From the NCBI GenBank assembly GCA_037893225.1, contig JAZGUH010000088.1, positions 1,214,501 through 1,278,500 of the forward strand: 64,000 nt of DNA, in the 5' to 3' direction. How positions within the stretch are numbered: position 1 is the first letter of the stretch; the number at the start of each line of letters is the position of its first letter. Position numbers and translations under genes: made by a program. Shown in pieces: positions 1-64,000 of the stretch. Under the pieces are notes generated by a model, which searched no databases, had not been told where the DNA came from, and was given only the letters and a program-made list of their open reading frames with translations. This DNA comes from Hippasteria phrygiana. Taxonomy: Eukaryota > Echinodermata > Asteroidea > Valvatida > Goniasteridae.

Positions 1-330
1 TAACCGGTCCGGATCGAATTACCTGGGGTACATTCCTCCGGGCCCCCACTGCGGAACCACCGTGGTATCCCGCCCCCTCTATTAAGTTACTCTTAAATTG
101 ACAAGCCACTTGAAATATCATCAAAAGTAACTTAACTTACCCACAAGGTTAACTAACATTAAATGTCTGGCAAGCTTCCTGGTCGGTACAGACTTTTTTC
201 TTTAATGCTGGTTCTCTAATGTGGAAGATTTGTAGACCATGCAATAATTTTAGAAATGGCTCTCATATGGTCAAACAACTTTGTGGTGTACCGTGTTACT
301 TATTGTGATGAATTTCTCTGCATTTGGCAG
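1..330. other. Intronic sequence upstream of the ChaC2-like exon
   Basis: No exon is recognised here. The segment ends in a pyrimidine-containing tract and the CAG acceptor at 328-330, so it is read as the 3' part of the intron before the last ChaC exon. Earlier exons, with the N-terminal substrate-binding loop expected in this family, must lie left of the window. Confidence 0.6.
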
Positions 331-753
331 GACAAAGTATGGGGCATGGCTTACAAAGTTGCAGAAGATGACATCCCTCATGTGCGAGAATACTTGGACT
401 TCCGGGAGAAAGGTGGCTACTCGCTGACCTCCGTGACCTTTCACCCCCGAGATGCCATTAACATTCACCAAACCTTTGACGTCATGATTTACATAGCGAC
501 ACCGGATAACAATAATTTTCTCGGACCGGCATCAATGGAGGATATAGCCCGGCAGATTTTCCTGTCTGTGGGACCCAGCGGGAAAAACATCGAGTATCTG
601 TTGAATCTAGCCGAGGCGGTGCGGACTTTGCTGCCGGAGGCCGCGGATCAACACTTGTTCGAGTTGGAGAGACTGGTCAGGCTGATTGGAGAGAGGACAG
701 ACTCGGAGGAGAACATTGAGGAGGGGTCAAGTCTGGACACAAATGGAAGTTAA
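331..753 (+). CDS. CHAC2: ChaC2-like glutathione-specific gamma-glutamylcyclotransferase, last exon
   Basis: The exon encodes 140 residues of the ChaC family, cytosolic enzymes that cleave reduced glutathione to 5-oxoproline and Cys-Gly. It opens with VWGMAYKV, continues with YLDFREKGGY, whose glutamate is the presumed catalytic acid/base, then VMIYIATPDNNNFLGPA and the family signature GPSGKNIEYLLNLAEAVRTL, and ends with a helical tail (DQHLFELERLV). The order and spacing match the C-terminal three quarters of vertebrate ChaC2. I start it at 331 because a CAG acceptor ends at 330 and family similarity begins exactly there; the upstream in-frame residues look intronic. The stop is TAA at 751-753. 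The acidic tail after the conserved helix is slightly longer than usual. CHAC1 is the alternative name; the ending looks more ChaC2-like. Confidence 0.9.
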   Translation, partial: DKVWGMAYKVAEDDIPHVREYLDFREKGGYSLTSVTFHPRDAINIHQTFDVMIYIATPDNNNFLGPASMEDIARQIFLSVGPSGKNIEYLLNLAEAVRTLLPEAADQHLFELERLVRLIGERTDSEENIEEGSSLDTNGS

Positions 754-956
754 TGACGGATTGCCGTGGTCATCAGGGGTGGGGGATTCTCGCTTTTGAG
801 ATGTCATTTTGGAAAGCATCCTCGATTGAAAGTAACCGAGGGAGAGTTTCAAATCTAGAAAGCTTTACAGAAAAAAAAAATTATTTATTGTTTATTACTC
901 AGTTACTCATTATTTAAACGTTATAATACTCACTTTGTGCTTTACTGTTACAGAAC

Positions 957-1182
957 TACACTCTAAAAACTGTGTTTAGCAATTAAACACAATCTTGCTA
1001 TCAGTTTGTAAACATGTTTAGAAGCTAAACATTACGTGTCCAATTCCTAAACATCAATGTTCAATGGCTAAACACCATCCTCAATACGCTAAACATGTTT
1101 AGTATGTAAACATGTTTACAAACTGATAGCAAGAAAGTGTTTAGAAAAGTGTTTACTTGCTAAACACTGTTTTTGCAGTGTA
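957..1182. mobile_element. TA-flanked MITE, family A, copy 1
   Basis: Non-autonomous inverted-repeat element of about 226 bp. Its ends are ACACTCTAAAAACTGTGTTT on the left and the complementary AAACACTGTTTTTGCAGTGT on the right, with TA at both outer edges. Inside are repeated forms of TGTTTAG and GTAAACATG. Close relatives lie at 3284-3510, 4323-4563 and 56499-56730. The TA flank suggests a Tc1/mariner-type target site, but no transposase is present. Confidence 0.8.
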
Positions 1183-2191
1183 CTGTATCACATGTATTTA
1201 TCAAAGAACTTTATATTCTGATGGTAAATTTAAAGTCTATAAATTCCGCTGCATTTAAACTATACAAAATACATGATATGCAATTTAATGAAATTTTAAT
1301 TAAATCACTTTAATGAAATAATTACAAAGATTAAGCTTTTGTTGTCTTGCCTGAACGAAGTTCAGGAAGAGACTATGCAATCACTATTTCTGTACGTAGT
1401 CCGTCCGTACGTAGTCTGTACGTAGTCTGTACGTAGTCCGCATGTGTCATTTTGGTTAAAGTTTCGACAAATTGGTCTTATGCGCAAATTTGGAGTCCAA
1501 TTGCAATCAAACTTGGGTCATGCATTCAATATTGCAACCTTTATATGATGCTTGTGCCAAAGGTCAAGTACTGAGGTCAAAGGTCATTAGAGGTCACGTT
1601 GTAAAATAGGCTGGAATTGTCCAACTTGTCTCATTTGAAAACTGGAAGTCCAATTGGAATCAAACTTGGGTCATGCATGCAATATTATAACTGATGGTCG
1701 TGTCAGTAATCTCTATGCTTTAATCCTCTCTAGCCTTCACTCAATGTTCGTAACTTTGGACAACATTTTCCTTCCACATTGCTTTTGTCACCTACCATTG
1801 TTTTAGGCATGCTCATCGGTTCTTGCTTTTGATAACTTGCCATTTTATTCTCTTTTTACACTAACCCTTGCTCCTTCAACCGTTATCAGCGTGGTTCGAG
1901 AACCACCTTGTTTTAGCATTTTAATAATTTCATCCGGGTAAAAGTGTTTATTGTCAAAAAAATATTCACAAAAATACGTTAACACTTTGTGAGGGGTGGA
2001 TGGGTTTGACCTTGTCTTGAATTTTTGTTGCTATTTTTGGAAAAGCTGTATAGCAAAAAAAAAAACCTGCCCTCGTCAATTTTTTGTTTGTAATAAAAGT
2101 TTGTAAAATTACCTACGTCAGTTTCTCTTTTGATTCGTTTGATGAAATTACGTAATAAAAAGTTCTGTCTTCATCTCCATACTGCCGCTAT
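1183..2191. other. Non-coding, minor repeats only
   Basis: No gene is recognised. A short minisatellite of GTACGTAGTCT-like units lies at about 1391-1440. Two imperfect copies of a segment around CAATCAAACTTGGGTCATGCA lie about 180 bp apart at 1490-1550 and 1645-1700. The rest is AT-rich sequence without exon signals that I can support. Confidence 0.5.
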
Positions 2192-2650
2192 ATTCCCATA
2201 ATGCATAGTAAAGTTAGGACGTGATCGCTGATCTCCATGTAAAAAAAATCTTGATGCTCATTGGCCGTTGCCCGCCGCACAGACAACTGAAGCCAGCAGT
2301 CGTCATATTACCACTCCCATGGTGTGAGGCGTGTCCGTACCAGCATGGAGGTAGGATTAGTACGCGTACTTCATGAACAAGAATGATGATTATTTGGGGC
2401 TATTTGCTCACACGATGGGGTTGTTGCATTCCCATAATTCATAGTAAAGTTGGGACGTGGTCGCTGTTCTCCATGTACACAAAATATTGATGCTCATTGG
2501 CCGTTCCCCGCCGCACAGACAACTGAAGCCAGCAGTCGTCATATTACCACTCCCATCGTGTGAGGCGTGTCCGTACCAATTAGTACGTGTACTTCATGAA
2601 CAGGAATGATGATTATTTGGGGCTATTTGCTCACACGATGGGGTTGTTTT
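2192..2650. repeat. Direct tandem duplication of about 230 bp
   Basis: Two diverged head-to-tail copies start with ATTCCCATAAT at 2192 and 2428. Each contains CCGCACAGACAACTGAAGCC and ends with CACACGATGGGGTTGTT. The second copy lacks a short segment (CAGCATGGAGGTAGG) present in the first, so the units are about 236 and 222 bp long. Confidence 0.85.
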
Positions 2651-3283
2651 AACCCCAGTATTACATTCAGGGATGAGATTTGTCAGGATTTTCCCCCGAT
2701 TTTCGGATTTTTTTCCCCGGACTTTTACTGATTTCAGAATTTTTAAGGAATCTCTTTAAAAATGTGTAATTGTTGAGGTGTTACCCTTTGCCTGTAAAGG
2801 TGGATATTGACCAATAGAAACAGGTATTTGAAGGGGTGCCTTCAGGCAAAAACAAACCATAGACCCAATGTTGCTCTACGTGGTCCTCGGCGACCCCCCC
2901 CCCCCCCCCCCCCCCCCGCCAACACTGCATATTTCGTGGATTTCGTATTTTCGGCCAATCTCGCCCCGGCACATTTGCCACTCATTTTGTTCGTCGACAT
3001 ATCAATAAACGAGTTGAAAATGTGTACGGTGTGTATATTGTCGCCGGGGGAGGGAGGTATACGGGATAAACATTCCTTGTGAAAATTAACACTACTGCCA
3101 AACTATAAGATATTTCTTAAGTAAAGTCGGAAATAACTTTGAAAACATTATAGCTGTTGTCTACTTTATGAGATGCGTTTGGGCGGTCATAAACATTCAC
3201 AACCAAGAATTCGTTCAGTTGTTTCTTGACGGTGATTTTCTTCGGAAATTTTAAATAGGCTAGAATTACGCACCATAATGAAA
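2651..3283. other. Non-coding; long C homopolymer
   Basis: No gene is recognised. A run of 24 C lies at 2894-2917. Short open frames across it are driven by the homopolymer (polyproline or polyglycine) and are not credible genes. Confidence 0.5.
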
Positions 3284-3510
3284 TACACTGTAAAAACAGT
3301 GTTTAGCAAGTTAACACTTTTCTAAACACTTTACTGCTATCAGTTTGTGTACACGTTTACATACTAAACATGTTCAGCGTGTTGACGGATAGTGTTTAGC
3401 CATTGAACATTAATGTTTAGGAATTGGACACGTAATGTTTAGCTTCTAAACATGTTTACAAACTGATATCAAGGTTGTGTTTAATTACTCGACACAGTTT
3501 TTAGAGTGTA
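3284..3510. mobile_element. TA-flanked MITE, family A, copy 2
   Basis: Same family as 957-1182, in the opposite orientation. The left end is TACACTGTAAAAACAGTG and the right end TTTTTAGAGTGTA. The internal sequence TGTTTAGGAATTGGACACGT is shared with copies 3 and 4. Confidence 0.8.
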
Positions 3511-3767
3511 CCGGTACTCAAATACCCAAAATGATTAACCAAAGAGAAACAACAGAACCAGTTTTCGTTATGGCCGCCAGAACGCACCCCTGATGCGAAG
3601 GCCTAGGAGGAGGGAGAAAGTAGACCCTGCTGATAAGGTTATAGGAGTGGTAATATAGTAGACGACGGCTTCAACTAGAAACAGCAATGCGCTATCCAGA
3701 TTCTTTACAAAGAGATCACGATACCTTGCCGTACGCCATTATGGGTTTATGACTTGATTTCCATCAC

Positions 3768-3904
3768 ATTAGCCTTTTAGAGGTATGGCGGACACAATAG
3801 GAGGGCGCTATTTGATTTGGGTATACCTTTTGTGCCATACAAAAGGTATACCCAAATCAAATAGCGCCCTCCTATTGTGTCCGCCATACCTCTAAAAGGC
3901 TAAT
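3768..3904. mobile_element. Near-perfect foldback MITE, family B, copy 1
   Basis: A 137-bp palindrome with arms of about 65 bp around a five-base spacer. It runs from ATTAGCCTTTTAGAGGTATG to CATACCTCTAAAAGGCTAAT. The arms contain GGACACAATAGGAGGGCGCT. A second copy lies at 53750-53874. Arm identity is essentially complete, which suggests recent insertion or gene conversion between arms. Confidence 0.9.
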
Positions 3905-3988
3905 GAAGATATTGATAAATTAGGGGACTACTAACAAAATGGCAGGATAGCACGGTTAATTGACAGAGCACCAGTATAGGTCGCCGGT

Positions 3989-4104
3989 ATAGAGTACCGA
4001 AGTCTGACGTCAGTTGCCGGGGCAATGGTTCTACACACATGCAGTTTAGAATGTATTCTGGTTCCAAACATTGCATTGATTGACGTCATCACTTCGGTAC
4101 TCTA
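3989..4104. mobile_element. Foldback MITE, family C, copy 1
   Basis: Inverted-repeat ends TATAGAGTACCGAAGT and ACTTCGGTACTCTATA with TA at the edges. CRE-like TGACGTCA octamers (TGACGTCAGT, TTGACGTCAT) sit just inside each end. Related copies are at 5293-5446 and 11277-11392. Confidence 0.8.
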
Positions 4105-4322
4105 TAGTGTTACGGAGGTACCGGTAACTCTGGCTTACTGCTATCATTTTCCTTGTTCACTCTAAAAATTGATTAAAATCACCAAGTCAGTTTTCATGAA
4201 GTTCTATGTGTCCCAGCTAAGTTTTGACGAGATGTCCAGTTTAAGCGGGCGGGTGGTGTTGTGTTCCAAGGCTACAACAGTGAAGAATTCATGAGCAAAT
4301 CAAGAAAGCACAAGGATTTTGA

Positions 4323-4563
4323 TACACACTGCAAAAACACAGTGTTTAGCAATTACACACTTTAATTGCTAAACACTTTCTTGCTATCAGTTTGTAAACA
4401 CGTTTACATACTAAACATGTTTAGCGTATTGACGGATAGTGTTTAGCCATTGAGCATTGATGTTTAGGAATTGGACACGTAGGCCTAATGTTTAGCTTCT
4501 AAACATATTTACAAACTGATAGCAAGATTGTGTTTAATTGCTAAACATAGTTTTTAGAGTGTA
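4323..4563. mobile_element. TA-flanked MITE, family A, copy 3
   Basis: Same family as 957-1182. The left end is ACACTGCAAAAACACAGTG and the right end GTTTTTAGAGTGTA. It shares the internal TGTTTAGGAATTGGACACGT but carries a small insertion (AGGCCTA) at about 4483. Confidence 0.75.
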
Positions 4564-5292
4564 GTCAGACACATCAGGTGGGTTTTCTTGATTTATTGGA
4601 TGGTAGGAAATTAAATCATAAATATTCATTATGTATACTGATCGACATAATACTTTTCCCTACAGGAACATGACTCACCGTGCAACCACACCCGGAAATG
4701 CCAGCTTTTATGTGCATGAATAAAACATCCAAATAAATCTGTCCAAATAACATGTATGAACTATTCCTGCCAGATATTCGCTTTTGAAGCTCACATTTTA
4801 TCTCTCTCACTTTTCAAATTCATTTGTTACCTTCCCTTTACACGAGGGAGGGTGAGTTTGTCTCACCAACGGTGGAAGTTCCCCCCCCCCCCCAGGTCAA
4901 TAGGTCTAAAAATTTGAATAATTTCTTATCCTTTATTTAGATCTGGGCCCGAAACTCTAAGGGTGTTGACTGAGGCTATGCAGGCACCTCTGCTGTAGCC
5001 TTTTACCTATAGAGTGGCTTTTACTAGTCTAGAGCTAGGTGGGTATTTTACCGGGCGGCGTGCGTCCGTCTGTCCGTCCAGTTTGGTTTCTTTCAGATTA
5101 AACTCGTTTTCTTATTAACCTTTAGAAGATTTACTTTTAGAAACGAAGGTTGGTAATGTTTTAGAAGACCACAACATCAGGTCACAAAGGTGAACAAACA
5201 CAATGGTTTGGAGGATGTGGTTCCAGTGGATATTTCGGATCATCTTGTGACCCGGATGGAACTTTGAGGAAATACCACTGACTGACTTCCTA
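4564..5292. other. Non-coding
   Basis: No gene is recognised. There is a C homopolymer at about 4880-4893. I see no exon with splice signals and family similarity. Confidence 0.45.
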
Positions 5293-5446
5293 TAGAGCAC
5301 CGAAGTGTTGACGTCAATGCCATGTTTGGAACCAGAATACTTTTGTTATGTGTTTGCATGACTGGCTGTTAACAAAGGAACAGTCGAAATTTACACCTGT
5401 TTTGAACCAGTTGTCATGCCAACTGACGTCAGACTTAGGTACTGTG
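5293..5446. mobile_element. Foldback MITE, family C, degenerate copy
   Basis: Starts TATAGAGCACCGAAGTG, with TTGACGTCAATGCC inside, and ends AACTGACGTCAGACTTAGGTACT. The terminal repeats are mutated and extra sequence lies in the middle compared with 11277-11392. Confidence 0.6.
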
Positions 5447-5461
5447 TTTGCATGACTGGCT

Positions 5462-5680
5462 GAACCCTTTGCGTACAGATGATGTCTGTGGACGCAAAAA
5501 AAGTGTCACCAGGCCGGATGACGCCATTGGCCGCTGTTTGTGCAGTTTCAATCCATTGTTGGATTATTGTTTATGTTATGCTTGACTGCACAAACACATT
5601 GTAGCGGTTTGATTTGGCTGCCAGAACCGCTGCGACACCCCGACGTCTCCCGTAAATACCGTGCCCAAGGGGTTTTTAAC
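5462..5680. mobile_element. TTAA-class MITE, degenerate copy
   Basis: Starts ACCCTTTGCGTAC and ends GTGCCCAAGGGGTTT, with the diagnostic internal CAATCCATTGTTGGATTATT and GCTTGACTGCACAA shared with 38935-39136 and 24608-24837. The terminal TTAA is lost on both sides. Confidence 0.6.
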
Positions 5681-5770
5681 AAAGGAACAGTCGAAATGTA
5701 TATTTCGTCAAACAATCCACAAGGGAATTACTGTACGACTAGGTAAATTTGAATACATTTTCAAAGAAAC

Positions 5771-5843
5771 TGGCAGGAGCGGGATTTGAACCTGCGACCT
5801 CCGGGTTACCGTGCCGGCGCTCTACCAACTGAGCTATCTTGCC
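5771..5843 (-). mobile_element. tRNA-derived SINE head, copy 1
   Basis: On the minus strand this 73-nt segment folds like a tRNA: acceptor GGCAAGA paired with TCCTGCC and discriminator A, D arm GCTCAGTTGGTAGAGC, an anticodon arm, and T arm with GGTTCAAATCC. Position 33 is C, not the near-invariant U, and the same head recurs at five or more places with shared flanks. It is therefore called a SINE (pol III A and B boxes), not a working tRNA. The shared flanking body continues to about 6060. Confidence 0.75.
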
Positions 5844-6083
5844 CTATGTTGGCGGTCTCCCAAATTGTCAGTATCTTTGTTCGGGTGGGCGCTAGTCAGA
5901 AGTCATAAACCCAGAATGCCGTATAGCCAGGGATCACACCCAAGTTTACGATACAACCTGGGAAGCGACATTGTGGGGATCACTCAATGAGGATACGACT
6001 TTTTAACATATAATTCGTCAAACAATCCACAAGGGAAACTGACTAGGTAAATTTGAATACATTTTCAAAGTGAACAAAGAAAC

Positions 6084-6151
6084 TGGCAGGAGCGGGATTC
6101 GAACCTGCGCCCTCCGGGTTACCGTATACCGCCGCTCTGAGCTATCTTACC
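6084..6151 (-). mobile_element. tRNA-derived SINE head, copy 2, with deletion
   Basis: Same head as 5771-5843 but missing several bases of the D and anticodon arms. It is preceded by the same AACAAAGAAACTGGCAGGAGC junction. A third partial repeat of the 3' body (CTACCAGTTTCTTTGTTCAC) follows in inverted orientation at about 6169-6190. Confidence 0.65.
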
Positions 6152-6904
6152 CTCCTCATCCAGTCGCTCCTACCAGTTTCTTTGTTCACTTTAAAAATGT
6201 ATTCAAATTTACCGTCAGTTTCCCCTATGGATTGTTTGACGAATTAAATTTATAATGTTAACTTCAATTTAAACTGCAACAATACATTTACAACCAAAGT
6301 GTAAAATTAACAAGGACAGCAAAACAAAGTTCTTTTCAGTTTTATAATAAATAAAGAAAGTGAAAAAATAAAGACGACCATGCCAAAAAAAAAGCGGTCG
6401 ATGACCTTTATTTTCCTCTGCTACATTTCTGTGTAGAACTAGGCTACCTATAATGAGTCTATACCACATTTTTAAGGAAATTGATTAAAAAGAAACAAGC
6501 AATAGGCCTATATTTATGAATAACAGGGAAATTACAGAAAAATAGTTGAGAAATTATCCTCATCTGCGACCTTTATGCCTTCTGCAGAAGATGTCGTAAT
6601 GAAGTGTATCGAAATTGAACAAACTTATCATTAAATTGTGTGGCAAAAGACGAATTTGTTTTTTGAATAAAACTGTCCGGCGTAGACGAGACGAAATTGA
6701 ATACTCCTCGCCGAAAATGGGTGTTCGTGGATTGAATTCGATTGAACAACAATTGAAATTGTATGACAAAAGATGAAATTAAACCTTGGAAGTGCACTAA
6801 ATCGATGCTGATGGACGAATTTGAATAATAAAGACGGTGAATTCGAATAATAAATGTTTTCATCCCTTACAGCTTCACTATATAGCACTACACAAAATTC
6901 GTCA
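6152..6904. other. Non-coding, AT-rich
   Basis: The only open frames are overlapping short ones on the minus strand at 6560-6924, which read through AATAATAAA/GACGAATTTG-like degenerate repeats. They show no domain, and no gene is supported. Confidence 0.4.
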
Positions 6905-7350
6905 CCAACACCACGAACTGACACTCTCTAGCGCGTGAGTGCCAGGGCGCGCGCATATTTTATAGAACAGAGTAATTTTCGTTTTCACGAACTGACACCC
7001 AAGTAGGGCCGGGGAGCGCGCGCTAACCACATTTTCATTTTCACGAACTGAAACCATTCTTAATTTCACGAGTTTACAGGTTTTCAGTTCAATGTTTCTG
7101 TAAATCCACAAGTATACAGATGGAGTAGATTCGTGTCAAACTTTTAAAGCGTTTTTCTTGGAATGGTATTTCCGCTAAATGCTTGCGTGTCAATTCGTGA
7201 AAACGAAGTCTACTCTAGCGAGTCAGTGTCCGATGTGCGCGCGCACACCTGGGTGTCAGTTCGTGAAACCGAAATGTACTAAGTACGCGGTTTCACGAAC
7301 TGATACCCAGTTAGGTGCGCGTGAGTGTCAGTTCGTGAAAACGGTGACGA
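6905..7350. repeat. Cluster of GTGTCAGTTCGTGAAAAC motifs in both orientations
   Basis: At least seven copies of an 18-bp motif (GTGTCAGTTCGTGAAAAC or its complement GTTTTCACGAACTGACAC) occur at about 6912, 6984, 7036, 7187, 7255, 7288 and 7327. They are mixed in orientation and spaced by GC-rich GCGCGC stretches. The copies at 7255 and 7288 face each other. No open frame with known similarity runs through them. Confidence 0.8.
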
Positions 7351-9475
7351 ATTGTGGTGAGGCCTACCATGACATTCACAAAGAACAACTCGGAACTTTG
7401 GTTCCTGTTTTCTAAACATTCAGTTTATTAGTCATCACTAACGTTACCAAAAAGGGACATGGTGTATTTAAGGGTACTATATTAACACCGATTGTCTTAC
7501 ATAGAAACAAACACTCATTGACATCTCTTCTATGCTTCAGAGTAGAGTCTGTAGAGATCACATAATTCCAGATAATCTAGTTTATAGCACCGTTATAATT
7601 ACCGACGCCCTCTGCATGAAAATAGAAGAAACGTTGGAATCCTATGGGCCTAATTTGCAGAAATAGAATTCAATACAACTGTACAGTACTCTAAATCGGG
7701 CCTAATATTTGAAAAATAAATTTTTACATTGATTACAATTTCTAAGACAAGGTGAGTGCGAATGAGGGATATATCTAAAAAGGGTTACCCTAAAACTAAC
7801 GAAATTAACACGTTCATATTTAACTGTTGATTTTCATGTTTTCCTTTTTAAAGATATAACTAAGATCAAAATGTGGCTACTTTTCCGTAAAAATAAAAAG
7901 TCTTGGCTAAAAATCGATATCAGGCAATGTAGCTACTTGGCCCCAAATAAGACATGCATGCAAAACCACGAGTAACCTAACAATAGAAAAGTATTTATGA
8001 AAAACGAAATGTAAACGTGTTGAATATTGTTCGATAATGGAATCCACAACAAACGAGGCCCTGAAATGGAACTCGTTTTGAACCCTAAACAATAATATTT
8101 TGTGAAGAAAAAATTGCTTAGTAACAATGACATTGGTCAGCTCAAGGGATGGCAATCATACACGAATTATTGCAAATGTTCATCAAAAGTTGTGTTAATT
8201 ACATCTTGCTAAAAGACAAATGTTACATTGACGAAAATGGCACCGATCTGCGCACTTCCAGGTTTGATCGCGAGGCTCAGTGCTAAGTAAACAAGTTATG
8301 TTGCGTTCATTCCTGCAATTTATACACAGTAATTGTTTTTTTCATTTTGAAAAGTGGCTGATCGAGTCGTCCAAAAAACAATCTAATGCAGGTAGGTTTA
8401 TTTGAGAAACATTCTTCTTTGAAATAGTTTAACATCATGTCGATTGAGAATTAATTTAAAATTTTGTTGTCGTGAGGTACCGCTTGACCATGCTGGCCTT
8501 TTGCTAAGCTGTCATCTGCCATATGCATGAATCGATTTGTTGAATAGCCCTTTTTTTTCTTAGTTCTGAGAGCCTCGTTTTCAACCCGGAAGCGCGTAGA
8601 CGGGGCTACCCTGAAATTCGTCTTTACGATAACGGCAGTATAAAAGATTTGAACCACATCATTTGCATTTGAAAAACTTAAAGATCTAATCCACATCATT
8701 TGAAAAACCTTGAATACTATTATGTAACTTGATCTTGAAACCTGAATTAATATTTAACAGTACATTTAAGGGAATTGGGAGGCCTTGGAGGAGAAAACAA
8801 ACATTCCTTACCGTCCTTACATTCCTACAGTCCTAAAACTGTAATGCGCCGTCTGTCTGAAAATCATTATTAACGAAAAACTACGCCTATTATCCGGTTT
8901 CCAATGGTCTGACTTTCGTTCCCGAAATATTTTTTGGCAATGATTTGCAGACAACTGCGCATTTTCAAGGATGCATGGTCTATGATGTTCTACTTATCGA
9001 TCTTTCCAACCATACCAAATTTAGGACGAACGTCTTTTGTATAGCCCATATACCCAGTTGGGCGCCTCCAAGGCAATGTTCCGCCTTAATTAACCCTGAC
9101 AGTCCCAAATCTTCCAATTTTAATATGTTTGTGCATGTACCCTATAGGGTTTAAAATAATACTGACCGGACTTATTCCCAAAACTTCATTCAAATTTAAC
9201 CGTAAACGTATCACAAGTTTAACAACCAGTGATATCCATGTTGGTGGGTGGGGTGGTGGTGGGGGGTCAAAGGGAAAATTTTTACAATTTTTCTAAAACA
9301 TGGATCTGTTAATAATTCACTTCCAGAAACTATTTTCGAAAGAGGGGCCCGGCAAAAGGTCTATTTTTTCGTGTTTCTTTTTCTTCAAAGTTTTAGAATC
9401 GGTGAAACGGTGAAATGATATGCGTCCCGTTTGGAAGTATATGTAATGAAAGTACCGGCATTACAAAAGTGGACC
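7351..9475. other. Non-coding, about 2.1 kb
   Basis: No gene is recognised. A segment around 8235-8290 (GCACCGATCTGCGCACTTCC, then CTCAGTGCTAA) has relatives at 63225-63265 and 63330-63355, so it is part of a dispersed repeat. The rest shows no exon I can defend. Confidence 0.45.
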
Positions 9476-9725
9476 ATACCCCCACCCCCACCCCTACCCC
9501 AGCTTTTAAAAATATTTGAGGAGCCCAACAAATCGGGGTACATTTTTCACGAAATATTTCAACTTGGTAAGAAAAATTTGGATAATCACCCTAATATACA
9601 ACAATTCAAACCCCACCCCCACCCTAGTTTTTAAAAATATTTGTGGTCCCCAAAAATCGGGGTAGACCTACATTTATCACACACAATTTAAACTTGGTCC
9701 GCAAAATTTGGATACGCACCCCCTT
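9476..9725. repeat. Two-copy direct repeat of about 130 bp
   Basis: Two diverged copies each contain CCCCACCCC..., TTTTAAAAATATTTG, AAATCGGGGTA, AACTTGG and AAAATTTGGATA. They start at about 9480 and 9612. Confidence 0.7.
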
Positions 9726-9850
9726 ATAAAAAATCTTGCGTGAAAAAGGTCTATATACATGGATCATCAGTCACTCCAAGACGGTCCCACGTGATGGCAT
9801 TGTTTACATTTCAGTCGCGCTGGTCACATGGATGAAAATGGTCAATACAG

Positions 9851-10149
9851 CTAGGAGTTCCTATTGATATTATAGAAAGTAAATAAATATTTCATCAAAT
9901 CCGTGCGCCCAACAATCTCTTTGGCTAGACATTCACCGAGTTGTCGAACTTGAGAGGGTCCGTCAGCGTCTTGCTTATCGCGCCAGGCAATCAGCATCTG
10001 GAAAATCTGCATCCGCGCGTTCCGTTGGTAGTCTTCTCTGAACGTTTCCAACTCGGGATTATTGAACTCCAGTTGAAGGCCCAGACGGACCATGTCGCTT
10101 GGAGCAAGCTTTCTCGCTAACTCGTCGAGGAAGCAGTCGCTCAAATATT
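9851..10149 (-). CDS. Death-domain protein, last exon
   Basis: The exon encodes about 98 residues forming a death domain, the six-helix module that assembles apoptosis and innate-immune complexes. Visible pattern: LSDCFLDELARKLAPSDMVR (helices 1-2), LGLQLEFNNPELETF, then a long helix ending QMLIAWRDKQ with the typical Leu/Ile-x-x-W, and a closing RQLGECLAKEIVGRTDLMKY. The acceptor CCGCAG ends at 10150, so the exon starts at 10149 in phase with two bases of a split codon. The stop is at 9851-9853. The partner exons and so the protein name (UNC5, PIDD or another type) cannot be decided. No typical polyadenylation signal stands out within 150 bp downstream. Confidence 0.75.
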
Positions 10150-10290
10150 CTGCGGAATGCAATCGGTTGGAGATAAACCATAAAAGAATAGTATTTTTCG
10201 GTAATTACAAAATCCGAATCCAGTCAAACAAACCACAAGGAAAACTAACTTGGTAACTTTGAAAGAATTTACAACGTGAACAAAGAAAAC

Positions 10291-10362
10291 TGGCAGCAGT
10301 GGGATTTGAATCTGCGACCTCCGGAATACCGCACCGGCGCTCTACCAACTATAAGCTCTTGC
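10291..10362 (-). mobile_element. tRNA-derived SINE head, copy 3
   Basis: Same head as 5771-5843 with more substitutions (TGGCAGCAGTGGGATTTGAA). The upstream shared sequence with CCACAAGGAAAACTAACTTGG starts at about 10225. Confidence 0.65.
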
Positions 10363-10393
10363 CCTTGGCGGTCTCCCAAATTCTCAGTGTCTC

Positions 10394-10440
10394 AGGGCAA
10401 GATAGCTCAGTTGATAGATCAAATCCCGCTCCTGCCAGTT
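10394..10440 (+). mobile_element. Internally deleted SINE head
   Basis: Plus-strand GGGCAAGATAGCTCAGTTG runs directly into AATCCCGCTCCTGCCAG. The D arm is fused to the T arm and the anticodon region is lost. It sits 31 bp from copy 3 in opposite orientation, so the two form an inverted pair. Confidence 0.65.
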
Positions 10441-11276
10441 TTCTTTGTTTGATTTTGAAAATCCAAATCCAAACAGTTTTGGCCTCACGCTCTCTGCTCA
10501 AAATAAGTTAATTATTAATTAGCCAAATTCATGTCTCACTGGCTATTTTGCCTTTTGCATTTCCAGACTTTTGATTGGGGATTCTTTTTTGTAATGGAAA
10601 AGGCCACCACAATTGGTTTTTGGCCGAAAGAGTTAAATCTGTTCTTCTTTTTTTTTTTTTTTTTTTGGGGGGGGGGCGAATATTGAAGTGCGTTGGAGTG
10701 TAAACAAGAGCAAGGGTCGTGTCCTCTTTTTGAAAACAAACAGCATGACGCTAAAAGGCTTTTACCCATTGGTGAATCTTCCTTTGAAGAGCCTCCAGCA
10801 CACAGCATCTACGGTAGATAGATTGTCACGACTTGCGCTGCTATTGTCAGAGAAGAGGAAACTCAGTTGCGTAAATCCGAGTCGGCGATTGGGGGATGGG
10901 GAATGGTAAGTGAGGGGATGTCTGTTGGCTAAAATCCTGGTCGGCAAAGGAAATTCGAAGGGGGGGGGGGGGGCAGTGTAGACAACCTGGCACTATTACA
11001 AAGGTTTGTTCACCCTGTCTGTGTACATCTAATGCGAATATGCGTACAACACAACAGTGCATTTAAAGTTTTTGTACTGTTTGTTTCCGTTTTTTACTGT
11101 TAAAAAGTTACAAGCTAATTTCAAAATCAGCATTTTGTTTTTCTTACCACACAAATCCAATGGCCCATCTCCTGGTCAACAAGACTAAAGTGGGGGATAT
11201 ATATCCCCCATTCCCGGGATTTCATGTTAGTAATTATGATGACTGGTTTTTCAGGTTCGATGCGTCTTGCTCGAAA
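10441..11276. other. Non-coding; poly(T) and poly(G) tracts
   Basis: A T-run next to a G-run lies at about 10649-10676 and a G-run at about 10961-10973. No coding exon is recognised. Confidence 0.4.
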
Positions 11277-11392
11277 TAGAGTACAGAAGTGATGACGTCA
11301 ATCAATGCAATGTTTGGAACCAGAATACATTCTAAACGGCACGTGTTTGGAACCAGTTGCCGCGGCAACTGACGTCAGACTTCGGTACTCTA
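11277..11392. mobile_element. Foldback MITE, family C, copy 2
   Basis: Ends TAGAGTACAGAAGTGATGAC and ACTTCGGTACTCTA, with GATGACGTCAATCAATGCAA and CAACTGACGTCAGA inside. The internal TTTGGAACCAGAATACATTC is shared with 3989-4104 in inverted orientation. Confidence 0.75.
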
Positions 11393-12596
11393 TTGGGTTT
11401 CGAATTACGGGTTTTGCTTCGTTTCGTTGCGTCGGGTCGTGTCGGGTCGAGTCGGGTGTTAAACAATCACTGCATTACTCAGGCTGTTGAATACACCAAT
11501 CAATTCAGAATAGATTTTTCTCAGCCAAAACAATAAATAAATCTTAAGGTTTACTGGAGCAAAAACTCCACGAGCTGTATGCTGCAGATTTAACTCATTT
11601 CGAAAGATGATGCACGTCAACTGGAATCAAAATAAAGTAATCAAAATCAAATCAAATAGAAATAGATTATGAAATTATCAAATTCCTATCAATTACATTT
11701 AACTTCCGGTTATCAAGTTAGGTTTTCTTTTTCGTCCTGATTTTTGTTTACCATTTTAAATCTGTTATAGGCCTAGCCTATCCGCACTCGCACTAAAAAA
11801 AAAATGTATTGGATACTTCAGTGTGCACTCTATTTGGTGAAGGTCCTTAAATATTGTTAACACTGCTGCATTAATATAATACTGTAGGATTTATAAAGGG
11901 GCGTTCCGCAAATTCAAATTTGAAACTTACTAAATCTGTTAGGGGGCCTACTTATCATAGGTCGATCTTATCCAATGCTAAGGAATTAGCCATTTAATTT
12001 TAATATTTATTTTTCAGAGTTATAGGCTTACCCTAAAAGCACATAAACAGGGCCCTTGGATTCGACGTGAAGGTACGTAGGCCTATCCACCCTAGAAGGG
12101 CCCAGGGTGCGTCTTGGCGGTTATAAACAGTCATAACAAAGAATTGGTCCGGCTGTTTGTTGTCGGTGAATTTCTTGGGGAAGTTTAAATAGGCAAGAAT
12201 TTATACACCATTATGAAATACTCAAAATTCCTGAACCAGTTTTCGGTTATGATTGCCAAAACACACCCCTTTACGGGTCTATGAGGGGCACATACCTTAA
12301 ATACAATCAAATTCAAACATTAAAAACCCATTCTATTCCAGCTTTTTGTGCCAGAGAGCGAGGGCAAACGTCTAAACTGTCTTTAAACCTCAAATGCCGC
12401 CGGGGGGGGGGGGTTCCCCCACCTCCCCCCCCCCCCTGCATACGGCACTGATGTAAAGGGTAATACGGAGCATTGATGGCGGCTGAAAGCGCTTGCATGC
12501 AGAGTTCAGAGTTCGACACTCATGCACACGTACACAATGTACATGTACATATAGGCCTACATATACTGCATACAGTATACATAATGTAAAAGAATG
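11393..12596. other. Non-coding, about 1.2 kb
   Basis: No gene is recognised. At 12400-12437 a G-run and two C-runs form a GGGGGG...CCCCCC inverted pair within a GGATCTAG-less relative of the G-tract repeats seen at 51866 and 60578. Confidence 0.4.
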
Positions 12597-12990
12597 AAAA
12601 ACTCACTCTCCAAAATGAGTGAATCCCTAAACCACTCCAAAAGAGTGAATCTCTTATAAAAAAAAAAACACATTCCAAAAGAGTAAATCTCTTATAAAAA
12701 CCACTCCAAAAGAGTGAAAACCACTCCAAAAGAGTGAAATTCCCACTCTTTCGAGGAGCTAGCCATATAGGCCTAAAAGTCAAGTCTAAAAAGAGTGGTC
12801 CCTCAAGTTATATGGCTCCTCGAAAGAGTGGAAATTTCACTCTTTTTGAGTGGATTTCACTCTTTTGGACTGGTTTTTATAAGAGATTCACTCTTTTGGA
12901 GTGGTTACTTTTATAAGATTAAGATCGAGATTCACCGTCTTTTGGAGAGTGAGATTTTCACTCTTTTACATTTAGATACGTTCGAAGACA
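12597..12990. repeat. Foldback array of CACTCTTTTGGAGTG units
   Basis: The left half repeats CCACTCCAAAAGAGTGAA (with CTCTTATAAAA spacers) and the right half repeats the complement, TTCACTCTTTTGGAGTGG (with TTTTATAAGAG spacers). The two halves meet around 12750-12800, where CTCTTTCGAGGAGCTAGCCA is mirrored by TGGCTCCTCGAAAGAG. Each 15-mer is itself a near-palindrome, so the locus is a palindrome built of palindromes. Confidence 0.85.
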
Positions 12991-13150
12991 AGAGGAGAAA
13001 GAAAATATGTCTTGTCCTCGGGAGTCGGTCTTTTGTTAAAATCGGTCCTCGGACGTAAAAACTACGTGCTTAGTCTACAGGGTTGGACAAACATTGTCCT
13101 CACTAGTATAGGAAAATACGACTGTGTGCACGTTTCGCTGGGGCACACGA
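12983..13150. repeat. Dispersed repeat shared with 41618-41790
   Basis: GAAGACAAGAGGAGAAAGAA, TCTTTTGTTRAAATCGGTCC, TACGTGCTTAGTCTA and a final TACGACTG...GTGCGCAC-like segment occur in the same order at 41618-41790. Two copies are seen; element type is unknown. Confidence 0.7.
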
Positions 13151-13435
13151 CTTAAAAATTAATGTGAGCGGGGAAGTTGCCTATGGCTTGACCGACCGGC
13201 GAAGAGTTAGTACGGCAATGGCAATGTATCAGCACGGCGGCAAGTCATAATCGGCGCGGCGCGGCACTGTATGGCATTGTTTTCGACTGAAATTACCGTA
13301 TAAACTTACCGTTTTGGCTGCTCAGACTAGACAGTTATGTCGGTCTTAAACACCGAGCGTAATCAATGAAGGTAAGGAGCTGGCTGGCAACACGTATACA
13401 GCTTAAATTTAGTTCTGGGAATTTTGTTGACGCCT

Positions 13436-13535
13436 ACATGTTATTAAATGACATCATTGCTTCGGGCCGAAGTCCCAGCGCGCTTTTCACTCACGCGTAC
13501 GGCCCGAAGCAATGATGTCATTCAATAATACATGT
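13436..13535. mobile_element. Foldback MITE with partial tandem copies
   Basis: The left arm ATGACATCATTGCTTCGGGC and right arm GCCCGAAGCAATGATGTCAT flank CCCAGCGCGCTTTTCACTCACGC-type sequence. Parts of the right half (AATAATACATGTATTGTGCA, GCGCGCTTTTCACTCACGCG) are then repeated twice more up to 13670. Confidence 0.8.
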
Positions 13536-13670
13536 ATTGTGCAATCGCAGGGGAAGTCTTATTAGCGCGCTTTTCACTCACGCGTACGACGGCCCGCGAA
13601 GCATTCAATAATACATGTATTGTGCAATCGCAGGGGAAGTCCCAGCGCGCTTTTCACTCACACGTACGGG

Positions 13671-15243
13671 TACATACATACACCTCTACACGCATACTTA
13701 TATACACGCATTTATTTGGATGTATCTTGTTTGTAAACTTTGGTCGATAAAAAGCTTCAGGCTTATTTTGAGTTTTGACCCGTCACTTCAATAACAAAAT
13801 TATCATGCTAATAAAAGAGGGGTAGTACAGTGGCTGCAGACAGTTCTTTAGCAGCGAAAATAAAAAATTTAAATCTAGAACTTAGAAGTACATTCTTTTT
13901 TAAACAGTATTGATAGATGGAGCTGAAACAACTTTACTTGGTCGCTATTCCACTGGCACTTGTCAACAACTCGCTGTGTGAAACAATATTTCCGCACATC
14001 AAGTCTACATGTAATGTATAGTCGACATGTACAGTACATCCGATCCATGTACTCAGTATGTGAATTGTTCATGTCATAAAAAGTAATAAGCGAATAATTC
14101 GTGCAAAACAGGTGAAAATTAGGGTTGTTTGAATGAATATTTGTCGAGGTGTTTATTTCTTTGTTTCTTCGGTAGTCATCTTTATCACGGTGATGATGTG
14201 GGGATCTGTGCGCCAGTGGCGTAAACACGGGGAAGGAGTTCAGGGGCCCGCCGATTTCTTTTTGTTTCGTAAACAAATTTAAAAAGGGGAAATTGTACAA
14301 AAAGTGATGTTTCAAATTTCAAGCGGCGTTTGGGGCGGGGGTATCCCCCGTTGAGAACAGTTGAAGATGCATTACTTCGTTGACAAATTCAATAATCATC
14401 CCCACTTTTCGACACAAATTTACTCGCCACTGGTGAAATCTCATTTCATTGGCGTATATTATTTATTGGTAATAACTGTTATTATTGTGTTTATTATTTG
14501 ATAGTGTTAAAATAACTCTTATGATGTAACTTTCTATAAAGTCCTGCCGTCAAAATGTAACACAAGGTCGTGGACTCGATATCGCCATCAGTATAGCTGT
14601 TTTACTTTGATTTGCTCATCATTGCACGCACATCCGATTTTAGTCAAAATTTATTTCGATACATAGGCCTACAACTTTCTTTTTGTATAGGAAGGGGCTG
14701 GTACATTATTTATTTTACAATTATAAATACGTATTTACTTATTTTCGTTTGGTTCTGTCATGGTACATTTTGGCGTTTGGCCGGCGGGTGGGTGGCACGG
14801 ATTATGTTGACTGTAGGCCTATCGTATATTTTTGGTGGCACAAACACATACAAAATACTTGTACATGCAGTATGTATCATAACTACAGGATCATGCATGC
14901 AGCAGTCATTGCAATTGTAATCTGATCTGGCGCGCGAGCCCTGTAGGTCAGCGCGCGGTCGTGGGGTATTATTTGCAGTTAATGGGTTCATCTGCGTTCA
15001 TCTCAGTTCGAGATTCAGTGTACAGCCGCAAGCCTGCTATGATCGTGACGATACAGCCCCTTTAATACTTACCGAAGGCATAATATAATGCCAGTAGTTC
15101 AAGCGCTGATATATGGGTTCTCTCTAGCCCAGGTTAGAGCTCTAGTATCTCCATTACATTGCGCTACAACGGAATGCAATGAAGTAAGGACGTCCAACCT
15201 GGACTAGGGTTCTCTCGAGATGCAATGTTTAGTGATTTCCGAC
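13671..15243. other. Non-coding, about 1.6 kb
   Basis: A 146-residue open frame on the minus strand (13875-14315) has low-complexity Asn/His/Phe-rich composition and no domain. I do not call it a gene. No splice-supported exon is seen. Confidence 0.4.
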
Positions 15244-15441
15244 TCAAGCCAAAAGAGCTAGAAGTTGCCGAAACTGCTCTCTTGATACACGGAAATATTG
15301 TCGGAAGTTTTCTTCGTGAAGTTTAAAGCTAATAGGCCCCATTTTCTTTCCTGCTTTGAAGAATTTCATGGACCCACACCCGGTGTTTTCTTTTTTGATT
15401 GGAATTAATTCATTTTCTGTAGCTACAATCGAAATACGCAT
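15244..15441 (-). pseudogene. Harbinger/HARBI1-like transposase N-terminal fragment
   Basis: The minus-strand frame encodes SFKLHEENFRQYFRVSREQF followed by RQLLALL. This resembles the segment just before the DDE nuclease in PIF/Harbinger transposases and in HARBI1, where a Phe-x-x-Tyr-Phe-Arg-Val/Met-Ser motif and Leu-Leu follow. The frame stops 25 residues later, and no nuclease domain lies downstream. It is best read as a decayed fragment, or less likely one exon of a domesticated gene. Confidence 0.45.
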
Positions 15442-15650
15442 TTGATTTTGGACTGCTTAGCACTGATTGAAGCAGATTCAGATAAACCAGCCAAGCATGT
15501 CACATGATTTTAACCTGGCCCATACTATACATTTGCACTTGTGTGATATAATAATCATTCCAAGGCAGTCCACTAGAGAGGTGGAATTGTTTACTATCTA
15601 ATGCTATCTGATCGTGTAGGTGTGGGTGAAAAGGGTCTATGTACATTTAA

Positions 15651-15681
15651 CCATAGAGCAAGGAACAGTTCCTTGCTCTAT
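15651..15681. repeat. Short perfect hairpin
   Basis: CATAGAGCAAGGAAC and GTTCCTTGCTCTATG surround a single A. A third partial copy (GATGCTCTATG) follows at about 15683-15694. Confidence 0.8.
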
Positions 15682-15700
15682 GAGATGCTCTATGATTTAA

Positions 15701-15759
15701 CCTCCACCTGTGACGTCACCCTATTGTCCCAGCGCTCCATTATTTTGCACGAATGGAGC
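15701..15759. repeat. Inverted partner of 16304-16363
   Basis: CCTCCACCTGTGACGTCACC followed by the segment ending TTTTGCACGAATGGAGC is the reverse complement of 16304-16363 with few changes. The two form an inverted pair about 545 bp apart with a SINE between them. Confidence 0.75.
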
Positions 15760-16088
15760 GTTGGAGGCGATACCACTCCATTCTTTTTGGAAGGTAATGC
15801 CTCCATCACTCCATTCGTACAAAATAATGAAGCACAGAACAAGCTAAGAAAAAAACGACATTTGATGAATGGCACAATAATCAGTCCTTGCAATAAAATT
15901 TGCCAATAACACTTACATCAATTTCTGTATGTTTCGGATATATTTGGTTTTTCTCATCATTTTAACAGTTTCTTCCAAATACATGTACTAATAATGCCAC
16001 GAGCAAATTTCTTAAAATTACGTCAAACAATTCACAAGGGAAACCGACTAGGTAAATTTGAATACATTTTCAAAGTAAACAAAGAAAC

Positions 16089-16161
16089 TGGCAGGAGCGG
16101 GATTCGAACCTGCGACCTCCGGGTTACCGTACCGGCGCTCTACCAACTGAGCTATCTTGCC
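16089..16161 (-). mobile_element. tRNA-derived SINE head, copy 4
   Basis: A 73-nt tRNA-like head nearly identical to 5771-5843. The shared flank GTCAAACAATTCACAAGGGA starts at about 16022, and the other flank (GGCGGTCTCCCAAATTGTCA) ends with its own inverted echo at about 16209-16238. Confidence 0.75.
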
Positions 16162-16370
16162 CTATGTTGGCGGTCTCCCAAATTGTCAGTATCTTTGTTC
16201 GGGTAGCGCCCACCCGAACAAAGATACTGACAATTTGGCTTATACCGCATGGCTCCTTTTCAAAGTTACGTAACAAATAATATCTTGTACAAGTGAACAA
16301 AGTTGCTCCATTCGTGCAAAATAATGGAGCGCTGGGACAATAGGGTGACGTCACGGGTGGAGGTTAAGTC

Positions 16371-16461
16371 GGGTAATGCCCTCGGTTACGCGCCATTCGT
16401 GTGAAATAATGGCCCTCGGGCCATAATTTCACACGAATGGCGCGTACCTCGGGCATTATCC
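16371..16461. mobile_element. Foldback MITE of about 90 bp
   Basis: Left arm GGGTAATGCCCTCGGTTACG, right arm CGTACCTCGGGCATTATCC; the inner arms CGCCATTCGTGTGAAAT and ATTTCACACGAATGGCG are perfect complements around TGGCCCTCGGGCCA. Confidence 0.85.
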
Positions 16462-17670
16462 TTTACGTAAGTGACTGGATCCTACGAAATAAGTCTTAAG
16501 GTCATTTGTTTAATTTGTTAGTTTTGTAATTGCATTGGATAGAGCATACTTGGCTCTTCATTCTGATATATCACTCAGTTTGACATCCTGATGAATATGT
16601 GGGTGAAAACCTTGACAGTTCCTATTGATGTCCAACAGTAAAGTCATGTTTAAGGGCCTGTAACTTAACAGTAACTATGGTGACTTGAGACTCATTTTGT
16701 TTGGTTGGGTCACATACAATGAAGCACACACCAACACTTATTCTATTGCATTTTAAAGGGGACATCGCGCGTGCCCTTATGAGCTTTTCTTAAAGCTTTC
16801 TTGTATTGAGGTTTCTCTTAGTTTCCCCAATGGTGTACGGCAGAATTTTTCTATCGCATTGTTATATCACATTCTTAGTGCAACATTCTTCAATAAAGCA
16901 GGCCTTGCAATATTTTGTTTTTTCCTGGCTAGCCTAGCCCACTGGGCTAGCTAACTGCAGATTTTACTAGCCGGTATAAATTTGGGGTTTATCAATTTTA
17001 CATACATGTACATGTAGGTTTCTTTTCCTTTAGACTAAGTTCTATTTGGCGCACCAGTCATGAAGTTGATATTTCGGAAAAATAAAAGGCCGGTGGTAAC
17101 GGACTTAGAAGGCATTATGTATTGTGATCCTGTATCTATTAATACCAAAAGCATTGTTTTGACCTCAATCTGAACAGGTAGGTTACTGAATTTTCCACTA
17201 GCCCACTGGGCAACCCAGGAAGCAAGTTTGGGTAGCCCGGAGCGATTTTCACTGGAATCTGTACGCCGGGCTAGTACTATTTCAAGGCTGGTAAAGGCCC
17301 ACTACACATGAGTGCTATTTATAGTTGCATCATAATTCATAATTAGCTGCTATGCTTCACTGTCTGTAATTCAGGCTTTACAAAAAAATATATATATCTT
17401 GGTGTGCAGAAAGAACAAAATATATGAATCTTCAGGTGTTTGAAGTTTCAATGCTGGCATGGCACATTAAAACAGTGTTCCCCAGAACATAGATTTACCA
17501 CACAGCCTGATAGTTCAGGACATGTTTTAGCTAAACAGACATTAAAGAATGTCATTAGCTGCCGTTCATTATAAATCCAGTCAACAAGGAGTAAAATCAG
17601 GCATTAGTCAAATAATGTACTTTCAGCTCCAATGAAGAAAAAAATAAAATTTGCCAAAATTATTACACTC
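16462..17670. other. Non-coding region downstream of ARMT1
   Basis: No exon is recognised. It lies beyond the likely ARMT1 polyadenylation signal. Several short repeats of GGGCTAG/CTAGCCC occur between 16930 and 17280. Confidence 0.45.
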
Positions 17671-17676
17671 TTTATT
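17671..17676 (-). promoter_or_regulatory. Polyadenylation signal of ARMT1
   Basis: A canonical AATAAA on the minus strand lies 34 bp past the ARMT1 stop codon, giving a very short 3' untranslated region if it is used. Confidence 0.6.
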
Positions 17677-17709
17677 AGATTTTTGTATACAGATCCGTGC
17701 CAGACCGCA

Positions 17710-18483
17710 TTAACTTTGGACAATCCCGCAGAACTGAATCACGGCATGTTTTCCATCGACCATCCAGTCCTCGTCGGTAGCTGCAGTTTGTTCGGACACG
17801 CCTTCCTCCAGTCCTACGATGACGTCGGCCTTGCTGGTTCGCAAGGCACAGTGGGGTGCAGGATGGAACCCACACAGGGCCTCGGCGTAGGGGACTGTGT
17901 GCTCCCAACGCCGGTCACCGACTAGCTTCCTGTAGTTTAGATCTCCCTTCAGGAGAATCAAATCCGAGCCGGATAGTTCCGAGTGCAAGTCCGGAGCCAC
18001 TGACTGCATATCGCTGTAGTCATGCGGAGTCGTCCAGAACGGATGTCCCAGCAGGCTCCAGGATCCATCCTGCAGTCTCTGCAGCCAACTTTTACCAAGA
18101 TCTCTCAAGACTTTGTTCTCGTGGCGTTCCAGGAAACCCAGAGTGTGCATGAAGTCGCCGTGACAAACATCAGACACAAACCAGGGCATTGCTTTGTAAT
18201 GCATGGCCACTATGTCCACAGCATTCGTCCGCAACACCAGCTCGGCCAAACACAAGTCTGTGAACAGTTCAAAGCCAGCGTTATCCAGGACGATATCTAA
18301 TCTGACCTGGCGATTCTCGCTTTGGTGATCGCGAGCTTTTTGCAAGCACTGCCACAGTTTCTCGGTGTCGTCAACAAGAATCTTGTCCTTCAACTCCTTG
18401 AGTTGAGACAGTGGCCTTATCTTCTGCGAGTTTTCTACACCGGCCGAGATGGACAGATCACACTTGTTTCCCCATAGCGAAAT
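17710..18483 (-). CDS. ARMT1: ARMT1, exon 5 (last): DUF89 catalytic region
   Basis: Encodes 257 residues of ARMT1 (acidic residue methyltransferase 1, DUF89 family), a metal-dependent damage-control phosphatase also reported to methylate glutamates. The exon opens ISLWGNKCDLSIS, then carries the metal-site motif VLDNAGFELFTDLCLAELVL, PWFVSD, VAPDL, the phosphate-site motif LLKGDLNYRKLVGDRRWE, GFHPAPHCALRTSKADVIVG and a C-terminal FCG. All hallmark acidic and Asn residues are present. The acceptor TTTTACAG ends at 18484, so the exon starts at 18483 in phase 0. The stop TAA is at 17710-17712. Joined with exons 2 to 4 the protein is about 423 residues plus a missing first exon, in line with about 440 for the vertebrate protein. 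Confidence 0.95.
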   Translation of the reverse strand: MSLWGNKCDLSISAGVENSQKIRPLSQLKELKDKILVDDTEKLWQCLQKARDHQSENRQVRLDIVLDNAGFELFTDLCLAELVLRTNAVDIVAMHYKAMPWFVSDVCHGDFMHTLGFLERHENKVLRDLGKSWLQRLQDGSWSLLGHPFWTTPHDYSDMQSVAPDLHSELSGSDLILLKGDLNYRKLVGDRRWEHTVPYAEALCGFHPAPHCALRTSKADVIVGLEEGVSEQTAATDEDWMVDGKHAVIQFCGIVQS

Positions 18484-18571
18484 CTGTAAAACAAATTTCA
18501 AATAAAATTTATTTTGAGGCTAAGATGATATGTTTAAAGTTTTGTGTTTCCTAGATACAGGAAAATGCCCT

Positions 18572-18830
18572 TCTTGTAGTCTGGTTCCCAGACCCTACTT
18601 CAAACAAAATGGAACAATTTATAGATGTTGGGGAATTATCAGGTCGGGGAACTAAACTAAATCCAACGATGGTCGGCCGACCATCACTGGAAAATGACAG
18701 CACACAAGGTGCCATGATTTCACAGGATACCTGAGACTTTATACTGAGTCAAGTAAGGTATATATCATAAGAATCCAGTAGTTTTATTTGTTGATGTTTG
18801 CAAATGTTGTATATTACCTTTAAGATACAG
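18572..18830. repeat. Dispersed repeat shared with 47185-47465
   Basis: AGTCTGGTTCCCAGACC, GGGGAATTATCAGGT, a GTCGGCCGAC-type palindrome, GGTGCCATGATTTCACAGGA and TTGATGTTTGCAAATGTTGT occur in the same order here and at 47185-47465. One copy lies in an ARMT1 intron, the other in a NAA80 intron. Confidence 0.8.
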
Positions 18831-18888
18831 GGGGCTGGGGGTTACATCCCCTAAAATTCACATTAGGCACCCCAAAAAACTTCTTTCA

Positions 18889-19038
18889 TTAACCCTAACC
18901 CTCCAGGGCATTTTGGCTAGAAACCCTGCCAGACGCATCAGATTGCATACTTTGTCACATTGACTTGTGTGCAGAGTGCAGCAAAGTGGAGCTGTCAGCA
19001 CAGATGCACTGTGCTGCGTCTGGCAGGGTTAGGGTTAA
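18889..19038. mobile_element. TTAA MITE with telomere-like ends
   Basis: A 150-bp element flanked by TTAA. The ends TTAACCCTAACCCTCC and GCAGGGTTAGGGTTAA are inverted repeats. A second inverted pair GCCAGACGCA / TGCGTCTGGC lies inside. TTAA flanks are typical of piggyBac-type targets. Confidence 0.85.
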
Positions 19039-19279
19039 GTAAATGCAAATGGACTTTTTTAGAGCATTTCTTTTTTTTAACATTTTAAAAATTCAAAATT
19101 CAAAAAATTGTCAACACCCCCCCCAAAAATGTTTTTGTCTGGAACCATGCCAATGTTAGCTGCACACTAACTATAGGCTTTGCTTGCTGTTAGCTAGGAA
19201 TCACCCCATACTATAGCAGACAATTCTACACTAACACTAGCAACAAATTTTGGCTTGTGCTGATCTGTTCATGCTGTAA

Positions 19280-19491
19280 TTAACCCTAACCCCCTAGTAC
19301 CTCTTTGTTCTAGTAACCATCCTCAATCCTCCAAAATCCTCTGATTGCCCTGCCCCCCAAAAATGCATTCATCCTCAATCCTCCGAAATCCTCCTCGCTT
19401 GAAACGCCATTCATCCTCAATCCTCCAAAATCCTCCAAAACTGCAATTTTGGAGGATTGAGGTGGTTTGGATTCCGTGCTTACAGTGTTAA
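19280..19491. mobile_element. TTAA MITE carrying an internal minisatellite, copy 1
   Basis: Starts TTAACCCTAACCCCCTAG and ends TTACAGTGTTAA. Inside are about four units built on CATCCTCAATCCTCCAAAAT, with spacers of varying length. The inverted relative at 24834-25156 has the same ends and about six units. Confidence 0.85.
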
Positions 19492-19861
19492 TTAAGTGCA
19501 GAATGTCTTTGCTAGCTCAGTTAGCACAGAATAAAGGTCAAAGGTTGTTCGGGATAAAATTGCTGACATAATGTCACGCCATGGTACGCGAACGCCCATT
19601 CTGATTGAATTTAACACGTGCGCGTTGCGTGACCACCTTTTGCGTTCACACGCACGCGTTAGGTCACGCGGGTCATTCAAGACAAAATGTCATTGTGCTC
19701 ATGCGCAGTTGAAATACCGAACTGGCTTATTGCAAGCCTTTAAATGTAGAATCTAGCATTACAGAATTCATGAAATTGGGCAAGGGTAGATGCATAAAGA
19801 TACAGTTGTGTATACTATCTATGCTATTTTCAAGTTTTACCCCAAAAATAACTTTATTTCT

Positions 19862-20082
19862 TTAACCCTAAATGCCCCAAGCCTTACAAACTCTAACACC
19901 ATGTTGTGTTGAATTTTGATGGGTTCAGGACTGTAGCACCTTGGCACCATTTACTTTACATGGAGCTATGATACCCCAATTTGTCTAAGTTCAAAGAACC
20001 TGCCATAGGTATACTGCACAGTGTTGGATTTTGACAGGTTGAGGACACTTCCTAGTAAAAATGCCAAGGGGGTTAGGGTTAA
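19862..20082. mobile_element. TTAA MITE
   Basis: Starts TTAACCCTAAATGCCCC and ends GGGGGTTAGGGTTAA. The internal GGTATACTGCACAGTGTTGG is shared, inverted, with 22877-23338. Confidence 0.8.
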
Positions 20083-20198
20083 ATTGCCATTTTTCCAGCG
20101 ATACAAGAGTTATTCACTTTTTAATGAGACATCAAACCAAAAACCACCTAGGTTTAGTTATCAATAAGTTACATTACAAATATTTATTTATTTGCGAC

Positions 20199-20408
20199 CA
20201 GTGATGTAGTCGAGACCATCATAAGACCATCGCATAACCTTCAGTCTTAATTCAAGTCTCAAGCTATTCAAATGAACTGTTATAACAGTGTATAAAAGCA
20301 TTCCTTTGTCATGGTTTATGCCTGTTGCTGGTCTTGTGTACGGTCTTGTGTACGGTCTTGTGAACGGTCTTGTGAACGGTCTTGTGAACGGTCTCGACTA
20401 CATCACTG
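20199..20408. mobile_element. hAT-type MITE, family D, copy 1, with 8-bp TSD
   Basis: Terminal inverted repeats CAGTGATGTAGTCGAGACC and GGTCTCGACTACATCACTG. The 8-bp duplication TTTGCGAC is present at 20191-20198 and 20409-20416 without mismatch. Inside, the dodecamer GGTCTTGTGAAC (or GTAC variant) is repeated five times near the right end. No transposase. The CAGTG ends and 8-bp duplication fit the hAT superfamily. Confidence 0.95.
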
Positions 20409-21149
20409 TTTGCGACCAATAATAATTTGGGCATAGCTCTGTCTGTAATAGATGCGCCTAAAACTAGCAAAAAGTGATTTTCTTTTTGTTAAAATGAAAC
20501 ATGTAATTAGAAAGTACCAAGAAGAAAAAAAACTAGACATGTGTTTGTCACGTGGACAAACACAGGGCTGTTTCGGTGTTTTTTTTATTGTGTTAGTTTG
20601 GATGTCAAATGTTTATACAATAATTAAAGTTGTTTGTTAGTTAACAAAGACGGAGGGATTAACATGTTGTTATTGGATGTGTGAAGGATTGGTTTAAAGA
20701 AAGAAATCGTGTACAAATGCTATGGGAAATAGTGTAGCGAATGCCCCTTTAAGATGACATCACGTTACATGTGATGACTTCATAACGTCAAGTCAATTTT
20801 CATCTATAACACCCGGTGGCATACCTAGATATTATGTTCCGACTTAATCGGACTTGTACTTTTGTAGATATATGGCTTCGAAAAATGCCCCTTTAAGATG
20901 ACGTCACGTGACACGTGATGACGTCATCATGATGTAAAAGATCGGCACACATTCTGAGCAGTTGGTCTAAGTGTCTGCCAAATTAGGGCAATCGGCTACA
21001 TAAAAGTAGCCAAAGTGCCCCTGAAAAGAAAACGTGTACAAATGCTATGGGCATTCGTCTGAAAAAGAAAAAAAAGAAAACAAGGGCTGTTTCAGAAAAC
21101 TTCCGAAACAGCCAAAAATCTAATTTGGTGAATTGCATGAAAGATATCC

Positions 21150-21337
21150 TTAACCCCTTCTTTCCCGCTGTTATTGATGGGATGTTGGTATGCCAAGACG
21201 GGCTTGTGCATCCAAGTGTAACGCAAACAATAGGTAAACAATGGATTGAATACACACAGGAATGAGCATGGACGACAACCGGCCAGGTGGTCTTTTTCAA
21301 TCCGCGACTATGGCCGTCGTCCGTATTCAAGAGGTAA
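21150..21337. mobile_element. Solo TTAA MITE related to the 170-bp satellite unit
   Basis: Starts TTAACCCCTTCTTTCCCGCT and ends CCGTATTCAAGAGGTAA. In reverse orientation it aligns over its whole length to one satellite unit plus the two terminal pieces found only at the outer edges of the 25209-36279 array. Its right end is 92 bp from the donor of ARMT1 exon 4. Confidence 0.9.
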
Positions 21338-21428
21338 TGATCTTGATCATAAATCATTGTTGCTATATATCTATTTGTTTCTCGACAATGACTGCTTTCA
21401 TTTGTGTGTAGCTCTTTCCAAACCTCAC

Positions 21429-21579
21429 CTGAACAAATTCAGCAAATAAGTCAAAGCCTTTGCTGTTTTCCTCCGTGGCACGCTCCAGATACTCAGCAAG
21501 TATGATCAGCGCATCCTGGGACAGCTCCAGGGCTCTGTCCTTCTGCTCACGGAATGGGTCAAAACTCTTGAGATGCTTG
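21429..21579 (-). CDS. ARMT1: ARMT1, exon 4
   Basis: 151 nt encoding SKHLKSFDPFREQKDRALEL through SKGFDLFAEFVQ, the helical cap region just before the DUF89 core. The acceptor TGTACAG ends at 21580. The first base C completes a Ser codon begun by the AG at the end of exon 3. The donor CAG/GTGAGG lies at 21429/21428 and hands over in phase 0 to ISLWGNK in exon 5. Confidence 0.93.
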
Positions 21580-21908
21580 CTGTACAATGTACATGTATAT
21601 GATAAACCAAAATACAGAGATCTAATTCTGAAAACATTCGGTCTTTAATAGTTGAGGAGGGCTGTCTAGCAATTACTTAGTCACTTGAACATAACGATGG
21701 CAGATAAAGGAAGGAGCTCCAGCCCTATCGGGCCGAGGGCTTTACGACTGTACACTCTCACTTAATTTCTAAATTTTGTTTGATCGACTGTGATGTATGA
21801 GAGACCACATGAACCTGACTGATTGAAACGCTAATCACCACTGACTGACTGAAGAAATGACACAGCAACTGACTGGAAGACAAAGTAACAACCCACCAAC
21901 CAACAATA

Positions 21909-22170
21909 CAGTAGAACATCACTATAACGAACACCGCTATACCAAAAATTTGGCTATAATGAACAGATCTTTGGCTCCCAAATTGATGTATTCAATGCAT
22001 TATTCACTATAACGAACAACCGCTATAGTGAACATTTGGCTATAATGAACATCCTCTTTGGCACCTAAATTGATAGTATTCAGTACATACCATTATTCAC
22101 TATAACGAACAACCGCTATAGTGAACAATTTTTGTGGACCTGTGATTTTCATTATAATGGCATTCTACTG
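21909..22170. mobile_element. pogo/Tc1-like MITE with TA flanks
   Basis: Ends CAGTAGAACATCACTATAACG and TTATAATGGCATTCTACTG, flanked by TA at 21907-21908 and 22171-22172. The internal CACTATAACGAACAACCGCT occurs twice, with a third imperfect copy near the left end. CAGTAGAA ends with a TA target are typical of pogo/Tigger-type elements. Confidence 0.85.
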
Positions 22171-22459
22171 TATATGACAGACTGAGTGACTGTAAATTAC
22201 TGACTGACCAATCAGCAAACACAAGTGACCCAACTGACTGACCACTGACCAATAACCACAGACCAAAACAACCGGCGGATCCAAAACACATCAAGGGCAG
22301 AAATATTTTCCCCTCCAAAAACACAAACCAGGAACATTTTCATTCAACAAAATAATTCAATGGGGGAGGGGGTTGATAAGCATCTGAAATATTTCAAGTA
22401 ACTAAGCTTCTAAAATTGTCCATTGTTAATACTAAACAAAAAACAGGTTTTGTTTTTGG

Positions 22460-22667
22460 CAGAGATGTATTCGAGTCCATCACAAGTCCCTGCAAGTCCC
22501 TGCAAGTCCCTGCAAGTCCCTGCAAGTCCATCACAAGCCCTCCAGTCCTAATCCCAATCACAAGCTATTCAAATGAGCTTTGACAAAGGCATTCCTTTGT
22601 CATTGTTCATCCAGTTACTTGTGACCGGCTTTATAAAAGGACTTGCAGGGACTCGAGTACAACTCTG
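22460..22667. mobile_element. hAT-type MITE, family D, copy 2, with 8-bp TSD
   Basis: Ends CAGAGATGTATTCGAGTCC and GGACTCGAGTACAACTCTG. The duplication GTTTTTGG is perfect at 22452-22459 and 22668-22675. The decamer AAGTCCCTGC is repeated four times near the left end, at the same relative place where copy 1 has its dodecamer repeat near the other end. Confidence 0.95.
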
Positions 22668-22876
22668 GTTTTTGGGTCTCAAAAATTTGTTACTATCTAA
22701 ACAAATAGCGAAATATTTTGAAACCCTCCCCCAATTTTTTTACTTTTACCCTAAAGTCACTTTTTGGTTATATTATTGCAGAAAAATAATCCGCTGTTTT
22801 AATTCACAACATACAATCTACATAAAACTACAAAATGATGCAGACTTCACTCAGCATTCAACATCCTTTTTAATTA

Positions 22877-23338
22877 TAAACCCTAACCCCCTAGGAATTA
22901 TTACTAGGAAGTGTCCCCAACCTGTCAAAATCTAACACTGTGCAGTATACCTATGGTACATTCTTTGGACTTTTTTATAGACAAATTGGGGCAACATACA
23001 TGTAGCTCCATGTGAAGTAATGGCAGAGTTGTATTCGAGTCCCTACAAGTCCATCACAGTCCCTACAAGTCCATCACAAGCCCTGCAGTCCTAATCCCAA
23101 TCACAAGCTATTCAAATGAGTTGTGACAAAGGCATTCCTTTGTCATTGTTCATCCAGTTACTTGTGACCGGCTTTATGAAAGAACTTCTGACTGGGCTTG
23201 CGAAAGGACTTGTGAAAGGACTTGCAGGGACTCGAATACAACTCTGAGTAATGGTGCCAAAGCGCTACCAGTCCTGAACCCATCAAAATTCAACAACCTG
23301 CTGTTGGAGTTTGTAAGGCTTGGGGTAGGTAAGGTTAA
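22877..23338. mobile_element. TTAA-class MITE interrupted by a hAT MITE
   Basis: The left end reads ATAAACCCTAACCCCCTAGG (TTAA mutated) and the right end GGGTAGGTAAGGTTAA. The element is split by the hAT MITE at 23024-23246. Without it the two halves align to 19862-20082 in reverse. Confidence 0.8.
23024..23246. mobile_element. hAT-type MITE, family D, copy 3, nested, with 8-bp TSD
   Basis: Ends CAGAGTTGTATTCGAGTCC and GGACTCGAATACAACTCTG. The duplication AGTAATGG is perfect at 23016-23023 and 23247-23254. It sits inside the TTAA element 22877-23338 and is therefore younger than that element. Confidence 0.95.
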
Positions 23339-23440
23339 AACTTAAATGATTGTACAGGTTGCTGTGTCATCCATACCTCCCATTTGCCGGAAGGCCGGAA
23401 AGTGCCCTGAACAATTGGCATACATAGCAGCAGTCTTTAC

Positions 23441-23682
23441 CTTTCTCTGATAGATTCCACAATCCTACGATACATGTAGCATTCCACATACAGCCAGGGC
23501 GAGTAGAACCAGCTTGGGGGACGCCCCCCGTTCCTCTCAGTTTCCGCGTCTAGATAGCGCTGCCATACCGTACTGTCGTCGCCCTCATTGCTCACCAGGG
23601 GAAGAATTGGCTTGTCCGTCTGTAGCTCATTGCGGAATTTGGCAAGACTGGCGACAATGGATTTACAGTCAGTCGCTCCCTC
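23441..23682 (-). CDS. ARMT1: ARMT1, exon 3
   Basis: 242 nt encoding EGATDCKSIVASLAKFRNEL, then QTDKPILPLV, VWQRYLD, GGRPPSWFYSPWLYVECYMY and RRIVESIRE. The ELQTDKP, WFYSPWL and VECYMYRRI blocks are diagnostic of ARMT1. The acceptor TTTTTAG ends at 23683 and the donor AAG/GTAAAG lies at 23441/23440. Phase in is 0 and two bases are left over, matching exon 4. The long open frame in another phase overlapping here is a shadow. Confidence 0.95.
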
Positions 23683-23744
23683 CTAAAAATAATGGATGCA
23701 GGGAACAACACTAAACTTATTGTCAATCCAAGTTCCGTAAGGGT

Positions 23745-24060
23745 CCTTATAACGTTCTGATAACAAGAAACCAAACTCTAGCCTGTATTTTACAGTAATT
23801 ATTCTGCAAGTGTCAAGGGTTTTACAGACGGGAACAATAAACCTCTATCCACAAAAAGTTACCGTTCACAAAAATGCGGCATTTGACACTGTTAAGCGCC
23901 GTAACTTTTCTATTAAAATAGCATGAGTCGTATCTGTACGTGCATATATTTTTTTCTCGAATACTCACACCAGCAAAAAGGTATTTAAACATGTTAAATA
24001 TTCAGTTGATGATCGAATATTCGAATATCCGGTTGATGATCGAATATTCGAATATTCGGT
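23745..24060. repeat. Dispersed repeat shared with 52225-52505
   Basis: ACGTTCTGATAACAAGAAACC, AAGTGTCAAGGGTTTTAC, ACAATAAACCTCT, AAATGCGGCATTTGACACTG and ATATCTGTACGTG-like blocks appear in the same order at 52225-52505. It ends in short palindromic GAATATTCGAATATTC repeats. Confidence 0.8.
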
Positions 24061-24607
24061 ATTTTCGGCACAGCTCTATTATATTTCTTCTTGTGTGGCT
24101 CCAGGGCTCAAATTTCTGGGGGGAAATCTGCTCAAGAAACCAAATACACTGGAAAGAATTTTTTAGGATCAGAAACAGTTGCGAAGATGAAATACGGTTT
24201 ATAGGCCTACCATGTTTGTTCCCCACTCGGTGTATCACCGAGCAAAACTGAAATGCACTGAATGAAGTTTTAAGAATCTAGCAGATAACCTAATTTGCTA
24301 CAGGTGGTGTTGCTTTGTGAGGTACATGCAACTTTGAAAATGAAACTGTCTACACGGAACATTTCAGGGGGAACCAAGGCAACAATCATGGGAACAGAAA
24401 GCCAAAGTGATGACATGACGTCGCTGCAATGTTTTAACACTATGACAGAGCAATCTTCAGGGAACAGTTTCAAAATCGCGACAACCATTTTCATAATGCC
24501 CATTTGCTCAGTAGCCCTTCAAAAAAAAAGTTTGTAGAACCAGCTGCTATGCCAACCGACGTCCCACTTCTGTATTCTACTGAAGTTAATCACCAATATT
24601 GCCTGTA

Positions 24608-24837
24608 TTAACCCCTTGACCCCGGGTTTTAGATGGGAGGCACCGGGGCACCGGGGCCCCAGGTCGGGTTATGCAGCCAAGCGAAACGGAAACAAGAGGC
24701 TTGTGCAGCCAAGCATAACGTACACAATACCCCAATAATGGATTGAAAGTGCAGAAATTGACACAAATAGAAGTCAACCGGCCTGGTGACAATTTTAAAT
24801 CTGCACGTATTTGTGTCAACCGTACGCAAGGGGTTAA
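24608..24837. mobile_element. TTAA MITE, CCCCTTG type
   Basis: Starts TTAACCCCTTGACCCCGGG and ends GTACGCAAGGGGTTAA. It is an inverted relative of 38935-39136. It shares its right TTAA with the next element (24834-25156), so one inserted at the edge of the other. Confidence 0.85.
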
Positions 24838-25156
24838 CACTAACCCACCTCAATCCTCCAAAATCCTCCTTGCAGTTTTGGAGGATTTTGCAGGATTCAG
24901 GATGAATGGTATTTTATTTAAAAGAGGATTTTGGAGGATTGAGGATGAATGGTGTTTCAAACGAGGATTTTGGAGGATTGAGGATGAATGGTATTTCTTT
25001 TTAAAGAGGATTTTGGAGGATTGAGGATGAATGGTGTGTAGAGCAGAGGATTTTGGAGGATTGAGGATGAATGCATTTTTGGGGGCAGGGTAATCGGAGG
25101 ATTTTGGAGGATTGAGGATGGTTCCTAGCAAAAAGGGTCTAGGGGGTTAGGGTTAA
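24834..25156. mobile_element. TTAA MITE carrying an internal minisatellite, copy 2
   Basis: Starts TTAACACTAACCCACCTC and ends GGGGGTTAGGGTTAA. About six units built on GAGGATTTTGGAGGATTGAG plus GATGAATGGT fill the middle. It is an inverted relative of 19280-19491 with more units. Confidence 0.9.
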
Positions 25157-25208
25157 GTCCAGATCAAACTTGAATCCGTGAAGGACCATGAGGACCAGAA
25201 CGTTTCAT

Positions 25209-28200
25209 TTAACCTCTTGAATACAGACGACGGCCATAGCTGCAGTTTGAAAAAGACCACCTGGTCCGTTGTCATTTATACGCGCATTCCTGCACATACT
25301 CAATCCATTCTTTGCCTATTGTTTGTATTACGCTCGGGTGCATAAGCCCATCTTGGCATACCAGCACCCCATTAATAACAGCTGACCAGAATACGGACGA
25401 CGGCCATAGCTGCAGTTTGAAAAAGACCACCTAGGCGGTTGTCGTCTATAAGCGCATTCCTGCACATACTCAATCCATTCTTTGCCTATTGTTTGTATTA
25501 CGCTCGGGTGCATAAGCCCATCTTGGCATACCAGCACCCCATTAATAACAGCTGACCAGAATACGGACGACGGCCATAGCTGCAGTTTGAAAAAGACCAC
25601 CTAGGCGGTTGTCGTCTATAAGCGCATTCCTGCACATACTCAATCCATTCTTTGCCTATTGTTTGTATTACGCTCGGGTGCATAAGCCCATCTTGGCATA
25701 CCAGCACCCCATTAATAACAGCTGACCAGAATACGGACGACGGCCATAGCTGCAGTTTGAAAAAGACCACCTAGGCGGTTGTCGTCTATAAGCGCATTCC
25801 TGCACATACTCAATCCATTCTTTGCCTATTGTTTGTATTACGCTCGGGTGCATAAGCCCATCTTGGCATACCAGCACCCCATTAATAACAGCTGACCAGA
25901 ATACGGACGACGGCCATAGCTGCAGTTTGAAAAAGACCACCTAGGCGGTTGTCGTCTATAAGCGCATTCCTGCACATACTCAATCCATTCTTTGCCTATT
26001 GTTTGTATTACGCTCGGGTGCATAAGCCCATCTTGGCATACCAGCACCCCATTAATAACAGCTGACCAGAATACGGACGACGGCCATAGCTGCAGTTTGA
26101 AAAAGACCACCTAGGCGGTTGTCGTCTATAAGCGCATTCCTGCACATACTCAATCCATTCTTTGCCTATTGTTTGTATTACGCTCGGGTGCATAAGCCCA
26201 TCTTGGCATACCAGCACCCCATTAATAACAGCTGACCAGAATACGGACGACGGCCATAGCTGCAGTTTGAAAAAGACCACCTAGGCGGTTGTCGTCTATA
26301 AGCGCATTCCTGCACATACTCAATCCATTCTTTGCCTATTGTTTGTATTACGCTCGGGTGCATAAGCCCATCTTGGCATACCAGCACCCCATTAATAACA
26401 GCTGACCAGAATACGGACGACGGCCATAGCTGCAGTTTGAAAAAGACCACCTAGGCGGTTGTCGTCTATAAGCGCATTCCTGCACATACTCAATCCATTC
26501 TTTGCCTATTGTTTGTATTACGCTCGGGTGCATAAGCCCATCTTGGCATACCAGCACCCCATTAATAACAGCTGACCAGAATACGGACGACGGCCATAGC
26601 TGCAGTTTGAAAAAGACCACCTAGGCGGTTGTCGTCTATAAGCGCATTCCTGCACATACTCAATCCATTCTTTGCCTATTGTTTGTATTACGCTCGGGTG
26701 CATAAGCCCATCTTGGCATACCAGCACCCCATTAATAACAGCTGACCAGAATACGGACGACGGCCATAGCTGCAGTTTGAAAAAGACCACCTAGGCGGTT
26801 GTCGTCTATAAGCGCATTCCTGCACATACTCAATCCATTCTTTGCCTATTGTTTGTATTACGCTCGGGTGCATAAGCCCATCTTGGCATACCAGCACCCC
26901 ATTAATAACAGCTGACCAGAATACGGACGACGGCCATAGCTGCAGTTTGAAAAAGACCACCTAGGCGGTTGTCGTCTATAAGCGCATTCCTGCACATACT
27001 CAATCCATTCTTTGCCTATTGTTTGTATTACGCTCGGGTGCATAAGCCCATCTTGGCATACCAGCACCCCATTAATAACAGCTGACCAGAATACGGACGA
27101 CGGCCATAGCTGCAGTTTGAAAAAGACCACCTAGGCGGTTGTCGTCTATAAGCGCATTCCTGCACATACTCAATCCATTCTTTGCCTATTGTTTGTATTA
27201 CGCTCGGGTGCATAAGCCCATCTTGGCATACCAGCACCCCATTAATAACAGCTGACCAGAATACGGACGACGGCCATAGCTGCAGTTTGAAAAAGACCAC
27301 CTAGGCGGTTGTCGTCTATAAGCGCATTCCTGCACATACTCAATCCATTCTTTGCCTATTGTTTGTATTACGCTCGGGTGCATAAGCCCATCTTGGCATA
27401 CCAGCACCCCATTAATAACAGCTGACCAGAATACGGACGACGGCCATAGCTGCAGTTTGAAAAAGACCACCTAGGCGGTTGTCGTCTATAAGCGCATTCC
27501 TGCACATACTCAATCCATTCTTTGCCTATTGTTTGTATTACGCTCGGGTGCATAAGCCCATCTTGGCATACCAGCACCCCATTAATAACAGCTGACCAGA
27601 ATACGGACGACGGCCATAGCTGCAGTTTGAAAAAGACCACCTAGGCGGTTGTCGTCTATAAGCGCATTCCTGCACATACTCAATCCATTCTTTGCCTATT
27701 GTTTGTATTACGCTCGGGTGCATAAGCCCATCTTGGCATACCAGCACCCCATTAATAACAGCTGACCAGAATACGGACGACGGCCATAGCTGCAGTTTGA
27801 AAAAGACCACCTAGGCGGTTGTCGTCTATAAGCGCATTCCTGCACATACTCAATCCATTCTTTGCCTATTGTTTGTATTACGCTCGGGTGCATAAGCCCA
27901 TCTTGGCATACCAGCACCCCATTAATAACAGCTGACCAGAATACGGACGACGGCCATAGCTGCAGTTTGAAAAAGACCACCTAGGCGGTTGTCGTCTATA
28001 AGCGCATTCCTGCACATACTCAATCCATTCTTTGCCTATTGTTTGTATTACGCTCGGGTGCATAAGCCCATCTTGGCATACCAGCACCCCATTAATAACA
28101 GCTGACCAGAATACGGACGACGGCCATAGCTGCAGTTTGAAAAAGACCACCTAGGCGGTTGTCGTCTATAAGCGCATTCCTGCACATACTCAATCCATTC

Positions 28201-31200
28201 TTTGCCTATTGTTTGTATTACGCTCGGGTGCATAAGCCCATCTTGGCATACCAGCACCCCATTAATAACAGCTGACCAGAATACGGACGACGGCCATAGC
28301 TGCAGTTTGAAAAAGACCACCTAGGCGGTTGTCGTCTATAAGCGCATTCCTGCACATACTCAATCCATTCTTTGCCTATTGTTTGTATTACGCTCGGGTG
28401 CATAAGCCCATCTTGGCATACCAGCACCCCATTAATAACAGCTGACCAGAATACGGACGACGGCCATAGCTGCAGTTTGAAAAAGACCACCTAGGCGGTT
28501 GTCGTCTATAAGCGCATTCCTGCACATACTCAATCCATTCTTTGCCTATTGTTTGTATTACGCTCGGGTGCATAAGCCCATCTTGGCATACCAGCACCCC
28601 ATTAATAACAGCTGACCAGAATACGGACGACGGCCATAGCTGCAGTTTGAAAAAGACCACCTAGGCGGTTGTCGTCTATAAGCGCATTCCTGCACATACT
28701 CAATCCATTCTTTGCCTATTGTTTGTATTACGCTCGGGTGCATAAGCCCATCTTGGCATACCAGCACCCCATTAATAACAGCTGACCAGAATACGGACGA
28801 CGGCCATAGCTGCAGTTTGAAAAAGACCACCTAGGCGGTTGTCGTCTATAAGCGCATTCCTGCACATACTCAATCCATTCTTTGCCTATTGTTTGTATTA
28901 CGCTCGGGTGCATAAGCCCATCTTGGCATACCAGCACCCCATTAATAACAGCTGACCAGAATACGGACGACGGCCATAGCTGCAGTTTGAAAAAGACCAC
29001 CTAGGCGGTTGTCGTCTATAAGCGCATTCCTGCACATACTCAATCCATTCTTTGCCTATTGTTTGTATTACGCTCGGGTGCATAAGCCCATCTTGGCATA
29101 CCAGCACCCCATTAATAACAGCTGACCAGAATACGGACGACGGCCATAGCTGCAGTTTGAAAAAGACCACCTAGGCGGTTGTCGTCTATAAGCGCATTCC
29201 TGCACATACTCAATCCATTCTTTGCCTATTGTTTGTATTACGCTCGGGTGCATAAGCCCATCTTGGCATACCAGCACCCCATTAATAACAGCTGACCAGA
29301 ATACGGACGACGGCCATAGCTGCAGTTTGAAAAAGACCACCTAGGCGGTTGTCGTCTATAAGCGCATTCCTGCACATACTCAATCCATTCTTTGCCTATT
29401 GTTTGTATTACGCTCGGGTGCATAAGCCCATCTTGGCATACCAGCACCCCATTAATAACAGCTGACCAGAATACGGACGACGGCCATAGCTGCAGTTTGA
29501 AAAAGACCACCTAGGCGGTTGTCGTCTATAAGCGCATTCCTGCACATACTCAATCCATTCTTTGCCTATTGTTTGTATTACGCTCGGGTGCATAAGCCCA
29601 TCTTGGCATACCAGCACCCCATTAATAACAGCTGACCAGAATACGGACGACGGCCATAGCTGCAGTTTGAAAAAGACCACCTAGGCGGTTGTCGTCTATA
29701 AGCGCATTCCTGCACATACTCAATCCATTCTTTGCCTATTGTTTGTATTACGCTCGGGTGCATAAGCCCATCTTGGCATACCAGCACCCCATTAATAACA
29801 GCTGACCAGAATACGGACGACGGCCATAGCTGCAGTTTGAAAAAGACCACCTAGGCGGTTGTCGTCTATAAGCGCATTCCTGCACATACTCAATCCATTC
29901 TTTGCCTATTGTTTGTATTACGCTCGGGTGCATAAGCCCATCTTGGCATACCAGCACCCCATTAATAACAGCTGACCAGAATACGGACGACGGCCATAGC
30001 TGCAGTTTGAAAAAGACCACCTAGGCGGTTGTCGTCTATAAGCGCATTCCTGCACATACTCAATCCATTCTTTGCCTATTGTTTGTATTACGCTCGGGTG
30101 CATAAGCCCATCTTGGCATACCAGCACCCCATTAATAACAGCTGACCAGAATACGGACGACGGCCATAGCTGCAGTTTGAAAAAGACCACCTAGGCGGTT
30201 GTCGTCTATAAGCGCATTCCTGCACATACTCAATCCATTCTTTGCCTATTGTTTGTATTACGCTCGGGTGCATAAGCCCATCTTGGCATACCAGCACCCC
30301 ATTAATAACAGCTGACCAGAATACGGACGACGGCCATAGCTGCAGTTTGAAAAAGACCACCTAGGCGGTTGTCGTCTATAAGCGCATTCCTGCACATACT
30401 CAATCCATTCTTTGCCTATTGTTTGTATTACGCTCGGGTGCATAAGCCCATCTTGGCATACCAGCACCCCATTAATAACAGCTGACCAGAATACGGACGA
30501 CGGCCATAGCTGCAGTTTGAAAAAGACCACCTAGGCGGTTGTCGTCTATAAGCGCATTCCTGCACATACTCAATCCATTCTTTGCCTATTGTTTGTATTA
30601 CGCTCGGGTGCATAAGCCCATCTTGGCATACCAGCACCCCATTAATAACAGCTGACCAGAATACGGACGACGGCCATAGCTGCAGTTTGAAAAAGACCAC
30701 CTAGGCGGTTGTCGTCTATAAGCGCATTCCTGCACATACTCAATCCATTCTTTGCCTATTGTTTGTATTACGCTCGGGTGCATAAGCCCATCTTGGCATA
30801 CCAGCACCCCATTAATAACAGCTGACCAGAATACGGACGACGGCCATAGCTGCAGTTTGAAAAAGACCACCTAGGCGGTTGTCGTCTATAAGCGCATTCC
30901 TGCACATACTCAATCCATTCTTTGCCTATTGTTTGTATTACGCTCGGGTGCATAAGCCCATCTTGGCATACCAGCACCCCATTAATAACAGCTGACCAGA
31001 ATACGGACGACGGCCATAGCTGCAGTTTGAAAAAGACCACCTAGGCGGTTGTCGTCTATAAGCGCATTCCTGCACATACTCAATCCATTCTTTGCCTATT
31101 GTTTGTATTACGCTCGGGTGCATAAGCCCATCTTGGCATACCAGCACCCCATTAATAACAGCTGACCAGAATACGGACGACGGCCATAGCTGCAGTTTGA

Positions 31201-34200
31201 AAAAGACCACCTAGGCGGTTGTCGTCTATAAGCGCATTCCTGCACATACTCAATCCATTCTTTGCCTATTGTTTGTATTACGCTCGGGTGCATAAGCCCA
31301 TCTTGGCATACCAGCACCCCATTAATAACAGCTGACCAGAATACGGACGACGGCCATAGCTGCAGTTTGAAAAAGACCACCTAGGCGGTTGTCGTCTATA
31401 AGCGCATTCCTGCACATACTCAATCCATTCTTTGCCTATTGTTTGTATTACGCTCGGGTGCATAAGCCCATCTTGGCATACCAGCACCCCATTAATAACA
31501 GCTGACCAGAATACGGACGACGGCCATAGCTGCAGTTTGAAAAAGACCACCTAGGCGGTTGTCGTCTATAAGCGCATTCCTGCACATACTCAATCCATTC
31601 TTTGCCTATTGTTTGTATTACGCTCGGGTGCATAAGCCCATCTTGGCATACCAGCACCCCATTAATAACAGCTGACCAGAATACGGACGACGGCCATAGC
31701 TGCAGTTTGAAAAAGACCACCTAGGCGGTTGTCGTCTATAAGCGCATTCCTGCACATACTCAATCCATTCTTTGCCTATTGTTTGTATTACGCTCGGGTG
31801 CATAAGCCCATCTTGGCATACCAGCACCCCATTAATAACAGCTGACCAGAATACGGACGACGGCCATAGCTGCAGTTTGAAAAAGACCACCTAGGCGGTT
31901 GTCGTCTATAAGCGCATTCCTGCACATACTCAATCCATTCTTTGCCTATTGTTTGTATTACGCTCGGGTGCATAAGCCCATCTTGGCATACCAGCACCCC
32001 ATTAATAACAGCTGACCAGAATACGGACGACGGCCATAGCTGCAGTTTGAAAAAGACCACCTAGGCGGTTGTCGTCTATAAGCGCATTCCTGCACATACT
32101 CAATCCATTCTTTGCCTATTGTTTGTATTACGCTCGGGTGCATAAGCCCATCTTGGCATACCAGCACCCCATTAATAACAGCTGACCAGAATACGGACGA
32201 CGGCCATAGCTGCAGTTTGAAAAAGACCACCTAGGCGGTTGTCGTCTATAAGCGCATTCCTGCACATACTCAATCCATTCTTTGCCTATTGTTTGTATTA
32301 CGCTCGGGTGCATAAGCCCATCTTGGCATACCAGCACCCCATTAATAACAGCTGACCAGAATACGGACGACGGCCATAGCTGCAGTTTGAAAAAGACCAC
32401 CTAGGCGGTTGTCGTCTATAAGCGCATTCCTGCACATACTCAATCCATTCTTTGCCTATTGTTTGTATTACGCTCGGGTGCATAAGCCCATCTTGGCATA
32501 CCAGCACCCCATTAATAACAGCTGACCAGAATACGGACGACGGCCATAGCTGCAGTTTGAAAAAGACCACCTAGGCGGTTGTCGTCTATAAGCGCATTCC
32601 TGCACATACTCAATCCATTCTTTGCCTATTGTTTGTATTACGCTCGGGTGCATAAGCCCATCTTGGCATACCAGCACCCCATTAATAACAGCTGACCAGA
32701 ATACGGACGACGGCCATAGCTGCAGTTTGAAAAAGACCACCTAGGCGGTTGTCGTCTATAAGCGCATTCCTGCACATACTCAATCCATTCTTTGCCTATT
32801 GTTTGTATTACGCTCGGGTGCATAAGCCCATCTTGGCATACCAGCACCCCATTAATAACAGCTGACCAGAATACGGACGACGGCCATAGCTGCAGTTTGA
32901 AAAAGACCACCTAGGCGGTTGTCGTCTATAAGCGCATTCCTGCACATACTCAATCCATTCTTTGCCTATTGTTTGTATTACGCTCGGGTGCATAAGCCCA
33001 TCTTGGCATACCAGCACCCCATTAATAACAGCTGACCAGAATACGGACGACGGCCATAGCTGCAGTTTGAAAAAGACCACCTAGGCGGTTGTCGTCTATA
33101 AGCGCATTCCTGCACATACTCAATCCATTCTTTGCCTATTGTTTGTATTACGCTCGGGTGCATAAGCCCATCTTGGCATACCAGCACCCCATTAATAACA
33201 GCTGACCAGAATACGGACGACGGCCATAGCTGCAGTTTGAAAAAGACCACCTAGGCGGTTGTCGTCTATAAGCGCATTCCTGCACATACTCAATCCATTC
33301 TTTGCCTATTGTTTGTATTACGCTCGGGTGCATAAGCCCATCTTGGCATACCAGCACCCCATTAATAACAGCTGACCAGAATACGGACGACGGCCATAGC
33401 TGCAGTTTGAAAAAGACCACCTAGGCGGTTGTCGTCTATAAGCGCATTCCTGCACATACTCAATCCATTCTTTGCCTATTGTTTGTATTACGCTCGGGTG
33501 CATAAGCCCATCTTGGCATACCAGCACCCCATTAATAACAGCTGACCAGAATACGGACGACGGCCATAGCTGCAGTTTGAAAAAGACCACCTAGGCGGTT
33601 GTCGTCTATAAGCGCATTCCTGCACATACTCAATCCATTCTTTGCCTATTGTTTGTATTACGCTCGGGTGCATAAGCCCATCTTGGCATACCAGCACCCC
33701 ATTAATAACAGCTGACCAGAATACGGACGACGGCCATAGCTGCAGTTTGAAAAAGACCACCTAGGCGGTTGTCGTCTATAAGCGCATTCCTGCACATACT
33801 CAATCCATTCTTTGCCTATTGTTTGTATTACGCTCGGGTGCATAAGCCCATCTTGGCATACCAGCACCCCATTAATAACAGCTGACCAGAATACGGACGA
33901 CGGCCATAGCTGCAGTTTGAAAAAGACCACCTAGGCGGTTGTCGTCTATAAGCGCATTCCTGCACATACTCAATCCATTCTTTGCCTATTGTTTGTATTA
34001 CGCTCGGGTGCATAAGCCCATCTTGGCATACCAGCACCCCATTAATAACAGCTGACCAGAATACGGACGACGGCCATAGCTGCAGTTTGAAAAAGACCAC
34101 CTAGGCGGTTGTCGTCTATAAGCGCATTCCTGCACATACTCAATCCATTCTTTGCCTATTGTTTGTATTACGCTCGGGTGCATAAGCCCATCTTGGCATA

Positions 34201-36279
34201 CCAGCACCCCATTAATAACAGCTGACCAGAATACGGACGACGGCCATAGCTGCAGTTTGAAAAAGACCACCTAGGCGGTTGTCGTCTATAAGCGCATTCC
34301 TGCACATACTCAATCCATTCTTTGCCTATTGTTTGTATTACGCTCGGGTGCATAAGCCCATCTTGGCATACCAGCACCCCATTAATAACAGCTGACCAGA
34401 ATACGGACGACGGCCATAGCTGCAGTTTGAAAAAGACCACCTAGGCGGTTGTCGTCTATAAGCGCATTCCTGCACATACTCAATCCATTCTTTGCCTATT
34501 GTTTGTATTACGCTCGGGTGCATAAGCCCATCTTGGCATACCAGCACCCCATTAATAACAGCTGACCAGAATACGGACGACGGCCATAGCTGCAGTTTGA
34601 AAAAGACCACCTAGGCGGTTGTCGTCTATAAGCGCATTCCTGCACATACTCAATCCATTCTTTGCCTATTGTTTGTATTACGCTCGGGTGCATAAGCCCA
34701 TCTTGGCATACCAGCACCCCATTAATAACAGCTGACCAGAATACGGACGACGGCCATAGCTGCAGTTTGAAAAAGACCACCTGGCCAGTTGTCATCTATA
34801 TGCGCATTCCTGCACATACTCAATCCATTCTTTGCCTATTGTTTGTATTACGCTCGGGTGCATAAGCCCATCTTGGCATACCAGCACCCCATTAATAACA
34901 GCTGACCAGAATACGGACGACGGCCATAGCTGCAGTTTGAAAAAGACCACCTAGGCGGTTGTCGTCTATAAGCGCATTCCTGCACATACTCAATCCATTC
35001 TTTGCCTATTGTTTGTATTACGCTCGGGTGCATAAGCCCATCTTGGCATACCAGCACCCCATTAATAACAGCTGACCAGAATACGGACGACGGCCATAGC
35101 TGCAGTTTGAAAAAGACCACCTAGGCGGTTGTCGTCTATAAGCGCATTCCTGCACATACTCAATCCATTCTTTGCCTATTGTTTGTATTACGCTCGGGTG
35201 CATAAGCCCATCTTGGCATACCAGCACCCCATTAATAACAGCTGACCAGAATACGGACGACGGCCATAGCTGCAGTTTGAAAAAGACCACCTAGGCGGTT
35301 GTCGTCTATAAGCGCATTCCTGCACATACTCAATCCATTCTTTGCCTATTGTTTGTATTACGCTCGGGTGCATAAGCCCATCTTGGCATACCAGCACCCC
35401 ATTAATAACAGCTGACCAGAATACGGACGACGGCCATAGCTGCAGTTTGAAAAAGACCACCTAGGCGGTTGTCGTCTATAAGCGCATTCCTGCACATACT
35501 CAATCCATTCTTTGCCTATTGTTTGTATTACGCTCGGGTGCATAAGCCCATCTTGGCATACCAGCACCCCATTAATAACAGCTGACCAGAATACGGACGA
35601 CGGCCATAGCTGCAGTTTGAAAAAGACCACCTAGGCGGTTGTCGTCTATAAGCGCATTCCTGCACATACTCAATCCATTCTTTGCCTATTGTTTGTATTA
35701 CGCTCGGGTGCATAAGCCCATCTTGGCATACCAGCACCCCATTAATAACAGCTGACCAGAATACGGACGACGGCCATAGCTGCAGTTTGAAAAAGACCAC
35801 CTAGGCGGTTGTCGTCTATAAGCGCATTCCTGCACATACTCAATCCATTCTTTGCCTATTGTTTGTATTACGCTCGGGTGCATAAGCCCATCTTGGCATA
35901 CCAGCACCCCATTAATAACAGCTGACCAGAATACGGACGACGGCCATAGCTGCAGTTTGAAAAAGACCACCTGGCCAGTTGTCATCTATATGCGCATTCC
36001 TGCACATACTCAATCCATTCTTTGCCTATTGTTTGTATTACGCTCGGGTGCATAAGCCCATCTTGGCATACCAGCACCCCATTAATAACAGCTGACCAGA
36101 ATACGGACGACGGCCATAGCTGCAGTTTGAAAAAGACCACCTAGGCGGTTGTCGTCTATAAGCGCATTCCTGCACATACTCAATCCATTCTTTGCCTATT
36201 GTTTGTATTACGCTCGGGTGCATAAGCCCATCTTGGCATACCAGCACCCCATCAATAACAGCTAGACAGAAGGGATTAA
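25209..36279. repeat. 11-kb tandem array, 65 units of 170 bp, inside one TTAA MITE
   Basis: The unit boundary GAATACGGACGACGGCCATA recurs every 170 bp from 25219 to 36099, giving 65 starts. The left edge is TTAACCTCTTGAATACAGAC (TTAA 25209-25212) and the right edge is AACAGCTAGACAGAAGGGATTAA-type sequence (TTAA 36276-36279); neither edge occurs at internal junctions. Internal junctions read AACAGCTGACCAGAATACGG. All internal units appear identical except the first (differences around 25261-25283) and two that share a variant patch at 34781-34803 and 35971-35993. The 90-residue minus-strand frame repeated in every unit overlaps its neighbours because 170 is not a multiple of three. Its regularity comes from the repeat, not from protein constraint. 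Confidence 0.97.
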
Positions 36280-37065
36280 ACATAAGCATGTAATTTTGTT
36301 TTTAATCATCTGACCCCATCAAAAGAGAAGGGGAAAACCTCGTCAGACCTTAGCCTTGTCTGCATTGGACTTTTTTTTGTAAAACCTACGGAGACTGTTG
36401 TCAACTTAACCAAATTAAGTCCAATGCGGACAGCCGGTAAGCTTGCCAAATTGTCAAGTGTCGATCGTCAAGTGGCGAGTAGCGGAAGAGTTACGTGGTA
36501 GGTTTTACGTTGCTGAAAAGTCCAGTGCGGACAGCCACGGTAAAGTAAAACCTACATTTTGATCACGTGCCGTCTGCAGATCAATGCATGCCTCTACGAT
36601 TTTGCGAGCTTACGGGACGCGCGCTGGGCCCCATGCATTGTGTACTATAGCTGCAGTTCTGACTGAATGCACGCACGATGACATGAAACTTTCGTTAACT
36701 TTAGCGAATGCTGAGCCACATTTCTGCCGTTTTCTGCTATTTTACTTTGATCTACACGATATCCTAGAAATGATCAGGATATCCTAGAAATGATCAGGAG
36801 TTTGATTGTCGCTTCATGTTGATTCGGAATAAAACACAAATGACGCTTGCATACACAATGAATTGCGTGTAAATTTAGCGCGTTCTACAAAACCACTGGA
36901 TAGTTTCTCTGGCCAAGGACTTTCCGCAAGCCGTGTAATCCAAGTGCGGACGCACGGAAGAATAAACCACAGTGGAATGTTAACAATCACTTACGGTAAC
37001 TTTTGACAATAGTTAGTCCAATGCGAACGCGGCTATAGACTTACAGGAAAAACACCTTTTATTAC

Positions 37066-37171
37066 CTCTCCATATTGTTGAGCTGCCTTTATGCGGTACG
37101 TGTACAGAGTGTCTATCACCTTGGTGAGAATGACTGGAAGTCGATCTCTGATTGTTTTGTATGCAAACGAT
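37066..37171 (-). CDS. ARMT1: ARMT1, exon 2
   Basis: 106 nt encoding SFAYKTIRDRLPVILTKVID followed by TLYTYRIKAAQQYGE, the conserved N-terminal helices of ARMT1. The acceptor TACCTTCAG ends at 37172 and one base completes the codon from exon 1. The donor GAG/GTAATA lies at 37066/37065 and joins exon 3 in phase 0 (YGE then EGATD). Exon 1, expected to give only about 15-20 residues, was not identified to the right. Confidence 0.93.
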
Positions 37172-38155
37172 CTGAAGGTAAACAAGAAAAACAGCTAGGT
37201 CAAGACCTTGTACTGGTCTACATGTAACCCAAAAGTAACCACAGTGAAAGGGAAATTAACACCCGAGTCTGGGGCACTGTTACCAAGAGAGCGTACTCCT
37301 AACTGGTATTACTGATAGAGGGTGGTGCGGAGCACCGGACAAATGAGTGGGTACGCAGGCCGTAGATAAAGTGCTGGCATGCGGGGAGTATGAAATGAAA
37401 AACCCCATCTACATGTATTCATTACACTCCCCCAGGGTTGTTTGATTTAAATCAATTGATTTAAATCAATTGATTTAAATCATTGATTTAAATCATTGAT
37501 TTAAATCATGATTTAAATCAATAGAAAAAAATCATTAATAAAAATCACGTTTTGATTTATTTCTTATTTCTGTTATTTTGTTAATGTAAAAAACAATGTC
37601 TGTTATTCAAACCTGACTTTCATTAACTTTGAAATGCTTATAGTTATACTCCCTCTAAAGGGATGTATAAGGCCAGTTTCCTGAAACAGTGTACTACATT
37701 TTATCTTGTGTACAATGCATATGATTCTGAAGTAATGTACCGGTTCTACCTACATTGTACAATACAGTATTCATCTCTTACATGTACATACATGTAGGTT
37801 TAACTCGATGCATGTAATGCGCATATCAATTGATCCCCCCCCCCTCCCCCCCCCGATCCTCGATCCCTTTACAAGGCATAAATCATACATGATAGTATCA
37901 AAATTCGAATTCCCACCCTAGTATAAGGTGGGGGTGTCCCCACCTATTTTGGTTGGGATTGTCGCTAGATTTTTTTCCCAGAGGTAGGGGATTTTGTCAC
38001 TTTAAAAGTGACAATCCCCACCTCAGAGGTGGGGTGGTCCGGGGGGGGGGGGGGGGGGGGACAATTGATAGGCGTATAAGCTCAATGTAATGTGGGCACA
38101 TAAACATGATTATATAATTGAAAACAAAATCAGAGATGGAAGCCGATTATTAAAC
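37172..38155. other. ARMT1 intron 1 or promoter side, low-complexity rich
   Basis: Contains the ATTTAAATC palindromic microsatellite (37443-37522), C-runs around 37837-37856, and a G-run at about 38040-38060 next to inverted GTGGGGATTGTCAC-type sequences. No exon is recognised, although ARMT1 exon 1 should lie to the right of exon 2. Confidence 0.45.
37443..37522. repeat. Palindromic microsatellite (TGATTTAAATCA)n
   Basis: Six overlapping copies of the perfect palindrome GATTTAAATC are separated by AATT, ATT or AT, so the spacing shrinks from left to right. Confidence 0.9.
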
Positions 38156-38159
38156 CTAA

Positions 38160-38480
38160 CATTGTCATAAACCCAGAATGCCGTATTATGTATAGCCAGA
38201 GATCACACCCCCTTTTACGATACAACCTGGGAAGCGACATTGTGGGGATCACTCAATAAGGATACGACTTCTGACTAGTGCCCATAACCACCCGAACAAA
38301 GATACTGACAATTTGGGAGACCGCCAACATAGGGCAAGATAGCTCAGTTGGTAGAGCACCGGTACGGTAACCCGGAGGTCGCAGGTTCATATCCCACTCC
38401 TGCCAGTTTCTTTGTTTACTTTGAAAATGTATTCAAATTTACCTAGTCAGTTTCCCTTGTGGATTGTTTGACGCACTATA
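38160..38480 (+). mobile_element. tRNA-derived SINE, copy 5, longest
   Basis: The tRNA-like head is 38333-38405 (GGCAAGATAGCTCAGTTGG to CTCCTGCCA, with GGTTCATATCC as B box). The shared body on the left includes ATAAACCCAGAATGCCGTA and GGAAGCGACATTGTGGGGAT; the right flank includes TTACCTAGTCAGTTTCCCTT. The same left-body blocks accompany copy 1 (5900-5985), so the repeat unit is larger than the tRNA head. Confidence 0.75.
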
Positions 38481-38623
38481 TATTTTAATATTTAGTTTGG
38501 AATTTTGTTGTTGTATATTTACACAAACGATTATATAATAAATATTCAAACAAAAAAATGCATCAACTGCACAGGGGAAGCCAAGATGGCGTCTTTAATA
38601 CATGCTCAGCATTCATTGCAAAC

Positions 38624-38847
38624 CACTCATCTCTATACACTGGATTGGCAGCGCAGAAGTAATTGCCTATGCGTGAATTGAAGCCACCGCGCGGCCATCT
38701 TGCTATATTCAACACAATGGCCGTTTTCGGAGACAGAGCTGAAGCCAGGGGCTTGGAAAACTGCCATTGTGTTGAATATAGCAAGATGGCCGCGCAGTGG
38801 CTTCAATCGCAGAGCTTCGCAGCCAATCCAGTGTATAGAGATCAGTG
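38624..38847. mobile_element. 8-bp-TSD foldback MITE, family E, copy 1
   Basis: Ends CACTCATCTCTATACACTGG and CCAGTGTATAGAGATCAGTG. The duplication TTGCAAAC is perfect at 38616-38623 and 38848-38855. The inner arms carry CGCGGCCATCTTG and its complement CAAGATGGCCGCG, each holding a YY1-like AAGATGGC core. Probably hAT-related by duplication length. Confidence 0.92.
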
Positions 38848-38934
38848 TTGCAAACTGGGTGTAAAAGTCTTGTTTGATTGTATATAATGCAGTGTGGCTA
38901 CCACATCAACTTCGTGAGGTTTTCTGGTTGAATG

Positions 38935-39136
38935 TTAACCCCTTGCGTACGGTTGACACAAATACGTGCAGATTGAAAATTGTCACCAGGCCGGTTGACT
39001 TTTATTTGTGTCAATCTCTGCACTTTCAATCCATTATTAGGATATTGTGTACGTTATGCTTGGCTGCACAAGCCTCTTGTTTCCATTTTGCTTGGCTGCA
39101 CAACCTCCCATCTAAAACCCGAGGTCAAGGGGTTAA
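38935..39136. mobile_element. TTAA MITE, CCCCTTG type, intact
   Basis: TTAACCCCTTGCGTACGGTT to CCCGAGGTCAAGGGGTTAA. The terminal TTAA is present on both sides. It is the cleanest copy of the family that includes 24608-24837, part of 50862-50990 and 5462-5680. Confidence 0.88.
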
Positions 39137-39690
39137 GCCAGCTCAAATACAGCTGAAACACACAAAGGTCACGTCCACCAAAAAGTGGTCAAGAGAGCCC
39201 CAGGAGATAGTGTCAGCACTGGCAGCCCTAGGGTATGTATTGTTCGGATGGAGTGAAGGACCCGGCGGCCATCGCTGAAGAGGCAGGCATACTAGTACGC
39301 TACGTATATTAAACTGTTTATCGGCCTAACAACATTTGTGTGTTTGTTTTACTTTGTGTATGGTTTGAAGTTGGACTTCCGGGAAACGTACAAAAAAACG
39401 GGAAATGTAAAAAAAACGAGAAATGTTCCCGTCGCGAGGACGGGCACAGGCGGTTCCGCGTTTTCAGTTGTTCATGCGTGACTTAACATTGCTTGTGAGA
39501 AAACTAACGTTCAAGATTAGAACACAAAACATTGGGAATACTTTACTCAAAGTAGGATTAAGGTTGTTGTTATGTGAAATGTAGCCGCACCCGAAGATAC
39601 GATCGGCACGCACCACCCACACCCAATTTCAATTCGAGTTATAATATATACCGCCCTCTATTGACGGAAGATGTATGTTGCTACTTTTGC
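39137..39690. other. No assigned gene; weak exon-like frame
   Basis: A plus-strand frame through 39160-39230 (KVTSTKKWSREPQEIVSALA) ends at a good donor AGG/GTATGT at about 39233. No acceptor or family match was found, so I leave it uncalled. Confidence 0.3.
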
Positions 39691-40600
39691 AAATTTAGGT
39701 TGATGTCATGTGACGCTTCGCCACACACATCAACTGGTTATGCATTTTTAACATTGTTCAACCTCCTGCAAGAGGGCGCCCTAACAATTTATGACGTCAC
39801 CAGTAATTTTGTTGTTAAGTACAACCTAGCCGGAGACTAACATTGTTGAAAGCAAGTTCACATCTTTTAGCAATTTCAAATTAGAAGGCACTTCCGGTTT
39901 TAACCGGAAGGAAGGGTCACGTGATTTTGCACGTAATATAAAACATGAAGACCCTACAACTGTAGATTATTCTATCAATTCCCACGAAAAGCAAAATCAG
40001 ATCTCTTCCGATTGATTTTATATTGATTTTCAAAGATTAAACTTTCAAATTATAAGGCACTTCCGGTTTGGACCGGAAGGAAGGGTCATGTGACTTTGCA
40101 CGTAATATCAAAAATGAAGAGCCTGGATTATTCTATCAGTTCCCATAAAAAGCAAAATCAGATCTCTCTCGATTGATTTCATAATGATTTCCAAAGATTA
40201 AACTTTCAAATTATAAGGCACTTCCAGTTAGGACCGGAAGGAAGGGTCACGTGACTTTGCACGTAATATAAAAAATGAAGACCCTGCATTATTCTATCAG
40301 TTCCCGTAAAAAGCAAAATCAGATCTCTCTCGGTTGATTTTATATTGATTTTGAAAGATTAAATCTAGAAATCTTTCATTGCTTGTAATCCGATATTTGA
40401 TGACGTCATCGTGACGTCATTATGAGAAAGGTCGAGAGTTATGTTAACTCTGCCATCTGAAGCAAATATCTGGATTATATCTCTCGCGGTTGATTTTACA
40501 GCAATTTTGTAAGGTTTAAAGGATTTTTCATTGCAACCTCTGGTCTGGTGACGTCATCAATCTTACATAACGGTAAATATTTGCACCAGTTCTAAAGTCA
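39690..40600. repeat. Tandem repeat of about 165 bp with ETS and E-box motifs, left block
   Basis: Three units begin near 39887, 40056 and 40217 with GGCACTTCC, then ACCGGAAGGAAGGGTCACGTG (TCATGTG in the second), GCACGTAATAT, AGCAAAATCAGATCTCT and TTGATTT. A 200-bp leader (CGCTTCGCCACACACATCAA to AACATTGTTGAAAGCAA) precedes them. The same leader and one unit recur at 43484-43910. Confidence 0.88.
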
Positions 40601-41935
40601 GTCCGGGAAACCTACAAATTTGACAACGTTGTCAAATAGGACAACCGTTGTCAACTTTGACAACTTCCGGAATGCTATATGCAGCGCTCATAATAAACTG
40701 TATATACCGGTTTAAAAAAGTTTGTACACAGTTGGAACAGATTATTTGCAAACATTTTTTTGTAATTGCAATCATTTTTATTGAAAAACCATCCATCTTG
40801 CTCATTTGTCAAGAAGTCCACATGTTAATTCTTGCATAAATTAACAACAGCAATTATAAATAGGCCTACTTATTATAATCTCTCCACATCATATCAAACT
40901 ATCTTTGTAAATGTTGCTTTTACTTTTTGTTAAAAACCTTTTACAAAAAAATTGGCAGGATATAATTGTACTACTAGAAACTACTAGAAATGTGTTATGT
41001 ATCGATCTTCTCTGATTGCTTATTAATAAAATTATGTATAAATTATTTCAATTACAGACTATATTTCAAAAGCAATATGTTGCGGATTACCATACTGCCG
41101 GCCACTGTTGTAATTTCTAAGATTTCTTGTCTAGCAATTCAGCAACATTCAACTGTATGCATGTAGAAATAAAACCTGGCAATATATGCCAATTTATGAA
41201 GCTGTATATATTGACAATCTTGATGATGAGTGGTGTTCTTTTTGTGTAGCCTATATATACATTGTAGCTTAGAAAGTAGAGTTTTGCTCATGGTCTAGAG
41301 ATTAATAAATATAATGAGAACAGAAAACCAGTCCCCCTTTGCTGTTTCAATTGAAGTTGTTCCTAGTTACCCTACCTACTATAGATTAATAAATAAAATG
41401 AGAAAAGAAAACAAGTTCCCCCTTTGCTAATTTAATAAAAGTTGTTCCGAGTTACCCTTCCTACTCCATCTTTCAAAGCTAAGAATCACTTTACAAGAAT
41501 CACCAAAAAATATCAGAAATTGAATCGTTTGTGAAATCATACATTTTCAGTAAACATGAAACAAACTTTCAAAACTACTGACACTACTGAATTTGTGTAC
41601 GTGCACTGTATATATCTCCGAAGACAAGAGGAGAAAGAAACAAATACAAAAAAAACTTTCAGTCCTCGCACGTTAAGTCTTTTGTTGAAATCGGTCCTCG
41701 CACGTAGAAGTACGTGCTTAGTCTATTGTCCTGCTCACACGTATTGGGGAAGTACGACTGGCATGACTGGGTGCGCACTTTTGTGTATTATATGTGTGCG
41801 CCAGGCCTAGGAAGGGGGTTTGTCTTGATCGATCAATAGTTCATCCAGATCATGCCCTGGTCCTCCACAAACATGCCGACGCACCACTTCAAGATGATAT
41901 AGCACATAGCTTGGGGCAGGTGACACTATATACCT

Positions 41936-42932
41936 ACCGGAAAACACACTACATACCGGAAAACACACTAAACATCGGAAAACGCCAAAAAAAAAAAAAC
42001 TAAAAGTACCGAAAAAAACAACTAAATACCGCAAACACCCAACAAATCACTATAAATAGGCCTACCAGAAAACACCCCAAAAAACACACTTGACACCGAA
42101 AAACTCACGCACTGTGGACATTCCTTTGTCAATTGTCTTCGTGTAGTTAATAAAAGTTACGTTGAGTAAATACTCATTTTTCTCGCCTCCAAAAATGTCT
42201 TTGAACCCCAAATTTTGATTCTGGGCCTGTTGTTTATTTCCTTTTTATATATATATATATATTTTTGGGGTGGGTGTTGCCAGGATTTTTCAGTGTTTAA
42301 TTGTTTAACTTTTTTTCGGTGAAAACTGTGTGTTTTTACTTGATGTTTGTGTGTATTCAAAGTGTGTGTTGTTTTTCAGTGTGAATACATGGGGTGTTAG
42401 ACGGTGTGTTACTGTGTTTATTTCCGAGTTTTTCGGTGTAAAGTGTATTTTTGGGGGGTGTTAAGACCGGTTTATACTTCATGCGAATGCGAAGCGAATT
42501 TATGACGTCAGCGCCAAATATTAAAGTTCGCGCTGCAAATTCGCAAAGTTCACTTTCAACTTGGTGCAAATCTTTGCTGCGAAATGCGAATGTTTCATGA
42601 CGTCAAATTCACTTCGCATTCGCGTGAAGTATGTGTGTATTTCCGAGTTTTTCGTTATGAAGTGTATTTTTTGGGGTGTTTTCAGGTACAAATGCATGTA
42701 TTTGCGAGTTTTTTGGTGTGAGGTGTTTGTTTTGAGGGTGTTTTACGGTATGTGTGTACTTCCGAGTTTTTGGGTGTGAAGTGGTTTTTTTTTTTTTTTT
42801 TTTTGTGTTTTCCGGTATTTAGTTTGTTTTTTTGTGTTTTCCGGTGTTTAGTGTGTTTTCATGTAGGCCTATGTAGTGTGTTTTCCGGTAGTTTTCCCGG
42901 TGTTTTCCGGTATTTTCCGGTGTTTTCCGGTA
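41936..42932. repeat. Inverted arrays of ACCGGAAAACACAC-type units
   Basis: The left arm (41936-42115) repeats TACCGGAAAACACAC with variations. The right arm (about 42640-42932) repeats the complement GTGTTTTCCGGTATT and GTGTTTTTCGGTG. Together they frame a 0.5-kb centre and could fold back over several hundred bases. Confidence 0.75.
42474..42632. mobile_element. Nested foldback MITE, family F
   Basis: Terminal repeats ATACTTCATGCGAATGCGAA and TTCGCATTCGCGTGAAGTAT extend inward to a TGACGTCA octamer on both sides, about 35 bp per arm. It lies inside the right half of the GTTTTCCGG arrays. Confidence 0.88.
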
Positions 42933-43483
42933 TATAGTATCACCGCTTGGGGCCCCTCCTATCTTTCACGGAACCACCATACGACTCAGGCGATCGAGCT
43001 CCACTGACAGCCCCGACAGACACTAGGACAACACGATGCACATTTTACATGGCACGTGACCGATTCATAAAGTGAAATTATTTCAACAACAATAAATTAC
43101 ACTTTTTTCTGCCGATGTAATGGGCATCTTCTAAATTATTTTCATGCCGCGGTAAATTAACTTATTAGACCAGGATGCAAAGTCACATGACACGAAATCT
43201 AAAATGGCGTCGTTACAGTCACGAACGGTTCAACCGAGTGGTCGGTGAAAAGTAAAGGAGAATCACGACAAAATGCACAGGCGACTTTTGAATTTACGCA
43301 GATAGAAAGTTAGTTAAGGTAATGTTTAACAATATTATGGACTAAATAGAGTGCGTAACTGTGCCAATTTTGCATCTTTTGCACTTGAATTTGAAGTTGT
43401 CAAATTTGACAACTTTTAGTTGTCAAATTTGACAACTGTTGTCGTCTTTAACAACGTTGTCAAATTTGTAGGTTTCCCGGACT

Positions 43484-43910
43484 GAAGTGATTATCGCAAA
43501 CTTCGCCACAGACATCACTTCAAACTTCATTTTGGACATTTTTCAACCTGCCGCTAGAGGGCGCTCGAATGTTTGATGACGTCATCAGTCACATTTTTGA
43601 AAAACCCATTCTTGGCGGACTCTAACATCGTTGAAAGCAATTTGAAATATTTTACCAATTTTAAATTATGAGCCACTTCCAGTTTGGACCGATTTGACCC
43701 GGAAGGAAGGGTCACGTGATTTCACGCACACAATAAAAAATGAAGCCCTATGTCAACTCTATCTGTTGCCGCAAAAAGCAAGTTGCGGTCTCATACGGTT
43801 GATGCGATATGGCATGTATGCATGTTCAAAGATTGACCAAAATTATGTTAAATGGCTTGTGATTTGACACCCGATGACGTCATCATGGCATCATGTTTCA
43901 AGACACGGGT
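43484..43910. repeat. ETS and E-box repeat, right block
   Basis: A diverged direct copy of 39690-40430: CTTCGCCACAGACATCACTT, TAGAGGGCGCTCGAATG, CACTTCCAGTTTGGACCGAT, GGAAGGAAGGGTCACGTGAT and GATGACGTCATCATGGCATC. It lies directly against the right end of the 2.9-kb element. Confidence 0.82.
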
Positions 43911-43948
43911 TCGCTATAGGGTCTATAGATGTATGTGCCCGTTATTAT

Positions 43949-44556
43949 TAAAGGTACACATTGCTTTGGATTTTGCGATTTGGGCTATAAAACTGAAATG
44001 GATATGGTTGGGAAGCTTTTTTTAAAGTAGAATATAAAGATTCACATAACTATCCCTTCAAATTGCGTGGTTTTTGTTTAATTTCGTGACAAATAGCAGT
44101 CCGCCATTTTGTAGAACCAAATTTTTGACTCCACAAAATGGCGGACTGTGTTCACCAGTCGTATTTCCAGTCGCATCTGGTTGAAGTACGTTCTGTTGAT
44201 CCATTTTGATGTACTGTGGCACGGCGCGCAGCACTGGCGATATATGTCGAGAGGTAGAGAATTGTACCTGGCGATCATCTGATAGGTTCACAAGGCCACT
44301 GGCTGTGGCGCCAGCCTAAAGACTCTTACAGCGTATTTTGCGCATTATTTAGACGGTGGTATTTAGTACTGGAAATACGTCTATGTATCGCGGGTCAGAT
44401 GTCAGGGGTAAGCGGCCAATTTTTTTGTTTCGTAATCACTAATCACTAATTACAACACATTATACGTGTCTTTTTGCATGAACAACTCTTATAAAAGATA
44501 AGGAACATTTCCAAACAGTAAAATTTCATGACATTTGAAGGCAATGTGTCCCTTTA
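43949..44556. mobile_element. 0.6-kb inverted-repeat element, family G, copy 1
   Basis: Ends AAAGGTACACATTGCTTTGG and AAGGCAATGTGTCCCTTTA. Inside is the palindrome GTCCGCCATTTTGT...ACAAAATGGCGGAC (44099-44145). The inverted copy is at 59644-60250 with high identity. A 77-residue minus-strand frame (44058-44291) is shared by both copies with a handful of substitutions. Confidence 0.88.
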
Positions 44557-45814
44557 AGATCTGAGATTGTTGAATGACAAAAGTGACCTCTAGAAAATTC
44601 GTGTACAATCTCAATGACGATTTGGGGGGGGGGGGGGGGCGGAAAAAAAAAATTTAATTAAAAAATTAAAAAAATCTTAACGAAAACAATAGCGGTTCCG
44701 CACTGTATGCGGAACCGCTAAAACAAAAAAGAATTCCGCCCGCCCGCCCGCCCGCCCCCCACTGCACTGGCGAAGGGGTGTGGAAGACTAAAAATGAATG
44801 TGACCGACTGCAAGTGCAACTTGTGCAAGTTTAGTATAGCAAAAGCGCCCTCTGTTGTAAACGTATTAAAAATACTCGACAATTGCAAGCTCGCCACAAA
44901 GGTAAATTATGGTCGTTTATAATCGGATTTATTTAGGTTGTAAATTAATATATTAATCTATGCAAAGCCAAATTAATCTTGGTTATATTACACACTATAG
45001 AGGAGTCATTGAGAACTGAATTTGTACCGTTACCTCTCATATTTTGCCGAAAGTCTTTCGGGAAGCGTTCCCCTCTCTATCTCGTCGTAAGCAGTCATCT
45101 TCGTACGCTGGGAGAGTATCGATTAGATTTCATCGATGCCACCAGTACCGATTTTGAGATTTGCAACTTCGCTGATTTTTTCCCCCATTTTATCTTGAAA
45201 ATATTGCAGATTTAAAGTATATTTCTTTTAGTATGGCCTTTTCAAATTGCTCCTTGTTTGATCGATGTCGAAAAATGTTATAATCTCAAGTCTCATATAT
45301 ATTTCCAGCATTTTTTCTTCTTCAGACATTGGAAAGAGAAATCGACCCCAGTTGAGTCGATCTTCAAAAGTAATCGTTTATAACTTTCACCCCGGCGCGG
45401 CCGGCTTGGAAATGGGTCTAGTCCACACTAAATAAAAGGGACCATATTATTAGCATCAAAAGATAGCAATGGGAGTAAGACATGGAAGAGGGACATCAAA
45501 TCAAGTATTTTGCCCAAATGTTTTTTCTGATGCTTTCTAGAGCTGTTAGTGATCACACTGACATAAAAAATAGGACAACACTCTGGATATATAAGAAATT
45601 AGAGGGTCATCTTCAAGACATTATCATTATGTTTGTAATTGTAAGTTTGTAACATGGACGGAATTTTTTTTATTATTGACTGGACAAAAAAGAGAGGAAT
45701 TTAGTACCATTCCGAAATGTTGGTTAGTTTACATCTCTAACAATGTCAGGATTGTTATCAGTGGGAATTATGACAAATGTTGAGGTATTTTAAAAAATTA
45801 AGATGTGATATTAT
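44557..45814. other. Non-coding with one strong hairpin
   Basis: 44690-44720 is a perfect hairpin (TAGCGGTTCCGCA/TGCGGAACCGCTA) between a G-run (44625-44640) and a CCCG microsatellite (44738-44760). No gene is recognised elsewhere. Confidence 0.55.
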
Positions 45815-45979
45815 ACAAATAATGAATGTTTATGAGTGCGATGGTAAGAATAATTTCATGAGGTGACAGATGACATGTTCCATTCCACGAGGCGAAGCCG
45901 AGTGGAATGGGACATATCATCTGTCACCGAATGAAATTATTCTTACCATTGCACGAATGTGAAACATTCATTATTTGTT
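45815..45979. mobile_element. Foldback MITE, family H
   Basis: Arms of about 75 bp: ACAAATAATGAATGTTTATG ... GACATGTTCCATTCCAC on the left and their complement on the right, around a GAGGCGAAGCCGA centre that is itself palindromic. It directly abuts the inverted repeat at 45981. Confidence 0.85.
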
Positions 45980-45980
45980 T

Positions 45981-46465
45981 TATACAACGCCTGAATAAAT
46001 TCGACAGATTGCATGCATGGATTTCTTTGTGTAACGTTACAACGTGCCGTTTACCTTCTCATCAGTCCCGCATAAAACCGCGACAAAAAATTGTCGAGTT
46101 CCGAATCAGTTAAAGCTTCAATTGTTGTTCCTGTGTGTCTTGCAAATTCATCTAATCGTTTCACTGCATATTTGATTTGTCTCTTTGTATTTGGAGCGTC
46201 AGCATCGCCTACGAGTTCCAATATTTCGTCGTCTGTTAGGAGAACAAACCGCGGCAGTTCGGGAAACTCTGCCGCTATGTTGTGTGAATGACAGCCCTGT
46301 TGTAAGTCTTTTGGTTCTATCAATGCGCGCGCACTGTTTGATAGAACCATGTGATAGAACGTTTTGGGCGGTGCGGGTTCGCGTCGTGTGATGGGTCGAA
46401 TAATTCAATGCACGTGATGGACGATCCACCAATCGGATGGCTAGGATTTATTCAGGTGTTGTATA
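45981..46465. mobile_element. Inverted-repeat-bounded segment carrying a recombinase-like exon
   Basis: TATACAACGCCTGAATAAAT at 45981-46000 and its complement (one mismatch) at 46446-46465 bound a 485-bp segment that contains the coding fragment 46055-46350. The left boundary touches foldback 45815-45979. Confidence 0.7.
46055..46350 (-). CDS. Tyrosine-recombinase-like N-terminal fragment (ZMYM/KIAA1958/Crypton type)
   Basis: The minus strand encodes RFVLLTDDEILELVGDADAP, NTKRQIKYAVKRLDEFARHT and LTDSELDNFLSRFYAGLMR. This pattern (Thr-Asp-Glu/Asp-Glu, Asn-Thr-Lys-Arg, Phe-x-Tyr/Phe-x-Ala near the end) is seen before the DUF3504 domain in ZMYM/QRICH1/KIAA1958 proteins, which derive from Crypton tyrosine recombinases. 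The frame ends at a good donor AAG/GTAAAC (46055/46054). The catalytic Arg/Tyr half is not found. The start at 46350 lies in a short hairpin (GGTTCTATCAA/TTGATAGAACC at 46312-46348), so the true start may be internal. Confidence 0.5.
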
Positions 46466-46811
46466 AAGATTAATATGTTCCAGAAATTGTACATGTTTGA
46501 TATGTTACAAACATAATATCTTGAAGATGATTCCAGGTCTAACTTCTTAAATACTCTGTTAGATGTTGATTATTTTGCTAAAACAAACTTGTTGATGGGT
46601 ACTGAGAGTATTGTGACAAAAATGTTGGGATAAATGTGTTTTTGCATCTACATGTACTATGTAAGCCCCAGGACTCAAATTTACCCGTACTGAATTTTGA
46701 CAAAACAAATCATGGCAGAACATATTCAAGAAATATTTCACCGTAGAAAGTTCAAAATTCACTTTTCAGTCATGTTTCTTCATCATCTTCAATTTCTGTT
46801 TTAGACTGCAG
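46466..46811. other. Upstream region or 5' intron of NAA80
   Basis: No coding exon is seen. It ends in TTCTGTTTTAGACTGCAG (acceptor at 46810-46811), so a non-coding first exon probably lies further upstream. Confidence 0.5.
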
Positions 46812-46927
46812 GATATGGCTTGCGTTGGGACAGGCATTTATATGGAGCCATTGCACATAAGGCCAGATTTAATGGATGCTTGCGTGGACTTGTTGAATGC
46901 CCAGTGGCCCCGCAGTAAAGCAGCCAG
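46812..46927 (+). CDS. NAA80: NAA80, first coding exon
   Basis: After the acceptor the exon opens GATATGG; the start codon is 46815. It encodes MACVGTGIYMEPLHIRPDLM then DACVDLLNAQWPRSKAA. The EPLHxRPxLxDACxDLxNxQWPRS block is diagnostic of NAA80/NAT6, the cytosolic GNAT enzyme that acetylates the processed N-terminus of actin. The donor CAG/GTATAT ends the exon at 46927 with two bases left over (AG of Arg). The start agrees with the family because nothing conserved precedes EPLH. Confidence 0.88.
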
Positions 46928-47184
46928 GTATATACATTCTTTTATTGTTTTCTTCTTTTTGGGAGAAACTTGTGGCATTTTTTAGGGGCAAGACATTTGG
47001 GGTTAAATTGCACAATGCATATAAAAGGTAGTATACACCATTTGCTTTTGCTGAAATGTTCAGAAATAAATGGATTTGGGGGTTAGTATTTTATAGCGTG
47101 CCAGCAAATACTGTAGCACTGACCTGTATAATGTTGTGTGTGCATAGATGCTGGGAAAACAGAGAAGAAAAAAAATTATGTTCT

Positions 47185-47465
47185 AGTAGTCTGGTTTCCT
47201 GACCATACCTAAGACAAAACGGAGCAATTTCTAGACGTCGGGGAATTATCAGGTGGGGGACTAGACTATTTCCAATGATTGTCGGCCGACAATCGTTGGG
47301 AAACGATATATATTTTCACTTTTTTCTTTAACGACAGCACCAGGTGCCATGATTTCACAGGATGTTTGACACTGCTATTTACTTACAATCTAGTACGGTA
47401 TTTTTGTAATAATATAGTAGTTTTGTTTTTTGATGTTTGCAAATGTTGTATACTACCTTTAAGGG
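47185..47465. repeat. Dispersed repeat, partner of 18572-18830
   Basis: Same ordered blocks as 18572-18830 with a small insertion after the GTCGGCCGAC palindrome. It lies in NAA80 intron 1 and is followed by a G-run (47480-47491). Confidence 0.8.
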
Positions 47466-47962
47466 GAGAAAAGATATTTGGGGGGGGGGGGGGTGGGGCT
47501 AGCTTTTGTGGGGGAAAGATGGGCAGGGCTACATCCCAGTATATACTTGCCTCCAGATAAACCTTCGAGTAGTTATTGTGCAGTGGAAATCAATACAAAA
47601 TTTTGCTAAAATATGTCACATCTGCTTGGGTCAGTTTTTACAATTTGCAAGATGAATTAAGGAATTTCAAAAAAATTGATGAACGCACGGAATCTCCATC
47701 GGTAGACTGATACATTAAGCCCCAGCTCTTGAGGTATAGACCAATCACAGCCACATGTGCCACACATAAACACGTGCCGTGCACATCAGACTGTTTAATG
47801 CGTAGTCGCTGTAGTTTGCTGTGATTGGTCAGTGCATCAAGGGGCAGGACTTAACGGATCTGTCTATTCAAAAACAACTAATGCAAAACTGAAATATCTA
47901 CCAAAAGAATGTATAATTTCAGTTATTCTGTTGTAAATCATTTTGCCTTGTGATCAAGCTAG

Positions 47963-48117
47963 GCTTCACTCACTGGACAAGTCTTGCGACGGACTGCCAT
48001 ATTCTCTAGTGATGGTCGACGACAAATGCGAAACGAGCACTCATCCCAGTATTGTGATTGGCTACTGCAGATTGGCCAAAGTCATCAGCGTACCCAGCAG
48101 TGTGCTCGTTGAGTCTG
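47963..48117 (+). CDS. NAA80: NAA80, second coding exon
   Basis: 155 nt encoding RLHSLDKSCDGLPYSLVMVD, then HPSIVIGYCRLAKVISVPSS and VLVES. RLHSL and IGYCRL are the conserved start of the acetyltransferase fold (beta strands 2 to 4). The acceptor CTAG ends at 47962 and the first G completes the Arg codon from the previous exon. The donor CTG/GTAAGG leaves one base. The longer open frame that continues past the donor is intron read-through. Confidence 0.9.
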
Positions 48118-48479
48118 GTAAGGATTTTAACATCATCCTATCCTACCAACAAAAGGTAGCATCCTTTCCCTTTCTGCGTCCGTCGCGCCTCCCTTTCTCC
48201 TTATAAAGACCTGGGCCTTGTATGTGAGGTTTTGTCAATGCCTTTCTCAAAGAAGTTTGAGAATAAACTTGCTTAAGTTTGAAATGTTAGGCCAGCTAAT
48301 TTTGTTGATTTGTATATTTCAGTTTAATCCAGTCAGTTAGTAGTTTGCAGCAGCTTAATTCATTTTCAAATGACACTGATTAGATATAACATCTTGGTTT
48401 ACATTGTAAAAGACCATAATTGTTTAGTACATATTTCTTTTATGGAAATCGACCATCACAAGGCCAAAGGCCACTCGAG

Positions 48480-48716
48480 GTGTGGGCTGCAGAGGAAAGT
48501 GTGGAAGAACCAGCCCCTCACACTGAAACAAGACACGATAAACTGATCTCTTCACAGTATGAATAGGGTCGGGATGGGTAACTAGTCCACTGCAAGGCAT
48601 TAATAATGCCTCTATCCATATTAAGCGCTATGGTCCAGGACTGGGCTCGAACCCACAACTTGCAGAATTACCCGCAGACCACAAATTTAATGCTCCAAAC
48701 CACTAGGCCACGGCAC
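48480..48716 (-). mobile_element. tRNA-derived SINE, second family
   Basis: The minus strand starts GTGCCGTGGCCTAGTGGTTT (good pol III A box TGGCCTAGTGG) and carries GGGTTCGAGCCC (B box, 48643-48654). The body extends about 170 bp further. It lies in NAA80 intron 2. Confidence 0.7.
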
Positions 48717-48753
48717 TTCCACATGTACATTGTACATATGTTTGAATCAACAG

Positions 48754-48932
48754 TGGTAGTCCCTGAAAATCTTCGAGGCAGAGGCCTGGGAAGGCGAGTC
48801 ATGGAGCTAGCGGAGTCCCACGCCAGGATGCAAGGCTTCAAGACGATGTACCTCAACACTAAAGACAAACAGGACTTCTATGCGCACCTGGGATATGAAT
48901 ACTGCAAAGCAGTCAACACGCTAGATGCACAG
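48754..48932 (+). CDS. NAA80: NAA80, third coding exon: acetyl-CoA binding core
   Basis: 179 nt encoding VVVPENLRGRGLGRRVMELA then ESHARMQGFKTMYLNTKDKQ and DFYAHLGYEYCKAVNTLDAQ. RGRGLG is the R-x-x-G-x-G acetyl-CoA pyrophosphate loop, and FYAHLGYE is the C-terminal GNAT signature. The acceptor CAACAG ends at 48753 and two bases complete the split Val codon. The donor CAG/GTATGA ends at 48932 in phase 0. Confidence 0.92.
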
Positions 48933-49066
48933 GTATGAGGAGTGGGAGGGGGTGGACCAAAGTTTGTAGAGAAGGGGTGGGGCCAGTGGCGCAGCCAGTG
49001 CAAGGGTTCAAGGGGCATGAGCCCTACCCAAGAGCTTGTCAATTCTTAAATTTTCATTTCTTAAAT

Positions 49067-49382
49067 TTAACCCCTTGTGTCCAGCTGTCATTGATGGGTG
49101 GCTGTATGCCAAGAATAGGCTGTGCAGCCAAGCGTAAATGCAAACAATAGGCACCACACTGAATAGAGTGGTGCTGTTCATTGCACTTGGAGCCCCCCCT
49201 TTCGTGTGAATGAAAGCTTTGTTTGAAAAAGCTCCATCTATTTATTATACTCCCATTCAAGAACAATAGAGTTGAAACATGAATGGATTGAGTACGCACA
49301 GGAATGCATGTATAGATGACAACCAGTCAAGTGGTCATTTTCAAACCACGGCTATGGCCATCGTTCGTATTTAAGAGGTTTA
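49067..49382. mobile_element. TTAA MITE related to the satellite unit, with an insert
   Basis: Starts TTAACCCCTTGTGTCCAGCT and ends CGTTCGTATTTAAGAGGTTT. It shares ATTGATGGG, GCACAGGAATGCATG and GGCTATGGCCATCGTTCGTA with 21150-21337 and the array, but about 125 bp of other sequence (around 49155-49275) interrupts it. Confidence 0.75.
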
Positions 49383-50374
49383 TTTTTTTGTCGTGTAGAA
49401 TATCAGTGCACATTTATACACCATTAGTTGCCCAAGTCTGAAATAGCAAAATTGCCAAGTGAAATTGGTGCTACAAACGTTTTAAAAAATTGGGACAAAA
49501 ATTAGTTATGAACCCAACCCTATGACAAATAGTGGGCACCCCTCTACTAAAGGCACACAGCATAAGAGACATGTGGTGCCAAAAATGAAAAGAAATGTAA
49601 ATGTGTAATAATTAGTGAATGCTGTGAAGTTGGATGTGGTGAAACTCGAGAGAAATTGGTGTTGAAGTGAAGAGTGCCATTCATCAGAGGGTGAAAAAGT
49701 ATTTAATTTTGCCGAAAGTTAATTCACTCAATCTTGACTATTTCTGACGGAACTGAGATTAAACATTTTTAGCCTCAGTTAAAAATATTCTCTCTCCCCA
49801 TGCCCCTGACCTTAGTGGGGGTGGGGGGGGAGACACCTTGCCTTGGAGCCAATTGTACTACAAAAAGCATTCGTCCTAGAATAACTGTGGTTGGAAAGAT
49901 CATTCAGTAGTAAAAATATAATAATGTACATGACCATCCCTTGAAAATGTGCCATTTACCGAAAATCATTGATCAAAATCATTTCGGGGACGAAAGTTTG
50001 GTTTGGAAATGTGCAACCAAATTCACAGTGGTTCCCATGAGACTTTCACCACATACAGACTGTACTATGTGCAGAGCCAGTCCGAATGTCCGGATGTAAA
50101 TGATTTGGTTTATTCCACAATGTTTGCATGAAGATTACACATGATGGTAAATGTACAATATTTACGCTCAGACTTTGCAAACCAAAGAGATGACATTTGG
50201 GGGGATTTCAGGGCAGTGTTTGCCTTTAACACCCCCACCCCTACCCCACCCATTTTAGACTGCAGTTACGAATAATAAGTTTACGCGATTCTGAGCCCTC
50301 TTTTAGTTTTAGTGCCACATGCAAATTCTGCCCGTTTAAACATCCCTCCTTGAATTTACTCAACCCCGCTTCAG
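49383..50374. other. NAA80 intron 3
   Basis: No further exon or clear repeat is seen. It ends with the acceptor CCGCTTCAG at 50374. Confidence 0.6.
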
Positions 50375-50692
50375 ATGTTGGAGACCTGTGACTGCAGCTC
50401 TTCCCCGAAGGAAGTTTCCAGTTCTACCGACTCCGATCATTCAAGAGAAGAACAACTCAATACAGGGAACCAGCCAGTCGTGGAGCCAGCCAATAGCAGC
50501 TCAGACAGCACCTGCCTTGGATCGAAGACTGATGGCAGTCAACCTGTCAGTCAGTCAGGGGAAGGGGCTCAGTGTGACAATATTTTGAATGCCCCACCTC
50601 CCCCCCCGCCGCCCCCTCCGCCGCCCCCTCCAGTTCAAGTTTCCACAATTCCATCGGTTATCGTCTACTGTATGAAAAAGGAGGTGTCGTGA
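50375..50692 (+). CDS. NAA80: NAA80, last coding exon: polyproline tail
   Basis: Encodes 105 residues: MLETCDCSSSPKEVSSS, a Ser/Gln/Asp-rich linker, an uninterrupted run of 13 prolines, and a short end VIVYCMKKEVS. Vertebrate NAA80 has a proline-rich segment in the same place that binds profilin-actin, and a short hydrophobic-basic end. Phase 0 entry matches exon 3. Joined, the four exons give about 254 residues. The linker is unlike vertebrate sequence, as expected for a disordered region. Confidence 0.8.
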   Translation: MLETCDCSSSPKEVSSSTDSDHSREEQLNTGNQPVVEPANSSSDSTCLGSKTDGSQPVSQSGEGAQCDNILNAPPPPPPPPPPPPPVQVSTIPSVIVYCMKKEVS

Positions 50693-50800
50693 CCGTGACT
50701 GGTGCAGACAACAAACCTTTTTCAGACATTTGATTTCCACACATAAGCCATCATCACCCCCCCCCCAACCCCTCCCCCCCACCCCCCCCCCCCCACCCCC

Positions 50801-50806
50801 AATAAA
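50801..50806 (+). promoter_or_regulatory. Polyadenylation signal of NAA80
   Basis: AATAAA lies 108 bp after the stop codon, right behind a long C-rich stretch (50757-50799). Confidence 0.55.
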
Positions 50807-50861
50807 ATGTGGGTTACGCCTTTGACTGGATGTTGCATCCGGATGACGTCTATACATGTCC

Positions 50862-50990
50862 AAAACAATTATATAAATGCAATCTCTGCATTTTCAATCC
50901 ATTGTTGATTATTGTGTATGTTACGCTTGGCTGCACAAGCCGGCATGTCACCCTGGTGCCCCATTATAACATCCGTACTCAAGGGGTTAA
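50862..50990. mobile_element. TTAA MITE, CCCCTTG type, partial
   Basis: The right two thirds of the family: TTTTCAATCCATTGTTGATT, ACGCTTGGCTGCACAAGC and GTACTCAAGGGGTTAA (TTAA 50987-50990). The left end is diverged or missing. Confidence 0.7.
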
Positions 50991-53115
50991 GGGGGGGGGG
51001 GTTCAGTAGTTTTTCAGTACTATCCGCAAAAATGTTGGTGCTCATGTTTTTTTTGGTATTTTGGGGTTTTTTAAAGTGTTTTTTAGAAGCAGTTTCTGTT
51101 GCTGTTAAAAATAGACATTTTACAAATGTAAAAGTCCATATTTAAATCCTCATGTTTTTTCCAGCCGGGTATTCACAACTCTGTACTTCATTTGTTTTTT
51201 CTAATTCTCAGGCATTCAAACTAAACTAAATTCATCAGATCTTAATCTGTAAACATAAATTAGCATTATTAGATTATTTTAAAGGTTACTCTCAGTGATG
51301 TCATGTGCAATATCCTTTATCCTAGTCTTCCAAGTTAATTGACCTTTCATGGCAGAATCCTGTAGACACAATTTGTAAAGAAATGTCGAAGCACATCAAC
51401 TATCAATTTAATGTTGAAGCCAAAATCTTTGGCAAACAAAATTTACTGTACAAAACTATATAGAGTTGTGTAAGGAGTGTTGTACATACCAATGATAGGT
51501 CAGTTATATTAAAGATATGATATAACCTTATTGACCAAAATCTAAATTGATTAGTTTTAATCTTTAAGCTTACTGTTTATAAAGATGGTATCAGTACCAA
51601 TCCTTCTAATAATATTTCCGTCTGAAATGCTTACATCTTAAGAAAATTGCATCTGAAGACCTCCCAAAATGCTGTGGCTTATTTTGATTTCAACAATTGA
51701 AATGAGCACTTTAAAGAACATGTACACAATCACTGTTAAAACAATGATTTTTCACTATTTTCACTATTGTGGCTCGGTTGACGTATTGAGCTCAAACCTG
51801 TACAAGTTTGATATTTCATGTATATGTTGAATCACACAAAGTATCAGAACTGCCTGCAACTATCAGGGACGGATCTAGAGGGGGGTTGTGGGGGGGTCGC
51901 AAACCCCACCCCCCCCCCCCCTTCCCCGCCCCTTGGGCTGCTGAGCAAAGTTGTGATAACAATGCTAAACCACATTCTTGTTGCCAGTGGGTATACTGCT
52001 GGTTCATACACTGTATAGGGCTGTTCATTTTTGAATAATTTAGTATTCGATTATTCGAGACTGGGCTTGACCGAATATTCGAATATTCGATACTCGCAGA
52101 TCAAGTCTTTCAGGCGTCTGCTGCAACTGCATGCCGCGCCAGGAAAAAGTTGCATGCAAAGCACGCCGGTGTTTTACATGCGGCGATCGATATCAGAGAC
52201 CACCCGAAGGAATTTTGTTTTGCATTGTACCAGTACTTATAACTTTCTGATAACAAGAAACCAAACTACAGCCCGAGTTTTTGCAATAATTATTTTAGAA
52301 GTGTCAAGGGTTTTACGGTCGGGAACAATAAACCTCTGTCCACAAAAAATGCGGCATTTGACACTGCTAAGTGCCGTAACTTGTCTATTAAAATAGCATC
52401 ATAGTCATATCTGTACGTGGATATATATTTTTTTCGAATATTCGAATCGGCAAAAAGCTATTTGAATATTCTGTTGATGATCGAATATTCGCTATTTTTT
52501 TAAGTCATAAGGCTAGCTTTTTCAATTTAACATTTTTTACGGCAGTTTATCTAACTAATTTCAAAAATGGAAAGTAATATTTAAAAATGCAACAACCCAT
52601 TGTAACAGTTGGATAAATTCATATCAACACGATTTATCACCCAAAAGTAATTGCAAACATTTTTCAATAACTTTGACACCTTTCTTTATTTGTGTACATC
52701 AAACGTAAATGAATTAGAGATATTAAACATCTGCTTTGCCGTTTATGACCATAAACTGCGATGGCATGGATACTCGCAAATGCACCCATTGCGTTCTGTT
52801 GCCAATTTCACAAAGCTGCTAACACAAAAAAATTGCTAAGCACCAAAAAGTCTCGCTTAGTAAAACAGGTTACCAGCCAAAACGCCATGTGATTGTCATG
52901 CTAAGCAAACGAAAGTTGAACACCAGTCACAAGCAATTATATAAATCACAAATTTGGTTGGTAATCTTGTGTTTTTCTTTTTTGTTTTTACCGTGGAAAA
53001 CTTTTCATGCTAAGCACATTTTTGTGATTAGCAACTCCATGAAATTTGTCCCGGTGTCCTTGTCACGGTGGTGGAATTGTTAGCCTTGCTTCAAGACGTT
53101 TCCAATTTCCGCTGC
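50991..53115. other. Intergenic, about 2.1 kb, repeats only
   Basis: Between the convergent ends of NAA80 and the three-exon gene. Holds a GGGACGGATCTAGAGGGGGG repeat (51866-51960) whose relative is at 60578-60655 with TGGGCTGCTGAGCAAAGTTGTGATAA in common, and a dispersed repeat (52225-52505). No gene is recognised. Confidence 0.5.
52225..52505. repeat. Dispersed repeat, partner of 23745-24060
   Basis: Same block order as 23745-24060, with palindromic TCGAATATTCG sequences at both ends (52065-52090 and 52434-52495). Confidence 0.78.
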
Positions 53116-53380
53116 TCACAGGGTCAGTACATAGTTAAATTTAAACGCCTGTTGTTGGGGGAATTCATAGTCTCTGACTTTCTCCAAGACCAGGCGCACC
53201 TCGCTGTTTTTGGAGCGGAATTCAAAGTTGTTCTCTTTCCGGCGCACCCCCATGGCCTTCATGTGGTGTGGGTTGGTGTTCTTGGACAACGGCTGGCGGC
53301 CGTCTACGACCATTTCCTTCCGGTAGGTGCCACACAGCTCGTAGATCATGACGCCTTGATGCTGGGGGTCTATGAAACAG
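53116..53380 (-). CDS. Unrecognised protein, exon 3 (last)
   Basis: Encodes CFIDPQHQGVMIYELCGTYR, then MVVDGRQPLSKN, NPHHMKAMGVRRKENNFEFR and the end VRDYEFPQQQAFKFNYVLTL, followed by TGA. The acceptor CCAATCAG ends at 53381 and one base completes the codon from exon 2 (Asn). Basic residues cluster in the middle. Dense open sequence, balanced composition and correct phase across three exons make it a real gene, but I do not recognise the family. Confidence 0.75.
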
Positions 53381-53749
53381 CTGATTGGTTGAAAGTGGGA
53401 GAAAAACATGAATAATTAATGAGGGGTTTACGTCATGAAAGCGGTTCCAAGGTGAACACAAGCAGCTTGATTGGTGAACATTAGGCCAAGGAGCAATTTC
53501 ATTGGGTTGCTTAACAGTTAGCGGAAAAGTTGTGCTAACTATGGTACCGTATTTTCGGATTAACTACTAACTTACGCTTCGTCTGATATCTGAACGTATA
53601 CCCTATATCGGAACAATTTTGCTGGCGTAGTATAAAGCGCCAAGTCGTGCTTAACGGAGGTTTCTATTGTTACGTCAATATTTTAAGCAAATTCTGCCAG
53701 TAAAGTTAGCGGGCTCTTTCTATGCATGCGCGTAAATGGTCTCTATGTC

Positions 53750-53874
53750 ATTAGCCATTTAGAGGTATGGCGGACACAATAGGAGGGCGCTATTTGATTT
53801 GGGTAAACCTTTAAGGTATACCCAAATCAAATAGCGCCCTCCTATTGTGTCCACCATACCTCTAAAAGGCTAAT
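53750..53874. mobile_element. Near-perfect foldback MITE, family B, copy 2
   Basis: Same palindrome as 3768-3904 with a shorter centre and few changes (ACCATACC against GCCATACC). It lies in intron 2 of the three-exon gene. Confidence 0.9.
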
Positions 53875-55009
53875 GGCTGAGGTTCTGTCAGCAGTAAATC
53901 TTGTGCTTAGCAACACTATTATATTGGGCCCAAGCAATTAATAACGAGATATCGTAACGGACGTTTCTACGAAGTCGACTAAATTTAAACATTCCTGGAA
54001 TTCAGGCTAACAGGATTTCGAAGTGTTCCGAATTTTTTTAGAAGACATTTGAAATGTATGTCTCAAAAATTGGTTACCGCAACCCCCCCCCCCCCCCCCA
54101 AAAAAAAAAAAACCACAAACCGCGCGCCTGCGAATAGCTATGTCCGTGCTTTGTGGGCGTGGTATCCCAATGTTACTTAAATTAAACTGCAAATTTTCAA
54201 GCATTAATGGTATTAGCTTTCCAATGAGACATTAAACGAATACAAAATCGTCTACGTTTAAGTTGTAGTTTCAGAATAGTTCCTACTGTATATATGTCGA
54301 TATTTGGGAAAGGATCAGATCCTGCACAGGCCGGATATTCACAAGGCCGGATCCAGAACACAATTTATTATTTTTTTGGGGGGGGGGGCAACAAAATTGT
54401 TATATCCCCGAAAAAGGGGGGTCCAAAAACGTCCACAAATCACATAAAATGGAGGGTTTTTGCTTCCCTTTCTTTTACTTTGTTTTATTTTGTATGTGGG
54501 TGTACGCAGTGGCTGACTTGGTTTTGTTTTTGGGAGGGGGCCATGGCCCCGTTCCCCGTCCCCCCCCCCCCCCCCTTGATCCGCCGTTGGATATTCAGAA
54601 CGAACTCAGGCGACAAAAACTAGCGCATTGTAGAAAGCCATTTTGTTTTCAAAACATTAGGGCCTTAATATTTTATTTCTTTAATTTTTTCGTAATAAAC
54701 AAGCACGAATTCGTGCAGGAGCCGCGTCGTCCATCCACCGAATCAGTAAAGTATAGTAAATGTTGTAGCGCCCTCTTCTCTTGAGCCGTGTCGCGAAAAC
54801 GAATTTGGCACAAGAAGAAGAAAAACGCGCGCGCTAAGCGCTAAGAGCCCCGGCCGTCTGCGATGCGACGCGGCTAAAAAGAGCACACATGCGTAGTAAT
54901 TTTTCGGCAATAGAATCGATGAACCAACGGTCACGAGAAACAAAGTTTGGCTAAAAAGAATGAAACCCAGAACTTTTACAGTTTAGAAAAGGTAGAAAAT
55001 ACTAGTAAG
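53875..55009. other. Intronic (minus gene), homopolymer runs, possible promoter at right
   Basis: C/A run at 54081-54110, G-run at 54378-54388 and C-run at 54562-54576. The right part (54720-54870) is richer in CpG and GCGCGC than its surroundings and precedes the possible first exon at 55010. Confidence 0.4.
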
Positions 55010-55062
55010 ATGCCGAGAGAAATAATGCAGCTGAAAAAGGACGATAGACCCGGCCTGATGGG
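55010..55062 (+). CDS. Possible first coding exon of an unknown gene
   Basis: AAGATGCCG start context, then MPREIMQLKKDDRPGLM and a strong donor GGG/GTAAGT at 55062/55063. The region upstream is CpG-enriched, as expected of a promoter. No following exon was found on this strand, and the fragment is too short to assign. It lies antisense within intron 2 of the three-exon gene. Confidence 0.3.
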
Positions 55063-55745
55063 GTAAGTCAATCACCGCCACGCGGTCCAGATAGCACTGC
55101 GGCCGAGCGACTTACGTGCCCCGTGTGATATCACCGGGTGGGCCGGTGGCGCACTGCTGCCATTCAATTTCTCCCATCAACGCCAAAAGTATAGCTAGTG
55201 CTCCGTAACAAGTTCATCTGCAGGCTTTCACCGGGCATTGACTTTCAGTGCGGTTAGATGTATCCTGCAAAGTGTGTACATTCTGACGAAACATCTGACT
55301 CCATTTACAATAGATACAAATTTGGTATTTTAGGCACATGACCTGACACAATGAGGAAATTATTTTGTTCTTTCGAATCGTCTCAATTATTTTGAGTGCC
55401 AGATTTTTAGGAATAAAGTTCTTGCCCATGGGTCGGACAATTTCTTAGAGTGTACCCTGAAGGAAATTGTATTAACTGATCAAAAATATTTGAACATTTC
55501 TCTCATCACTACCGGTTTTCTCCTTATGAGTAAATTCAAGTTTACATCGCCTAATTTCAGTATATAGTGGGTTTTGTGCAACAGACTAAGTAAAATATTG
55601 TCATGCCCCGTCCAAGTTACTTGAAAATAGCATCGTTTCAAATAGCCGCATTGTAGGCCTATATCCTACAATCTGCATTTTCCAACATTAGAAAGCAGTT
55701 CTTGCTTGTTGATTTTTCGATTTGTTGATTTTGAACGAAAAAAGT

Positions 55746-55814
55746 TGCCAAAAATAGAATTTGAACCTGTGACCTGTGGATTACCGTACCGGCGCTCTAT
55801 CAACGGAGCTAGGT
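55746..55814 (-). mobile_element. tRNA-derived SINE head, degenerate
   Basis: AGAATTTGAACCTGTGACCT and TTACCGTACCGGCGCTCTAT keep the T and anticodon arms of the head; the ends are diverged. Confidence 0.5.
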
Positions 55815-56098
55815 CAATCATTAGTAAAAACAAAACAATTTTACCATTCGAACGTTGCAATTCTCTGATCAAAAATTGTAACAAATATTCTCTTTCACCA
55901 AATATATTTGTATTTTATTTAGCATTTTGTTCTAATTGGCAATCAAAAAGTGTAGGGGGGGACATCTGATATGCTGTCCCCCAATCTAAAAAGTGGGGGA
56001 CATGTCCCCACCCATCGACCCCCCCCCCCCCCCTCTTCAAATCCTGGATGCACTACTAAACTCCTTTTGACAGTTGAAAAAAATTTCAAAACTCTTAC

Positions 56099-56218
56099 TT
56101 GAAATCTTCTCCGGATCGGCCGTATCTGAACCTGACCTCGATGGAGCCCCTTGGATTGGTCCACAACAGATAGCCTCGGTCAGCCGTGAGCACCACCGAA
56201 TCAACGGGGTTTAAACCA
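56099..56218 (-). CDS. Unrecognised protein, exon 2
   Basis: 120 nt encoding GLNPVDSVVLTADRGYLLWT and NPRGSIEVRFRYGRSGEDF. The acceptor TTGTTTCAG ends at 56219; the donor TTCAA/GTAAGAG lies at 56099/56098. Both junctions agree in phase with exons 1 and 3. The beta-rich pattern with W-x-x-P-x-G faintly recalls the start of meteorin-like proteins, but no cysteine pattern or signal peptide supports that. Confidence 0.75.
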
Positions 56219-56260
56219 CTGAAACAAAGTACCAGGCTATAATGTTAAATATTCCACGAT

Positions 56261-56403
56261 AATGGGAGACTTTTGAGACTCTTTTGAGACCCCTTTTGCT
56301 AGTATTGAGCATGCGCGCGTAGTTCTGAGCATGCGCACAACTGGGGAAAACAATGGTAAAAGGACCGGTATGTCTGCTGCCACCAGCGTCTGGAAAGTTT
56401 CCC
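56261..56403. mobile_element. Foldback MITE, family J, copy 1
   Basis: Starts AATGGGAGACTTTTGAGAC and ends GGTATGTCTGCTGCCACCAG plus CGTCTGGAAAGTTTCCC. GAGCATGCGCGCGTAG and GAGCATGCGCACAA lie in the middle. Partner at 57714-57873. Confidence 0.65.
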
Positions 56404-56430
56404 TTGAAAATGATACCGCTGAGTGGATTT

Positions 56431-56490
56431 TCAATTCAATTCAATTCAATTCAATTCAATTCAATTCATTTTCAATTCAATTCAATTCAA
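56431..56490. repeat. Pentanucleotide microsatellite (TTCAA)n
   Basis: About eleven TTCAA units, interrupted once by CATTT at 56467. It ends 8 bp from the family A MITE at 56499. Confidence 0.95.
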
Positions 56491-56498
56491 TAAGTACA

Positions 56499-56730
56499 TA
56501 CACTGTAAAAACAGTGTTTAGTAATTAAACACTTTTCTAAACACTTTCTTGCGATCAGTTTGTAAACACGTTTACATATACTAAACAAAAACATAGCGTA
56601 TTGACGGATAGTGTTTAGCCATTGGACATTGATGTTTAGGATTGGACACGTTATGTTTAGCTTCTCAAAATGTTTGCAAACTGATACCAAGATTTTATTT
56701 AATTGCTAAACACAGTTTTTATAGAGTGTA
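56499..56730. mobile_element. TA-flanked MITE, family A, copy 4
   Basis: TACACTGTAAAAACAGTG on the left, CACAGTTTTTATAGAGTGTA on the right, and the internal TTGACGGATAGTGTTTAGCC as in copies 2 and 3. Confidence 0.8.
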
Positions 56731-57713
56731 AGAAATAAAAATGCTGAGTTATTGCCGCTGACGTCACAGCCCAAAATGGGTAGGCACACCCCGTGATTTT
56801 CTTCATGTCATTAATCTCGATTAAATTACTGAAATAACAAATGCATGAAAACCTTGCTGTATATTTTTTCTATTTTGATTTCTGTCAACCTTAAAGTTTA
56901 AACATATATTGTCTTTTAGTTTGTCTACATTTTTTTGTCACATACACCCAGAACCGTTATAGCCAATGTACTTCAGTCTTTCATTCATATATTGCACGTC
57001 TGGTTAAATGTGTGCACGTAAAACGTGCACGTAATATCGCAGACTGCAAAGTGTGGAACATGTCGTGTATGCTTTTAAATAAGGATTTCTCAGGCCTGCG
57101 AACAAACCAGAAGTGACAGAGCTGGATATCCTCAGACATTTTATCTCAGAATGACGATCACTGATGTCAGATGTCCTTGAGCATTTTGCATCTTTCAAGA
57201 TCGACATTATTATGATGTTTGGAAAAGGCTCAATACAATGCTACCCTAAACGTTTGTATCAACCCAGACCAGTCTGTACCGTCTGCAAGCTATGAAAATG
57301 TCAGTCTTATAATTGGACACGTCCGAGTGCAATTGAAATATCACGGACACTAATGGGAATGTCATTCAGGAATGCTGAACATCCCATTGAAACTTCATCA
57401 ATATGAAAAGCTACGCGTTTATTACTAACGCATGTACGTATTCAGATCTGCTGCAATTTCATAAACCCTAACCCCCTAAAATTGGAGAATTTGGGATTGT
57501 TTGGTTTAAAGCACATTGCGGTGGACACACGAATTTCACGAACACGTCTATATAGTACATTGTATGCCTATAGCTGGTTTGTCATGTTAATGCTTGTTAC
57601 CAACAGGGTTTGTCTACCAACAACTTGAGATGACAAAAGTGAGAACATTCCTCACTTTTATCATTTCAAGTGTCCCAAATACACTTTAGTTACTTTTGTT
57701 TACGAAATCGGAC
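56731..57713. other. Intronic, nothing recognised
   Basis: Part of intron 1 of the three-exon gene. A lone CCCTAACCCCCTAAAAT at about 57465-57482 resembles one end of the TTAA family without a partner. Confidence 0.45.
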
Positions 57714-57873
57714 AATGGGAGACTTTTCAGACACTGGGTGGCAGCAGACATACCGGTCCCTTTCCATTGTTTTCACAAGTCGTGCGCATGCTCTAAACTA
57801 CGCGCGCATGCTCAGAACTAGCCCCAAAAACCGGTATGTCTGATGCCCTCCAGCGTTTTAAAAGTCTCCTATT
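57714..57873. mobile_element. Foldback MITE, family J, copy 2
   Basis: AATGGGAGACTTTTCAGACA to GTTTTAAAAGTCTCCTATT, with GCAGCAGACATACCGGTCC and ACCGGTATGTCTGATGCC as inner arms. More complete than copy 1. Confidence 0.75.
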
Positions 57874-58676
57874 GCAACGTTACTTGTGACCTATTTTGGC
57901 AAAGCAAAAGTTGTCAGAGTTTGCTAACTTTGCACCTACAACCCTAGTGTGAAATTGTACACAATCTGACAGAAGATTATTTTTGTTATCAATACACAAG
58001 AAGTCACGTCCAACAGTAAGGTTCTAGAGTAGCCAATATGTATTTTTCACAGGCTATAGAAGAGCTCTATATGCGTCGCGGCGCGGTCACATCTACGAGG
58101 CTAATGCCTTTGTTCCCCAGGATAAGCATAACCTTTGTGCTTACATTGTTACAGAGCATGAATGACAAAAATAATACATCTAAGATGGCCGCTATATACG
58201 CATAACGTCTATAACCAAACAGCCAACGTTACTCACAAAGGTCCGTTGTCAGTGTTGTATAGGCCTATATAAACTTGTTGCTACATCTTTAGTAATCGTG
58301 ACACTCACAATGCACGCGTCCAGACTTTTCAGTGACTACTCACCTGGATTCGACAAAATTACTTATTAAAATAATGGACTGGAGTTCTCACACTGTCAAC
58401 TCAGGTTTAATCTTTTCCAGAATACTGGACCTAATCAGTGGCGACTCACCCGGACTCGACAAAATTACTCGACTCAATTCAATTAGAGTCTTTGTCCAGC
58501 CTATATTTTGCCCTATACGACAGTGACTTAATTGTGCCTGCATGGACTTTGTCCTGAATCCTTTGCACACAGGTCTACGCCTTTTGTATACTTATGATAG
58601 GTAAAACGTCGTGACAGAATCTTTAAACTTTCAAATTCCCATCACTGATATTTAGACTGTAGATCATTCAACCTAC

Positions 58677-58855
58677 CCGTACTCGTCAAGTTTACCCCGC
58701 GCCACAAGCCGCGAAGGCGATTCCAGCACTGTTACGGGGTCGGCATCCCCAGACCTGACGATTATCTTGGTGCCAGAGGGCCATAGCATGTCCAAGTAAC
58801 TGAAATCCATGGTAAAGCGACGAATTGATGTAGCCTCGCCCCTAAAACTGGCCAT
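58677..58855 (-). CDS. Unrecognised protein, exon 1 with start codon
   Basis: Encodes MASFRGEATSIRRFTMDFSY, then LDMLWPSGTKIIVRSG and DADPVTVLESPSRLVARGKL plus DEYG. An in-frame TAG lies 12 bp upstream of the first ATG, so the start is within this exon. A second ATG (residue 16) has the better context ACCATGG, giving 187 or 172 residues in total. The donor CGG/GTAGGT lies at 58677/58676. LWPSGTKIIVR here and LWTNPRGSIEVRF in exon 2 look like two copies of one beta-hairpin. No signal peptide or membrane segment is seen. Confidence 0.72.
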
Positions 58856-59643
58856 CTTTACCGAATCCTACCCGGGCGTGTTCGTGGTGTTTCCGCGGAA
58901 GCCCTCGCACTGAGCTTTATCTCAGGGTGTTCATCATCTTCAGATCTTTCTTGGTTCAGTTTGACAACTTCGACATACAACTGCGACGTCTTGCTTTTGA
59001 CAGTCTTACTGGAGAATATGAACTGAAGTCCGAGTGTCGACGATGAATTTTATCTGTACCATGTAGGCCTACCATCATTAGGGACAACCGACAACCTTGC
59101 CATCAAATATGAATCTAACTAAAATAGGCACATTTTAAGTGCCTTCTCACCGTGTCAGTGACGGCTATCTCCCCAACCTCCCCCTGTTAAAAATACTTCA
59201 CTTTCAAAAATCGATGCTCCCAGAAGGAACTCCTGAAGTATTCCAGAGGGGGTATGCCATTCGTTTGATTAAGACACTCACCTAAGATGAGTTATAATTG
59301 GCTCGGCTGACAGATCGTAATACACGTATACACTTCACACGTCGGGTCATGGCGACTACGGATGGTTTATTGGAGTTCATGTCGCATTGGGTGGTGACTG
59401 ATAATAAACACGAACAAGTTTTCCTGTTTTTCCCCTTTTTTTTTACATTCATCGCATCTTGATCTTGTCTGTCGATTGATAACCCGGTATAGCGGCACGA
59501 TGGGAGGTCTTTTCCTTGGCTTGAAGGATTTATTTGGTCATAGGAGAGCATTGAGGTATCTGTCGATGGACTTAAAAGCTCTTCATGAGTTCCCAGCTGC
59601 GCTCATCAAAGATGGATGTCGTCAGCTTATGGGCTAGCTTCCT
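58856..59643. other. Upstream region of the three-exon gene
   Basis: Probable promoter side of the minus-strand gene. No TATA-like box at a convincing distance and no exon on either strand are recognised. Confidence 0.4.
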
Positions 59644-60250
59644 TAAAGGGACACATTGCCTTCAAATGTCATGAAATTTTGCTGTTTAGAAATGTTCCTT
59701 ATCTTTGATAAGAGTTGTTCATGCAAAAAATCACGTATAATGTGTTGTAATTAGTGAGTAGTGATTACAAAACAAAAAATTGGCCGCTTACCCCTGACAT
59801 CTGACCCGCGAAACATAGACTTATTTCCAGTACTAAATACCACCGTCTAAATAATGCGCAAAATACGCTGTAAGAGTCTTTAGGCTGGCACCGCAGCCAG
59901 TGGCCTTGTGAACCTATCAGATGATCGCCAGGTACAATTCTCTACCTCGCGACACATATCGTCAGTGCTGCGCGCCGTGCCACAGTACATGAAAATGGAT
60001 CAACAGAACGTACTTCAACCAGATGCGACTGGAAATACGACTGGTGAACATGGTCCGCCATTTTGTGGAGTCAAAAATTTGGTTCTACAAAATGGCGGAC
60101 CGTTATTTGTCACGAAATTAAACAAAAATCACGCAATTTGAAGGGATAGTTATGTGAATCTTTATATTCTACTTTAAAAAAAGCTTCCCAACCATATCCA
60201 TTTCAGTTTTATAGCCCAAATCGCAACATCCAAAGCAATGTGTCCCTTTA
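59644..60250. mobile_element. 0.6-kb inverted-repeat element, family G, copy 2
   Basis: Inverted relative to 43949-44556: AAAGGGACACATTGCCTTCA to CAAAGCAATGTGTCCCTTTA. It carries the same ATTTTGTGGAGTCAAAAATT-centred palindrome with two CAAAATGGCGG-type cores (60054-60100). Confidence 0.88.
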
Positions 60251-62500
60251 AGTGCGATCATTTTATCTTGACTGTCCGGTGTACATTCAACCAAGCTTAC
60301 TAGCGCCGTTACTGCTATAATGCATATCTATTGGGTAAGTTAAATTTCGTCTTTGAAGAAGGCATACCAGTCGAGGATTTGTGACTGGGTCTGCAAAAAC
60401 TGGGCCGAAAAACTTTGACACCAAATTGAACTTGCAGATAGCATAAATGCCAAATTGCAACTCCCCACTCTTCAGTTGTAGTTATGGATCTTCAAAGCTC
60501 CTTGGTTATAGCTCTTCACACCTACGCATCGCCGGCCAGACCGGAGACATTCAGTGATGTGCATTCTTGGAGAGTTTGCAGGGGCGGATCTAGGGGGGGG
60601 GGGGGTGGTGTTGCAACCCCCCCTCTTGGGCTGCTGAGCAAAGTTGTGATAAGCAATTTTTCAGCCCAATATGAGCAAATTCTTCTTTAAAAACCACAAA
60701 TTATGTAGCTTCAAACGGTGCCCGAGATGCCTCAGATTGCAGGAGAAAGCCCCCGGATTTCAACATTTTTCGGGGGGGGGGGGGGGGGGGGGTGCCTCCG
60801 CGTTTGGTGGGTGAATGGTACAACCCCTCTCTAAATGAAGGCTAGACCCGCCCTTGATGGTTTGCACTGATTTTTTACACGAAGTCCCCATTTGACAGCG
60901 TCAAACACCGTGAAACCGCTTGGATGCGACTTTCTATTTAACTTGAAAATGGACAGGAGGATTGGGATGATGTGATTTTAACAACGAGGGTGCAAAATCA
61001 CATCCAGAAGTCACAATGTACTCTTTGTCAAGGTGGGGCAATGGTTTACCGGCTTCAGATGTGATTTTGAATAGAGTAGGATGTGATTTACAGTGAAAGC
61101 TGTTTACAGTGAAATTGTCCCACCTATGCTTTCGGTCTATCCTTAAAAAGGGTTTAAGTATCTTCTTATATAAGTTGAAACTTCAAACCGAAGAATCCGT
61201 CACTATCCCGAGTTTTGCAGGCCGGCCTTGTCTAGCATTATTTTCTTCGTTCTTGCCGATGTAGCGTGAATTTCAGTCACTACCTGTATGATAATACGGG
61301 CTCATAATATTGTACAAAGTGAAGATAATTAGGAGAGTGTCGGTCACGTGAGACTGTTTAAGCAATAATAGGAAAAAGGGGTCCGATTTTCATAGGAGTC
61401 AGATTTTCATAGGACACCAGGAATCCCGACAAAAGACTGGTGTATATGAACAACAGACACAACAAAATGAGACGATTCGGTACATTTCACAAAGTTGACT
61501 CAAAGTCGGCTGGGCAGTTTGGGAGCTGCCCAGTCGTGTCACGCTCCAGTCACTCTTCTCACTCCACACTTTAAACTCTGGAGAGCCAAGTAACACGTGG
61601 GCGATGTGATGGCAATAAAAGTTATAAATGTGTCAAACCTAGTTCTTCAGTTTTTGCTCTGGAGCCTGAAAGTTCACCCCTGTTGGCGCGCATCCGGAGA
61701 CCTTGAATAGGAAAATTAACGTGTAAAACTTGTAAAATTTGCAATTATTGTTGGTACATTGATTTCTTAAGAAAATCACCCCCAAAAAAGGCCTTTGTAA
61801 AATTATTACTAGCATATCAATTTATCGAAACTAATAAATCGCCTGATGCGAAAGAGAAATATCGTGCCAAAAATTGACCTCTCACTTCCGAAAATCTAAA
61901 ACACATACGGACTAGTGAAACTCGGTGTACTCTCTTACAAAGATGAACATTTATGAAAACATTTTGTGGCAATCATTTGGTAAAAACTGAAAGTTAAGTA
62001 GAAGAATAAAATTTGATTTCTTTTCTGGCTAAATATTTTTTAATAAACGCATAGGACTCATTAACCAATTTCGAAAGAAATTTAATGCATCTGCTGATAA
62101 GGACGTTGAGTGAGGCTGTACGCTAGACACTCAAGCCAGCCCGACTTAATTAAGAACCCATCGGCTGTAGGTATATAGATAAAAGAAAACGCGCGCTTCG
62201 CAATTTCTACATTCTCGTTCTCACGCGAGTAGGCGAAATGAAAAGGAAAGCGCAAATCGGAGTTTCACCTATAGGTATGCTAAGAACGGATGTTAAGGTC
62301 AAAAATAATATTTCCTTTTTCCCCTGTCTACGAGTGTTTTTCCACAATTGTATTTGAAAAATAATGGCTTTAAATTCCACGCCAAGTATTTCTTGTGGTG
62401 GTTAAAGTTAGAAATCATTCTACCAAAAATTATGGCAGGTGAAAGAGCAATGCAACGTAAAATGTCCACAGGCGGGCTGCGCGAGGTCTCCGGCCGGAAG
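60251..62500. other. Non-coding, about 2.2 kb
   Basis: Contains the GGGGCGGATCTAGGGGGG repeat (60578-60655), a 22-base G-run near 60771-60792, and ATGTGATTT repeats at 60971-61100. No gene is recognised. Confidence 0.45.
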
Positions 62501-62656
62501 GGTAAGCACTTATCCAGAACCACCAAAATGACATCGTCGCGCGCATCGCGCCTTGTGCCTATTCAATAAGGCCTTGTGCCTATTCAATAAGGCCCAGTGC
62601 ATTTTCAGTAATACATGACGATGTCATTTGGTGGTTCTGGATTTATAAGTGCTTAC
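62501..62656. mobile_element. Foldback MITE, family K, split at its right end
   Basis: GGTAAGCACTTATCCAGAACC with CACCAAAATGACATCGTC on the left, and the complement ending TTTATAAGTGCTTAC on the right. The last bases of the right terminal repeat (CC) lie beyond the inserted MITE 62657-62965. The middle duplicates GCCTTGTGCCTATTCAATAAG. Confidence 0.8.
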
Positions 62657-62965
62657 CACTGATCTCTATACACTGGATTGGCTGCGAAGCTTCGCGATTG
62701 AAGCCACTGCGCGGCCATCTTGCGATATTCAACACAATGGCAGTTTTCCAAGCCCCTGGCTTCAGCTCCGTCTCCGAATTCAGCTCATTGCCAAACTGCA
62801 TTCATGCATGCAGTTTGTGAATGGGTTGAAGTTGGAGACGGAGCTGAAGCCTGGAGCTTGGAAAATGGCCATTGTATTGAATATAGCAAGATGGCCGCGC
62901 GGTGGCTTCAATTCACGCATAGGCAATCACTGCTGCGCTGCCAATCCAGTGTATAGAGATCAGTG
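62657..62965. mobile_element. 8-bp-TSD foldback MITE, family E, copy 2, nested
   Basis: CACTGATCTCTATACACTGG to CCAGTGTATAGAGATCAGTG. The duplication GTGCTTAC is perfect at 62649-62656 and 62966-62973. Like copy 1 it carries CGCGGCCATCTTG and CAAGATGGCCGCG (62710-62722 and 62887-62900), and it has a longer centre with GAGACGGAGCTGAAGCC. Confidence 0.93.
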
Positions 62966-62973
62966 GTGCTTAC

Positions 62974-63918
62974 CCTCTGGAAGCCCGCCGCGTGACCTTT
63001 TACTTTCAGGCTCTATTGTCAAAAGCGGCCACTGACATGCCAAAAAGTTATTTGCTTCTTAATTTTAAACAATCCTCTTTTGGTTGGGCATTTTGGATAT
63101 TAATGTAAAAGTTTCATATCTTTATTTTTATTTTTATTAAGAACAAACGTTTCGATGCCCAAAAGCGACAAATTTGTTGCTTAACCGCTGGAACAAATGA
63201 CGAATTTCACATTGAGCCCCGTCTGCGCACTTCCGGGTTGAATGCGAGAATCTCAGTGCTAAACAAACAAAGTGCTTTTCAACAAATTAATTCATGCATG
63301 AATGAATCACGCAATAAATGGCGAAAGTGGGCAGATCGGTGCTATTTTCGTTAATGGGGCGATGTGATGTGACGAAGCCATTACAACAAATTACACGTCA
63401 TCAGGCTGAAGTTGAAAATTCATCTTCATGAACCCCATGCCATGGAAACAAAACCGATTCAACGAAACCGACCGACTGAAGAGAGTGATTATGCTAATGA
63501 CATTGATATGTTGTTCCCCGTGGCTATGCCAGTTATGGCAGTCATTCCACAGGGTGCATGGCCCCGCCAGCTCGGCCAGATGCCGCCGTGCGCTATACGC
63601 ATTCGTGGCATTGTTGTAATAACTGACGAATGATATGCGTCTGCGGAATTTAACCATTCATACCATTAGGAGCGTTTATGTATGGACGTAATATGTTTGT
63701 ATTTTACAGTGATTTGTTTTGTATGTCTAGAGTCCTCATCCGTTGTTATGGAAATAAATCAATCTCTGGCCAAAATTAAGATGTATTTATTTAAATAAGC
63801 GCATATTGCACTGTAGCTCGAATAAAGCCTGCCAAAACCTGTAGAAGACGATGAATAAATATTCAGTTTTAAAAGTGGGAGGAAAACCCCAGAATGATTT
63901 TCTGTATAAAACCTACGG
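62974..63918. other. Non-coding with a short dispersed repeat
   Basis: 63225-63355 contains CTGCGCACTTCCGGGTTGAA and an inverted GCAGATCGGTGCTATTTTCG, both related to 8235-8290. An 88-residue minus-strand frame at 63391-63657 overlaps two other frames and shows no domain. Confidence 0.45.
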
Positions 63919-63981
63919 AATCAGGCATGATTCGAACCCGGCGAAAGGCGAGGAAAGTACACTAGGCCAACCTGACTCGCC
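63919..63981 (-). mobile_element. tRNA-like SINE head at the window edge
   Basis: The minus strand reads GGCGAGTCAGGTTGGCCTAG (A box GTTGGCCTAGTG) and GCCGGGTTCGAATCATGCC (B box). It looks like a pol III tRNA-type promoter with a SINE-like spacing. The acceptor ends do not pair fully, so a functional tRNA is unlikely. Confidence 0.5.
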
Positions 63982-64000
63982 ATAGGAGTATACACAATCT

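Follow-up and report, generated by a model that had tools for sequence, protein, structure and literature searches.

The window analysed here, a stretch of 64,000 bp from the sea star Hippasteria phrygiana (GenBank assembly GCA_037893225.1, contig JAZGUH010000088.1), carries the ARMT1 gene on its minus strand. An open reading frame of 263 aa (17710-18501, minus strand) was assigned to ARMT1 (Pfam PF01937) with best matches in Patiria miniata (82%), Acanthaster planci (79%) and Asterias amurensis (71%), and the proteins of these three species were used to map the exons. Intron 2, whose borders are GT and AG, is 82.7% occupied by a tandem array, which confirms the location within a conserved gene, between exons 2 and 3, given in the original prediction:

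37066..37170, minus strand, ARMT1 exon 2
23683..37065, minus strand, ARMT1 intron 2 (GT-AG), 13,383 bp
23443..23682, minus strand, ARMT1 exon 3

Among the neighbours of ARMT1, open reading frames had Pfam matches to ChaC (256-753), a death domain (9851-10162) and a GNAT acetyltransferase (48606-48938), and between the array and exon 2, at 36352-37037, lies a repeat of about 690 bp that is dispersed in dozens of copies at 83-90%. When 1 kb of the flank was used as a query, the best 40 of 1424 candidates contained a single 100% match, the locus itself, and no second allele of it in the assembly, the other long matches belonging to a dispersed repeat (83-90%).

Tandem Repeats Finder reported 65.0 copies of a 170-bp period at 25219-36271 with 99% matches. 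Together with its two ends the element measures exactly 10 + 65 x 170 + 11 = 11071 bp, as required by the predicted 65 repeats of 170 bp between two edges, and comprises the following parts (positions within units are counted from the first base of the unit):

25209..36279, plus strand, whole element: MITE ends and 65 units of 170 bp
25209..25218, plus strand, left MITE end TTAACCTCTT, single occurrence
25219..25388, plus strand, unit 1, with A at position 7 and, at positions 45-63, the major block of a second array on contig C241 (described below)
34739..34908, plus strand, unit 57, with a third block type at positions 45-63, the same as in unit 64
35929..36098, plus strand, unit 64, of the same sequence as unit 57
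36099..36268, plus strand, unit 65, at the host MITE's right-hand outer edge (C155, AGACA)
36269..36279, plus strand, right MITE end GAAGGGATTAA; together with C155/AGACA of unit 65 it represents a subtype unlike the internal junctions

Near-zero divergence had been predicted, and it holds in the assembly, the sole source of all unit counts and divergence values: 61 of 65 units are mutually identical. Unit 1 has seven differences, unit 65 has four, and units 57 and 64, seven units apart, have the same five each. In units 1, 57 and 64, all differences fall within positions 45-63, the one at position 7 of unit 1 excepted, a clustering expected under random placement with a probability of about 4e-4 (five of five) or 2.5e-4 (six of seven). 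The array resembles satellite DNA in being long, head-to-tail, homogenised and non-coding: it contains no open reading frame of 100 aa, the repeated units have stops in all six frames (within the first 120 residues of translation), and a coding role is thereby ruled out. The core of the CENP-B box was not found on either strand, and two joined units contained neither AATAAA nor ATTAAA on either strand. Folding of the unit was unremarkable (z of -0.9 and -0.2 against 100 mononucleotide shuffles), and viral and prokaryote collections yielded no relatives (0 matches).

The edges of the array are the ends of a TTAA MITE, as had been predicted, and two single copies of this element lie elsewhere in the window:

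21150..21339, minus strand, single copy of the array's MITE, 83.5% identical to the unit
49067..49382, minus strand, single copy of the array's MITE, about 80-82% identical to the unit and split by an extra stretch

The MITE is about 190 bp long and has piggyBac-type ends. Beside the TTAA on both sides stand short inverted ends (TTAACCTCTT and, with the right end reversed, TTAATCCCTT) that are alike at 8 of 10 bases, and the same layout recurs at 21150-21339 and in related copies. In this MITE, TTAA is followed by CC. PiggyBac ends carry CCC motifs (PMC10813416), and Kolobok ends follow a 5'-RR..YY-3' rule, according to PMC9587614; since the ends found here start with CC, piggyBac fits and Kolobok does not, and a Kolobok identity was ruled out by the end bases. 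A related family of MITEs with TTAACCCCTTG is represented by two copies (24608-24837, which is 371 bp left of the array, and 38935-39136) that resemble parts of the unit at about 70%.

Whether the edges also occur inside the array depends on what is taken as an edge. The transposon ends TTAACCTCTT and AAGGGATTAA were each found once, at the outer edges, and the interior comes no nearer to them than 3/10 and 4/10 mismatches, respectively, so that their predicted absence from the interior stands; it does not extend to the tetramer TTAA itself, which is present in 64 of the 65 units (CCATTAATAAC), with a C at this place in unit 65. All 64 internal junctions of the window array are alike over 22 bases (the junction pattern of the 170-bp array is AACAGCTGACCAGAATACGG), and a transposon end within 3 mismatches was found at none of them. 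The terminal sequence at junctions had been named beforehand as the mark of serial insertion, and with 64 of 64 junctions free of end sequence, serial MITE insertion is ruled out. Drosophila offers a likeness in its transposon dimers and in a hobo tandem of 16 copies (McGurk and Barbash, as covered in PMC12628747), in which tandem DNA transposons provide material for satellites, but a double insertion of that kind would leave ends at the junctions.

A search of the whole genome for the unit, which had been suggested together with the prediction, covered 944 Mb in 1285 contigs and revealed a second array, of 25 units of 170 bp, on contig C241 (about 177707-181977, minus strand). With the window array (65 units) and this one (25 units), the genome contains at least two arrays of the 170-bp unit that are enclosed by MITE ends, a result that runs against a purely local origin. 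The C241 array lies between ends of its own, TTAACCTCTTGCATACGG and GACCAGAAAGGGGTTTA, with TTAA mutated to TTTA on the right; it has the same internal junction as the window array, and its flanks (13.7 kb) show short matches only, the longest of 199 bp, to the array-masked window. Its 25 units comprise 18 of one sequence, a pair of another and five that each occur once, giving 7 distinct sequences. A junction query of 120 bases gave 24 full-length matches, exclusively on C241, with other places matching one half (best 39 of 2718 candidates); no short arrays of 2-10 units were among the matches listed, in which the places besides C241 are single or partial copies. The window array is absent from both match listings though it is in the genome record, and other arrays may therefore exist.

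The MITE itself is dispersed and non-coding, and occupies at least 38 single places besides C241 (best 39 of 3947 candidates scored). Our main alignment included 38 single copies (the copy at 21150 and 37 of the 38 listed places); five copies from junction-query matches brought the total to 43 (four of them align over the left half only), and nine further copies, including the 38th listed place, were considered in addition, several of them gapped or restricted to one half. Being split, the copy at 49067 was not counted. Identity of the 38 single copies to the unit ranged from 83 to 92% (mean 87%) in a set that is not a random sample, because its members were chosen as best matches to the unit; with these values, the family looks old relative to the array.

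Comparison of the two arrays with the single copies separated what is shared from what is not. Unit positions 64-154 have one sequence in 65/65 window units and 24/25 C241 units, and the signature C92 T108 C117 G120 T125 was found in none of the 38 well-aligned single copies, nor in any of 14 further copies, many of which align only in part and can be read at some of the five sites but not at every one. A history of one MITE insertion followed by internal amplification had been proposed for the window array, and the C241 array, with this signature missing from 38/38 single copies, speaks against it. Three block types exist at positions 45-63, again in none of the 38 single copies: block W in 62/65 window units and 3/25 C241 units (units 1, 6 and 12), block C in 1/65 window units (unit 1) and 19/25 C241 units, and the third block in window units 57 and 64 only. 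A hairpin or quasi-palindrome had been considered as the cause of the clustering at 45-63 and was dropped, given that two of the three block types occur in both arrays. At positions 14-26, the type GAGTA is present in 65/65 window units and in 5/38 single copies, and other types in 25/25 C241 units. With the edge units set aside (window units 1 and 65, C241 units 1 and 25), variation among the 90 units is confined to positions 14-63, and the 120 bp outside this stretch are invariant. In unit 25 of C241, the bases at 92-132 are like those of the family and the following ones like those of the arrays, a pattern that fits a birth locus, but also a later conversion.

The outer right ends show a different distribution. 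The window array terminates in C155/AGACA, whereas its other 64 units and 25/25 C241 units have T155/GACCA, the outer edge and the junction form differing at positions 155, 166, 167 and 168. MITE ends do enclose the array, and its unit derives from the MITE interior; the enclosing right end is nevertheless of another subtype than 64 of 64 junctions, and the predicted enclosure by the termini of the founder is thereby not supported. The closest single copy to the window's outer end (L014; 2/27 mismatches) is the one copy among 43 with C155-AGA, and T155-GAC was found in 6/43. The C241 array ends at the right in the junction-like GACCAGAA, through to which another single copy (L091) matches the unit. 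Among the 38 single copies, A168 and C168, the two common forms of the right edge, are present in 17/38 each, and C155 with A168 in 8/38. Between the two loci, 5 substitutions in the outer right ends stand against 0/91 in the bodies (Fisher p = 3e-4), with counts entered by hand for 24 end sites, 23 bases before TTAA in the window and a one-base insertion omitted; over the approximately 23 bases compared, a gapped alignment allows fewer substitutions and more gaps. The left ends of the two arrays differ at 2/17 bases. Ends that are older than the bodies they enclose imply either transfer of array DNA from one locus to the other or exchange that preserved the likeness of the bodies.

Three histories of how the array reached its present place might account for this pattern. 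We favour homologous transfer of array DNA into a MITE that was already resident in ARMT1 intron 2, and assign this reading a probability of roughly 0.55; the history of one insertion grown from its own founder is incomplete and probably wrong. Amplification in place, with the MITE of this intron as the source of the C241 units and with a later change at the outer right edge of the window array, would agree with a length of exactly one MITE plus 64 units, with an interior devoid of ends and with the occurrence of GAGTA, a common single-copy type, in every window unit, but we consider it unlikely, because the outer right edge departs from the junctions at four positions, both right-edge forms exist as separate single-copy subtypes, and the form of the junction sits at the edge of C241 and not at that of the window array. 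Alternatively, a transposase acting in trans might have carried an entire MITE, array included, to another TTAA site, as is supposed for array-carrying MITEs such as miDNA4; array-carrying MITEs have been described in frogs (PMC12628747), and both arrays lie between recognisable MITE ends with TTAA (TTTA on one side of C241). Such movement alone does not explain ends older than bodies, the outer ends differing far more than the bodies, and arrays of 2-10 units are missing among the listed matches besides C241, which makes this history improbable.

Under homologous transfer, the first tandem copy would have been born in a MITE of the C241 type, in which a right edge (..CCAGAA) may have been joined to a left edge (TTGAATAC) at a 3-bp overlap, GAA. 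This join would lie just inside the 10-bp end repeats, so that the unit lacks both ends; an overlap of 3 bp is weak evidence. Array DNA, in the form of a circle or through break-induced copying or long gene conversion, might then have recombined into the resident MITE, where unequal exchange and conversion would have expanded and homogenised it to 65 units, leaving the outermost bases untouched. Odd edge units flanking a uniform interior are what unequal exchange and conversion are expected to produce. The direction of transfer could also have been another, C241 having received its units from the window array or from a third one that has escaped notice. At positions 14-26, every unit of one array differs from those of the other, so that the window unit is itself a hybrid or comes from another donor. 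We regard the array as a presumably selfish repeat of nucleosome-like length that would be spliced out with the intron, and propose no host function. More tentatively, and as a somewhat doubtful generalisation, dispersed MITE copies might serve as homologous docking sites: array DNA born in one copy would invade others, keep their outermost bases and expand in them, and the satellite would thereby spread without transposing.

Unit number and near-identity might instead have been created during assembly, by graph unrolling or by polishing that flattened variants. The 61 units without an isolated difference, the confinement of the internal differences to a single block of 19 bp, which polishing based on mapping could leave intact, and the identity of units 57 and 64, as if a loop had been walked twice, are compatible with such an artefact; however, C241 keeps 7 distinct sequences in 25 units, so variation was not flattened there, and we judge the artefact very unlikely. 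Positions 25100-34500 are free of N and agree fully with the genome record, which shows only that both derive from one assembly. If mutation is assumed to proceed at 2e-9 to 1e-8 per site per generation, the lack of private changes in 61 units would mean that homogenisation last took place within about 145,000 to 29,000 generations, a date that is void if polishing erased variants.

Satellites borne by MITEs are established, as the original prediction stated, with Xstir, miDNA4 and others as examples (PMC12628747 and PMC9659126); what is new here is the presence of two MITE-enclosed arrays with common units and unlike outer ends. In miDNA4 of Xenopus (Scalvenzi and Pollet), as in our element, the interior of the MITE occurs either singly or in tandem arrays that vary in length, and short direct repeats were proposed to drive the change in copy number, according to these two sources. 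MiDNA4 was, however, filed as Tc1/mariner and its satellite is said there to have been captured, whereas the element described here has TTAA/piggyBac-type ends, amplifies the MITE's own interior and is enclosed by a right end of another subtype than its units. The Xstir and MITE tandem repeats of Xenopus (Hikosaka and Kawahara, as covered in PMC12628747) also consist of MITE-interior repeats and occur in MITE, array and composite forms; in comparison with that account, the unit in H. phrygiana takes up nearly all of the sequence that separates the end repeats, and sharing of units between two enclosed arrays is documented. Entry of a satellite into existing repeats has a parallel in Rsp-like, which invaded 1.688 arrays in Drosophila with circles and crossovers implicated in its spread (Sproul et al. 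2020, as cited in PMC9562144 and PMC7919458), but its landing sites were arrays of another satellite, and here another MITE of the same family would take that role. For plant centromere arrays, conversion between loci and the re-insertion of circles have been discussed as well (PMC10264360). Among the open-licence papers listed for satellite DNA of sea stars and for MITE or TTAA elements of asteroids and echinoderms, titles and the beginnings of abstracts mention no comparable case.

Birth and spread of satellites have mostly been argued from old and decayed arrays. At this locus both ends, the junction, single-copy relatives and a second array with common blocks can all be read, and birth, transfer and expansion thus become separable base by base. 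If MITEs are docking sites, the spread of a satellite would track the map of an old transposon family, and an intronic repeat of 11 kb, nearly identical throughout and situated in a conserved gene, offers a natural test of array-length variation and of its effect on splicing.

Two smaller tandem duplications were also observed in the window. At 39874-40363, a 161-bp unit is present three times in tandem (89% matches) without a visible transposon end. The other, at 21909-22170, is a small transposon (TA-CAGTAGAAC...TTCTACTG-TA), with ends that are presumably pogo/Tigger-like, which contains 2.4 tandem copies of a 93-bp unit and represents a second, small internal duplication in a MITE within ARMT1.
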